A DNA stretch of 64,000 nucleotides from NCBI GenBank assembly GCA_006384855.1, contig VCJN01003436.1:1-64000 (forward strand). Reading direction: 5' to 3'. The notes beneath the pieces are model-generated. The model was not told where the DNA came from. It ran no database searches and saw only the letters and a program-made list of their open reading frames with translations. Each line of letters begins with the position of its first letter. The first letter of the stretch is position 1. This DNA is from Tetraselmis striata (taxonomy: Eukaryota > Chlorophyta > Chlorodendrophyceae > Chlorodendrales > Chlorodendraceae). Shown here one piece after another: positions 1 through 64,000 of the stretch. Made by a program: the position numbers and the translations under genes.

Positions 1-1947
1 TTGTTTGTTCCCGTCAGTCTAGCTGAGACTGTCGCATAGGACGCCTGGGCATATATACCCCAGGTGTTATTGCGTGCTAACGATGCCGACGATTCGTAAC
101 GCGCCCACACCAATGCCTTTACTAGTTTAGCGGCATCGCGCGCGGCTAGTGACCTCCACTCAAGTGGAAGGTGCGCCCCCTCAGCTAGCCCTACGTTCGC
201 CCTAGCTACTCGATCTAACCACCGCACAGTCCCTGACGTCCACGTGTTAGGGCGCGCCCGACTTGGCTGATCTACTAAATGGGTCATGTATTCAAGTCGG
301 ATGCTTTAAGGAACGCCCGAGCCCGTGCCGCAGCGGCCGTAGCCTCTATGGGCGCAATATCCAATTCCCGCATCATCAGTGCAGTGGCCACCCCAGGGGA
401 GTTTTTACCTACCCCAATCAGGCACCGCAAGCACTGATTGAGTACGGTTTGTAATTTACTTGCGCCGCTAGTTCTATCCATGCCCCATACTTACATCCAT
501 AAGTTAAAACCGGCAGTACACAGGTTTTAAAAACCGACACTCACACATTAATAGGGATTATGTCCCGTCCACCGACTAATACCGAATCGATAGCGCGTCT
601 ACCCTTCTTAACCCGGTCGTCTACTATGTGTTGCATACCTAAATCCGACTTAATGACCGTACCCAAGTACCTATATTCATTTACAACCGGTACCCGTTCC
701 CCCCCAAGCTGCCATCGGGCAGCTTGTTCGCGTAACGCGGTCTCGTCGGAATATCGGCCTAATGCCATCACCCCACACTTAAGTACCCCAAACCCCATAA
801 AATGGTCCTCCGCCCACTGCGAGAAGTGGGCGAACATGGCATGCAGGTTATCGAACGAGCATGTGATACCAACAGCGTCGTCCGCGTATAACTGACCTGG
901 CACCCTTAGTGGTTGCCTTGCCCCTAATGTGTCGGTGCACCCTGGTACATCACACCCTAGATGTTCTACCCCATCGAATATATCGTTAATAAATATGTTA
1001 AATAGGATGGGGGAAGCGGGGCATCCCTGTCGGAGGCCACGCTCTATGGGTATGGGTCTGATAGTGTTCCCGGGGCCACCCCTGTCTTGACCCGTACCAT
1101 ACTATCCCTGTATAAAGTTTTAATGAAGGTAAGCATATGGCCCGTAACTCCTATGGCTTGTAGTTTTAGGAACAAAAGCTCATGAGGTACGGTGTCATAT
1201 GCCTTCCTAAAGTCAATAAATCCCGCGTACGTGGGTAGACCTGCCGCTTGGCGACGAGCCGCGATATCGAACAAGCTGGCGACTTGCATGGGGCCCTTCT
1301 CATTCCGCATAAAACTCGCTTGCCAACGGCGGATTATCCCTTTAGCTTGGCAAACGTCTTGCAAGCGTTGGGAAATGATGATCATAAGGAGTTTCATAGC
1401 GGCACTCATAATCGAAATACCCCTATAATTGTCCATAACGGTCGCGTCGACTTTCTTGGGCACCGATACTATGGCCGAGCTACGCCACTGCTGGGGGATA
1501 TAGTTCTTAGTCCATATCCCGTTAATCAAGGCCAGCAATGCCTTGCCAAAATGGCTATTTGGGGCGTATGTCGCCAAATTTTAAAGCCTTTGCAGTGATC
1601 CCATCCTGCCCCTGGGCCTTATTATTTTTTAAACGCCTAAGGGCCTTGACTAGTTCCTCCCAAGTTATATGCCCATTAATCCCGTTAAGTGCGGGGGCAA
1701 TGGGTGGCCATGTACCGTGGCGGTGTTCCCACGCCGCACGGTATATCGCAACCCGTTGTGCTAGGGGGTGGGGGTCACGCAGCAGCTTCCCGATAGTGCC
1801 GCGCCCAGCACGCATTGATTTCGCCCGGCTCGCTATGAAGTACCCCCGATACCGGATCGCGTACTGGTTGGTCGTTCGCGCCCTCGTATGAACCCTGCCC
1901 CTTACGGAGAGAGCGCGCCCACTTCCAGAACTCCCGTCTCCCACCAC
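1..1947 (-). pseudogene. LINE reverse transcriptase and C-terminal region, three frames
   Basis: RT domain of the LINE. Segment 1947-1555 carries the N-terminal KNNKAQGQDGI motif. Segment 1577-1044 carries PKK, the DNYRGISI motif and FIDFRKAYDTV, the first catalytic aspartate block. The GLRQGCPASP motif (about 1045-1015) lies in a different frame, so there is an indel near 1060-1085. Segment 903-541 carries the catalytic YADD and the YLGTVI motif. A further segment reads VLPVLTYG (about 510-485) and continues as 481-284. Another frame, from about 250 to base 2, stays open to the edge with a typical post-RT LINE composition (WLDRVARANVGLAE). The breaks mean it cannot make one protein as it stands. 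Confidence 0.8.
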
Positions 1948-2416
1948 CCTTCTTAAAATCCTGAACCGCTTTCAGCACGGCCCGCTCCCTCTAGCGGCGG
2001 CGGTTATTACGTACTAGTGTCCGGACCCTATGCCGTGCCGCAGCATAATGTGCCGACGCTAGAGCGGCATCCCGAGGGCCCCTAGTCCCCCGGCACGCCA
2101 TAAAAGCTATGCGCCGACGATTAATCGCACCTAGGATAGACCGTTGCAGCGGCGGCCCTAGGCCACGACGCCTGGGCTTGGTAACAACCCCTACCCCACG
2201 CGCCGCCGACCTGGATAAAGTATCGCCTGGATAAAGTGGTCGGCGCCGGTGTCTAGGGATCCCCCCCCTCCCGAGGGCCCGCCGTCTACATGTGGGTCAT
2301 CTAGAGGGGTGAGCACCGCGAACGGATTAGCGGTGACAAAATCGTGGAACGGCTTGGGCCATTCAGAGGGAGAGTCACCGTGGGCCGGTTTGGGAATGGA
2401 CCTTGCATATAGGCGT

Positions 2417-3262
2417 TCATGCAGGGAGGTGGACATGCATCCTCACGGATGGCGCCCATGGGGAAAGAAGACATGACAGGGAAGTGATCGGAGGTGTCCC
2501 AAGAGTAGTCCACCCATGCCGAGGGCGAGAGAGGGGGGGGGGGCTTATGGTGGGAGGCCATGCGATGAAATGGTCGAGAACGCGGCAGCTGCCCCTCCGA
2601 CAAGTACCCCGTTCGCGCGCCGATGCATCCCGCGGCCACATGGGCTTACCGCCGGGAAGGCACCGCCAACGCCTGAGTAGAGCAGTCAACTCCCTTTCAT
2701 CCATGTTCCAATCCCCCCCCACCACGATCATATCCCTCGGATAACTCGTACGAAGCCGCGCCAACTCTTCGCGCAGGCGGTCCCGATACGGTTCCCCCTG
2801 TGAGCCGGTGGGCAAATAGGCCGAGATAAATATAGTGGCCGCGGAGTCACTGCAACCCCCCCCCCCCCCCCCCCCCACCCGGACACAGGTCCAACATGGG
2901 TGGGGCGCGCCGACTGCCCGCGCCCGGTACGGCGACCGGACTAACACACAACACCCACGTTCCGATGCAACGCGGTCCCCGAACGAATAGTAGTCAGAGT
3001 ACCCATTAAAACGCACTCGCATATCGGTCGCCCTAACCGTGGTCTCTTGAACGAGCAGAACATCTACATATCGCTCGATCAGCAGCGCGCCAACATCCTC
3101 CACCTTAGAAGACAACCCATTCACATTAAGCGTCGCAACGCACAGGCAAGGGCATGGGCGGTCATGGGAGGGAAGGGAAAGGGCAAGGGCTGGGAGGGAG
3201 AGAGAGGGCGGGCGGCGTGGCGATCCCAGTACGAGCGGTGTTCCCGCAAGTACCACCCCCAC
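2417..3262 (-). pseudogene. LINE apurinic-like endonuclease domain, frameshifted near its end
   Basis: APE-type endonuclease that would nick target DNA for LINE integration. Visible motifs in order are TLNVNGL, LLVQETT, SAYLPTG, GGDWNM and DHFIAWPP. The final catalytic block, SDHFPV, is present but in another minus frame (segment 2301-2639). The switch falls at an 11-G run at 2533-2543, so a homopolymer indel broke the ORF. A 21-base C run (2856-2876 on the plus strand) lies inside the domain and reads in frame as seven glycines just before CSDSAAT. The upstream minus frame 3558-3121 overlaps its start and may be the end of an ORF1-like region. Confidence 0.8.
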
Positions 3263-3560
3263 CGGCCCGCAAAACGTTGTAAACGCTCGCGGACATGCGC
3301 ACCCTGCCCTTGGGTATAATACACATCAAAGCGCACTAGCCCATCCCGCTGCAACACACGATCGATCTTCGGAATGGCCGAGGGCCGGCTATTAAACGCC
3401 CGATCGACGCGGCTCCAAAAGGCAAGTAGTGGCGACGGGTCCCCCCAACAACACACACGACGCAGGGACGCCCCAACGCCCTCAGCCAGGTGCCCAACCG
3501 TCCAAGGGCGAACCCCCGTCACTATGACGGCTGCACCCGGTGGCGCGCGGTTGCCCATAT

Positions 3561-3915
3561 CGGGGCCAACCCTACTGGAGCTACGGTTATGTTATACCAG
3601 GCAGGAAAACTCGGTAATGCGGTAGGGTCCTGGCAAACATTCCCTAGCGCGAGGTACAAGGGTTACGGATCCCCGAGTCGCCGGCCGGACAGGGCCGACA
3701 GCAAGGGGCGGATACCGCTCGGTTAAGGACTAGTTTTTACGCGATGGGGCGCTAAGGCCTGCCGGTTTGACCGTGGGAGGGCGGGCGGGCGGGCTGGGGC
3801 AATCGTGCCTGCGAAACGGAGCCGGGTTGCACCAAGAATCCTGTCCCGACCTCGTGGCGTCATGTCCTGGCCTTTTCTGTCCTCTGACTTGTCGGCGGGG
3901 CGAGGGGGGCGGGGG

Positions 3916-3951
<36 letters not shown>

Positions 3952-4449
3952 CTCGACGCAGACAAAAAATTGTCGGTTAGTCCCCTAACCGCGCGACCGA
4001 TCGCGGGATCCTCGCCGATACACGCAACCGCGACAACCGGTGAAACCCGCAAAGCTGCGCGGCTAGTCCCGAAGGAGGGCCGTTGGAGTCCTGATGATCG
4101 GCTGGCTGGCTGACTGGCTGGCGCTGGGGCGCTGGGGGGCTGGCGGGCTGGCGGGCTGGCGCGCGCCTAATAGCAGATATGAAGGGCGGCGATTCGCGTA
4201 AAGTACAGTGACTCGTGTACTCGTGTCGTACTTTGTGCACTCGTGACTACCGAGTACCCGCTACTCGCTGTAGCACTTTGATGCAGGGCTCCGCTGCCGT
4301 ACTCATCCTTACCGCCAAGTTTAAAGTACTGTGACGCCTAACGTTAGACGCGATATATACAGGCGACTACTCGCGCCTGGTAGTCGTTAAATGCGGTTAA
4401 GCGGACCCCGTTTCGACGAGTGATATTATAGCTCTTCGCAGCACGCCGA
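3561..4449. other. No gene seen; contains the longest poly-G run
   Basis: I see no coding signal here. It holds an uninterrupted G run of 35 bases (3917-3951) and a G/C-rich simple repeat built on ctggctggcgg units (about 4098-4160). Proline- or glycine-rich ORFs over these tracts are low-complexity artefacts. Confidence 0.6.
3917..3951 (+). repeat. Poly-G tract (35 nt)
   Basis: Longest of many pure G or C runs in the window. Others of 18 nt or more, by my reading, are 2856-2876, 9939-9968, 10105-10126, 10998-11017, 15058-15082, 22504-22529, 34268-34294, 35534-35553, 42227-42244, 44163-44181, 45024-45042, 46958-46978, 49240-49268, 49577-49595 and 57805-57828. Exact lengths depend on sequencing of homopolymers. 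Confidence 0.9.
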
Positions 4450-4570
4450 GTCAACTCGCCGCGCCATCGGCACCGCTACACGTCCCGCCTCCTAGAATCT
4501 TTTTCAACCTACCGTATCAGCAGTATCCCAGGCTGCCACTCGTGTTTGACGAGTATCGGGTCACTATGCC
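4450..4570 (+). repeat. Direct repeat, copy 1
   Basis: About 120 bp starting gtcaactcgccgcgccatcg, repeated with scattered differences at 4857-4978. The spacing is about 407 bp. No coding content is seen. Confidence 0.85.
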
Positions 4571-4856
4571 TTGCGAACCTGACGGCCGCTCATCTTGCAA
4601 TCTTGATTCTATGAGCTTCATTTGCCCAACCGCCGCCGCGGGTATGGTTCGGGCAGCCGCCACAGTCCATCCCAACTAAGTTTCAAGGTCTTTGTGAGCA
4701 TCTTAGACATATATCTGGAGATGTTTTTGCGTGTGGGTGTGTTGTTGCTTTCTGGGCGTCATGATCGCGTCTCGATCGCCTCGCACCCATATGGCCCGCC
4801 CTGCGTCCCTCGTCTCCGCCCGCTGTCGCACTATATTATGGCTTCTCGCACTTTGA
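4571..4856. other. Spacer between direct repeats
   Basis: Nothing recognised. A short plus frame beginning at 4622 has no recognisable domain. Confidence 0.4.
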
Positions 4857-4978
4857 GTTAACTCGCCGCGCCATCGGCACCGCTACACGTCCCGCCTCCT
4901 AGAATCTGATTTCAACCTACCATATCAACAGTATCCCAGGCCGCCCCGCGCGTTTGACCACTATCAGGTAACCATCCC
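4857..4978 (+). repeat. Direct repeat, copy 2, abutting the palindrome
   Basis: Second copy of the 4450-4570 repeat. It ends within a few bases of the left edge of the large palindrome (4982). The repeat and the fold-back may therefore belong to one composite element, or the palindrome may have inserted at the repeat boundary. Confidence 0.8.
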
Positions 4979-4981
4979 TCG

Positions 4982-5807
4982 CCAGTGGCAAATGTCACGA
5001 GATTGAGGATGAAATGATAAATCAGCAGTGCACGTACCCGTATATTACACAACGTGCCGCGCGCGCCATTCCTGCTGGGGGCGCAGGCGCGCGCCTAGAA
5101 TATAAGTGCGCGCGCGTCCCGCCGGTTCGGGTCTCGCTCGGAGGAATATACTATCAGCAAATATAGAAACGCCTGGCGGCTCGCCATGCTCACCGTCGTG
5201 TATACGTTTCGTCCCCGACCGGCATACCTATTCCGCATGGCTCTCCAACTAGCCTCCGTCCCGGTAGCCGTAGGTACGCTCCCACCCCGATGCCCAATGC
5301 ACCCATGTCGCTTGTCTTTACGACCTCCATGCTCGTAGTTTCGATATTATCAACTACCGATGAGGCGACGAGTAACGCCGCTGGTCCATCTTGCGAGATG
5401 GGTCAGGGGCGTTATTACTCGTCGCGGTAGTTGAAAACCTCATCGACACAATGGGCACTATTAGCAGGTCGGAAAGACAAGCGACACGGACAGGGTGGGC
5501 GGCGAGGTGGGAACGCACCTATGGTTACTGGGGCGGAGGCTAGGTGGAGAGCCATGCGGAATGGGTATGCCGGCGGGTGAAGACATGCAGTGGTAATCTG
5601 GTGACAGTGAGCATGGCGGTGAGACGCCCGGCGTTTCTATATCTAGTTGTAATAATCCTCTAGGCGGGACCTGAACGGGCGGGGCGCGCGCACTATCTTG
5701 CTTGCCGTCCCAGTGGCAGGAATGGCGCGCGCGGCACGTCATAATATACGGGTACGTGCACTGCTGATTTATCATTTCATCCTCAATCTCGTGACATTTG
5801 CCAGTGG
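4982..5807. mobile_element. 826-bp fold-back element (long inverted repeat)
   Basis: Two arms of roughly 410 bp are reverse complements of one another with little or no spacer. Matching points checked: ccagtggcaaatgtcacg at 4982 against cgtgacatttgccagtgg ending 5807; atcagcag (5021) against ctgctgat (5761); gtcgcttgtcttt (5308) against aaagacaagcgac (5473-5485); aactaccg (5352) against cggtagtt (5425). The centre is near 5394, around ccatcttgcgagatgg. Paired coordinates sum to 10784-10793, so only small indels separate the arms. No ORF of note. This is the structure of a fold-back transposon or a hairpin-RNA source locus. No convincing target-site duplication was found. Confidence 0.85.
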
Positions 5808-8800
5808 AAAGCATCTCAGCCGAGACCTTCGCTGTCATGCCACAAAACAACAATTGCACATTCCACGAGGTCCGGCAAATGTGCCATGTGGGTGTGTGTA
5901 TCTATGGATGTGATAGCGGTGAAGACGCAATGACGTGTTGCTATGATATTGATTCCAGATTGCAAAAGGACCGCGGCTCTACGAGGGTTCTCTGCGCAAT
6001 AATGAATACCCAAACAACACGGACTACCGATTGTCAGCCAACATCATGGCGGTTGCAAACAAAGAGGAGTACATGACCCTCCTAGTGGTCGCTACCCGCA
6101 GGTGCTGTGTCGCCAATGCCTAGCTGTGTCCAGTGCTGCCGCCCGCCCCCTCTCCAACACACACACGGCGCTACCCATGATAGCATGTTCTATCAGCGAT
6201 GCATGGCGGGCTTTGTCATTGGTAGTAACAAGTGCTCCATTAGCTGCTTGTTTGCAATGGATCCTGAATTGTCGCAAGAGCAATGCGGCGCTGCCTACAT
6301 CCCGCTGCTGCCGGACTACAAAGTCAAACTTGGGAAGCGAGGGGGGCAGTCAAGGAAGCGACGGAGGTAGCTGATCAAAGGCTCGCGGCGGGGTGAAGGT
6401 GCGGCCCTGCCTTGCCACATAGATCGCCCAGCGCGCAGCATGCATGGCATTGGCATGTGCTCATGTATCATTGCCACAACTTTCTTCTCCGCCTGAACCG
6501 CCACCTTGATATCAACCTTTGTGCTTATGGCTGTCCACATGCTGCGATGTGTCTTAAAGAACGACACGAGGATGGCGAGAAGGTCTTCATCGCTGACACC
6601 CGCAAGCGACTGCTCAACAGTTTGTGCGCTAAAAGCTACTAATGCTGCCGCTGAAACTGTTGTAGATGCATGGTATGTGCAATCAGAGCTGGGGTACTAT
6701 ACACCCCACTAGTGGCCGTAGAGAGTTGCAAATCTGGTATGGAGATCAAGCCGCTGCAGCCTAACCCATGGCTAGTAATATGACGGCGGGGAGGGGGGGG
6801 GGGAGGGGGGGGGGGCGCTTGCCATCCTCATTCCTGCTGGCATCCATTAGCTTGCATATTCGAGCCGCGCGGCCCACAGTGAACATGATCGTAGGCTGTC
6901 CATGGCGCAGGCCTTGGCGCCCATCTCCGAGCTCTGCTGGTGCATCAGCCGCTGCGCCGTCGGCGCCAGTAGGAGGCTCACCGCCACCAGCGCCCGCATC
7001 TACCGCCAGTGATGCAACCGCATTCGCACAGGCCTCGCCACCCGGAGTTGCAGCGCTCCTAACGCCGAGGCCGTCCGATAGTCCTGCGGATTGCCGGCCG
7101 TTAGGACGCTGAGGGCGCCTGCCGACCAGTCTCTCCATCTGGCGGCGCTCGGCCTCCTCCTCTGAGTCCCCGAAAAATGATGCCGCGACTAGCCTAGCGA
7201 AGGCCAGGAGGCGAGACGATTTCTCACGCAAATGCTCGTTGGCATGGTGCACTCTCTCGTCTTCTTCCTCGGCACCCGTCAGCTCCGTCGTAACAATCCC
7301 GAACCGCTCCGCCTACCGATCGTATTTGGTGCTTATATGCTTGGTGCGATATACAAAGCTTCCGCCACTTGCTGTCCGATGCCTCAACGGTGAGCACGAG
7401 CTCCCCGTAATGCGCATTTAACTCTTTTAGCTTGTTGAGCTGCGCCGCGGTCTTGCTCATTTGCTGCTCGAGCGCGGCCTATAACGATGCGACACTGCCC
7501 TTTAGCTTTATCACCTCCCGGCTGTCCTATTGCGGCCCGATGTCGCCGTTATCGCCCTCTCCACAAGTCGCCGCGTATGGCTACTCGATAGCATCGGCCT
7601 CTTCTTCCTCTGTCGCCCATTCCGTTCCTTCGGGTGGTTCGGCTCTCGCCTTTGCTGCCGCATGGGCGCCAGCCGCCAAGCTGTCGAGCGGCTGTTGCGC
7701 TTCGCCCACGCCGGCTCACCCTGTCTTCCGCCCACCTTCCGTTTTTCCGCTTGTCATTCGCCGCTGATGGCGTGGATGGTCTCGTGGTCTTGGGCATGCT
7801 GCACAACGGTTGTCTCGTCGTCGAGACCCACCCGACCGCGAGCGTTGTTGGCTGGATGGGACTGGCATGCATGTTAATATTCGCGCGGGAAATCTTTCGT
7901 GACGCCGGGTATCTCCTGGCAATAGGAAGACCGCGTATCACCTGGGCGTTGATCGATGAGTGCTGCACATGGTAGTCGCCCTGACCGCGGTCTACGCCGT
8001 CAACGTGTATACTAATGCGTAAAGAGCTGAGAATTTGATTATTACATGGTTCGTACATTTATGTTGCGATTAAAACCTCCATTTGGGGGTCGTTGAGTGA
8101 GCCGTTTGCCACTAACTTGCAAGATTACGGGGTAATTAAAGGGTAATACTACATGCTAATTACGAGGTGGACCGGGAGGCCAGTGAAGGGTGAGATAGGG
8201 CCGTCACAACAACATCAGGGCGCACTATTTGGGTGTGCGCTGAGCGAAACGCAATCATGTTGCCCACACAACAACACAATACACAACAAGCCGACACGCA
8301 CAAATTTCAGATATGGTTCTTACCTGCATGTATAGACCTTGGCATGCATACCGAAGGCCCTGTGGAGGGTGCCCCACGGTGCCTGCCGGCAGCGGTTGGG
8401 CTGATTGTGCCTCGCAAACTGCAAAAAAACGGAACCGGTCAGCCAACCGCGCCGTGAGCCCGGGGGCTGCTCTAGAAGAATTGTACGCAACAGCACGCCC
8501 TCAAACTCGAGCACGGCGGCACTCTTCCTTGGGGCACAATTGTTGTAGCGACTCATCATGGCAGAGTGGGCTTGCGGTTCGATGGCGGCGGGTGGGGTAC
8601 CGGGAAGTGTAATGTGCCCGCCGTAGCATCATCATCGCACCCTAGTTGGGCAACGTTGGCAACGGTATGCAGCATCAAACCGTATACGGGCACGCCGTAG
8701 CAATCCTGAATCGCCGATTTTAAGCATCACCGAGCGGATGCGCCGTGTAATCCACCCATGTATATTCAGTTTATCATCTGGAATAATGCCTAATGTACTC

Positions 8801-9840
8801 TTTTCAGCCGATGAGCCATCCACGACATGACAACCGAGCATACACCGCACGCCCCGAACCATGCCGAGCGCAGCAAATGGCGCAAGTGTACTGTGCCCAA
8901 TACGTCATGACCGAGAGCCAAAGCCGCTTCTATCCCCGCCAGCCGTCTCGCCACCACCAAGCAATCATGGCGGCCGACACACGGCCGAAGCTTGCGGTCG
9001 TAATGGTTACCGTTCGCACGATCTTTGTCGCTCGGGCGAGGCGAGGTCGTGGCGAGCAACAAGTGGACCCTCCGTAGCTCGATGTGGTTGGAGAGAGACA
9101 ACGCTACCTTGTTGAAGGAGCATCGTGCTTGAGGGAAGGGCTTGATGTCCTGAGGGATTGTGGAACCCAAAGACTGTAGCACGCCCATGGTCAGCTACTC
9201 AACGCGCGCTTCCACCGGCGAGGCTCCTCCAAACCGCGAGGATGGTGAACCACACAGCGTGGCGGCACAACTGAGGGCATGCGGCCAAGGATGCGATGTA
9301 GGAGGCTCAGGACAGTCAGGAATACATATGTGGAGGCCAACCCCTTGCAGAAGACCACCTCTGCCACAAGGTCTCCTCTTGTGCCGATGACCGAGAATAC
9401 CACTTGCATGTAGACTGAGGCTCAATATTGCGCCAAGCGAGGAAGGCATTCTCTTGTGGCATCTTCGGGTGATGACACATTTTGAATTTTCCACCTGCCA
9501 CGGCCAAGCACCGCGGCCGCTCGGCCGTCACGTTGTTGAGAGCAGTTGCCAACGATGTCCCCGGACGTCGTCGGAGTTCGGAAGTGAAGGCGGGAAAAAC
9601 AACCCCCTGCACCCTTGGGCCTACGGGGAAAATAGTTTAAGTATAAAACTACCCCGCCGATAACCGCATGCTCACCGATACTGTGCATCACACTAGAACC
9701 GGATCGCCCGACGCACGGCAACCACGTGCCCACGCTCTCGGCCGAGGTCACCGCCCGAGGGCTTCTTCTTGGGGCCCGTGCGCGGGTGGGTTTATTACAG
9801 CCGCCACCGTGCGAGGTTGTTCCGAGCATTGTAACGTTCC
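5808..9840. other. Unassigned 4-kb stretch
   Basis: No gene is supported. Two minus-strand frames (7460-7224 and 7252-6761) read like a charged coiled-coil remnant (HLREKSSRLLAFARL, then EEEAERRQMERLVG). They could be a decayed transposon accessory protein, but I cannot name it. The rest holds short overlapping frames on both strands without domains. Confidence 0.4.
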
Positions 9841-9939
9841 ATGTACCGAGCAGGTCGCACCGAAGTACGAAAACACGATTTTAGTTCGAGCAGCCCTCGC
9901 GAGTAGGCTGCTCCCAACCAAGTCGTACGGACCCCCCGC

Positions 9940-9970
<31 letters not shown>

Positions 9971-10330
9971 GGCCCTTCCCCACCCATATGCGGATCGCGG
10001 AGAGGCCGGCGCCATGCCGAGGGCGTACATGAATAATTTTTAGCAGCCCCCCGTACATGGCTGCTGCCTGGCGGTATCGGGACTACTATGAGTATTATTT
10101 GATACCCCCCCCCCCCCCCCCCCCCCGGTAGGACTCCCCAGTCGTCGCATGATCCGAGGACCCGCAACAACCGGCCACCCCGCTCAGCCCCATGCAGCAC
10201 CCAGCCGGGCACGTGTTTTAGGCGGGGTTACCAGCGCCCACCACGTGGAGGTGGGGTTGTGCCGCCTCGCAAGCCGCACCCATGATCCTCCGCTTTTGGT
10301 GGGATGCCACATGGCGGCTGGTGCCTTGAT
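9841..10330 (+). repeat. Dispersed ~470-bp repeat, copy 1
   Basis: Shares extended similarity with 12167-12620 in the same orientation. Common blocks include cctcgcgagtaggctgc, gcagccccccgtacatggct, ccgtcgcatgatcc-like text and ttaccagcgcccaccacgt. Copy 1 carries two long C runs (9939-9968, 10105-10126) that are absent or much shorter in copy 2. It could be a non-coding transposon or an LTR. Confidence 0.8.
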
Positions 10331-12166
10331 GACACACTTAATGTAGGTGTGATGGAATGCCTCTTGAGCATGGCATCAAAGATGGCAGCAATTCATTCAT
10401 TCGGAATGTGAAATTTCATAGTGTGGCCTCATCGCAAGGAATGCAAAGCAAGGGGGCCAAATACCACGTCGTCAGCTCTGCAACTAGGGTGCATGGTTGT
10501 GGGCGCGACGTCAAAACATGCAGCTAATAGGGTTGCTCACAAAGCTACAACATGCAACACAACACGTAGGAAGCGTGCTAGGGCAGCAAAGGACATGTAA
10601 GACGGAATGTTGCATTGATTTGTGACCCATCTTGACAGATTACAACTGCCGCCCATTGAAATTGTGGGTCGGCCTTGGCGGGGAGGGGGGGGGGGGGGGA
10701 CAGATCAATCAGTGGGATTTTGTGCCCTAAATGCAGAGGCCCTTTCGATTTGCGGCGTTGTGTATTCCTTTGATACTTGAAGCATGCTTGGCCGATCCGC
10801 GCCTAGGGCATTCGGAGCTACGCAAATCTCCCAAACAAGGATATGCTGATGGTCTCACAAGTCGGTGGACAGCAAAATCAATGAAATGAGTCTCCTAAGG
10901 CAAGCCAGAAAGAAGTGTAAGCAAGTGTGTTTTAGGTACCCCCCCCCCCTCTGATCCGAACCCCCCCCCCCCCTGATCCGAACTCCCCGCCCCCCCACCC
11001 CCCCCCCCCCCCCCCCCTCCATAAGTTTTGTAGCTAACTGATGTACTGTGTAAAGTACTATCAACATTAGTGTCCAGTAGGGAAAAAGAGTGCCGCAATT
11101 GTCCATATATTCTGAAGGGGGCAGCTGCCACACACGCAGGTGTGCATACCAAGGCATGAGGGCAGCATTCAGAGAACAAACCACATGATTGCAGAAATTG
11201 AAATTGAAATTGATTACGTGACTGTTTGCTGCTCTCTACCGCCCAGACCGGGTTCCTCTTAGAGCTTGCCATCTCTAATCATAGTAGGAAACACATATAG
11301 TGCAATTTCAGATTCAGCCTTCCAGCCATTCTCTTTCGTTTCCAAGCCCCGCCTCCTTCCATCACGTGATAAGTAGGTGTGTTATTTTCGGATAACTACG
11401 GGTAGTCGCCAGTACGCGCGACTACCGCTAATTGGCAGTACGGGGATTACGAATGCATTATTCGCCCCGCCCCCGAAATAGGTTTCCTATACATTGGCGA
11501 TGCACCGCCACCGCGCAATCTTCGGTCGTCGTGCGTCTCGGCTCCACCTGCCGCCATCGCTGAACATATCCCGCAGGTTGCGGCCACCACGCCGGTTGTG
11601 GCGATCCGCCCGCCTCGGCCACAATCCGCGCCGATGCGGCCTCCGTCTCGCCCGCGCCTGAGCTCTTGCGGTAGGATCCCCAAGGGGGTATAGAGGGAGA
11701 AAGGCGGGCACCATCCCCCTCCCACCTCCTCCGGTCCGCGTGTCGTCGCTCCGTGGCCGGCAGGCCGATCCTGCTTGTCCGCGCGCCGCTCGCCTCCGCA
11801 GCGCGCCCCATCGTTGTAGCCGCCCGTCCATGGCCAGACCGATCTGACCGCCTGCTGACTCCTCCGGCTGCATGGCTGCCACTCCCTCAAGGTACTCCGG
11901 CTTCTGTCTCCTGGCATCTTAGTCGCTGCCATGCCCGGCCTCTCCGGCCCCGAACGCCCGCCCTGCCTTTCGGGAATTAAGTGCCGGGCTCATGTCTCCT
12001 CGCCCTCGCCGCCCTTGCCCGTTCTCACGGGACGGCTGAGGGTTTCCCGGGTGTTCCGAACGGGTCGGCCGCATGGCACCGCCGGACACTCCGCTTTACT
12101 AGGCCCGGGTTCGAGTGATTCACAGGTGGAACACATATATATGGGGGATACGCCAGATCTTCTGCA
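10331..12166. other. 1.8 kb between the two direct repeats
   Basis: No retrotransposon domain is recognised. It holds C-run clusters at 10939-11017. Three overlapping minus frames at 11447-11932 look like GC-rich chance ORFs. If the flanking repeats are LTRs this is a gutted interior; otherwise it is unrelated sequence. Confidence 0.4.
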
Positions 12167-12620
12167 TGTCGATCGCGGGTCGTACCGAGGTACGAGAACA
12201 CGATTTTATGTCGAACAACCCTCGCGAGTAGGCTGCCCCCGCCCGAGTGGTACACCCCCCCTCCCCACCCGTAGGCGGATCTCGGAGAGGCCGACGCAAG
12301 GCCGAGGTCGTGCATAAATTAATTTTAGCAGCCCCCCGTACATGGCTGCTGCCTGGCGGCGCTGGCATGCGCTATACCGGGACTACTAGTGCTATTTGAA
12401 AAGCCCCCGGTAGGGCTCCCCGGTCGTCGCATGATCCAAGGACCCGCCACAACCGTCCACCCCGCAGCTCAGCCCCCTGACGCACCCAGCCAGTCACGGG
12501 TCTTAGGGGTTACCAGCGCCCACCACGTTGAGGTAGTGGGGGTGGTGCCGCCGGGCCGGCCGCACCCAAGATCCTCCGCGCCTTGTGAGACGAGCGATGC
12601 CTGGCGGCGGGCGCCTCACG
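12167..12620 (+). repeat. Dispersed ~450-bp repeat, copy 2
   Basis: Second copy of the 9841-10330 repeat, same strand, about 80-90% similar by eye over the shared blocks and without the long C runs. Confidence 0.8.
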
Positions 12621-14144
12621 ATTATCGCAGTGTTCCATGCCCCCCCCCCCTTCTGGCGTTTGTCCACTAGGCGATCTTGAAGTGCCGAGTGGGCACCTCT
12701 TCCATCGCATCCTACAGATTGTCTTGGAGCATGCGGCTGCCACCGGACTCTCCAATCACACGCCGCCTCGTCTTCTTGAGGATGGCGAGCAGAACATCTC
12801 ACACTCCACGACCACCACCGCAATGTGTTCAACGAGCTCAAAGGATATGGTAGGTTCCAAGTCGTTCACTGCCTACTCAGCTCGCATGTTGCGCACGGCT
12901 GTACGGCCCTCCAGCAAATCTTGCTCTAGGAGATAGAGCACGGACCTAACGGAAAGCTCCCTGCGGTCCCACTTCACCTCCACCTTCATGGTGAGCATGT
13001 AGTGGATACCGGCATGGTATCACCTACTCAAGCCACAGGCCCGCTTGCGAAGTGAGGTAGGCGTGGTTGTGGACTGATGGGTATTTGCGCTCGAGCCGAT
13101 AGCAGCGTGCGGCCGGCCTAGCGCGGCGGCGGCAATGCTGGTGAGGGTTAAGCGGTGTGCGGTACGGCGGTTATTTGGAGCCTATAAGCAAAGCGGGAAG
13201 TACTAGCATCAAAACTTTGGGCCAGGCAGGGCCAGCTATCAAAATTCCCCCCTCCCCTGCCTCTGTTCTGAGCGAGATATGGCATCTAACTAAAACACAC
13301 TCACGAAGCAAACCTACCCAAAACACACAATTCTCACTGGTCTAATTAAGGCCTGTGGGCGGGAATATACCGGTTGCAGCTACTACTGGTACCACCTATT
13401 ATCCTTAAGTAAGGCTTGGGACTGACAGGAATCACGCAGCACCGCTCCTGTGTAAAATGGCGTAATATTTCCAACTGTAGATAAAACAGGGATAAACCAT
13501 TTATATACTGCAATAATACATCCAGCGCTCACCTCGTACTTATTGCTACGAGTAATACTCGCTCTTAATACGGTCTATCGATCGTTACTACATGATTAAT
13601 TATCGCGTAAATGCTGCGATCACATCTGTCGGCCATTATCAGCCCAACACCGCCAGACCGTGCTGTGTCACGCTGATGCTGTCATCACATGTGTGCATGT
13701 GCGTGCTGCCGGTGCGGGTCTGACCGTGATGGGTTGGGTGCTGGTGCTGGTACTGCTGGTGCGCACATGCTGCTCCCGGGTGGTAGTGGTTTGTTCGCAG
13801 TTAAGGATTAGTACCAGAAGTCGATGTACAGGTAGTACAGGTAGTGGACGCTCTCCCTGTAACCAAAAAGACAACTACAGTACAGGTAGTGCTGCGGCGC
13901 CTAAGATTATAGCAAACCCGCGCGCCTCGCCTCTCAGCGTACCTCCTGACACGACAAGCCCTACGAATCCTACTGGTTGTGTCCCGTCTCGGTTCGAGAA
14001 CTACTTCAGCTAGCGCTTAGCTATTAGCACACGTGAGGCTCATCCCCGATTGCTTTGTCGCATAGCGGCACAGACCAGTCGCTACTCGCCATCCGCATCA
14101 GCAGCCCCAGCGTATCGCGGCAGACCAAGCGGCGGCGATTCGCA
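12621..14144. other. No gene recognised
   Basis: Nothing supportable apart from the possible 5' region of the small gene at 14145. Short frames (for example 13660-14013) show no domain. Confidence 0.4.
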
Positions 14145-14527
14145 ATGGCGAAATTTTTCGACTTCCTCAAGAACTGCTTTTTCACCCTTCTCTGGCTGAT
14201 CGTCTTGGTATTTATTGCTCTACCTATCGCCTTCATATGCGCTCCGTTCTTCATTTTCTGCCAGATGCCCGAAGCTTTATGCCATTGCGGGATAAACACC
14301 TGGTTCCGTAAGGCGAGACCTCTGCTGACCCTTTCCCTCACGAGCGTGTCTTTCCAGCCTATCAAACAGCTCCCGTTTTGTCTTTGGTCTGCTAACACCG
14401 GGCGAAACTCCTGCCGTCCTACTTGCAGGGGATCGAGTTTCCAGGATATTGCACGGAGAAAATGCTTGCTCCTTTCGGGTGCGGAGGCTGCTGCGATGTA
14501 GGCGCGCGCGCGCCGCAGTCTGTGTAG
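14145..14527 (+). CDS. Small predicted membrane protein, spliced (model partly open)
   Basis: The ATG at 14145 opens an exon with a strongly hydrophobic helix (LLWLIVLVFIALPIAFIC) after a short basic-aromatic N-terminus (MAKFFDFLKNC). The first exon probably ends at the gtaagg donor at 14308, in phase 1. A final exon from 14429, after acttgcag, reads GIEFPGYCTEKMLAPFG then GCGGCCDVG and stops at 14525-14527. The cysteine-rich tail after a FPxYC block is a layout seen in small unnamed eukaryotic membrane proteins; I recall no named family. The two exons need a bridge in between; one 17-nt exon (14358-14374 region) would restore phase, but this is a guess. The minus-strand ORF 14024-14773 overlaps it and is probably a shadow. 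Protein length would be about 90-100 residues. Confidence 0.45.
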
Positions 14528-15790
14528 GTCCAAGCGACATGCAACTACAGGTGGTGCGGCCCTTGTCGCGCGTGTCTCTGGAACCAGCACTATACAAGCA
14601 GCCAGATAATCTAAAGCCAAAACATTCTGCAGGCATACGCACTTTGATACTGTACCAGATGCATATATTGTAATATGGAAGGATGCGCGGAAAGTCGCCC
14701 GTAAAGGCCCACCCTGGCCATCTTGTCCGCGGGTCGACTTCCCACAGTGGCAAACCAATCGGCCTGCCGACATTGCAGGGTTCTTAAATCGAAGCTAGTC
14801 GTGCATATCATGTGTGGAGGAGCCCGGTGCGCTCCGATGTGTTGCGCTCTATGATGTGTTCCCTTGTAGACATTTACTGAATGGGCGTTTCTCACTGGCC
14901 ACTGAGATAGGCGTGGAGCATATCAAACCTAACCTTATGTCCTTCGATGAATTCCAAATGCGCCATCGAACAGTTTTGGGTACAACAGCAGGCCTGCTGG
15001 ATGTGAGCTGGAAGGCATCTGGGGGAAGGTTGGGTTGGAGTTAGGGTTGCTGGTTTTGGGGGGGGGGGGGGGGGGGGGGGGACGACAACAGATTGCTGGG
15101 AAGATGTGATGATGCAAAAGGCCCTCCAACATTAATGGCCACTTATTCATGCTGCACTTCCTCAAAATTTGCGCAGTAGCAGTAAAGATAGAACCATTTC
15201 CAACGGCGGGAAGTATACAGCGCCCAGGAAGGGAGACACAAGGCAGAAGGAAGAGGGGGCAGGTTCCGCCATAGTCATATCTTCCCATACACTCCCAGGT
15301 GAGCCCCGAGCCGTGAACCAGACATGGAGTCAAACCATGGATACGCTCACCCACAAGTCAAGCGCATGAATTCGAGTCCCTAAAAACTTTAAAAGGATCT
15401 GAGGATCTGCTCAGGCAGCAAACCGCGTAGTAACTTAACCATTGATGCAATAAGAGCGCCGTAAAAACCACTACCAATACATATGCCAGCAGGAGTAAAA
15501 AACCATACTGAGTGTATGCATGCATGATCTGTTTATTGAATATAGACACAGCGGCACTGCGTATGCACATTTCTGCTCAGCACGCGGCTACTCAGTGCAC
15601 TTAGCACTGTGCTGCTTGCTGCAAGAACTGGATCACCGCTACTTAAGGGAGATCAAGTAGACGTATGCCCGAGCAGCACTGATTCCTATAAGCAATGCAA
15701 TATTGAAATGGATAAGTAAGGAAGGATATAAATAATATTGTTTCACTGCAATACACTTTCTCTGTTTTCTCTTCCAGTGATGCGCGCCAA
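14528..15790. other. No gene recognised
   Basis: Holds a 25-G run (15058-15082). Nothing else could be supported. Confidence 0.4.
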
Positions 15791-15849
15791 CACACACACA
15801 CACACACACACAAAAACGTGTATGTATATATATATATATATACACACAC
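15791..15849 (+). repeat. (CA)n/(TA)n microsatellite
   Basis: Alternating ca then ta dinucleotides. It sits next to the 3' end of the decayed DIRS copy. Confidence 0.9.
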
Positions 15850-15869
15850 GGCTGCTGTCATATGCTGTT

Positions 15870-17222
15870 TTCATCCATGTGTGGCGCGGCGGCGAAGGCT
15901 TGCGCCAGACTCCGCGCGAATTGAACAGGAAGTCGTCCATGTAGGGGAGCAAGCGGCAGCCGCGGAAGTGACTGCGTACTGTCTGGTGTCGTCCCATGTT
16001 GAGCTTGGGCCGACGCTCTCCGTGGGGGCTTACTGTGAAGTCGGGGCGACGCAGGTGGCGGTTGAACGCGGCAATGGAGGAGGAGAAGTAGTAGGGGCTT
16101 AGGCTCCAGCGCATGGGGTGCCCCGCCAGTCGGTGGAGCTTCCCTCGGTATTCGACGGTGAAGCAGTCTCCGTCCTCGGGAGCAATGTCGATGGCATACA
16201 AGCCATCTTGCATGTCCATGGAGAGCATGCAGTCGCCGAGCCGAGCCAGACGACGCATCCGGGTGAGGGTTACGAAACTCATGTCCCAATCCTGGTTGAG
16301 GGTCGCAAATCGACATTGAGTCGCCACTTGTTCACTACAGGGCACGCGGAAACGGGGATATGCCTACTTTTTATATGGCTACAACATCGATGATTACGAA
16401 ATGCCCCCGAGATAACACGGCTTTCGACAAGAAAGAAAACAGAAAGGCGAATTCTGGCTGTAAAAGGCGATTTTAGAAAAAACGACGGCATGTCAAAATT
16501 GCTCGAGCGTAAATATCCGAATATTTCACGGACCAAACTTAAACAAGTATGATGATTTGTCTTATCCGTGCGCTGTGTGGACACCGGCCTTGGGGACGAG
16601 AGAGAGTCGGGAGACCCACCGCGAGCAGTGGCCTAACTTTCTCACACGCTCCGTTGGCCAAGAAGCGAGCCAGCTCGCCGTCCATGAAGCGTAGCTGGTC
16701 GCGTCCTCCATTGAAACGCTTTGGTGCTGAAAGGGGGCGGGCGCAACGTCCTTCAACGGGATACGCACGCCGGTGCGGATCATGTCAACGACCCTGCGTC
16801 CAGCGCCGATGTCCGCCCATGCCAGTCATTTGCGTCGCACTTGGTGACGCATGTAGGCAGACTCGGAATTGCAAGAGTCGGGACGTGGTCGGGAGGGCGC
16901 ATGTCTGTGCGGCCAACGCGTATGTAGATGTACGCCCTCGCTCAGGGCCCACGTCGACCGCCCTAAGGCGCATGCCCGTAGCGCGTCGGGGCAGTAGTAG
17001 TCGACCGGGCGAGGCGGCCCGTTTGACCACGGCAGTCGAGTCAGCCGCAAAATTGTATTTTGGGTACGGGAACACGGCCAGCGACGAGGTGAAAACATGA
17101 ATCGGCCATCCAGGTTGAGGCGCCGGGCAGTCGGCGCAAAGGTGGAGCCTGATGCATATCGGTGAGGGTACGCAAAGGCAGGGGCCATCAGTACTACTAA
17201 CTCGAGCAGCATGCGCGGTCAT
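15870..17222 (-). pseudogene. Decayed DIRS-type RT copy
   Basis: Minus-strand remnant of the same protein encoded by the element at 25645-28685. In order, segment 17222-16785 ends with a DSCNSESAYMRHQVRRK-like block matching the N-terminal region. Segment 16783-16562 reads RIPLKDVAPAPFQHQSVSM and WVSRLSLVPKAG. Segment 16345-15870 reads NKWRLNVDLRPSTR, DMQDGLYAIDIAPED, HPMRWSLSPYYF and the catalytic LPYMDDFLF. Frames shift between blocks, and similarity stops soon after YMDD. RNase H and methyltransferase parts are missing. About 225 bp is inserted between the VPK and NKWRL blocks. Confidence 0.85.
16338..16562. mobile_element. ~225-bp insertion inside the decayed DIRS RT
   Basis: Interrupts the RT between VPKAG and NKWRL, which are adjacent in the intact copy (VPKPGTNKWRL). 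Its ends look like imperfect inverted repeats: cagggcacgcgga at the left and the reverse complement of ccgtgcgctgtg at the right. Size and ends suggest a MITE. A clear target-site duplication is not visible. Confidence 0.5.
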
Positions 17223-18200
17223 GGGGTCTCGGAGGGAGAAGAGAGAGACGTGACGTCTTAGCGCTCGCCTTTTGAGGGCGCAACTTAAAGTCGGCAGATG
17301 TTAGCATGACTGAAAGAGGCCGGCTATTCGCCCTTAGGAAGACATTACCGGTGGTTGGAGGACGGCGGGTTTTGACACGCGGGTCTAGCGTGCGGGAAAG
17401 CCAAAGCGTCTTGCATGGGACGAACTTGCGAACATCGACGCGGCCTGCGACATGGTAGGCGGGGCACGAAGATGGAAGATGGGGACAGCATATATATAGC
17501 CCGCTAGTTTTTTATTGAATTATACCTAGAGGGAAGTCGACTCAGAGCGATGCATGTGTTGGAATTGTGCCGTGTTCGTTGCACGGTGGTTTTCTACGTC
17601 TAAGACCACACTTGGCATAGATTCCAAAACGTAATCCCTACAATATGTACGGGTACTAACGCGTACCCGTAACTCCATAATATTTCGCCCTTTTGGAGAG
17701 ATAAACCGGGCATCTGCGCAAAAGCGACACGGCATAGATTCCAAAATTTACTCTCCAAAGTGCCGCGCCGCGGCCCGGGCTGCCGCATTGCCGCAACAGC
17801 CGCCATTGCGTAGCAAACCACCGTAGCACCCCTACTCGCTACTGATCGGTGAGATGGGCACGCAGTCGAAGCTAGCCGCAGCCTCGGGAGGCTCTATTAT
17901 GGGCCGCGAGATGCACTGTTGCTGTGGCAGCGGCCACGTTGGTCGTGAATAACTGGTCGCGGAAAAGGCGCCGTGCTGTCGGTGAAGGAGGCGATTGGCA
18001 GGTGCAACTTGCTCCAGGCGGGCGAGGTGGGAGTCACCACGGCAGCAATCCGCCTTCGCCTCGTTACAAGGGCGAGACAGGCAAAAAGCATGGATGTTGC
18101 AGCCGACGAAAACCCAGTGGCACCTTAACTTTGTCGAGTATGCGCACCTGGTTGCAGACCCCAACACTGTGTTGGGGAAAGCGTTCAAGCAATAGTTCCG
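17223..18200. other. No intact gene; dispersed short repeat
   Basis: The block ggcatagattccaaaa occurs twice (about 17615 and 17725). Its reverse complement recurs near 20880 (ttttggaatctatgcc), together with neighbouring sequence. This points to a dispersed repeat on both strands. Confidence 0.45.
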
Positions 18201-19216
18201 TGTGCCTCACAGCGTTTCTCGGACGTACTGGTAGTATGCGGGCCTCATGCCACGACCCTGACGATATGGCCAAGCTGCATGGACAGGGACAGCGTCCCCA
18301 TCCTCTCGCAATGAAGCTCATGGCGGGTTTGCGTCGCTTGGCGCTGGGCGTTTCGGTGGACGGCTAGGAGTGCATGCATGGCGGGCATCAGCAACACTGT
18401 TGTGCAAGACTTTGTTACTCAATGAGAGGACTGGTTTGTCGACGAGTACTACGACAAGTGGGTGAACATGCCCAAAGGAGACAAGGCACACGCATCAGAG
18501 GGACTGCCGCCGTTGCGGCCGGCCCGGATGTGTATCAAGCATGGATGTCGTCCATGTTTGGTATGACAGGTGCCCCTACTCTTTGCGCTTCCTCCACAAT
18601 GGAAAAGAAGGATAGTCCACAATTGGATATCAATTCCATGTCGGCCACAATCGCGAGATTTATTGGGTCAGCCATGGGTTCCCAAGAGCGAGAAATGACA
18701 AAACTCTTGTGAGATATGGCAAGCTCTAGCGGACGACGTAGAATAAAAGAATTACACGTGCAAGGTTTACACAACAATGGGGCATGGGTTGTGGAAATCG
18801 TGGGCTATGGACTTTATGTGATGGTGGATACCACAAATGGCTGACAACCATTTGTGGATCCAAGCACGCAGACATGGCGGATTTGAAGGGATGTTCCGGC
18901 CTCTGCGAGTCGGTGCGCAAGGATGTGGAATGTGTGCTTGGGATGCTGAAGAAAAGATTCGCAATACTGGCTGGTCGCACCCTCAATTACCATGGTAAGG
19001 ATATCGACCGCACTGTCTGTGAAGGTTTGCGCCATTCTGCACAACATGATCTTGCACTCAAGTAGGCTTGCGAATGCTGGACTTGAGGAGCATCAATGGA
19101 AGGTGGTTGATGCTGAGGATGCTAGACGACGTCGGTCGAGGTTGGATTTGATGAATGGACTCATCAATGGTAACCAGGCTAGAACGGTTGAGGCACTAGA
19201 GGTACATAGTGGGTGA
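18200..19216 (+). pseudogene. Decayed PIF/Harbinger-type transposase
   Basis: Pieces of a Harbinger DDE transposase lie in order in shifting plus-strand frames. They are HPLAMKLMAGLRRLALGVS (about 18300-18360), FVDEYYDKWVNMPKGD (about 18430-18490), a catalytic-type LCDGGYHKWLTTI block (about 18816-18855), SVRKDVECVLGMLKKRFAIL (about 18910-18970) and CAILHNMI (about 19030). The ESVRKDVE...GMLKxRFxIL and HNMI blocks are characteristic of plant-type Harbinger transposases. In-frame stops and frameshifts show it is dead. Terminal repeats were not found. Confidence 0.75.
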
Positions 19217-19337
19217 TTTCAAAAGCGCGATGCACAAATCAGGCATCATTGCAATATCGCTCAAGAAAGGGGAGGTACAGGCTTTACGAACGCGAGCTGA
19301 GAGAGATGAGGCAACGGCTCAAGCACCTGGCCCGTAA

Positions 19338-19530
19338 ATGACTGCTTTGCCAGTGCAATTAAGAATATTGTTGCTGATGCTGCCGCAAACTTGCCAATTG
19401 TGTCCCCGCTGCTTTGCCGATGCAATTGTATATCTTGCTGCTACTGCCCCAAACTTGCCCAGTTTGCCCTTGCTGCTTTGCCGCTGCAATTCTGAATATT
19501 GTTGTTGCTGCCCAAAACCTGCACGTATCC
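19338..19530 (+). repeat. ~67-bp tandem repeat, about three copies
   Basis: Units begin with gctgctttgcc or a close variant near 19340, 19408 and 19472, and contain gcaatt followed by ttgctgctactgcccc-like text. Confidence 0.7.
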
Positions 19531-21281
19531 ATAGTACCATTACCGAAATTCATCATTACAGATTTCTCAGGTTGGCGCCTTGCTCTTAAGTCTCATCAGC
19601 AACCTATGCAACATAGCAATTGGCATCCACGCTTCCACGAGATTCTGGTCAGCATTTTGGTATTCAACGCTTCCAGGCGGGAATATCTGCGTATGTAGCA
19701 CATCATTGGCAGTTGCAGAGAATTCAACAAGCCGCCATGCGCACATCACGATTACATCACAGAAAATTTATATTCAAGCAGCCATGCATTCAGCCATGTA
19801 CATGCAGCTGCAACCGCAGTGTCTCTATCTTTGCTTTCTTTGCTGCCACCTCGGCGGTGAGTGTCATCGAATCGGGGGGGGGCACCATCAAGCGCCTCCT
19901 TCAAAACTCGGTCATGTCCCAGCCACTGCGCTGCTCGTCTTTAACCTGCTACCAAATTGGAACGATGTGGTTAATGACGCTGGCCTTGAGCTTGTCGGCC
20001 TTCCCCCAAAAGGACTCGGGGGTAGGTAGCGTCTGGCCTGGCTCGAATGGCGGCGCTTTGCTCTGGCGTTCGCCCACCGGATAACTTCGGCAGCCAGCGC
20101 CCTTGTCGTTTCAACTCCAACGCTTTCGACAAGTACTCGGCCTGTGAACCCTCCTGCAAGCCTTGGCCATCTTGAGTTTGCTCCTCGTCGCATTGGGCGA
20201 GTAGTGTCCAGACACGGGCGACAGCCTCAATGGGCGCCCAGTTCGGTACGCCCGCCTTCTTGCCCTTGGCCTTCTTCGAACCAAACCCATCTGCCTAGCC
20301 AGCAGGTTCGGCGGCGCCCGTGCCTGCCTCTTTCTCTCAGTCCGTGGCAGCGTCCGCGGCGCCTCGGGTTGGGAGCGTCTCGCCCAGAGCTGTCGCCTCC
20401 TCTGCACCGGGTGCAGAGCCGGGAGATGCCGGGCCGCCCACTGCCTCCTGCGCCGGCTCCGCCATGGCGGCACCGCCCTACCACTCACGCCCGGTCGCAG
20501 CCCGTTCAGGCCGTTGACTGCCCGTGAGGCAGTCTACATGGCCCTAGGTCGAGCACGAGTGGCGGTATCTGACACGGGCCGGCGCGGGTGGGTGCGGATG
20601 TAGTGTAGTGCGGATGGGCCTCTGCGAGAAAGGGCCAGAAAGCGCGGGCACACCGCATGCGCCTTTTTGGGATTTCGTTTCGGAGAGCGGCACCACCTCC
20701 ATGTAGATCATGGGCCCGATGATGGAGGCGGCGCCGCTCTCCAAAACGGAATCCCCCAAAATTTTGCCCTTTTGGATTATGGAGGTTATGCCGAGTCGGG
20801 GTCCGAGGGCTCCAATCTCCAAAACTTACTGCTTTGGTATCCTAAGCAGGCAACCGCCTTTAATTTGGATATATCGCGTTTTGGAATCTATGCCGAGTGT
20901 GGTAGTTCAATATGGGTGTTGTAGTACGCCCGCAGTACAACGGTCCAGCATGCTCGTGGCTGCTTAGTAAGATGCGTAGATGCGCGCGTCGGATGCGTGC
21001 CACGTGGATTGGCGTGTCGCAGGTGAACGCGCGCAGTCCGCGCTAGGCAGATGGAAACCCCAGCTACTAGTCACGGCTTAATTAAGGATTTGCGGCCCAC
21101 CCACCCACCCACCGCATGGGCGGGCCCGGCGACCGTCCTCGGCCCTCGGAATTGCGGGCCCTTCCTCCACCTCCACCCCCAGCTGGGGATGGGGGCGGGA
21201 TCGTGCACGGGTGGCGCCTTGCGCTTGGTAGCCTTGGCCCCGGCCGCCCGTGCTGCCACTGCCGCGGAGGAGCAGTGTGAG
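19531..21281. other. No gene recognised
   Basis: Overlapping GC-rich frames on both strands at 19900-20530 show no domain. The 20640-20920 part shares short blocks with 17600-17790 in inverse orientation. Confidence 0.4.
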
Positions 21282-22110
21282 CTGGACACCGGCGTCTCAC
21301 GTCGTTGCTGGTCCGGTCAACTCCCCGTTCGTTGTTCTTTGAGCACCCTCTTCCTTCCTGTCCTGTCGGCGCCTCCACATCACATTCGGCCTAGTGCCGC
21401 TATTGGAGTGGCCCGGGATGTTGTGTTGGGAAGGGAGTTCTACGTTTGGCGGAAGGGGATGCGGCCGAGCTGGCGGCGGATTTTGCGCTGGGCGAAACAA
21501 CGCGCGCTGGACACCGGCGTCTTACGTCGTTGCTGGTCCGGTCAACTCCCGTTCGCTGTTCTTTGAGCACCCTCTCCCTTCCTGTCCCGTCGGCGCCTCC
21601 ACATCACATTCGGCCTAGTGCCGCTATTGGAGTGGCCCGGGATGTTGTGTTGGGAAGGAAGTTCTACGTTCGGCGGAAAGGGACGCGACCGAGCCGGCGG
21701 CGGATTTTGCGCTGGGCGGAACAGCGCGCACTGGACACCGGCGTCTTACGTCGTTGCTGGCCCAGTCGACTCTCCATTCCCTACTCGTTGAGCACTCTCT
21801 CCCTTCCTGTCATGTTGGCGCCTCCACAACACATTCGGCTCAGTGCCGCTATTGGAGTGGCCCGGGATGTTGTGCTGTGGAAGGCGTTCTACGTTTGGCA
21901 GAAGGGGACGCAACCGAGCTGGCGGCGGATTTTGCGCTGGGTCTGTTGCACGCCCGTGGCGCCCCGTTCTGGGTTGGACCCCCCCCCACTTCCGCTCCTT
22001 GCTGCGAGACCTCTACTTCGAAGCCCCTTTCATGTCGGCGCCTTCACATTACATTCGGCCTAGTGCCGCTATTGGAGTGGCCCGGGATTATGTGCTGGGG
22101 AGAGCGTCCC
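21282..22110 (+). repeat. Tandem array of ~225-bp units, about 3.7 copies
   Basis: Units start with ctggacaccggcgtctta or a close variant at 21282, 21507 and 21731, giving periods of 225 and 224 bp. A fourth, diverged unit runs from about 21955. Each unit repeats cattcggcctagtgccgcta followed by ttggagtggcccgggat. The plus-strand ORFs across it arise from the repeat and its GC bias. I do not support a coding function. Confidence 0.9.
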
Positions 22111-25100
22111 TACTGCGTGCAGCGGCGGCTGGCTGGTGGCGATGCCTGATCGGTGGCTGTCTTGGCGGTTCCCGCCTCTTGTAGCTGGATTTTCTTCTGT
22201 CTGGATTTCTGCATGGATTTCTTGAATTTTGCAGCTAGCACATGTAGTCATTAGTCACGGCTAAAACTCGCGGGCTCGTACCAAGCTGTTTTAAACGTGT
22301 TCTCGCGCGCACATACGGGTGGCCGCTTTCACTTAGCTCACTTCAAAAAAACATCTGCCGCCCACCCGGCCACCACTGCCATCAAATTGGTGGGGCCCAC
22401 ACGCCACCAACGCCTCACCCGCCCGGAAGAGGACATCCCAATACCAAAGTAAGCGCCTATCCGGTTCGGCGCCTCGTCTCTTTGCGTGTGTGTCTTAGTA
22501 ACCGGGGGGGGGGGGGGGGGGGGGGGGGGCTGCAGAGATGTTTTCGGTTCCGATCTTGTTTTACCCGCACTCTCTCACTGCTTGTCGTTGCGGGGCGATG
22601 TACCACAACATGGAGCGCCCACGATCCCGAGACATCTCGGTCCCGAGCTTGCCCCCAATAGATATAGCTAGAGATATCGTGGAGCGGACTATATGTTCAC
22701 CCTTCCTACGCTCGGCGTTTTTGCTCTCGCAAGGTGGGCCCCTCGACCGCAAAATGGCGGAAAATGCGGTTTGCGCCCGCTGCGCGGCCGACCGTATGTA
22801 TCAACCAACTGCTCATCCGCGAGGGGGCATGCTCGGAATGTGGGGACAACCTAAACATCCGAGCCCGCGCCATGAACGACTACGAGACCAAGTGTGACAA
22901 TTATACGAGTACGACATACTACGAATTAGTACATGTACTATGTGTACGAGCACTAGTACAATGTGTACCTGCGACTACGGATATATGTACCGTATGATGC
23001 TGCTATGTGGCAAGCGTTGTGATAACCATTATTGCTGTATTCTCAAAACACCTAAGTCTCGTTTTTGCACCACCACTGCTCACCACTTTTGTTTGTCGTG
23101 AGTCTCTATGCTGGGTGAGGCTGTCGCACAAGGCGAGTATCGCCAAGTTCGCGCACGACACGCTTCGGAGTGCGCGCAAGACTATGAAGACCTCCTCGGC
23201 CCTCGAGGGCTCGCCCAAGACTTGTAACATGCGTTCGAGGTGAGTCCGGTGTGGGAGCTGAGCCCTACCGGACGCATCCGAGGCTGCCACCGCGTGCGTG
23301 GCGTACAAGTCTACAAGACGCCCCACTACGACGGGATGGCGGCGCTCTATTCGTTCCACAATTATGTGCTCCACAGATTAGGTGCCCCCGGGATGTGGAA
23401 TCTCACAGCTTTTAGAAAAGGGGCAGATATGCACCTGCCTGCCGTTAGACTAGTATTTGAGTAATAGGAGTTGGGAGGGCGGCTGGGGATGGACTGCGAT
23501 TAGTGACAAGGATGTTGTTGATAGAGTGTTCAATATCATGTATTCTTAATGTAGCTGATAGTGCTTTGAAGCTACCCCCACTGGCTACCCCATGTTCACG
23601 GATGATAGGCAGCGCTGGCCTACAACACTAGCATATGCCCAGTCCGCCAAGCACTTTACGTGGCACATACACGGACAAGTCCGTGCTGCTAGGATAGTTG
23701 GGAAGTTTGTGTTTGATTCGGTCATGGACGCTTGTGTTCCAAATGCGCACAATTGGTATAAACGTCATGAATACACGTAATCTCATCGATATGATTACAT
23801 GCGTCTCTTGCCCAACGGCCATATGCATTCATACGCATGGTGGCTAAGCTCTTGTGGGGATGCCTGCTTCTTTTTGCGCCCTCTCCGCCCTCGATGCCTA
23901 TTGCGGCCGATCTGTCCCGGTGCGCATCCTTGCGGCTGGCGTCGCTCTTCAGGTGCAGGCGTGTCATGGTCAGCCCCTTGCTTGCCTTTCGTGCGCCGGC
24001 CTTAGTCAGTGCACCCCCCGTTCAAGCTCCTTGTTATGTTGGGTTCGCGACATGTCATCCACATACATGCACCTTGCACATCCAGTAAGGGTAGGTGCAT
24101 GCGGCGCCGGCATTGTCGTGGATGGCTGCCCGGAAGGCGCCACCACCGCCGATGCGGAGGTGGAGGTCCGCAGCTCCACGCCGAAAGTAGTCCAAGCCAT
24201 GAATGGTGAGCCCATCCCCCTTAACTCCTTGACCTGCTCTCCCTTGCTTTCAGCCAACTTCAGGGAAGTGTCGCAGTTATCGTAGCATGCACTAGCGGCA
24301 TCATGTAGCACTAGATGTTTAGCAGCGACACAAGATCATAGCACTAACTGCACGGCATGAAACTGTAAATGATATTACTTCATGCACCATGGTGAGCATA
24401 TATATGCGTACGTACGTAGACACAATTGCCTGGAATGTTCATGGGCCATCGATCCCTTCATCTCAATGCCATTTGCACCCAGCCGCTCCACTAGCGATTT
24501 CAGCGTTGCAACTCATTTTCAGTACCTTGATGCGCTTGCTTGATCCGGGTGGCATCGGCATTAATCTGCGTGATGATGTTCTTGGTGGAAGGGGGCTGGT
24601 TCAACGGGATTTCCTACAAAGTATCTTGTATGACTTTTAAACGTTAGCCATAGTTGCCAAGCCGTCCGCTGACTCCTTAAGGCCAAACTGATCATCGCGC
24701 TCCTTCTCGTAGCCAATCACGAAGCCTTTACCCATTCATGGCGCCGCTCTCCCTTGACCGCATCACCAACGTCTCATCCCGCGCGCTAGCAAAGATTGCA
24801 ATCATCATGGATGTGTTCTGCAGGTGCGACTCGTCCCGCGGCACGCTCGGGCGGTCGATCCACATGTAAAAGCATGGCATCACTTGTCTAAATGCGCGCA
24901 TCAGCTGCTCCATTTGCCACCGCTCATGTTCATGTTGAGCCCCGGACACATCTATCGATGCCTCGACACCCTGCCAGCGATACAACCTTGGGCTTCAACT
25001 TCAAAGAACTCTCGACCAACCTGAAATTTCAATTTGAGCCTTTTGGTTGAAGTAGTTTTTGCATACACTGGATCACTGTTGGCCTAGAGATGAGTAGTGT

Positions 25101-25220
25101 TTGCAAGCATATGTTGGACGAATACTGGCCTGGAGATAGGATGTATGATGATCACAATACAGTAATTCAACCTAATTTGCACCGCGGAATTCATTTTGCA
25201 CCGTAGGGTTTGGTTATACC
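22111..25220. other. Mostly unassigned
   Basis: Contains a 26-G run (22504-22529). Short frames at 22538-23464 and 23600-24640 show no recognised domain. One minus-strand remnant at 24655-24985 is listed separately. Confidence 0.4.
24655..24985 (-). pseudogene. Fragment of an unidentified protein
   Basis: Minus frame with a protein-like segment: MPCFYMWIDRPSVPRDE followed by SARDETLVMRSRES. A second frame downstream reads GYEKERDDQFGLKESADG. The pattern recalls large algal paralogous proteins, but I cannot name a family. It has no start, is frameshifted and is short, so it is likely a broken exon or pseudogene. Confidence 0.3.
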
Positions 25221-25296
25221 CTAGTTCCCGGGAAAATCCGGGATCGTAGTTCCCGGGAAAATCCGGGAACTACCAACATTTTCCCGGGACTACGAT
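25221..25296. repeat. Cluster of ttcccgggaaaatccggga repeats forming hairpins
   Basis: The motif occurs twice in tandem (about 25224 and 25250). Arms gtagttcccgg (25246) and ccgggaactac (25263) pair. A longer pair, gatcgtagttcccgggaaaa against ttttcccgggactacgatc (25279-25296), overlaps it. It may be a small hairpin element or a regulatory inverted repeat; the role is unknown. Confidence 0.7.
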
Positions 25297-25644
25297 CAGT
25301 ACTTAAGACTCACGGGTGGTGTAGCTTGGGTTTGTAGACCTTGGGTGCACTGCAACATTCATCAGCGTGCATGCCATCCGCGACTACGCATATGCAATGC
25401 TGGTTCGAAGCATTTGTCCAAAATGGGACAAGATGAGGCAAATCAATATTCATGATGATGATTAAATCCACCGCCTAGCCACAAGTCGTTACTAATAGTT
25501 TACTCGTTGAGCATCCCCAACTCAAGCAAGTCCTCCTTCGTGGCTGCGTTAAACTTCACATAGATGCACCGGTAAACCGGTATATTTCATTTCATGTAAC
25601 CGACACCCCTGTGCTGACCAGCCCTCCGGTTGCACAGTGACGTT

Positions 25645-25824
25645 ATGTTCTAAACTAGTTTATGTGGTTTCTCTACCTGTACGAGATAGCCCTGACGCGG
25701 CGCCCGTAGCGCGTGTGTGCGCGCGCACGATTGCGGGGGCCGGTCAGAGCGACCACCTGCCTTCACGGCGGACCGACCGGTCACTCTCCTTTGCTATGGC
25801 ACGCTCCATCGAGCGCACCACAGC
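25645..25824 (+). repeat. A1 repeat of the DIRS/PAT element
   Basis: Starts atgttctaaactagtttatg and runs for 180 bp. It is repeated at 28399-28578 (offset 2754). Just after it, cgcggcaattttgccgcg (about 25832-25849) forms a short perfect hairpin. Confidence 0.95.
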
Positions 25825-26116
25825 AAAGTCGCGGCAATTTTGCCGCGCAGGGTGCCGGTCTTCCGCCATCGTACCATGTACGGTGAGCGACGCCTTTCGG
25901 GGCCCCCCCTGGGAGAAACCCGTTAGGGTTTGTGTGGTTAATGTACGCGCGCCGCTTGCGACGTGCTAACTACTACCCGCGAACGAGCTGCTGATTACTC
26001 GCCCAACGCGAGGAGAGGACGAAGCTGCAGCGCTTCCCCATTCAGTGGAACAAGGTCCAAGACCTTCGACCAGTGTCGACCAACAGTAACCCCTGGCTGC
26101 CCTTTCCCGTGTGGGC

Positions 26117-28372
26117 ATGGCTCGATCTGTACGGGCCCCTACTCGGCGTAGGTGTCGCGATGCGCTCCGATTGGGGCGTATGCCGGCGTATGCCCGTCGT
26201 CTAGTACAGATTCGAGTACAAAGTGACAGTACACTGCCAGTGGCCAAGCCAGCGCCCAGTGGCACATGGCTACTCCCACGCCGCGGCACTCCTACTGTGC
26301 CGCGCACCGTGGACCCTGACGCCGACGCGGAGAGGGCCAGCAGAGCGACAGGGCGCTCTGCTCGCCCCCCTCGCGACATCCATCGCGCCAATTCCTGTAC
26401 TCCCGACTCCCCTTTTATGAGACATCGCGTCCGTCGTAATCTCGGCAACTGGCAAGCCGCTGGCGCAAATCGCAGTGTTCTCAACTGGATATCCCGAGGT
26501 GTACGCGTTCCTTTCTTGGACGGGCTTGCCCCACCTTCTTTTCATCAGGGGGTGTCAATGGGGGATGCTACTCCTGCTCAACTGGAGTTTATGGACGGTG
26601 AATTGGCTCGCTTCCTGGCCGTTGGGGCCTGGGAGCGAGGCTACTGCGCAAAATGGGTGTCCCGGCTGTTCCTGGTTCCTAAGCCTGGAACAAACAAATG
26701 GAGGCTCATCATTGACCTTCGCCCCCTGAACCGCTATTGTGAGACGCGCGATCTTTCGTTTGAGACGCTTTCGCATTTACGCAACCTGGCGCGCCCCGGG
26801 GACTACATGTTACAGATGGACCTGCAAGACGGGTTTTACGCGGTTGGAATCGCCCCTGAGGACAGGGATTTTTTCACTGTCGATTACCGCGGCACTCTGT
26901 ACCGACTGGCTGGCCTTCCCATGGGCTGGTCTCTGTCCCCCTATTACTTCTGCCAATTCACCAACGTCCTCACTAGGGCATTGCGTCGTAACCCGGCTGA
27001 AGCAGATGGCACACCTATTTTCCGGCGACGATTTGGCCTGCGCATGTTGCCCTACATGGACGATTTCCTGTTTCTAGCTCGGACTCAGGCTGAGGCCATC
27101 TGGCAACGTGACTACATCGAACGCCACCTCTCGGGCTTTGGTCTGCTGCGCAACCCCAACAAGGGCGTGTGGGAGCCCACCCAGAAGCTCGTGCACCTGG
27201 GGTTAGAAATTGACACATCGGGGTCACCTACTCTTCGTGCGCCCGCTGAGAAACTCGCCAGCATTGCTCGCGCGGCCAAACGCCTAATCCAACGAGCAAA
27301 ACGCGATCGTCGGTGGTTGCCAGCTCGCGAGTTGGCCGCTCTCGCGGGCAAATGCCAGTTTCTCTACTTGGCCATTGCCCCTGCCCGTTTCTACCTTCGT
27401 GAGCTGCATGATGTGCTCAAGACGCGCGACTCTTGGTCCGGCCGCGTCAAGCTTACCCGCCAGCTCGAGCGCGATCTGCAATGGTGGGTGGGTGTGCCCA
27501 CCCAACACAACGGCCGCCCCATTAACCGCCCCGTCGAAACCGGATACCTACACGTCGACAGTTCGTCTTACGGCTGGGGTGCCGTTTTGAACGAGCACCA
27601 TGAAGCTCGGGGTTTTTGGTATGACGATGACCGCAATGCGCACATTACCCTGAAAGAGCTCAAAGCCGTCCGCCTGGCTATCGAGTCCTTCCTCCCCATG
27701 CTCCAAAACCGCCACATCCGCTTGCACGAGGATAACCAAGCAGTTGTCGGCGTCCTCACTAACCTCACCTCACGCCTCATGGCTGAGCTACGCAAAACGT
27801 GGTACCTCATGGACACGCACGGCATCACCCTTTCCGTGCGCTACATCCGTTCTGCAGCGAATATCTGGGTTGACCGCCTTAGTCGCGAGGTTGATTGCGA
27901 CGACTGGCAGTTCAACCCTCGTCGATTCGCCTCGCTCACTGCTAAATGGGGCGCCTGCACCATCGACCGCTTCGCGACTTCTGAAAACGCCCTCCTGCCC
28001 CGCTACAACGCCCGTTGGCGTGACCCGCGGTGCGAAGCCGTCGACGCCCTGCGCCTCTCCGACGCTGCATGGCGTTGCGAACGTAACTGGTGTAACCCTC
28101 CGTGGAACCTCATCGGCGATCTAGTCTCCAAACTTGAGTCCAGCGGTGCCCCAGCCATCGTTATTGTTCCCTACTGGCCTGACAAAGCTTGGTACCAGCT
28201 CCTCTCGGAGATGTGCTCCGACATGCGCTCTTGGAAGCCGCGCCACGACCTCTTCATTCCTGGCCGTACCGGCGACCGCCTTCCTGTGGGCGCACCCCAC
28301 TGGCCTGTCGTCGCCTTCAACATTCCCGCCCGTGACCCCCGCCCGTGGCCTGCTGCGCCCGGCATTTTCTAG
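26117..28372 (+). CDS. DIRS-type polyprotein: reverse transcriptase, RNase H, DNA-methyltransferase-like domain
   Basis: Uninterrupted ORF of about 751 residues. The first ATG is at 26117; a GTG lies two codons upstream. The N-terminal ~120 residues are basic and unassigned. The RT spans about residues 160-400, with KWRLIIDLRPLN, DLQDGFYAVGI, LPMGWSLSPYYF and the catalytic YMDD at 313-316. RNase H follows (about 470-600): HVDSSSYGWGAVL with Asp near 481, an ELKAV glutamate and EDNQ with Asp near 539. The C-terminal third contains DRFATSENAL and NPPW at 660-663, the motif set of the N6-adenine methyltransferase-like domain typical of DIRS elements. It would copy element RNA into DNA. The ORF is intact, unlike the minus-strand relative at 15870-17222, so this copy is young. 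It ends at the TAG directly before repeat B1. Confidence 0.92.
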   Translation: MARSVRAPTRRRCRDALRLGRMPAYARRLVQIRVQSDSTLPVAKPAPSGTWLLPRRGTPTVPRTVDPDADAERASRATGRSARPPRDIHRANSCTPDSPFMRHRVRRNLGNWQAAGANRSVLNWISRGVRVPFLDGLAPPSFHQGVSMGDATPAQLEFMDGELARFLAVGAWERGYCAKWVSRLFLVPKPGTNKWRLIIDLRPLNRYCETRDLSFETLSHLRNLARPGDYMLQMDLQDGFYAVGIAPEDRDFFTVDYRGTLYRLAGLPMGWSLSPYYFCQFTNVLTRALRRNPAEADGTPIFRRRFGLRMLPYMDDFLFLARTQAEAIWQRDYIERHLSGFGLLRNPNKGVWEPTQKLVHLGLEIDTSGSPTLRAPAEKLASIARAAKRLIQRAKRDRRWLPARELAALAGKCQFLYLAIAPARFYLRELHDVLKTRDSWSGRVKLTRQLERDLQWWVGVPTQHNGRPINRPVETGYLHVDSSSYGWGAVLNEHHEARGFWYDDDRNAHITLKELKAVRLAIESFLPMLQNRHIRLHEDNQAVVGVLTNLTSRLMAELRKTWYLMDTHGITLSVRYIRSAANIWVDRLSREVDCDDWQFNPRRFASLTAKWGACTIDRFATSENALLPRYNARWRDPRCEAVDALRLSDAAWRCERNWCNPPWNLIGDLVSKLESSGAPAIVIVPYWPDKAWYQLLSEMCSDMRSWKPRHDLFIPGRTGDRLPVGAPHWPVVAFNIPARDPRPWPAAPGIF

Positions 28373-28399
28373 TCGGCAAACCAGACGATCCTTGTGAAA
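28373..28399 (+). repeat. B1 repeat of the DIRS/PAT element
   Basis: 27 bp beginning tcggcaaaccagacgatcc, identical to B2 at 28659-28685. It begins immediately after the ORF stop codon. Confidence 0.93.
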
Positions 28400-28578
28400 T
28401 GTTCTAAACTAGTTTATGTGGTTTCTCTACCTGTACGAGATAGCCCTGACGCGGCGCCCGTAGCGCGTGTGTGCGCGCGCACGATTGCGGGGGCCGGTCA
28501 GAGCGACCACCTGCCTTCACGGCGGACCGACCGGTCACTCTCCTTTGCTGTGGCACGCTCCATCGAGCGCACCACAGC
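28399..28578 (+). repeat. A2 repeat of the DIRS/PAT element
   Basis: Second copy of A1, with one visible difference. It is followed by about 80 bp (28579-28658) before B2. Confidence 0.95.
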
Positions 28579-28658
28579 CCGCCCAACCCTCCCTGGCTGT
28601 GGGATCGTATGCCTGCAAATTCCTGAATTTCACAACCTGTAACCAGACCTGGCATTCT

Positions 28659-28685
28659 TCGGCAAACCAGACGATCCTTGTGAAA
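28659..28685 (+). repeat. B2 repeat, right end of the DIRS/PAT element
   Basis: Identical to B1 over 27 bp. It marks the right boundary of the element by analogy with PAT-class elements. Confidence 0.9.
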
Positions 28686-29733
28686 CATACTTTTGTGTGT
28701 CTCAGTATTGCCGCCCGGCACGGGCGGGCATGGCTCGAAAAACTGCCGGTACTTGTGAATTCCTGTGCTGGGCGAAAAAAATTTATGTGAATTACAAAAA
28801 CTCCAGTAACATCATAATACAGTAGTATGCGGGTACCTGTACCTGGTACGGGTACGGGTGGTATAGTCTGTCGGCGGTTCATATACATTATGCTTCAAAA
28901 TAAATGACAAACCTACATTGGGGAGGGTCTGTTCTCACGCTCAATCGAAGCGCGTGGCGCCAATCCTAATATAGGGGTATGTTGGGTAGTAGTGCTGGCT
29001 ACAACCCCCATACTTTAGATTGAATTGATTTGGCCGTGTACATTGAGGTGTATGTAGATGTAACAATGAGGCACGAATTTCGCACATCTCGAGTTTACAT
29101 TAGCACAAATATTCAGAAAATATCCGTACGCGCAGCACATGAGGAGTCTGGCATGGCTCTATAGCAATAGACTGCCCATAGATGTGCTCGCATGGTACCG
29201 CGAGTGATCCCGCATCGCGCCTTCCAACCGCTCATAATGCCTACGTAGCGACTACATCAGCGTTACACAAGTACCCTATCCCGAGGCACGCACTCGTGTA
29301 GGCGGCGAATTGTTTTGTAATGAGCATGCGCACCTTTCGGCAACCGCTTCATATGGTAGCGCGCTACTAGCTCTACACGGTGGGGCAAGCAAGACGTATC
29401 CAACCAACTCTTCCGGCGCGCGCCATAAGCGCATCTGAAAAACCCCGCAGGTCCGAATTCCGCATATATCGGTTATTTTTCCGTCAGAACTCTACGACTT
29501 GAGCGAACTAATTTTAAACACCGGCAGGTCACCCCGCGCGTTCCCAGCTCGCAGGGTTTTCGTAATGCGTTGATACTCGAAAAATGCTGACCAACCCTGG
29601 AGAACAGTTCGCTTACCATTAATTTTGAAGCGTAGTTACAGGCGGCGGGTAGTCATCTGCAGAATGGGACTACCCGCTGACCGTGACACCCATGACCGTG
29701 ACCGTCCATCTCATAGTCGCTCCGTCGTACCGG
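28686..29733. other. No gene recognised between two transposons
   Basis: About 1 kb with no convincing ORF. I looked here for a tyrosine recombinase belonging to the DIRS element and saw none. Confidence 0.5.
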
Positions 29734-29765
29734 TATCTCCATGGGAGGGAGATTTGGATACACCA
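29734..29765 (+). repeat. Left terminal inverted repeat of the pogo-type element
   Basis: Pairs with 33104-33135. The block ttggatacac is repeated once more just inside the left end (about 29774). Confidence 0.88.
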
Positions 29766-30028
29766 GTTTTTGGATACACTTGGGCTGTTTTTCACCCATA
29801 ACTTGGTGGAGACTGACCCAATCATGGAGGTTGTCGGCTCATTTTGAGGCATTTTTGTAGGGCTTTCAGGCAAGCATATGCACTCATATGTTACGGGCCG
29901 CTCTTCGGTCGCAGTGAGGTGTCCAAGCCGGGTGGGTTGACCCGATTTTTGAAATCCGTCGCGACGACAGCCGGAGCGACAGATCCCCCACCGCGCACCA
30001 CCTCCACCGAACTCAGCCTCACGCGACT

Positions 30029-30703
30029 ATGCGACCCCCTAAGCCCGGCAAGGGCAAGAAAAAGATCAAAACAACGGATGAGGGCGGTCGTGGGAAGTAC
30101 AAGAAGTACACGAGCGCCGACATGGTGAATGCCGTGAGCGCTGTTGTGAACGGAACGCACTCGTTCCGCGCTGCCGTGCAGAGCTTCCGCGTACCGAAGA
30201 CCAGCCTCCAGCGCAACGTCGCAACCGCTAGGAAGGCTCGTTCGATGACCTCGTTTTCCAACCTTGTTATCTTCACCGAAGAGGAGGAGGCGCAGATGGT
30301 TGCTGCTATCATTCGTCGGGGGAAGGCAGCGTTGCCGTGGACTGTTAAGGCCCTGCGACGCAAGGTGCTGGAGGTCGTAAAATATTGCTCGCTCGCCATC
30401 AAGACTGACCGACAACAAAATATCATCCAAGGCTGGATCCGCCGTGGCAGTGCTGGCAAGGACTGGTTTCGAGCATTCTTGAATCGACACAGGGACGAAC
30501 TTTCAGTCCGTTGCTCCGACAAACTGGAGCGCAAGCGCTGGATGGTGACCTGGAAGTCGGCGTGCAGCACTTACGAAATTCTGAGGGCCCTGAAGGTTGA
30601 GTTCCCGGGACTTCACCCTGCCCTATTGATGAATCTTGATGAGACATCGTTTAGGCCAGACGGCCGTGCGCAGCTGCGATCCCTGGCTCATCAATTGGCT
30701 TGA
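30029..30703 (+). pseudogene. Pogo-type transposase N-terminal part (psq/CENP-B HTH and first DDE residue)
   Basis: 224-residue frame. After a basic start (PGKGKKKIKT) comes a psq-type helix-turn-helix (about residues 30-70: YTSADMVNAVSAVVNG, then VPKTSLQR). A CENP-B-like HTH follows (about 85-160), ending AGKDWFRAFLNRHRDELSVR. Then comes the start of the DDE domain, LMNLDETSF, with the first catalytic Asp. The frame stops at 30703. The next transposase block, LPPHSSHFSQPLD, lies in another frame from about 30740. Roughly 70-90 residues normally found between NLDETSF and that block, including the second catalytic Asp, are absent. A deletion with a frame change near 30660-30690 explains both facts. 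Confidence 0.85.
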
Positions 30704-32639
30704 CACTGAGCACAACGTCAAGACCCTCGGCTTGCCCCCGCACAGCAGCCATTTTTCCCAGCCCCTGGATCTCGAATCCAACGCTGAGATTAGCCGGACA
30801 TTTACAGTTGTAGCGGAGGCCCGCCTGGAGGCCTCAGGAGCTAAGGAGCTAACCGAGTCAGAATGCATATCGCTACTATGTTCCAAGTCCACCCTGCTCA
30901 AGGCCACTGTAACCGATTCTTATGGCAACAAGCTCGTCATCCCCGCATGCTCGCCCTGGGAGAAGGCAGTGTCCAAGGAGCGCAACCGTCGCAGTTTCGA
31001 GCGGGCCGGGTACCCAAACGGAGACACGCGCCAGTGGGACGTCAACCCTGAGGCAATACGCAACAAGGTGTACCAGACAATCAAAGAGCAGAAAGAGGGC
31101 GGCGCCATTGCAGCAGTCAACACCATCGCGCAAACCGAGGGCGCCGCCGAGCCGGAGACTGCGATTGAATCGATTCTGGACAGCAACGTCACTGGTATAC
31201 CCAGCGATCCTCTTCAGCTCCTCGCGCATGTTGTATGTGTCAGCGGGCTGCCTGATGTGAAGAGTGCTGCAGTGAAACGCACCTATCAACAGATCATGCA
31301 CCACCAACGAGAGACAGAGCGCCTTCGCCAGGAGCTGATTGTGCAGAATTTACCTGAGCACCCGCCCATCTGCGAGGTGCTGGCGCTTACGCCAGACAAG
31401 GACAAGTGTTCCAAGCGTTACAAGATGCCTGGGCGCCGTCGCATCATGGGCGAGGACGCCCAAATGCTTTGCGGCGAAAGAGCCATGCGCGCTCTGTTCA
31501 CGAAATGGCTAAAGAAGACTGTTGGGCATGCCTTGAGGAGGTGGAGGGCTATGGCCAAGGAGACGGCGCGTCACAAGTTGGCGCAAGAGCGAGCACGAGA
31601 CAAGGAGCACCACGCCAGGCGCATGGCTCAGAAGGCCGCCATCCGTGTGCAGGTGAAGGCACGCGCTGAGATGGAGAAGCGGCGGGCGGCAGCCGCTGCA
31701 AAAGCTGAAAAGGCTGCACGCCAAGCTGAGAGGAAACGTGCAGAGGCAGCCGCCAGGCGCGTTGCAGCTGCTGCCAAAGCTGCTGCAAAGAACAAGGCTT
31801 TGCTGGAGAAGGAGGATGAGAAGCTCCGCCAGGCCGCGCAGAAGGAGGCGCGCGCAACCGATGCAATCACCGAGCAGCAAGAAGTCCTCGATGGCCTTCA
31901 AGCATCCATGGCGTTGGCAACAGAGCATACCCAGAACACCACTGAGGTAAGGAGCGCCTTATATATGGATTGTTGCCTACATGGAGAATAACAAGGTAGT
32001 GAGAAATAACATGGTTTTCATCTTTGCCAGGTGGAGCTCGAGCATGCCAGACAACACCGCATAAGCCAGGTCAGCGCAGACACTGCAGCTGCAAAGAAAG
32101 CCTTGCAAAAGCTGCAGGCAGCAGCAGCCCGGGCGTCGAAGTGTTACCTCGCTCTCCTTCAGAAAATTGAGGCTGCCCGGGCAAGTCGGGAGCCACCACC
32201 GCCAGAATCCGGCCCACAGCCACTTCAACAGCCTGCCATGTCCTCTCCATACGCCTCGAGTCGTGAGACTGAAGGCCGCCGTGGGCAGCGGGCGCGGCTC
32301 AGATCGGTCATCGTTCAGGTGGAAACCCCGCCTACCTCCCCGTCAGCAATCAGCCCCGACAGCTTCGGACCGAGACCATGCCCCTACTACTCCCCGTCTC
32401 CGATGCAAGGAGGTACCCTGTCCTCATATCAGGGCAGCGACAGGGGGCGCTGGGGAGACGACGAAGAAACATCCCCATCGCAAGATGCAACCCCGATGCC
32501 TGCCCGTCAGGTCGTCGTCCCGTACCGGTACTGGACCGGCACCGAGGACCAAACCGACTGGCCAAGCCCGTACGAGGCCAGCCCCCAGCACCCCTCAGCT
32601 GAAACAGAAGATTATTTTTGGGACTCTGACGAATTTTAG
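30636..32639 (+). CDS. Pogo-type transposase C-terminal part with Ala/Lys-rich coiled coil (two exons)
   Basis: Open frame 30636-31946 joined to 32031-32639 by an 84-nt phase-0 intron (31947-32030, gtaagg...tttgccag). After the end of the DDE domain (GLPPHSSHFSQPLD) it has about 150 residues of mixed sequence, a PGRRRIMGEDAQMLCG block, and a long Lys/Arg/Ala/Glu-rich stretch predicted to form a coiled coil (about 31520-31900). Exon 2 continues the coil, then turns Pro/Ser-rich and acidic, ending EDYFWDSDEF. The stop is at 32637-32639. The start is uncertain: either the ATG at 30636 or, before the deletion, the upstream transposase start. The long intact tail behind a dead catalytic core could be transposase C-terminus that has not yet decayed, or a retained protein. 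Sequence alone does not decide. Confidence 0.6.
31947..32030 (+). other. Intron in the pogo-type transposase gene
   Basis: GT-AG, 84 nt, phase 0: CCACTGAG/gtaagg to ttgccag/GTGGAGCTCG. Both flanking frames are open and the charged coiled-coil composition continues across it. Confidence 0.75.
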
Positions 32640-33103
32640 TGGACCCGAACTGGGGTACTGAGTGGTGCCGTGTTTAGAGTACAGGTGGTCACGGCTGCCC
32701 ACCTGAACTGACGCCGCCATCGCTCCCGCTCCCGCAGCGCGAGTACACCCCGACGCGGGTCAAAACCCTAGGCTTAGCACCTGTGCTCTAGACGTATGTA
32801 ACGAATGGTTCCTTATCTATGTGGCTGAGTCGCTGGGCGGTGGAAGGGGGGGGGGGGTTTATGATGGCACACGCGGTGGTGGGCCGACGCGGGTGCTGCG
32901 CCGCGTTTGCTGAAACTGTATCCAAAATATTTTTTCCACGGCCCTGACCCACCCCCACCTGGGCGGTCAATCACCCCGGCCCCGGATGTGGTCAGAATCC
33001 AGCCGGAGTTGTTGTGCCTTGAAGCCCTACCCCAGGGCTTCCTATCATGCCGGATTAGACAGGTTTTGGCCAAAACCCTCGACTTCGGCACAGGATGCGG
33101 GCC

Positions 33104-33135
33104 TAGTGTATCCAAATCTCCCTCCTATGGAGATA
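33104..33135 (-). repeat. Right terminal inverted repeat of the pogo-type element
   Basis: Reverse complement of the left end with two mismatches. It is followed by gtagtagtatt. Confidence 0.88.
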
Positions 33136-33390
33136 GTAGTAGTATTACTAGTTCTTAATATTAATATGCGAATCGCTTAGATTTCGTTCCGGTTCGACGG
33201 CGGACGAAATCACAACGTGGCGCGCCCAAAGCCGCCCGCCATCAATGCTGGCCAGTGGCCCGCCCCTCACCCAGGCCTCCTAAGCCCTGCCTCATCCGCA
33301 CGCAGTGGCCCCATCCGACGAGTATTACACACACCGGCGTCAGCCAAACACGCACGCCCCTCACGGGTAAACATCCGCGATAGGTTTCTG

Positions 33391-34982
33391 ATGCTGAACT
33401 CCACATCCACGTGTAGCCGCGTCGGCGTACCGCTGCCGCGCGGCCGTGTCCCCGTGCCGAGGGCCCGTCCCGTTGGCCGGCGCTGTGCGCTAGTGACTCG
33501 CGCGGTGGGCGAGGCCAAGCAGGGCAAGGTGGAGGTGGATAAAGAGTCGGGCCTTGCTAAGGGGCTCAAGTGGGATGGCGCCAATCTGCGCTGGGTCAAG
33601 TCCGATACCGCTTACTTTCAAGCTGTGGTGCAACCCAAGGCCGGCGCTGCGTACACGGTAATTGTCGGGAATACCTCCGTGCCAGAGATAACGTCAGTCC
33701 CTCATTGTGCGAGTGCTGCCACCAGGCAGGGCGCTTCACGTCTGATTTATTGCTCTGCTTGGGTGGCTGCCTCCCTCGGCAGGTCTGGCCAGTGGTACAC
33801 ACTGTACTGACGCAGAAGAAGCTGAAGAGCATTACGGTGGAGCAGGTAGCACGCCTTTGTTAAGGGCCACTGGCAGAGCAATATGCATAATTGCGTGCGT
33901 GTATGTGTGCTAAGGAGGGGAAGGGGGGGGGTGGCGGGGCAGGCGAACCCCTGCTGAGCGAGAACCTGCGCCGTGCCTCACAGGCTGCAAAGGAGGTCAA
34001 GTCTGGAAAGGCCATCTTGGTTGATGTGCGGGACCCATTCAGCTTTGCCAAGAACCACGCCGAGGTAGGCACTTCAGATGATCAGTCAGGCGCCACGGAG
34101 GCAGCCAGTCTAGTTACCTCATAGGCCGTGCTGGCGCTCACGGCATACCTCGACGTGCAGGGATCAGTCAATGTGCCTCTGTTCAGGGGGGTTCAGGGTA
34201 ACACCGCTTTTGACAATGTGAAGAAGCTTGTCATGGCTGGCTTTGCCATGCGTGCCACCGGTGAGCACCCCCCCCCCCCCCCCCCCCCCCCCCCTCTCCG
34301 GCGCTCCTCTTTCTTCCAGTATGTTAGGGCTTATCATTCTACATCGCAATCATTCGACTTACAACTGCGCCATTTTTGTACGTCCTGGCAGAGCGAAACC
34401 CTGAGTTCCAGGAGGATGCCATCGCAACTTTGCCTAAAAACAAGAAGATCATCGTCTCATGTGCCATCGGTGGGTGCCAGGGGTCTTAGTTATTGGGTTC
34501 AGAGCGGAGATCCGTGTCGATTAGAGGATATGCTGGATCTAAGCGCCGCACACCGCCCGCCAGGCGGATCGTTGGTGACCACCCGCACGGGTAACAAGGG
34601 CAAGGTAATCCTGCACATCGCCAGCCCATCCGCTGCTTACGCCAGATAGAGTTGATATGCAGGGGAGGCAACCCCGGGAATGCCTGTTGCGTTGTGCACG
34701 GTCCTCTGACAGAGGCGCTAAACGGCTGTGTAGGTTTACAAGGACCCCGAGCGTGCCTTTGGCCGTGAGTCGCGCAGCCTGAAGGCTTGCTACGAGTTGT
34801 ATCAGGCAGGCTACAAAAACATCGTGCACCTGGAGGGAGGTATCCAGCAATGGCGCTACCAGGTGCGTTGACTGTCCCGCTGCCAGCTGTGTCATGCAGT
34901 GCGGTACTTTTCCTTATGAGTGCATCCAGGATTCTCACGCATGCCGGATGGTGCGCAGGGATACCCCGTGGAGAGCGATTAG
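33391..34982 (+). CDS. Rhodanese-like domain protein, predicted chloroplast (STR14-like)
   Basis: Eight exons: 33391-33657, 33783-33845, 33984-34064, 34161-34260, 34392-34469, 34564-34604, 34734-34862 and 34959-34982. All introns are GT-AG and phases agree, giving 783 nt and 260 residues. The N-terminus (MLNSTSTCSRVGVPLPRGR onward) is Ser/Arg/Val-rich and lacks acidic residues until LVTRA/VGEAKQG, as expected for a chloroplast transit peptide. The rhodanese fold follows: ITVEQAAKEVKSGKAILVDV, GSVNVPLFR, ERNPEFQEDAIATLPKNKK, then IIVSCAIGG with the candidate catalytic Cys194, SRSLKACYELYQAGYKNIVH and LEGGIQQWRYQGYPVES. Order and wording resemble plant STR14-type sulfurtransferase-like proteins of the chloroplast. 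The substrate is unknown. The exon 3 acceptor (tgcctcacag at 33983) was preferred because it restores the usual EQAAKE helix. Intron 4 carries a 27-C run. Confidence 0.85.
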
Positions 34983-35805
34983 ACTTCCACAGTAAGAGTT
35001 TTCGTTTGAGTATTCAGTTGTGCAAACTATCCAGCAGACACACATGCTAGAAGGGCGCTTGCTCTGATGACAATTGTTGAAACGCCTTTAATTAAGAATG
35101 CAATTAATACATCCCGCATGGAAGCACTGGCATCTGGTACTGAATGAAGCAGACTCTGATTCTTGCTATGCGTTCATGCAGTCTTTGTTTGTGCCATTCA
35201 GCTCAGCTGGGGTGGTCATAACAGCGGCTAACGTGCAAACCTGTGCTGGCACTTTTGACTAGCAGATGCTGGTGAGTAGAAGTCGGGTTGGCGGATTACA
35301 TTGCGCACCTGCTAGCTGCTACACAGATGCATGAGCTTGTCGGCCAGGCCTGGATGTCAGTAACCAGCCGGAAGAAATCATTATTCTTGACATTGTATCC
35401 AACATGTCTTTCACGGGGAGCGGTGTCGAACGGAGCTGTCATATGGCTGCGGGATGTTCAATGTGCCTCTTGGCATCCTGAGGTTGACCATGCAAGCCAC
35501 GGCTGGCTGCATGTGGTCGTAATGAGAAGCGCAGGGGGGGGGGGGGGGGGGGGTGCCCTCGGAGACAAGCTGCGCCACATGATGGTTTCACGGCGGCTAT
35601 GACTGTAGTAGTGAGTGGTCAATGGCAGGCGGGGCCAGCCGCGCATCATGAAGGAGCGTAATGTTGGCATCGCGTACGGCAGTATCATCACGGGTACAAG
35701 TACTGATATGAACCATGTACGGCTTCTTGTCAACCGCGCATACAAGGCTGGGCGGCGGAGGCTGTTGTGAAAGCCCAAGTCCTAAAACCCTTAACACCTT
35801 GAATT
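34983..35805. other. Downstream of the rhodanese gene; no second gene seen
   Basis: Probably 3' UTR followed by intergenic DNA, with a 20-G run at 35534-35553. Confidence 0.45.
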
Positions 35806-38035
35806 CAAACCCGTTGTGCCGAACTCCGTTCAGTTCGGGGTTGTTCGGGAGTCCATGCCGAAACCGAACTGAACCCCCCGAATTCAGTTCGGATTGAAAT
35901 GCCTCGAACGAAAATCGCCCGAACTAGGGGTCACCGAACCACACCGTAATTCGGCAGATATGGCCCGAGCGAGTTACTTCAGCGTCCGTACATCCATCGA
36001 GATAAAGTGTTCTACGGTGAGAAACTTGCCGCGCACGCCCCGTAACCTCTCCACATAAGCTGCACCAGCAGCCAGCCAAATGTTCAGCACACAACACTTT
36101 AACACTTAAACGCCCAAACCTGAATAACCGGGTCCACTGTCAACCTGATATGGAGTCACCGCCCATCCGGATTCATCATTACAGCGGCGATGAGGTAATC
36201 AGCGACGTTGCCGAATCGAATGTCGAGGAGGACGCCGTCGTGGAGGAGGAGCTACATGCCGCCAGCGACAACACTAGCCACCAGGACCACCTCGTAATTC
36301 GCCTGCAAGACCATGTATTTACGTATTTACCCCGTAATCTTACTAGTATAGTGACACTCGTCTGTAGTCATTTCGTGACATACTCGTCATTAACTCCATC
36401 AGGCGCATATCACACGTCATCGCGACGCTATATATATCCGTGGTGGAGTATTTTTGCATATGCTTCTAGAAGCCCGACAACCTCGATGCTTTGTCCTAAT
36501 CCGCGATAGCGTGCGGCAGTGGCGCGCGCGGCAATGCCAGTGAGCGGGCGCGCAGCAGTGGGCGATGAGGCGCGCGGCAGTAGGCGGGCGGAATAAACTC
36601 TTTTACGTCCGGTCTCGGCCGTGACCGCCACGGCGGCGGGCCTGCTGCTCGCGGGTAGCGGAAGCGGCTACTGCATGGCCCCAACGCACATTTCCATGCA
36701 TGCATGCGCGCTTGAATGATGCTGACATCAAGAAGATGACCGACGCAATGATTGATCGCACGATGGTGGATGTCGACAACATGTTGGATCCCTTGTTTCA
36801 GTACAAAACGAAGCATGCCCACGAGGTCCTAGCAACGATGACGGACCCCCGGCTTGTTGGTGGCAAGCTGATATTCGTGGACGTTAACGCTGCAAAGCTT
36901 GGCGACCATGCGCAGACTATCATGATCGCCATTGTTCTAATCAAGCAGTACCGGGACAATGACATCATCACCGTGCTATTGGCCTTGGACGACACCATCA
37001 GAAATGGCAAACGTGCATCTAGAGGCACTGGTGGTAATGCCGTTGCTGTCCCACACTCTGGCTGTGCCCGACAGTGTTCTCACGGAGGCAGCACATGAGC
37101 AAAACGATGTAGCCACGGTCCAAAGGAAGGAGGAGAGCCACATGAAGCAAGTAGTCTTCATTGGATGAGTGGCTACGCTATGTCCGTTCGACACAGACGG
37201 TCAGGGAGAACGGTGGCTTTGCCACATGTGTCAGTCTGATGGATTGGTGGCGTGCCCACGCTTCCCAGTACCGTGCAGTATCTGAGCTTGCCAGTATTAT
37301 GCTCTGCATTCTAGCTAGCCACATAGATTGTGCGCGTGTTTTCTCTTTAGCATGTCTGGTTACCCAGAGCATGCGTAACACAATGAGAGTGGAGGTGATG
37401 ACCACACAGATCTTCATTACCAAGAACGTGGATGCTGCCGCTGAGATCCATGACATATCGCTGCAACACTACGGCGAGAGCACGTTCAACAAGGCCATCT
37501 CCGGCAACTTGAAGATACCTTCACCTGCGGAGGAGGCAAGTTCCATCTCGGCAGCATGCAACGAGGGGCTGCCTGACTGCGAGGGCAAGGCGCTCGATGA
37601 GCAGGTCACTTTGCAGCACGAACTTGTGGAGGAGTGACATGAGACATCCAACGACACTACCGTGCGCTTCAACAGAGGATGCGCCGTAAAGATGCCCTAG
37701 ATGGTTGGCCGTGAGACCGGGAGGGCAAGGGGCGTAAACACCAACACCGCCTATGATATTTTCCTTTCCACTGCAAACTTTTGCCTACAACATTTTGCCA
37801 CTGCAATTTGACGATTGCACAAGCTAGTTGTAGGCATATTCAGACCGCAGTTCGGTGGCAGTTCGGTGGCAGCTTAGACTGAACTCAGTTTGGCTCCGGC
37901 AGTTCGGACAGGGCAGTTGTTCGGTGCAGTCCGAAATGCGGTTTAGTTCAGTACGAACTTTACTCGGCCAAACTCCCTGAATCCAGTTCAGTCCGAACCG
38001 AACTCGGCCAACAAATTGAGTTCGGCACAATTATG
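35806..38035 (+). mobile_element. hAT-type DNA transposon, decayed
   Basis: The left end contains gttgtgccgaactcc and many gttcgg/ccgaac repeats (35811-35930). The right end (37840-38035) has the inverse arrangement, ending gagttcggcacaattatg. The sub-terminal repeat style matches the element at 51036-52755, whose ends are clearer. It encodes remnants of a hAT transposase. No matching 8-bp target duplication is visible around this copy, so the outer limits are approximate. Confidence 0.75.
36150..37637 (+). pseudogene. hAT transposase remnant with dimerisation domain
   Basis: Three frames in order. 36150-36509 gives an acidic N-terminus (MESPPIRIHHYSGDEVISD). 36700-37098 gives a middle part including DPRLVGGKLIFVDVNAAKL. 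37161-37637 gives the C-terminal hAT dimerisation domain: DWWRAHASQYRAVSELASI, then CARVFSLACLVTQSMRNTM. Frame changes and the AT-rich 36310-36500 segment show it is broken. The N-terminal block is also present in the deletion derivative at 51378 onward. Confidence 0.8.
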
Positions 38036-38051
38036 GTTGTGACCACTTATA

Positions 38052-40490
38052 TTGTTTTCTGCCCATGGATCGGCCGTATATTGTCCGACCTTGCTACATA
38101 TACACCCCGGCGTCCGGACCCGCGGCGGTACGCGCCATGTCGGAGGTGGCGTCAATGTGCCTCCAAGGCCGCCTGCCCAGCTGATTCAACGGCTTCTCGC
38201 CTTTGCAAGTCTTGTGACCCATGTGAAGAAGCTGAGCGCGAGCGGTGCCCCGAACGTTTGGCAATTGGCAGTCGGGGAGGCAGAGCGGCGCGCGGCGGAG
38301 CGGGCGATGGTGGACAACATGAAGGAGACTAATGTGTCAGTGCTTGCGCTGTCCCAACTTGGCGCCGGCATCTCCGCAGGGGACTCATTGCTCATCCACG
38401 GTGTCCGCCTCATCGCCGAGAAGCAAAAGCCTCATTGCTCGCACGCAGTCACCGTCCACACCGATCTTCGCAACGCTTACAAACAGGCATGGCGCCGCAC
38501 CATCATCCAACGCCACATCGATTGCTCTCCTCTCCACCCCGTCATCCCTGCGCTCATGGCCTCACTCTCCACGGATGCTTTTCTGCATGTAGACGATCGG
38601 TCCGCCCCTTTGCGGTCGCAGGATTGCGCGTGCAAGGGTGCAACATGGCACCTTTCGCCACGACGTCCTTTTGCATCGGGATTATTCACCGTGGGGTAGA
38701 GTGCAACAACACAATGGAGGCCATTTGGGGGAGGGGGGTGGGGGGGGGCGGCGCGCTTCACACTCCACGCTGACGATGGATATTTGGTGGGCATGTCGGA
38801 GCACGTCTGGCCGCCCGTCATGCTTTCCGCACGTCTATCAAGGCGTCCGTGGGGCTTGAGGTGAGCTTCGACAAGATGCACGCGTACAACGCGGACATGG
38901 ATTCCACCAGGCGCGAAGCCCCGGCCGAGATCGAATGGCCCGAGCTGGATTACCACCACGGCATCCGGGTCCTCAATGTGCCGTTCGGGTCGCAAGGGTA
39001 GTATATGCGCGGTCGAGCGGGTGCTAGGGGTCTCTGCTGATTCCTCCACGTACGGCACCGACCCCAACCCGGTGGTTACTGACTTCCGGGCGAAGCTCTT
39101 GGTGGGACGATCCTGAACCCAAGGCAGCGGAGGCGGCTACTTTGAGCGAGGATGCCGTGGCCAAGGTGCGGCAAGCTTTTCATCCCCACTAGGTTGAAGA
39201 GCGCTTGCGTCCGCCGCATGGTTACCGTCCGTGATGCCGCTTTCATCGCCTACATGAACGACATCTTGCCATGTTCATGACCGGGAACTCCGACACCAAC
39301 ACCCTCACCCATGGGTTCTTTGAACCCCAGCTTGTGTCCGCGCTTGGCCGAGGCAGCTTCGACGCAACTTCTTCCGTCCGCCAATATGATCACTTCCTCA
39401 TCAACGTTCCTCGCGGGTCGGCCAGCTACGCCGCGGCGGTGCGCGAGGTGTGGAGGCGCATCCGGGCTGCTACTGTTGGCCACCTCAGCGATGCGGACGC
39501 CCGCGAAAAGGAGCGGGAGGCGGAAGCTGCGCCGGGATCGCAGAAGGAGCTCATATCATTCCTTGCATCACATGCCAGCAATAACTCTTGTCTTCAAAGT
39601 GAGGTGTGCACTCTTCTTGTCACATGCAGGGAACGGATCTTGTTCGGCCAGCTCGACGCGGCGTCGGGCATGTGGACGGTGGCCATCCCCATTGCGCGGA
39701 CGGTCATGACTCCGCATGAGCCGCGGGAGGTCGCTACCGGGTACTTTTTCTTGCCGAGCCCATATGCATGGCCCTCGTTGGTAGTTGCGAGCCAGATCAT
39801 TCTGCCCTCGACAAAGACGTCACTGTGGACCTCTATGGCGACGCGCTCATGAGCCTCCCGGCACTTGGAGACGCTCACTGGCGCGTACAACATGATGGCA
39901 TCGATGAAGCCTTCCGCGATCTCCGTGTTCACGATATTTTGGCATCGTTGTTCGCCGGGAGGTGGATGACTCGTTCCAACATGCAGTGCTTGTCGGCAAC
40001 ACCGTACCCAAAGACGAACTCCAGTAGCTGGTTCTGGACGCATAGCTCTCCCTCCCGGCATTCAAGGTCGGGACCGGGAGCTATGATTCCATTTGGGAGC
40101 ATTACTCGCAAGAGCTTGGTGGCGGCTCGAGAGCGCGCTCGCTGCCTCATCAGTAGACGGCGCATTAGTCTGCCATCGTCATGTTGCCGAAGCTGGACAG
40201 TGCGTGCGTGGATCGCCATCGCTCACACGTGCCAGGGTGGCCCGGACACTCAGCCGGACGCGCACCACTCATCCGTCCCACCTCGTGCGGGACGATGCGG
40301 GCCGAGTTTTAGCGGCGCTTCTGTAAATCTATTACAACTGCTTGTAGCGGTACTGGCTTTTTTGTAATTCACACCAGTGCCCAGGTACCGAGCAGCCGCT
40401 CGCGTTGTATACCGCGCAAGGCAACGATTTGAATCTGGGCGATTCAATACTTTTGACGTCTGTAGTTTTGGCATACCAGTATACCAGGGC
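38052..40490 (+). pseudogene. RT element copy A (LINE-like), decayed
   Basis: Plus-strand RT remnant. The first frame (38052-38699) carries GISAGDSLLIHGVRLIAEK and the catalytic-type VHTDLRNAYKQAWRRTI. Later frames carry CIGIIHRGVECNN (about 38680) and HADDGYLVGMSEHVW (about 38770-38810), the ADD catalytic block. They continue into LGVSADSSTYGTDPNPVVTDF (about 39030-39090), SALGRGSFDATSSVRQYDHF and DVTVDLYGDALMSLPAL. G/C runs (for example 38728-38750) coincide with frame changes. The 3' tail, ttttagcggcg followed by tactggcttttttgtaattcacaccag, matches copy B. It is a non-LTR-type RT family; the clade is not assigned. Confidence 0.75.
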
Positions 40491-40520
40491 GGTCGTCGAA
40501 TAGGCGGCGCCTTTCTATAA

Positions 40521-41414
40521 GGGTGGACGAGACGGTGGACAGGTTCTAATCTAACCCGTACAATAACGTACAAAAGCATCTCGTCCGCGCGTACTTCTAC
40601 GGGCGTCCCGTATCAACTCGCCCACAACCGCGAGCGATGGACACGTTGAAATCGCCCAAAATCGCCGATCTCGCCCACCACTCAGTGGACGAGTTCCTAT
40701 AATATCAGTACTTAGTTGCCCGTACATGCACCAACCCATGCTACTACCGCGCGCCGCGGCGCCGCCCCAACATCTTTCATCTCCACGCCCGTCAGCATCA
40801 CGCGCGCTGCGCTTTTGCGTCGAGGCCGACGTCGCCTGTCGGGAGTTATGGCCGCTCCACTCCGTCGCCGAGTGCCACACACCGTCTACTACGCTCGCCA
40901 ATGTCTCGTGATGGCTGACCCGTCTCAAGATGTCCCCGTCGCATTCTCGCCCTCTGCGGGCGGTGTCCTCGGGAATAATGGTGTCGCAGCAATCACGGAG
41001 ATTGTCCGGCGGCTGTCGAAGGTGTCCAGTGACCAGCCGCCGCAGCAAGCGCCACCTAAAACCGGCTCGTCCCCTGAGGCTGCCAGATCGTCCGCGATGC
41101 GTGAATCGGTTCCTCAAGATACAATAGTGGAGAAGGAAGGGCATCTTCCAAACAGGCGCCCCGTACGGGTGATGGCGCCCTTTGCTACTATATTTCTTTC
41201 GCACCATCGATGTCACTAGGCGATCCTTAGAATGATCCTATCCCAACGAGTCCGTCACCGCGCGCGGTGCGATTCGCCATGTCATCATGTCCACTCCAAA
41301 ATCTCGTCCACCCGTAAGAAAAAGCACAGCCCGCAAAACGAGGTGGACGGGATGGATTAAACCCGTACGGTACGTTCCCGGGGGATTAGAACCCGTCCCC
41401 CGTCCCGTCCACCC
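40521..41414. mobile_element. ~0.9-kb element with long terminal inverted repeats, between RT copies A and B
   Basis: The left end reads gggtggacgagacggtggac followed by aggttctaatc. The reverse complement of the right end reads gggtggacgggacgggggac followed by gggttctaatc, then both continue with gtac-rich text. The inverted repeats are about 55-60 bp. The interior holds frames without a recognised transposase. It fits a non-autonomous MULE-like or other long-TIR element. A target-site duplication was not clear. Confidence 0.7.
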
Positions 41415-41454
41415 GTGTCGTAATAACAAGTGTTGCCTATTACCATTACCACTA

Positions 41455-43680
41455 CCTAAAACGCCGACGACATAGATATTTCATTGGTGGGCCTCCCGGA
41501 GCACGTTTGGCCGGCGCTTCACGCCTTCCGCACGTCCATCAAGGCGTCCGTGGGGCTCGAGGTGCGCTTCGACAAGATGCAGGTGTACATCGCGGACATG
41601 GAGGCCGTGCGGCGTGAGGCTCCGGCCGACTTCGCTCGAGTGGCCGGACGAGTTGGATGGCCACCACGGCATCCATGTCCTCAATCTGCCGCTCGGATCG
41701 CTAGGGAAGTATGTGCATGCCTACATGCGCGGCAAGGCGGAGGAGCTACGAGAGGAGATGAGCCAGCCTGAGCAAGATCCCATCTGCCAAGCCCCACCGT
41801 CGGTACACCCACTCACTGCACCACCACACATGGGCCATGCTTCAGCATTGCATGCAACACATGGCGGGGTATTAACTCCGCACTTGCCTCCTTTCCGAGG
41901 TGGAGGCCTTCGCGGAGGCGGTGGATGCCACCGTCCTCACGGCGGTCGAGCGGGTGCTAGGGGTCTCTTTTGATCCTTCCACGTACGGCACCGACACCAA
42001 TCCTGTGGTCACAGATTTCCAGGCGGAGCTCTTGATGGACCCTGGCCGCATGGCAGCACATGCGGCTACTTTGAGCGAGGATGCGGTGGCCAAGGCGCGC
42101 ACGCTTCACCTCTTCTCTCGGTTGAACCGTCGCTGGCATCTGCCGCATGGCTACCGCGTTTGTGATGCCGCCTTTACAGCGGCATGAATGACATCCTCCG
42201 GAGGTTCCTCACTAGGAACTCAGGCACCCCCCCCCCCCCCCCCCTGGTTTCTTTGTCCCACAGCTTGAGTCCGTACTTGGCCGAGGCCGCTTCAACGCAA
42301 CTTCTGCCGCCCGCCGGTATGACCACTTCCCCAACGATGCTAGTGGGTCGGCCAGCTACGCCGCGGCGGTGCGCGAGGCATGCGGCCGCCTCCAGGCGGC
42401 TACTGTTGGCCACCTCAGCGACGCAGCTGCCCGCGCGCGTGATGGAGCGGGAAGCTGCGCCGGGGTCGCAAAATTAAGGAGCTGACGGCATTTCTAGACT
42501 AGGCCAACAACTCTCGGCTGCTTTAAAATGAGGTGTGCGCTCACCCTGTCACACATGCAGGGAACGGATCTTGTTTATCCAGCTCGATGCGGCGTCGGGC
42601 ATGTGGATGGTGGCCATCCCCATCTCCCGGACGGTCATGACTCCGCATGAGCTGCGGGAGTCGCTGCTGGGTACTTCTTTCGCCTAGCCAATGCTTGGCC
42701 CCGTTGGTTGGGAGTTAGATCATGCTGCCCTCGACAGAGAACAACCCCGTCACTGTGGGCCTCTATGGCGACGCGCTCACGAGCCTCCCAGCTCCTTACT
42801 TGAGACGCTCACTGTCGTGTAAAGCACGACGCTATCGCAAACGCCTTCCGCGATCACTGTGTTCACGACCAGGGTATCGTTGTTCGCCGGGAGGTGGATG
42901 CCTTGTTCCAGCAAACAGTGTCTCTCGGCAACACCGTCCCTAGGGATGAACTCAAGGACGTGGTGCCGGACGCAAAGCCCCTCCTCCCGTCGCGACCGGG
43001 GGCTATGATTCCCGGAGATTGAAGTCAACGTTGCTGGAGTTCATGATTATGCGGTACGGGGTCAAGTACACTGCGGTGCCCCGGGCCACGGCTATGGATC
43101 GGCTTGAGCGCTCCTTGTTGGGCGACATACAACGGGGGCTGGTAGTGCTGGATGCGGCGTGGCACAACACGGAGCCGGGACAGGAGGGCCCTCTTCGAGA
43201 CATCGTGGATATGCTGTCGGAGTACACGGGCATGGTCTTCGGCACGGCTGGTGAGGTGAGCAAGGCGGTGCGCCGCGCTGTGCGCGGTGTCGCGTGCATG
43301 GCCGTGGATCGGGTGCCCTCTCATCGCGAGGCACTCGGTGCACCACCCGGGCTCACCAAGAGGCCTCACTCGCAGAAATTAACCCGGAGTCCTGAGTTTG
43401 CTGCGGCTCGAGAGCGTGCTCGCTTCCTCATCATCATACGGCGCCTCAAATTCGTCCGCCATCCCGTTACCGAAGCTGCACAGCACGTCCGGGGATCACC
43501 CTCGCACACACGTGCACGCGTGGCTTGGACTCGGAACCTTGCCCGCATCACTCATCCATCCCGCCTCGTGCGGGATGCGGGCCGCTTTTAGGCGGCTTGC
43601 TGTGTTGATATTTTAGTACCTACTGCTTTTAGCGGAAGGTGGAATTGTTACTGGCCTTTTTGTAATTCACACTAGTACCT
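41455..43680 (+). pseudogene. RT element copy B, 5'-truncated at the catalytic ADD block
   Basis: Starts abruptly with ADDIDISLVGLPEHVWPALH, which lines up with HADDGYLVGMSEHVW of copy A. It continues FRTSIKASVGLEVRFDKMQ, LGVSFDPSTYGTDTNPVVTDF, LPHGYRVCDAAFTAA, a C run (42227-42244) that breaks the frame, and the last frame 43019-43591 (YGVKYTAVPRATAMDRLERS to SRLVRDAGRF, stop). The tail tactgcttttagcgg followed by ttactggcctttttgtaatt ends near 43680. Loss of the 5' part with an intact 3' end is the signature of target-primed reverse transcription. Confidence 0.75.
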
Positions 43681-43942
43681 CTAGACACTGCGACTTTCCT
43701 CAATATTTTCCTTAATAGTACTGATTGATGTGCCAGTTGGCATCTCCTTGGTCGCTCAGCTCAACCAGCAGCGCCCTGCAGCAGGTGACTGGCCGCAAGG
43801 CGCGCGCTAAACTGCTCCAGGAGCCCACTAAACTCCGGCCAGCCCCGTGAACGTGGTGCCGCAGCTCTCGACAGGCACAAAATCAGCCAGCGCCAGAGTT
43901 GCAAGATCTTCTCGAGGTCGTTTGTTTTATCCACTGCCGGCC

Positions 43943-46663
43943 ATGGCCAGCGGCGGGGACGTTTCGCTGCTTGAGCTGTTTGTGGACGCGGCGCTGCCGA
44001 TCGTCAAGGTCTTTATTCTCTGCTTCATCGGCGCCGTCGCCGCGCACAGCAAGATCTTCGAGCCCGGCGCACGGAAAAATGTCAGCATGCTGGTGAGCAC
44101 CGTTCCCTCCCACTGTGGCGAAAGCAAATTGGCTGTGGCCCTCCTTCAGCCTGCGGCTGCTACCCCCCCCCCCCCCCCCCCTTCCGGCCCTCTCTCACCC
44201 TAGCTCGGCGTCGGCGCACTATCTTCTCCCCAGGTTATTGTGTACCGGCACAGCGTGTTGGCGGGAAATATGCGAAACGCGGCACGATCACCTCACCCTC
44301 GAGAAGCTCCGATAGGGCGATGTGCGTGTATACTGTCGGCAAAGCGCACCGCCGACCGTTCATGCCGCCTTCAAGATGTATAGGTCGCTCGATGTTTTGG
44401 TACCTACTGTGGCGCGGCAAGAGTCGGTAGAGGCGGCCGAGACCGTTCGGTGTCGGAATATGGCGGCCCGCGTGGTCCGCACTTCAAAAACATCGATGTC
44501 GGTGCCCCGCCGCACAGCCGCACCACCGCCCTGGCAGTCGGGGGCTCGGCGCACGGTGCTGCCCTGTGCTCGCTGCGTCGCCATCGTGATACGGCACCGC
44601 CGCATCCCCCGCCGACGGGGCAGCGAGGTTCAAGTCCGGGCGCCGCAAGAGCGCCCAGTATTCGGTCCTCCACAGGCCCGGTGAGGCGGCTGGTGTGCCG
44701 CGCTCAGGTGTTCAACGTGTTTGCACCGAGCCTGATGTCCATGAAGCTGGCAGCGGCCGTGGACCTGGAGAACATCAAGAGCTGGTGGTCCCTGCCCGCG
44801 AACATCTGCCTCAGGTGACGGCCAACCCTGACGGCCCAGTTTGGAGATATGCGACGGCAGCTGACTAGCACAGGGAGGCTACTGCTTCCTGAGCCGTTGC
44901 CTGTCTGCCATCGCAGTATTTTGATCGGGTGGATCCTCGGCTGGATCTCTGCCAAGGTCACCAGGGCGCCATCAAACATCACCGCCATGCTTGCCGCTGT
45001 GACAGCCTTAGGTGGGCGACATGCCCCCCCCCCCCCCCCCCCATCGCCTAGTCTCCTATATTCACAAGTTTATTGTCCAAGTTTGTGACAGCTAACACAT
45101 CAACGCACTCATCACTGCGGGCCATATGCAGGGAATGTGGGAAACCTTCCCCTAGTGCTGGTGGAGACTTTGGGGCGTGGAGATTCCCCCTTTGGGCATA
45201 ACGTGAGCGACCTGGGCGTGGCCTACGTTGCCTTCGGTATCTGGGTGGCGTCCATCTTTCAGTTCTCGATATCGTACTACCTGCTCGCACCAAAGGACAA
45301 GCCGCCGGTGGACTATACGCCTATCGCTGCTGCCCCCCAAGGTGAGAAATTCACGTGCGCTACGATTGCCAACCCCCGCCATGTGCAACACCAAAATTAT
45401 ATCTGCGGTAATCTGAGCGCATTGTGTCGTATCAGAGAATGGGGCAGCGGTGATTCAGGCTGCGGATCAAAGAGGTACCGATGATGCACAAGAGAACGGG
45501 GTGGTGGGTGTGCCCGATACGCTGTCGCCAGTCCGCACGCTGGATACATCCATTGCGTCTGAGAGCAGCGACTCGCCCTACACTGAGTCCTACCAGAACA
45601 GCCCCATGGCCCCGCTGCTCTCGTCCTATGAAGACCCAGACACTGTCAGCAGGTAGTTGACACACCCGTGCGTGCACCTGCTGTGATGTGCAGATGGCTA
45701 CATGAGCGACATGTGCTTTTATAATGTGAGGATACAGTGTAGCAGTGTGCTAACCCTTTGCTTATGCGCCCACAGAATGTCCCGCAGGCTCAGTAGCAGG
45801 ATGCGGCCGGTGTACTCTGTTGCAGACTTGACGTCAGTAAAGGATGACTGCTGCTCCAGGTGTTTGTGGCATGTGAAGCGCGGTACGAATGCCTCTTTAC
45901 AGCGCTGTAGTGCCTGCATCAGTGACGTTTCAAGGTAGGGCAATTTAGGCCAACAAATAGAGCAGAGGCGGCCATGTGAGATCTGTACGCCGCGTGTTGC
46001 CCCACAGCTGGCAAGAACGTATACCGCGGCTTTGCCACCGTAAAGTGGGGCAACATCTTCACTTTCCCCATCAAGGTGTGCTTCTCCGCGATCGCCGTGG
46101 GGTTGGTGCCGCCTGTCAAGAATCTCATTGTGGGCAAGACTGCGCCCCTCGCCATCGTGAAGGAGTCGCTGGATACCATGGGCGGTGCCATGATTCCATG
46201 CATGATGATGGTCCTGGGCGCCAATCTCTCCAAGGTGCGCCACTACCTCCTGCGCAATGCAGCGTGGCAGTGCATACATACCATTGCAGCTGTATAAACC
46301 TTGTTTTGCTCCCGTGTCTGCCTGCAGGGCCCGCCTCCATGCCAGCTCCCAGTCATCAACATTGTTGCAGTCGCGGCAGTCCGCCTGCTGATTGCGCCAC
46401 TGGTTGGCGTGTCCATTGTCATTGCATCCGTGCATTCCGGAATCGTCGTCCCCCCAGACTCGTTCTTCATGTTCGTCCTGCTGCTGCAGCATTGCATGCC
46501 GACTGCCATCAACATGCACACTGTGGCCACCCTCCACCAGAACGGCGTAGCCGAGGTCACCACCGTCCTGTTCTGGCAGTATCTGCTGTCAATTGTGACT
46601 GTACCCCTCTGGATGCTCTTCTTCCTGTGGTACCTCAGGACATTGTCTCCCTTTGCTGCCTGA
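43943..46663 (+). CDS. PIN-LIKES (PILS) family membrane transport protein
   Basis: Nine exons: 43943-44092, 44708-44814, 44917-45011, 45132-45341, 45436-45652, 45776-45859, 45903-45934, 46008-46234 and 46328-46663. Phases agree, giving 1458 nt and 485 residues. The N-terminal hydrophobic half has LPIVKVFILCFIGAVAAHS, VFNVFAPSL, ILIGWILGWISAKV and the family block GNVGNLPLVLV. A Ser/Asp-rich hydrophilic loop follows (exons 5-7: TLDTSIASESSDSPYTESYQ). The C-terminal half has NIFTFPIKVCFSAIAVGLVP, GGAMIPCMMMVLGANLSK and LLLQHCMPTAINMHTVATLH. This is the two-bundle layout of the Mem_trans/auxin-efflux-carrier superfamily. In land plants PILS proteins sit in the ER and affect intracellular auxin; the algal substrate is unknown. 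Exon 7 is a 32-nt exon needed to restore phase. Introns 1 and 3 contain 19-C runs. Confidence 0.88.
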
Positions 46664-48384
46664 TCTGTTGGTCGAGATGTTCTAAAATGGAGACAACTCT
46701 TCCATGAAGCCCAAGCTTTTGCAAACACCCGATTCCAAGCCTTGGGTCAAATGCAATAAATCCACGCAGCCATCCAGGGGGATGAGGCCTGCACCGGTGT
46801 CAAGAACGATGTGGTATGTCTGGGATACCACCTCGCCAACTGGTATATGCCACAGGTGTTACGCAGAACGCCAAGATGTTTTCATGTTCAGTCGTACCAA
46901 GTAGAAATGGAACCTTGCAATTGATGCATATTTATGGAATTGCCGCGTTTGTGTTCTGGGGGGGGGGGGGGGGGGGGGTGGTGCATTGGAGTGCATTGGA
47001 TGACAACAATCCCGCATCAATTGCTGTCTGCAGGCTGCAAACACAAATAGCACAGGTCAAATGCCCAGTGAAGCAACTCAAGCAACTCACAGTGCCCGCG
47101 TCAACCAGTACGGCTCCACGCTGTGGTGCCCATGGAAGGCTGATAGTTCATGTGCAAATACATTTCGAAGCGTTGCAAGCTTCTGTGTGGGATGTGTGAC
47201 AAATAATACCATGCAGGCTGGAAAATTGAAATTGATTATGATATGCATGCTTGCTGCTCTCAACTGCTGAAGCTGAGTTGTTCTTAAATAGGCTCTTCTA
47301 TGGTTTGTCATCGGGGTTGTCTCATCCACAACTGTCGGTAAATATCACGGCAACTTCAAATTTTGCAACCCCCTCGGGCAGATTTTATGCTATTCTTCAC
47401 TGTAGGGCTGTGTTCATCGAAGCTTGCAGCAAGGGTCTACATGTGAGACCAATATAATGACGCGGTGCCTCAGAGCAGGGTAAAAATGGCATGCCACTCG
47501 ATTGCCCCCGTTTCATTGGCAGCCGCTCGCTGTGCCCGTCCCGATTTTGAATTATCACGTATATAATGATGCAAAAATTGTAAATGTGAGCGGATGCATT
47601 TAACCGAACGACAATTACGCCAGGCGACATAAGCCGTTTTTAGCGGCTATGAATTCCTCACACATCTACTGCAGAATATGAGGACAGCCAGGATGTAAGA
47701 GGAAGGATGCAACATTGATTCCCGTGGAAACTGAGCGTGCTCCTGAGTTCATATGGTTTGGCACGGCCTCCTTCCTTTGCTTACCTATGCATTGCAACAT
47801 TGTATGCTGTAGCTCGACGGGTGCAATAACACCAAACCTAGGATCGATGCAATTCTGAAATGATTTCCTGGCGACAGAATGCGCTGTATGTGAGCGTGCT
47901 GAGAGCTGTTCCGCATTGATACTGGACGCAGTGCGGCATAGGCGCGTGTGTGGGGAGTAGTAATATGACGAACGTGCAAAATAACATGTGTGAATGTTGT
48001 TCCTTTCCGCTTCCCTAGTATTGTTTGATAGCGGGCATTTCATGTCTGCGGTAAATACATGCAGGCACGGTGTCAGAACTGAAATGCACCAAGATACATG
48101 TTCCCGTGACTCGTGCTTTCTGTTTCTGTGAAATCGCAGCTTGCAAGTCACACTGATATCAATGTCACGGTACGGAGACCAAGATAGGCACAACAGGTGT
48201 CAGCTTCTCTTAAGATTGGCAATCTGGTTGCACTTTGGGGGTGATGGGGGCTCAGCACCATAGGCATGCGGAGCTTAGAAAGAAATGCCTGCTGGGGTGG
48301 GGAATGCGGAGGAGCCAGATGGGGCCAGACTTGCTTTGAGGGTCGGAAACATTGCTTTTAATATTCCATATTGTGCCGCCGCAT
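46664..48384. other. Intergenic between PILS and RPL27a 3' ends
   Basis: The two genes converge here. No supported ORF; there is a 21-G run at 46958-46978. A tgtaa motif (the usual green-algal polyadenylation signal) occurs near 47579, but its use is not shown. The minus frame 48193-47666 shows no domain. Confidence 0.45.
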
Positions 48385-49931
<1,547 letters not shown>

Positions 49932-51027
49932 GGTGTCGACGGCGACGGTCTGATCCCAACAGCTGGGTTGCGGCCTGGAACCGCTGGGAGGAGCAACGGG
50001 AGAAGGGACGACAAAGTTTCGCCCGCCGCCTTTCCGCGCGCGGCATCGTCCGCGCATCGGTGCGCTTGGGGGCGCACTGCGCCGCCATCCCTCCGCCCGA
50101 GCTCCTCGCGCCGCGCCGCCGCCACCGCCGTCAGACGGATCTCGGCGCGCGCCGCCCGTTGCACTGCAGTAGTCGCTACTGTTGCGCAAGATTCCCGTTG
50201 ATAAGGATTGTACAGTAAATTGGCGGTCATCTTCGCGCTGGCATACAAATATTCATCGTAATTGTTGGACCCAGGGTACCCCGGTACCCTGAATCCGCTT
50301 TTTCTCTCTGTGAAATCCGCATTTTTCCAGTGAACAACTGGCTGCCGTACATGTGCTTAATTTGGACCTTATGGCAGAAGTACGACACCCAGTTGTTACC
50401 AAAGCATGGCACCTAGGCATCTTTGCCAGTTGGCCTTCTTAGACGGAGAGGTGTCCGTCCTAATCGACATCTAGCCGGCTAGTATAAATTGCCAGCCTCG
50501 GCTCCTTGTAATTCAGTCAACTGCTTTTCCAGAAATATTCCGACTCACCCTTTCTCTCTCGTGACAGTGCCACTCAGCCATCACCACGGCAACAGCGACT
50601 ACCTATCGTCCATCGCCCACGGCTCATAGCAGCCCTTTGCCTTTCCAGCTCGCACCTTGCTTGCTGGCACTCGACGTGATTCGACGCGTGCACGCCGACT
50701 CTCGCCGACTCTCCCGCCATCAGTGACAGTGCCACTCAGCCATCACTTCGACAATCCCCTCCGACAGTAATAGTATTCACAAGCGGAAATATACGGCAGA
50801 AAAGCGGTACGGGTTATAAGGAATACACGCCTGCTGCTGTCTGCTTTTTTCCCGCCCCCGGGACAGGACTGGCAACAGTGAAATTTAAAACCCTTACAGC
50901 AGCGCGTCGTCTCTACGACGGCCGTTGACGGAAAGCCCTGTCACCCACTGAGGATTAATCCTTACCGACTACTTGTGCGCATGTCCGCTTGTCTCGGACT
51001 GACTGGTTCCGCGTGCTCAAGTACCTG
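49932..51027. other. RPL27A upstream region and intergenic DNA
   Basis: Probable promoter and 5' UTR of RPL27A close to 49932-50250; no motif I would name. The imperfect repeat cagtgccactcagccatcac occurs twice (about 50566 and 50725). The remainder is unassigned. Confidence 0.4.
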
Positions 51028-51035
51028 GTACGGAT

Positions 51036-52755
51036 CATGGTTGTGCCGAACACACTTCAGTTCGGGGTGGTTCGGGAGTTCAGGCCGAAAACGAAATGAA
51101 CCGCATGAATTCAATTCGGACTGAACTGCCTCGAAAATCGCCCGAACTAGGGGGTATCCGAACTACACCGTAACTCAACAGATATGACCCCAACGAGTTG
51201 CCGCAGCGACCGTACATGGAGATAATTAAAGTGTTCTACGGTGAAAAACTTGCCGCGCACGCCCCGGCACCCCTCCAGAAAACTAAGGTGCACCAGCCAG
51301 CCGCCATCCTGTTGTTCAGCACACTTCACTTCAACACTCCAACACCCAAACCTGAACCTTGTCCACAGTCAACTTGATATGGAGTCGCCGTCCATCAGCA
51401 GTACTCATCATGAACGCGGCGATGAGTTCATGGACGACGTCGTCGAGTCGAAGGTCGAGGAGGATGCCGACGTGGAGGAGCTGCATGCCGCCAGCGACGA
51501 TGCCGGCGCGCAGGCAACCGCCGGCGTTTCTCCCCTGGGCGGCGGGCGAGAGGGCGGTTGGAATGCTGACAGATTCCATTGAGGACGCCACAGTCTAGCT
51601 GCAGGTGCGCAGCGCTACTGGAATGGACGGCGTAGAGCGCGGGGGCCGTGCGATAGTGCGCGCTGCTGGCAGGTGGCATAAATAAAGTAGGCGTGCTGCG
51701 GGCGCGGGGCATCGAGCTGTGTCAGAGCGGCGAGGCACAAGTAGGTGCGAGATATGAATGCGGCAGACATGCGCATTGATGCTGGAGAGAGGGGCCGTCA
51801 GAGCGGAGAAGGGGGGAGGGGTGATAGAGCGAAGCAGCAGCGCTGGCGGGCATGGCGCTGCTGTCCACTTCATGTACAAGCTGCAGGGACGGCAGACGCG
51901 GGGCAGCGGAGAACAACGGAAGGGGGTAAGGAGCCGGGAAGGTGGGGAGGGGGGCGGGTAGCGCAGCGGCAGTATAGATATGACAGCCTTATTAGCTAGA
52001 TAGGCAAGTGCGCATGTGCGGCTAGTGCGCTGACATGATGTGAAAAATACATTGTCATACTCCGTCCATCGACAACTCTCTGGCAGTTGCAGCCTCCGGC
52101 ATCACCACGTGAATGCGTGCAGCTGAAGTGGTGAGAGTTGAGGTGAGAAGCATAGTGTGGCCGTCAATATATCGACATCATATTTAGGCCTTCTCAGCTC
52201 TAGCATCTCTATCAACGGTGGCAGCAAGAATTACACGCACGGGGGCAACCACATCACTGAAAATATCACTGAATTTCCACACGCGGTGGGGACAATGCCA
52301 GCATATAGATAACTAGATGAGGGCAGGGGGCGGGGCAGGGCTCGCTCTCGCTCGCTCAAGGGGGGGGGGGCGGTGGAGGGGGGGCGAACTATATACACAA
52401 CCCCATAAATCATACAGATGCCCTACCTTCGATGATGTCAGAACGTGTTTTGACATGTTTTGACCCGGCTGCCGCGGTATCCCGTACGGTGATAAATAGC
52501 GTTCGCCTATTATAACCGTGTTTATACGAACGATTGTAATAACACATGTATGTACAAACACGGTATATATATTCGTCAGCGTTCGGTGGCAATTCGGACT
52601 TCTGAACTCAGTTCGGTTCGGGCAGTTCGGACAGTTCAGTTGTTCGGTTCAGTCCGAACTGCGGTTTAGTTCAGTCCAAACTGTATTCGGCCGAACTCCC
52701 TGAATTCAGTTCGGTCCGAACCGAACTCGGCCAAACTGAGTTCGGCACAACCTTG
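51036..52755. mobile_element. Non-autonomous hAT element with 8-bp target duplication
   Basis: The left end is catggttgtgccgaac; the reverse complement of the right end is caaggttgtgccgaac. Flanking 8-mers are gtacggat (51028-51035) and gtacggac (52756-52763), 7 of 8 identical, which is the hAT target size. Sub-terminal gttcgg/ccgaac repeats resemble those of the 35.8-38.0 kb element. The start of its transposase is kept (about 51378-51490: MESPSISSTHHERGDEFMDD), but the rest is replaced by unrelated sequence. This makes it a deletion derivative. Confidence 0.85.
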
Positions 52756-52763
52756 GTACGGAC

Positions 52764-53226
52764 CAGGGCTGGGCTACAATATCTCCGGCACTTCAGGCGG
52801 CAAAAACTGCAGCCTGCAGTTAAGCTACCGCACTGCAGAGTTCAGTTATTCCCGAAAAGAGGCTGCAGTGCAGTTACCCAAAGTGCCCCTGATATATGCC
52901 CTTCACTGTCCCGCCCTTCCCTATAATCAGCAGTTTCATTGCTATTGCAGCTTGCTCTGCAGCCTGCAGACGCCCCGCCCTTCCCTATAATCAGCAGTTG
53001 CGGTGCTATTGCAGCTTGCACTGCAGCCTGCAGTACCGCAGCCTGTTGGCTGCAGCCTGCACTGCAGCCTGCAATGTAGTATGCCTGCAGCCTGCAATAC
53101 CGCAGCCTGCTGACTGCAGCCTGCACTGCAGCCTGCATACAACCCGCAGTACTGCAATCTGCGCTGCAGCTTGGAGTACTGCACTGCAGCCTGCATGACT
53201 GGAAAGTGGACTGCAGCCCAACCTTG
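52764..53226. mobile_element. hAT-type MITE with ctgcag-rich interior
   Basis: 463 bp beginning cagggctgggctac and ending gcagcccaaccttg. The flanks gtacggac (52756-52763) and gtacggcg (53227-53234) agree in six of eight bases. The interior is a degenerate array of ctgcagcctgca units. It sits directly against the right target duplication of the 51036-52755 element. Confidence 0.75.
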
Positions 53227-53499
53227 GTACGGCGTTGTCCAACGCACGCCCGATACCTGGTGGGGATAGGCGCAATACATTAAGGCCACTAGTTCTAACG
53301 CAATCGGTGAGTAGTACTCGCACTCATATTAAATTAGTATTTGTACTCTTACAGTCTTACCAGGGTTACTGCTCATGCTCGTACTCATACAAGTGTTTTA
53401 GTACTTTTAGTATTTTGAAAAACTGCCGCGGGAGCCCGGGAAAATACCTGAATACTGTATTCCTCGGCTGATACTGAATGCTCTTATACAAGGTACAAT

Positions 53500-54327
53500 C
53501 AGCGGTGGGCATTGGAAATTTCTTGGAAACTGAAAAACCAGAAATTTCCGGAAATTTCTGGAATTTACATCGACCCCCTATGGAGGACATGGAAATACCC
53601 CGCAACAGTGTAAACTACGGTTCTGCTGACATGTATATGTACTCATTTACACCAAGTAGGGGGCACAGCCACAATGTGTAGTAGTGCAGACACATTTGCA
53701 AGGTCAATGGTAATGGTAATGCCGTAAGCCGTAATGCCGTAAAGCATGGTAATCCAACATCGATTACAATCAGTAAAAATAATCACTGCGATACACCTAA
53801 AGCGGGGCTGCAGGTGGCAATGTTGGCTGCGGCACATCACTCCCACTGTATTCGCATTGATGTTGTGCAGTAGCGTTTATACCAGCGGCATCACTACCAG
53901 CAACCAATTGATGTTGGTGTTGGTGTATTGTGTGGCTTTCCCGTCTAGCACTCTGGCTACGGAATGCGGACTGTGTAGCCATGCAGGCGAGCGGGAGATA
54001 CCCAAAGCGGCGGGAGGGTGGGCCACTTCGGCTAGCGGTCGGGCATTGCGGGAATCAGTCGGCCAAATAATGCACAGCCGCAAGCACGCAGCAATACCGC
54101 GCACAAGCCCCATATTGCCCCGCCATGCTCACTACCTGATGGTACGGGTGCTCCAATTGCTCATCACGGGACGCTTTGGGCCCGCCATGTCGCCCACGGC
54201 ATGAGCCCCGGTGTTTCAGACATGGAAATCTGAAATTCCAATGGAATTTCCAGAAAATGGAATTTCAAGCAGTTTGTTGGAACTTCCGTCGAGCCCAGGC
54301 GGGATTTCCCGCAAAAGCCCACTTATG
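53500..54327. mobile_element. hAT-type MITE with perfect 8-bp target duplication
   Basis: 828 bp. It starts cagcggtgggcattgg and ends aaagcccacttatg. The flanking ggtacaat is identical on both sides (53492-53499 and 54328-54335). Ends of the form CA(G/T)NNGTGGGC are common in hAT elements. Palindromic ggaaatttcc-like text lies near both ends. No transposase. Confidence 0.88.
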
Positions 54328-54335
54328 GGTACAAT

Positions 54336-54409
54336 CCTTGTCCGCTCGGTTGAGCGGTCGTATCGCGCTCGTATGCGAGAGATCCCGGGTTCGATTCCTG
54401 GTCGATGTA
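54336..54409 (+). ncRNA. tRNA-like sequence with A and B boxes (SINE head or tRNA pseudogene)
   Basis: Reads ccgctcggttgagcgg (D-arm/A-box-like hairpin), then a possible anticodon arm (ctcgtatgcgag), then ccgggttcgattcctgg, a good T-arm with B-box. No matching acceptor stem is found: the 3' tcgatgta has no partner upstream. A functional tRNA is therefore unlikely. The promoter boxes would fit RNA polymerase III transcription of a tRNA-derived SINE. Expressed or not is unknown. Confidence 0.5.
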
Positions 54410-55958
54410 TTTCGGCAATATCGGCTCGGCGTGTCCTGGGTTTACCTGGTTGATGCACTACGCTTTCGGGGTTCGAATGAGGCAATAGTTTAAGGGTTAT
54501 GCCAGACCGCCTACAAATGCAATTAGCGCAAGAGGTCATGTGTAGTTTGCAAGGGCGGCTTCGGTCGATGTCCCGGGGCGAACTTTTATAGCAGATTAGC
54601 AGCATATTAGCAGCACCGGTCGCAAAGGTTAATATTGGTCGGTGTTCTTGGGTCAATTGGTCGGCTTGTCGTGGCGGCGGATCTCGCGGCCGTTATACTC
54701 GTGTGAGCTGTCGGATTGGTGGGCGGTTTCGTCGCCAGTCTCCCGCTCGATGTCGGAGTCGCGAGTGCCCGAGACGCGATGCTTGCTGCGGTTGCGGGTG
54801 GTGCCGCATGCGCGGCTACGACCGCATGGCGGCTGCTTCTTGTGATGCCTGCCAGGAGCGGCTTTATTTCGCATGGCCGTAAAAACCTAAAACATGTCCA
54901 GGTGCGCGCCCACACGCGTCCACATAATATTCGCATGCCGACGACATATCATCTAGGCAATGTTGTATTGGAAGAGTGCTGGATGGTATGGGATTCATAT
55001 TTGAGGCAGGGTGCAGACGCCGCCGGTGGATTGCAGCTTTAGCACGCGTTGGAGGTCTGGGTGGACTCGGTGCCGTCGTCCCACTTGATATATGCGGAAT
55101 GTGCGTTTCACCACAGACTCCGCGACCTCTCCAAACCTCAGAGCCCGTTGTTGTCGTAATCTGCCGGGGGCGGCGGAGGCTTGATACGCACCACGACGGG
55201 CGGCATAACGGCTCTTGAGCTGAAAAGGTTGTCTCATGGTGAATCGGTGGGTTGGGAATGGTGGCCGCTTTGCACTGACCGATATGCCGACCCGAGCGGT
55301 CCCGGAAAAACTTAGGTGTCATGTTTGGTCCCTCTGGACTACCTCCCCTGACGCCCTGATGGTCTTCATGATTGGCAGCAGTTTTGCCCATAGTACTGGG
55401 CCCACACTTTATTTTGTATAGACACCATTTGTTGTGTATATACAACATATCTGGCCGAGGCACTAGTCGCCAAGTCTGCAGCAAGGAATATAGCGTCCGG
55501 AGAATGCACGGAAAGTACCGAGGAATTAAAACCCCGGATACATTCCTCAACAAACTGCTGCTCAATATAAGGATCCTTAGTAGTGTTCCAGTAGCGACTA
55601 CCCGAACACGAAGGATCACGAGCTATTTTGCTCATCAATGTACGTACACTTTAGATGCACTTCCGTGCAGCGCCTGGTTCCCCAAATACCAGTGCCACCC
55701 CATGATCGGGCCACACGCAGCCAAGCCCCCCCACCTACGGCCGAGTGTAGAGCCGTGCCCGGCTATGGCACGCAATGTGCTCGGAGGGGAAGGTTCAGAG
55801 ACTAGACGGGAGCCGGTGCGGCGGGGCACCGCTGTATGTGCTCAAGACATAGGCCCTCGCCACCCGAGAGGGTGCCTGTAGTGAGCTCCCCATGGAGGGG
55901 TGAGCTACGGAGGCTGGGCCGTTCCTAGCTATGTGAGATCGTATAATATGGAGCTAGT
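54410..55958. other. Unassigned
   Basis: A minus frame of 251 codons (55619-54864) and neighbours show no recognisable domain. A transposase origin is possible but not supported. Confidence 0.35.
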
Positions 55959-56940
55959 ATGGGAGTGAGCTCCGCGGCTCGGGGGTTGGTGGAACGGCAT
56001 GCCGCCCTCGTGACTGCCCATGTTTGTAAATATATGATCTCGAGGCGAGATTCCCCATGCTGCTTATTCGGCCGCCGCTGCGCGGGTACTGGGCCCGCGC
56101 GGAGGCTCCGCGCTTTCACTTGCCCTGGCCCCACGTGTGGTATTGATCCCTTATGGCTTCGCTCTACGGGTGGCTTGAACCGGAGCGCTACGGATTTCAT
56201 CGTGGATCATCTGCCCATATGCCCCGTAGCGAACTACGAGCACCGCATGCACACCGCTTTGAAGAATCTGTGGGCATCTGTGGCAATTGATGCGGGGGCG
56301 GTGCTTGACCGGGACCGTTCGGGAGCCGGCGACTTGACCCTTGAGACGAGTGGGCTGCGCCCAGCGGACCGCTCGCGGCCGTTGGACTTGACGCTGGCGG
56401 GGTGGGGGGCGGCGGCGTGCGATTACATGATCGACTTCGCGTGCGTGTCCTCCACGACCCACCCACTTGGAGCAACGACCCCCGCTGGTGCACCCTGGGA
56501 ATCGCGGCGACCGAGGCGGAGCATGGTAAGTTGGCAGCGGACCGGGCGTCTTCCGCCCCAGTGCAGGGCGTTCACCGGTACTACCCTTTTGTGGCTGAGG
56601 ACCGTGGCCGCCTCGGGAAGTCCGCTTTGACGGTGGTCTACATCTTCGCGGTGCTGTTGGCTGTGCGCAACTTCCCTGGCGGTCCTTCCGCCCCCGACCT
56701 CATGCTTCCTTCGTGGTCAATCCGTTTAGGCACTTCGGAACTTTGTCGCCAGCCAACCTGCTGAGTTCCGCGGGGGCTATTGCAGCGGGTCTCGGCTTGC
56801 GTGCATGGTACCCTGGGCGGCATTCTCTCTGCTGGTGTGCAGATGGCGATGGCGAAGTCTGATGCGTGGGCTCGTGCCCATTCTGCGTCTTCTCATGTTG
56901 CTGCTTCCACCTCGCAGTCGCTGTAGAGGACCTTTCTCAT
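55959..56940 (+). pseudogene. RT element copy C, C-terminal part
   Basis: Remnant of an RT element's C-terminal domain, in shifting plus frames. Blocks are NYEHRMHTALKNLWASVAID, RPLDLTLAGWGAA, IDFACVSSTTHP, then AATEAEHGKLA, GVHRYYPFVAEDRGRLGKSA and a final frame ending before a T run at about 56942-56953. The RP(L)DLxxxGW...DFxxVSxxHP...K...YPFV pattern is like the restriction-like or related nuclease domains that follow RT in several non-LTR families. I infer that function only by pattern. Confidence 0.55.
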
Positions 56941-58583
56941 TGTTTTTTTTTTTGGTGATTTCCTGATATCGCCTTCTGCTGCTAGCTCATACAGCGATTA
57001 AGTATGTACGTACACTTGTATTTCCTTCCCCAGTATATTATTTTTCCGTGCATGCTCTGGCGCTTTTTTGTAACCAAACCCAAACCCATTCTTAGTAGTC
57101 ACTAGTAGTCGCCACCCGTACGGGATACGGTACAGGTAACGACGCCCAATCGTCGCGCGCGTAGTCGTAGTCGCGTCGCGTAGTTGCCGCGCCGCCGCCG
57201 CCGCGCGTGTGCTGGCGGGGGCACCATCCCCGCACCTACCGGGGCCGGCGCGGTCGGGAGGAAGGACGAGGTAGGAGGTTGGACGAGTACCCGGTACCTG
57301 CCCTGGTACCCGGAGTTGGTTCGCTGTGCTCACTCTCTATATGGAGCCATCGCGACTACGGGTTACGGCGCATCTCCGACGCCGCGTCCATGTTACCAAA
57401 CCTCACCAGAATTACTGCCCACATTCGCTGCACCGCGGCGAACGAGGACTGCGAGAGTGGCAGTTAATGACTTGTGCCACAAATAAATAACCGCGCAGCG
57501 TCAACGTTCTTAATAAAACAGAAAGGTTCTCTAACGAGGGCGTGAGAGGGCGCCGCGTACTGATTAGGCACTGGATTCGCGAGACCTTGTCGCCCGCTCT
57601 GAATCGATCAGTCGTCGCCACAGCAACAGACCCTGCCCCTTGAATTGCGGCTGTGGCTACTCCAGGGCTGTCGCTTGCAACTGGACCACGGGGGCGCCGT
57701 AACCATGGCGGGCACACGAGCAGGATTGTCCAGACTGGCGAGGTGTGATCTTCATTCCCCCTCCCCCGTACTCCGTCGAGTTGCGTTGCCATCTAGCCCC
57801 CCCTCCCCCCCCCCCCCCCCCCCCCCCCACCCCCGCGTGCGCACCCTCGGCTGAGTGTATCGCTCCATGGCAAGGCTCAGACACGTGCGTAACCTCAGAC
57901 TTGTGGTTCAATGTTTCCACAGTAAAAGACACAGTATTTATACAAGAATATATAGCAGCTGTTACGCGCCGACCTCGCGCACGGCTAGCGCCTGTATGTA
58001 GAGCGCCATACCCAGACCCAGAGAGCGTGAGAGGGCCCCAGGGAGGGGGGGGGAGGGTTTTACAAGAAGTATTAGGTGCCAAGCCCTCCTGCTATGTCAT
58101 ATGTATATATTTAATTATAATTGCAGTTACTTCTTGCACGAACGCATTGGAGAAGCCTGCGTGCTCTTGGCTACTGTGTGGGTCATTTGCTTTGTGTGTG
58201 GATGCCTTTATGTGAATATGAATGTGAGCCATGTCGTGGCATGTTGTGAGCCTCCGTGAGAGCTCCATACTGCGTACGGCCCCCACTTATGCGCCTTTTT
58301 TAATATGCACATGTGAGTATGGCGGGGATAGAATCGACGATGTAGCACAGCCTTGAAGTTCACGACCATGCCGGACATGCACGGAACAGCAAACAAAACC
58401 GATAGAAGTCACATCCCTGGTGTAGACAGCTAACCGTGTGTTGATGCCAGCAGCACATGCAGGCTGCTGGCAGGCTACCAATGCGCTGCCGCAGCTCGGC
58501 TGGGCCAGAACTGTACCTTCCTGACCGGAACAGCTGCGCTGCTTACGACAGCATCTGCCAGCCTGCCAGCCCGACAGCCACGG
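56941..58583. other. Upstream region of the 58.6-kb gene, otherwise unassigned
   Basis: Holds a 24-C run (57805-57828). Plus frames at 57645-58215 are driven by low complexity. A coding 5' UTR or promoter for the gene at 58584 may lie near 58290-58583. Confidence 0.4.
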
Positions 58584-60212
58584 ATGCCACTCCACAGCTG
58601 CCCGACAGCCTCTCGACAGTTGTCAAGCAGCGCTGCTGCCGTACACAGGAAGGCGCCGGGCTACTGGCAGGGCCTGCAGCAGCCTGGCGCCACAGGGAAG
58701 GCGGCAGCTGGTCGGCAGTCAGGCCGGAGTGTTGTTGGCAAAGAGCATGTGCGGTCTCCGCCTGGACCCCGGCCACCACGGGACAGCGGCGGCGACTCTG
58801 GCAACAGCAACCTTGGTGCCTCCGGGGGCAGGTCTCACCGACAGTGGCGGCATGGCGTGAAGTCGCACAAGCACCAGCGCTCCGCAAAGGCGCAGCACGT
58901 GGCCATTAACCAGCGCATTCGGGCTGCTCGCAGCGTGGGTGCATTGTTGGCCGTGGAGCAGGCTGAGGGACTCCGGGCGCTCAGCCCTCTTAATGTGGAC
59001 ACGCTGCTCGCGCGGCTGCAGGCCACGGCCCCCAGACCTGGGTCGGCGCATGCCGCCCACGCGTCTTCTCTGCTGCGGCGGCTCACGGAGTACCTGACAT
59101 CTGGGATGGCGGGATACCCCGCGCCCACCCTAGTCTCGTGCCTGCAGCGCCTGGCGGCCCTGACCCCGCTCCCGGCGATGCTGCTCAAGGCGGTGGAGGT
59201 CGAGGTTGGCCGGCGTGCCAGCCGGCGCCAGTTTCGTGTATCGGAGCTGACACAGTTGGTGCGCCTTGGCGCCGCCGAGGCCAAGCGCGTAGCTGCCCAG
59301 GCAAAGCAGGCCCCACCTACTGCAGACACGGCGGAGCATCAGGTAGCCCCCGCCTCCCATGCTGCGGTCGTGGCTGCCTTTCTTCCAGCATTTGCGGAGC
59401 TTGAGCGCCGCCTGGCCTCCTCGTCTGTGGCGCTGCCGCTGGAGTCGCTGGTGGACATGTCGCGCGCGTATAGCGCCGTGGCATACCACAGCCTCCCGCT
59501 GCTGGGCGCGCTCGAGGCGGCCCTTGATGCGCCTGTCGACCTGTCGTCACTTGAAGCTGCCACCCTGGTTGGCGTGATGCACCAGCTGGCCTCCACCCCG
59601 GGGCACAGCCCTGAGCTACTCTCTGCCATTGCGGGCGCTGTATCCGCACGCGTTGGCGACCTCAAGCCTGGGGAGCTAGCGGACGCTGCGCACGCTGCCG
59701 CACTGGCAGGCGACACAAGCTCATCTGTGGCAGAGAGTGGCGGGCTGATGGCGGCCATCGCGGCACGGGCGACGGCGCCAAGGCTCTACGCACTCGACTC
59801 TGAGAAGCTCGCGCGCCTATCGGTTGCGCTTGCTGCTGCGGGCCAATTGACAGCAGCGGCTTCTATCACTGTCCAGCGGTGCGCGGTGCGCCAGCTGGAG
59901 GAATTTGACGCAGCAGACCTGGGGCGGCTGCTGTGGGCTGTGGCGGTGTCAAGTGGCGCTGACGCGGAGTCCGGAGAACTGTTTGCCTGTGCAGAGGGCC
60001 GGCTTGTGAGCCTTGTGCCCCTGATGGACGGCAACACGCTGGCCGGAGCTGCCTGGGCGTACGCGGCGGTGGGCCAAACAGCCGGACGTTCCCTTCGCCG
60101 AGCCATCGATGAGCGTGCAGTGGAGATGTACAATGATGTGGACTGCCTTGAGCGTAAAATGGTGACTGACGCGCTCGCCGCAATGGTGCCGCCAGAGGAA
60201 TGCAGCCATTAA
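58584..60212 (+). CDS. Intronless helical-repeat protein, possibly organelle RNA-binding (OPR/FAST-like)
   Basis: 542 residues from the ATG at 58584. The first ~110 residues are Ser/Gly/Arg/Gln-rich with very few acidic residues and could be an organelle-targeting peptide plus linker. From about 115 onward it is a Leu/Ala-rich alpha-solenoid with recurring units: SPLNVDTLLARLQATAP, YPAPTLVSCLQRLAALTPLP, LPLESLVDMSRAYSAVAYH, LSSLEAATLVGVMHQLAST, LKPGELADAAHAAALAGD, LDSEKLARLSVALAAAGQ, FDAADLGRLLWAVAVSSG and MDGNTLAGAAWAYAAVGQ. Such runs occur in algal chloroplast and mitochondrial RNA-processing factors of the OPR and FAST-kinase-like groups. The PPPEW signature of classical OPR and a RAP domain are not seen, so the family call is inference. 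It is the only intronless host gene here. Confidence 0.65.
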   Translation: MPLHSCPTASRQLSSSAAAVHRKAPGYWQGLQQPGATGKAAAGRQSGRSVVGKEHVRSPPGPRPPRDSGGDSGNSNLGASGGRSHRQWRHGVKSHKHQRSAKAQHVAINQRIRAARSVGALLAVEQAEGLRALSPLNVDTLLARLQATAPRPGSAHAAHASSLLRRLTEYLTSGMAGYPAPTLVSCLQRLAALTPLPAMLLKAVEVEVGRRASRRQFRVSELTQLVRLGAAEAKRVAAQAKQAPPTADTAEHQVAPASHAAVVAAFLPAFAELERRLASSSVALPLESLVDMSRAYSAVAYHSLPLLGALEAALDAPVDLSSLEAATLVGVMHQLASTPGHSPELLSAIAGAVSARVGDLKPGELADAAHAAALAGDTSSSVAESGGLMAAIAARATAPRLYALDSEKLARLSVALAAAGQLTAAASITVQRCAVRQLEEFDAADLGRLLWAVAVSSGADAESGELFACAEGRLVSLVPLMDGNTLAGAAWAYAAVGQTAGRSLRRAIDERAVEMYNDVDCLERKMVTDALAAMVPPEECSH

Positions 60213-61640
60213 CAAATAAGACCCTGCAAGCTGTTAACAATATTCGAACCAGTGGGAACTGCCAAACCCTCAGCATCGGGCAACTAAGTGGATGCAACGC
60301 CGTTTCATGCTATGACCCATGCGGTCTTTGTTGTGCATCATGCGCAGATGCTTCGTGGCGTTTAACCCTACCTCAATGACCCTTTCCTCGCCCAGATGCA
60401 AAATCAAAATTGCCGCGATGACAAGTTAGTGAAACTGTAGAACAATCAACAGGGCATGGCAGCATTGAGGTGAAATGCAGGTGTTAGCAGCTTGCACGGC
60501 ATCGCATGCATGCCACACTACCTGCTGACCATGCCATGCGATGTACTTCTGAACGTTCCCAATGCTGCCGTGGTCAATTTCAGCTGCAATTCGCACCAAG
60601 CGCATAACATACATACAGATATATATATATATATAATTATATGTATATGTACACATACATGTCCTAGCGAATGACATACATATAGATATGTATGTTTATA
60701 TGTATGTATGTATATATATGTATATATGTATGTGTATATATGCACACACCTCCACGGAAGTTCCAGGCCCCTATCTCGCCTAAGCTGAGCATACGAATAG
60801 TAGGGCAGCTCCGCGGCTGAATCTAGGATTTATGACCTGAAATCCTGGAATATTACATATTTATGCTCAGCCTTCATCGCCTTAGGGTGTAAAGTTGGCT
60901 CTAACAAATGTCCTACAAGAGTGGCACCCGCGCCACACTCAGGGTTTCCAGTTCCCCCGCAACAACAGGGGTTGGTGCCCTGCACGCCCCGCCACGCATT
61001 CATAGACCATTGCATGGTGAGATGGCCATGGGTGGGCGAGGAAACATGTCAGCAAAGAGGCTAGGGTATTTTGGGTGGGGGAGGGCCATATTGACGTGCG
61101 CCCGTGCACGATGTGATACCATTGCCACTGGAGTGTTGCAGTGTGTTTCTCCTTTTCTGAAACTCTCGGTATCGCTCAGTGCGTTGCGAGGAAACGTCAG
61201 AACTAATTTTAAAATGCCACTAAAATTTACGCGAGCAGGGCTATAATTTCTGTAACTCCAGCACGGCCATCTGAGGTTGTTTAGGTACTTTTCGAAAAAA
61301 AAAATCGAAATCTGACGTCTGTGTCAGCGCGTGATCAACACATTGGCGTGGATCTTTATGCGAAGTGGATCTCGAAACCTGGTACACGGTGCTGGTGGGA
61401 CAGTTTGTTGCATGTACTCGTGCACGGGCCATTCATACTTGGCACATATGCCCCCCTTGAGCGATGCCCAAGGGGGCCATTCCGGCTGGGGAACGGTACC
61501 GCACCGCCGATGCCGGCACTGTACCGTTCGGTTCGGCTACTTAGCCGTGCCGACTGTTCTGCTCTCGTCATTGTCGAGCAACACAATCATCTTATTTCTG
61601 TTTCTATTTCTACTAAGCGGCGCTTCGCGCCGGGGATTGT
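60213..61640. other. 3' flank and AT-rich microsatellites
   Basis: A stretch at 60620-60750 is built of tatatg/tatgta units. Nothing else was recognised. Confidence 0.5.
60620..60750 (+). repeat. AT-rich microsatellite cluster
   Basis: (ta)n, (tatg)n and (tgta)n blocks in tandem. Confidence 0.85.
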
Positions 61641-61760
61641 GGGAGGATGTGGAGGTGCCCCTACCTCGACTTGGGTTGAGCCTGGTGCGGGATGCAGGCC
61701 GCTTTTAGCCGGCTTGTAGTGTTGATCTTGTAATACTGTGTTGTTTCGGGTAATACTGCT
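61640..61760 (+). mobile_element. 3'-end-only copy of the RT A/B family
   Basis: Reads LSLVRDAGRF then stop, followed by ggcttgtagtgttgatcttg and actgcttttagcg, matching the ends of copies A and B. It is a strongly 5'-truncated insertion. Confidence 0.65.
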
Positions 61761-61863
61761 TTTAGCGTTAGATTTGTCATTAATTTATTTTGTAAGAGAC
61801 GTATTGATTCGTAAAACAGATTAAATCTACAAGCCGCGTAAAAGCTTGCCGCTGACTACTGGT

Positions 61864-61920
61864 GTGCATTACAAAAGGCCAGTACCCAACCCACCGCTAA
61901 AAGCAGTAATCCTTAGTAGT
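61864..61920 (-). mobile_element. 3' tail of the RT A/B family, opposite orientation
   Basis: The reverse complement reads tactgcttttagcgg and tactggccttttgtaatgcac, matching the tail of copy B (43630-43680). It faces the plus-strand tail at 61640-61760. Confidence 0.65.
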
Positions 61921-61946
61921 ACAAGAGCAGCAAGCGGCCGGCCCCC

Positions 61947-64000
61947 TTGTGCACGCACGTGAACCACGGGATGGAGTCCGACGACCCGGAGGTAGCTGCC
62001 ATGCACCTCGCCTACGCTACGACTTTCGACCCTTCTGTGTATCTGCGGTGCGTCCCACGAGACGGCTGCCCGCGCTCGGGCCACCACGTGTTCCATGGCG
62101 CGCAAGCGGCGGCCCGCGCCGCCACCTGCCAGTTCTGCAGCCCCCTCCTCCCACGGCTCCGCCCCCCGGTGTGGCTCTCCCGGCGTCGGCAGCTGGCGTG
62201 CGGGCGCTGCAGCGCCAGCACGCGCCGGCTCCTGCCTCAGCCGCTCATGATGCCGCTCTCGCGGCCACCGCTCGGTGGTGCGCTACCAGCGATGTCTACC
62301 GCAAGATGCCCCGTACGCCGCTGCGGGGCACGGCTGTCGGCGTCTGTCCCGCAGCTCGGCCTGTCCTCTTCCCCCTGCTAGACCGTACGCTGGCCTATGC
62401 TGACCGCTTCCCTCCTACCGACGACCGGTCGTACGGGGCCGAAGGCGCTGTCTGCGTATTTGCGGGGCTACTACTGCGACCCTATCCATCCAGCAGCCCC
62501 GCAGTTGTGCGGAAATTGGCGGAGCGGCGAGTGCGGCTGTGGGAGGCAGGGGATGCTGTGCGCGCCGGCTCCTCGGTGTGCGGGATGCAGCAACTGTGGC
62601 GCGAATCGCGGGAAGGCAGCGAGTTACATAATTACCAGATGGAGGCGGGTGAGCTGCCGACGACCACATCTCGGAGTGCCCGCCGACGGAAGCGCCGGCG
62701 ATCTGCGAGGGCGCGGGCGGCTTCTGCTGAGGCTGCGGAAGGGGGCGCCGATGCTGCGGCTGATGGGGTGCCGCCGGCGGTGGTGGATGCTCACCGCCGG
62801 GCGGCGAAACTCACCGCTGTGCAGGAGCTGCGCCGCGCTCGCCAGGCGCTGGACACTGCTGACCTCGGCATGGTGTCTGACGCCGCTGCGGCGCTCCCTG
62901 CCCTCGATGCCCTCCATCCGCCTCCTGCTGCCACCAGCCCGGAGTACTCTTCCCCCGAAGAACCGCCGGACCTGCAACGGGCGCCGCCGTCGTGGGGCGA
63001 CAATGCGGATGAGGTTATGCGGTGGGGGGAGGACCAGCGGCGGGTTCTACGTCGTGCACCCCGCCTTTCCGCAGGGCATGTGGACTGGTGGCGTTGGGAG
63101 CACATCAGGGACCTAGACGTACCTTCATGGCGCCTGTGGGTGAACCGCTGCCTGGCGGGGCGGTGCCACTCGCGCACTGCGGCTTTTTGGCGAGTGGCTC
63201 CGTCTTTGCGCTCCACAAGGACGACCCCGCCGCGCGCGAGGAGCGGGAAAAGAGCGGCGAGCCGCTGCGAGTACGCCCGCTCGGCGTCGGCTCCGTGCTG
63301 GTGCGCCTGGCCTCCGCCCACGCTCTGGGGCAAGTGGGTGCGGATGCGCGGGAGGTCATGGGCCCGGTGCAACGCAGCTTTCAGTCGGGAGCTAGGCTGT
63401 GAGACGGCGTATATGAGCATGCGGGTGGCGCTGCAACTTTTCGGCGGGCGTGGTACTGGTGGGAAAGGACTACTACTCCTGGATATTCGGAATGCCTTCG
63501 ATGAGGTATCCCGGGGTGCGATACTTTACGGCTTGCTTCAGCACCCGCGGCTACATGGCCTGATCCCTTTTTTCCAGATGTTGTACGATCGCCCTAGCGA
63601 CCTGTACTACTACGCGACGGATGATCCCGGTACTTTGCGCGCCACCCTACAGTCTCGTACGGGTGTACGCCAGGGTGATGTCCTGGCCCCGCTATACTTC
63701 TGCCTCCCTATCGCGGGCCCAGTGCAAGCGGTTGTGGCTCGTACCGCCGCTGATACTTTTTGCCAGAGTTTTGCGGATGATTGCGGCGCGGCCACTGCCG
63801 CGGCCCACGTTCCGCGCGTTTTCGACGAGTACTGCACGGAGCTTTCCAAAGTCGGACTGGTGGTACAGGACAGTAAGTCGCGGTACGTTCGTCACCCCGG
63901 CGACAGCGCGAGTCCGAGTTGCGGACAGTACGGGAGAAGTTGGCCCCGGGAGGATTTCGGACCCCGGCCGATGATCCTGTCCAGGATGGCGCCGTGTACC
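61947..64000 (+). pseudogene. RT element copy D, running off the right edge
   Basis: A plus frame from before 62171 stays open to base 64000 (at least 610 codons), preceded in another frame (61947 on) by a Cys/His block (CVPRDGCPRSGHHVF, then CQFC) that suggests a zinc finger. The frame carries the linker block RAAKLTAVQELRRARQALDT, an RT N-terminal region (HVDWWRWEHIRDL), LLLLDIRNAFDEVSR, RTGVRQGDVLAPLYF and the catalytic FADDCG. Between about 63165 and 63390 the protein-like reading moves to another frame (HCGFLASGSVFALHKDD, LRVRPLGVGSVLVRLASAH), then returns. Two compensating indels are therefore likely. It is related to copies A and B in motif layout but not the same subfamily. The end lies outside the window. 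Confidence 0.75.

Follow-up and report, generated by a model that had tools for sequence, protein, structure and literature searches.

A PAT-like tyrosine recombinase retrotransposon of Tetraselmis striata that seems to live as two partner elements

In the model for their movement, tyrosine recombinase (YR) elements with split direct repeats are reverse transcribed, form a circle with one B/A junction and are inserted by the YR. The PAT-like elements of the order DIRS, among them PAT, TOC and Kangaroo, have the arrangement A1 - genes - B1 A2 B2 and a reverse transcriptase (RT) with RNase H (RH), they can carry a methyltransferase (MT), and they insert without target duplication. In the published descriptions at hand, Gag, RT-RH(-MT) and YR reside in one element. 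For YR retrotransposons in general, the available text of PMC4157794 proposes a composite ancestor in which an LTR-type element and a Crypton were joined; the published RT and YR trees seem incongruent there. The element described here shares with the PAT-like elements the split repeats, an RT with RNase H and the insertion without target duplication, and it probably has a methyltransferase, but the gene set is divided between two elements. Thus, a mobile element usually found as a single unit seems to exist here as two partners.

The RT element was located at positions 25645-28685 of the window, which is the whole analysed stretch of 64,000 nucleotides of contig VCJN01003436.1 of Tetraselmis striata (Table 1). 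The initial annotation had described a compact unit of about 3.0 kb with complete split repeats, one intact ORF and no recombinase gene, and our analysis bore this out. The plan A1 - single ORF - B1 A2 B2 was confirmed over a total size of ~3.0 kb, A1 and A2 differed by one mismatch over 180 nt, and the ORF was open over its full 753 aa. B1 and B2 were identical (27 nt). Between the repeats, no Pfam recombinase model matched, and tblastn with YR and gag proteins as queries yielded chance-level matches only (best E 1.3). The ORF was affiliated by Pfam to RVT_1 (E 8e-17) and RT RNase H (E 2.3e-5); a third, probable Dam-like methyltransferase domain gave a weak match under the curated cut-off, with E 0.0068 for the whole protein and 5e-4 for the C-terminal fragment. 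The gag-like ORF of the partner element described below had no match in the RT element. An unrelated gag without homology may be present, though no constraint is visible on codons 1-101, which precede the RT and have 13 nonsynonymous (N) and 4 synonymous (S) variants. Because of this lack of constraint, the protein probably starts at the internal methionine given in Table 1 and comprises 651 aa.

Table 1. Features of the RT element, in positions of the window
Feature	Positions	Strand	Evidence
A1 repeat, left terminus; starts (A)TGTTCTAAACTAGTTTATGTGG	25645..25824	+	repeat comparison
ORF, mechanically called, 753 aa; supported coding part from Met 26417	26111..28372	+	
Reverse transcriptase domain (RVT_1)	26675..27202	+	YMDD at 27053-27064; Pfam
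RNase H domain	27545..27766	+	Pfam
Probable Dam-like methyltransferase domain	27893..28198	+	Pfam, below curated cut-off
B1 repeat, immediately 3' of the stop codon	28373..28399	+	
B1/A2 junction, the recombination core common with the gag-YR partner; includes the palindrome TAAACTAGTTTA	28396..28425	+	
A2 repeat, 180 nt	28399..28578	+	
B2 repeat, right end of the RT element	28659..28685	+	

Further copies were sought in the same genome, which comprises 224 Mb on 2903 contigs. A 149-aa rbcL piece of this assembly was most similar to rubisco of the green type (form IB), with the Chlamydomonas entry 1gk8 near the top, so that a green alga is the likely host; a 5.8S copy is present as well. Thirty-two of the 45 scored DNA matches, the window copy included, spanned the query from base 1 or 2 to base 3041 with an identity of 98-100 %, far above chance. 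In a protein search, 36 of the best 60 of 4775 candidates lacked a stop codon, and 31 of these extended over residues 1-753. A 191-aa RT query returned, among the best 150 of 2703 candidates, mostly identities of 92-100 % with a tail down to 81 %. With 150 scored RT matches, the family exceeds 100 copies. These lists were ranked by similarity and therefore favour intact copies. Thirty-one distinct loci were read with their flanks (L004 and L009-L038; L001-L003 and L005-L008 coincide with members of this set). A complete A1-ORF-B1-A2-B2 arrangement was present in 27 of them, while a repeat was missing or broken in L017, L021, L025 and L030. The count of copies lacking a recombinase, suggested earlier, came to all 31: neither gag nor YR was present between A1 and B2 in any locus read. 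The window copy is therefore not a unique deletion among full-length relatives, as the 27 complete loci have the same gene content. Similarity to gag or YR was detected in the flanks of five loci (L013, L018, L019, L033, L038), and in L018 a neighbouring gag-YR element adjoins the RT copy. By coordinates, contig C306 holds an RT dimer with a common A repeat. A diverged RT is located on C2442.

Selection on the ORF was studied in an alignment of 30 copies, from which L030 was dropped as partial; single-base variants were counted and three multi-base codon changes set aside. Variants common to at least two copies were mainly synonymous (N 7, S 31, pN/pS 0.10), and single-copy variants comprised N 62 and S 62 (pN/pS 0.44), with four stops. 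L004 had a frameshift, and four copies had one stop each. Purifying selection has acted on the RT ORF across several generations of the element. The copies are recent: over 179 positions, A1 and A2 differed at no position in 16 of 24 copies, at one in seven and at six in a single copy. This count excludes L018 (mis-set A1), L025 (A1 interrupted) as well as L034 and L036 (length changes), and L017, L021 and L030 gave no row in the repeat and flank comparison. Conversion may have homogenised A1 and A2. At the right end, the element terminates with GAA; in the 28 rows compared, the next base is A, and after it comes T in 20 rows and C in eight. With the boundary first chosen, none of the 28 rows, including the mis-set row of L018, had a target duplication of at least 3 nt. 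A test with 27 copies (L018 excluded) over lengths of 3-6 nt and 49 boundary choices, of which the best four per length were listed, revealed no clear excess over random pairing: the largest count was 5 at 3 nt versus 5.9 expected, and at 5 nt a single match faced an expectation of 0.15.

A likely lender of the lacking functions was found in a second element of ~3.2 kb with the order A1 - gag-like ORF - tyrosine recombinase ORF - B1 A2 B2. A search with PF00589 gave seven matches among the best 150 of 1091 candidates. Judged by the ORFs, four of them lie in bacterial-looking DNA, and the remaining three belong to one other family. The YR family of the partner has at least 150 copies (best 150 of 5221 candidates), 128 of which have no stop codon in the aligned part; for gag, the best 149 of 5374 candidates included 141 without a stop. 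Nine partner loci were read (L046-L051, L053-L055). All nine had protein matches to both the gag-like ORF and the YR, weak ones in L055, and none held an RT, the best match being at chance level (E 3.6). The length was 3148-3255 nt in the seven loci with both ends traced. In six of the nine loci, two copies each of the A repeat of ~190 nt and of the B repeat of 25-26 nt were found; L048 had lost B2, and in L055 A1 was not found. The identity of A1 and A2 was 87.6-98.4 % in six loci; by this measure, the A1/A2 pairs of the gag-YR copies compared predate those of the RT element.

PF02899, a SAM-like domain, matched the recombinase of L050 with E 3e-8. Against PF00589, this recombinase reached 17.1 bits, under the cut-off of 27.1; two other copies were just above it. 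The C-terminus aligned weakly to Cre (E 0.004) across HSxR, GGW and the tyrosine, which we take to be the catalytic residues of Cre, and the partner YR is Cre-like by this alignment. Pairwise dN/dS values were 0.14-0.34 for the YR (6 pairs of 4 stop-free ORFs) and 0.12-0.36 for gag (6 pairs of 4; L046, L047, L049 and L054 were dropped for stops in the stretch and L055 was left out). Both ORFs of the partner are under selection. As no Pfam gag family matched the first ORF, the sole match being at chance level (E 0.12), the name gag-like derives from its position and size only. Contig C2249 holds gag-YR units in tandem with a spacing of 2916-2918 nt. Such tandem units of circle size, the gag units of C2249 and the RT dimer of C306, agree with a circle or recombination step.

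The two elements are linked by a shared recombination core. Blastn aligned the RT and the gag-YR element over 48 nt at 85 % identity across B1/A2 and over 27 nt at 93 % at A1, and beyond the core it found no convincing similarity. The best ungapped score of the core was 25, and none of 200 dinucleotide shuffles exceeded 17. The pattern GAAATGNTCTAAACTAGTTTATGNGGTTTC had 942 exact matches genome-wide and none when reversed. The exact RT-type core accounted for 124 of these, leaving 818; the counts take in at least one A1 start (C165:222788), perhaps others. Among 100 core matches listed, 11 were of RT type, 85 of the common gag-YR type and four of other forms. The commonest RT core and the commonest gag-YR core differ at 2 of 30 positions.

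Thirteen non-RT-type junctions were inspected, with L053-L055 taken as loci and the other ten as pieces of 601 nt: 12 had a YR upstream, and L063 showed no more than a terminal remnant, past which other DNA follows. These ten pieces, YR-type junctions taken regardless of content and nine of them with a YR upstream, revealed no third partner gene set. On the contigs covered by the listed junctions, all 11 gag matches were located 1744-1748 nt upstream of a shared junction, a distance that leaves room for the YR ORF only. Of 15 YR matches on covered contigs, six were 186-189 nt upstream of a shared junction, seven had no junction within 8 kb and two only a distant one. Many YR copies thus have a changed core, as nine of the 15 lack the exact core at the expected place. 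For RT matches on covered contigs, an RT-type junction lay exactly 27 nt past the ORF match in 34 of 49 cases; 11 had no exact junction and four had one at 92, 376, 5645 and 5655 nt. This RT comparison drew on 100 listed junctions of exact RT type, less the A1 start C165:222788.

In the loci read, each element thus lacks the genes that the other carries, and the common core and the selection on three ORFs accompany these complementary anatomies. We read the RT element, with a probability of roughly 0.7, as one of two halves of a PAT-like YR retrotransposon, the one that holds the RT; the halves would complement each other in trans. The RT element would supply RT, RNase H and probably the methyltransferase, and the gag-YR element the gag-like protein and the Cre-like YR. 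The RT would copy the RNAs of both elements, and the gag-like protein would package both RNAs. The internal B1/A2 junction would permit the rebuilding of a full circle with one B/A core, and the YR of the partner would act on the circles of the RT element as on its own, integrating both via the common core without target duplication. Several observations weigh against this reading: the gag-like ORF has no Pfam gag match, the PF00589 score of L050 is below the cut-off, some RT and YR matches lack an exact core at the expected place, the commonest cores of the two elements differ at two positions, the A1/A2 pairs of the two elements differ in age, and the pairing is known from a single genome. 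The earlier idea of a minimal RT-RH-MT lineage that borrows its recombinase gained support from the more than 100 copies, the selected ORF and a likely lender with a matching core. This idea has to be extended, in that gag too is absent from the RT element and the lender appears to carry it. A stronger version, for which we see about even odds, is a stable multipartite retrotransposon: the RT-RH-MT and gag-YR segments, with 124 versus 818 exact cores, would be obligate mutual partners with a common core, perhaps a common packaging signal too, and three ORFs selected in trans, like a segmented virus genome.

Dependence could run one way only, if the gag-YR element were an autonomous Crypton-like DNA transposon with a circle and its own YR, from which the RT element borrows. 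In the available parts of PMC4157794 and PMC3212892, YR elements that have no RT, Cryptons included, fall under the DNA YREs, and the partner resembles them in carrying a YR and no RT in all nine loci; the tandem gag-YR units of C2249 further suggest recombination at circle size, for which RT is not required. However, Cryptons as described in the accessible text of PMC3212892 have only short terminal repeats of 4-6 bp, whereas the partner has long split direct repeats of ~190 nt plus 25-26 nt. Its additional conserved ORF, located where gag is expected, likewise sets it apart from Cryptons, and the hundreds of copies of its core speak for replicative movement. We consider this explanation unlikely. 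Slightly lower in our estimate stands a full-length DIRS element outside the sample that would combine gag, RT and YR and drive both observed elements as its non-autonomous derivatives. Older RT families are present in the genome and were read in part, and a rare element with both RT and YR may escape genome searches that score the best candidates. Yet such derivatives would not need RT and YR ORFs under selection, and by coordinates none of the best 150 YR and 149 gag matches was inside any of 60 RT elements. The search for full-length relatives carrying a recombinase, which the initial annotation had proposed, returned no element with both RT and YR among the sampled copies. Two RT copies, on C1006 and C1208, have their junction about 5.65 kb away and were candidates for full-length elements. 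C1006, at a distance of 5655, was read as a candidate for a combined RT and YR element and rejected: its far side consists of the RT C-terminus and the junction, at 99.5 % identity over 200 nt, so the copy holds an insertion into an RT element rather than a YR tail.

The other possibility raised at the outset, that the RT element arose recently by deletion from a canonical PAT element and is a mere passenger, fared poorly, and we regard it as very improbable. A size of 3.0 kb and the absence of a YR are indeed the expected outcome of a deletion. Against it, 36 of the best 60 copies are stop-free in the ORF match, in a list that favours intact copies, and the excess of synonymous over nonsynonymous common variants (31 versus 7) is unexpected for a passenger; no parent with RT and YR was present among the sampled copies. 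An assembly artefact or a contamination is hardly credible. The assembly does contain bacterial-looking contigs (L039-L042), but the RT element is spread over numerous loci that differ in contig and flanking sequence, and the number of distinct flanks refutes this explanation. The pairing of RT and gag-YR elements was seen in one genome; outside relatives were found neither in viral contigs (protein and pattern searches) nor in prokaryote contigs (pattern search only). Likewise, by title and start of abstract, the literature searched contained no pair of an RT-only and a gag-YR-only element, with Poulter and Butler 2015 and Repbase outside the scope of this search.

A bipartite PAT-like retrotransposon would be a living pair with its modules on separate elements and a common core, which would make modular exchange directly testable. 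The pair also raises the question how trans-complementation stays stable against cheaters, in mobile elements as in segmented genomes. With regard to classification, own YR and own Gag are defining features of PAT, and neither was found in the RT element; we therefore do not class it as a PAT member. It is a variant of the DIRS/PAT kind that seems to work like half of such an element.

To our knowledge, no recombinase is involved in the HeT-A/TART system of Drosophila. HeT-A with TART is, as far as its published account extends, the nearest conceptual case to the RT and gag-YR pair. For these two retrotransposons a symbiotic sharing of Gag and Pol has been proposed; HeT-A has no pol, and the Pol of TART is the proposed source, in the available text of PMC4467039. 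The same text describes both as non-LTR telomeric elements, in difference to the pair described here, and TART has its own Gag and its own Pol, so that the exchange is less strictly complementary. Ngaro elements are similar in structure: Cafeteria Ngaros have the arrangement A1-[ORFs]-B1A2B2 and the gene set gag, RT-RH and YR, and some types have lost ORF1, according to the excerpted PMC8547959. In the description available from PMC3266345, Ngaros combine RT and YR in one element of ~6 kb and have no methyltransferase, whereas the RT element lacks a YR and has a probable methyltransferase. SIRE shares a terminal sequence with the coding element VIPER, as the core is shared here, but in the consulted section of PMC6681497 it is a short truncated version of VIPER, whereas both partners of T. 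striata keep selected ORFs.

In the Tetraselmis striata assembly, the RT element, which encodes reverse transcriptase, RNase H and a probable methyltransferase, adjoins the separate gag-YR element (gag-like and tyrosine recombinase ORFs) in the same orientation on three contigs, C292, C2096 and C1267. The gap between the two elements is about 0.3 kb on C292, and was estimated from coordinates as about 0.2 and 1 kb on the other two contigs. A stretch flanking one gag-YR element (L050:306-614) was distantly similar to the methyltransferase region of the RT ORF (28 %, E 6e-6).

Units of the gag-YR element form a tandem array at C2249:48318-62269 with a gag-to-gag spacing of 2916-2918 nt, a value falling inside the range of A1-to-A2 distances of the gag-YR loci read. 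The four strongest matches of the assembly to PF00589, the Pfam model of tyrosine recombinases, were all located in bacterial-looking DNA (L039-L042), thus bacterial contigs seem to be present in the assembly. At another locus, a 5.8S rRNA copy (L052:1501-1654) had exon-like stretches of a protein gene on both sides, and apparently lies inside an intron of that gene.

Further features of the window
Position	Strand	Feature
15746-17045	minus	degraded piece of another, older DIRS-type RT
21266-22107		tandem copies, unit about 224 nt
30029-31991		two ORFs in different frames, adjoining the RT element

The older DIRS-type RT shared about 33-50 % identity, in pieces, with the RT of the element at 25645-28685. 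Its better-matching further copies in the genome reached 55-71 %, and many were broken. Six RT-like matches spaced 4.01-4.02 kb apart at C2237:8160-28547 apparently mark a related RT element repeated in tandem. The first of the two adjoining ORFs gave a weak match, just under the cut-off, to the Psq helix-turn-helix, a type of domain found in pogo-type transposons.
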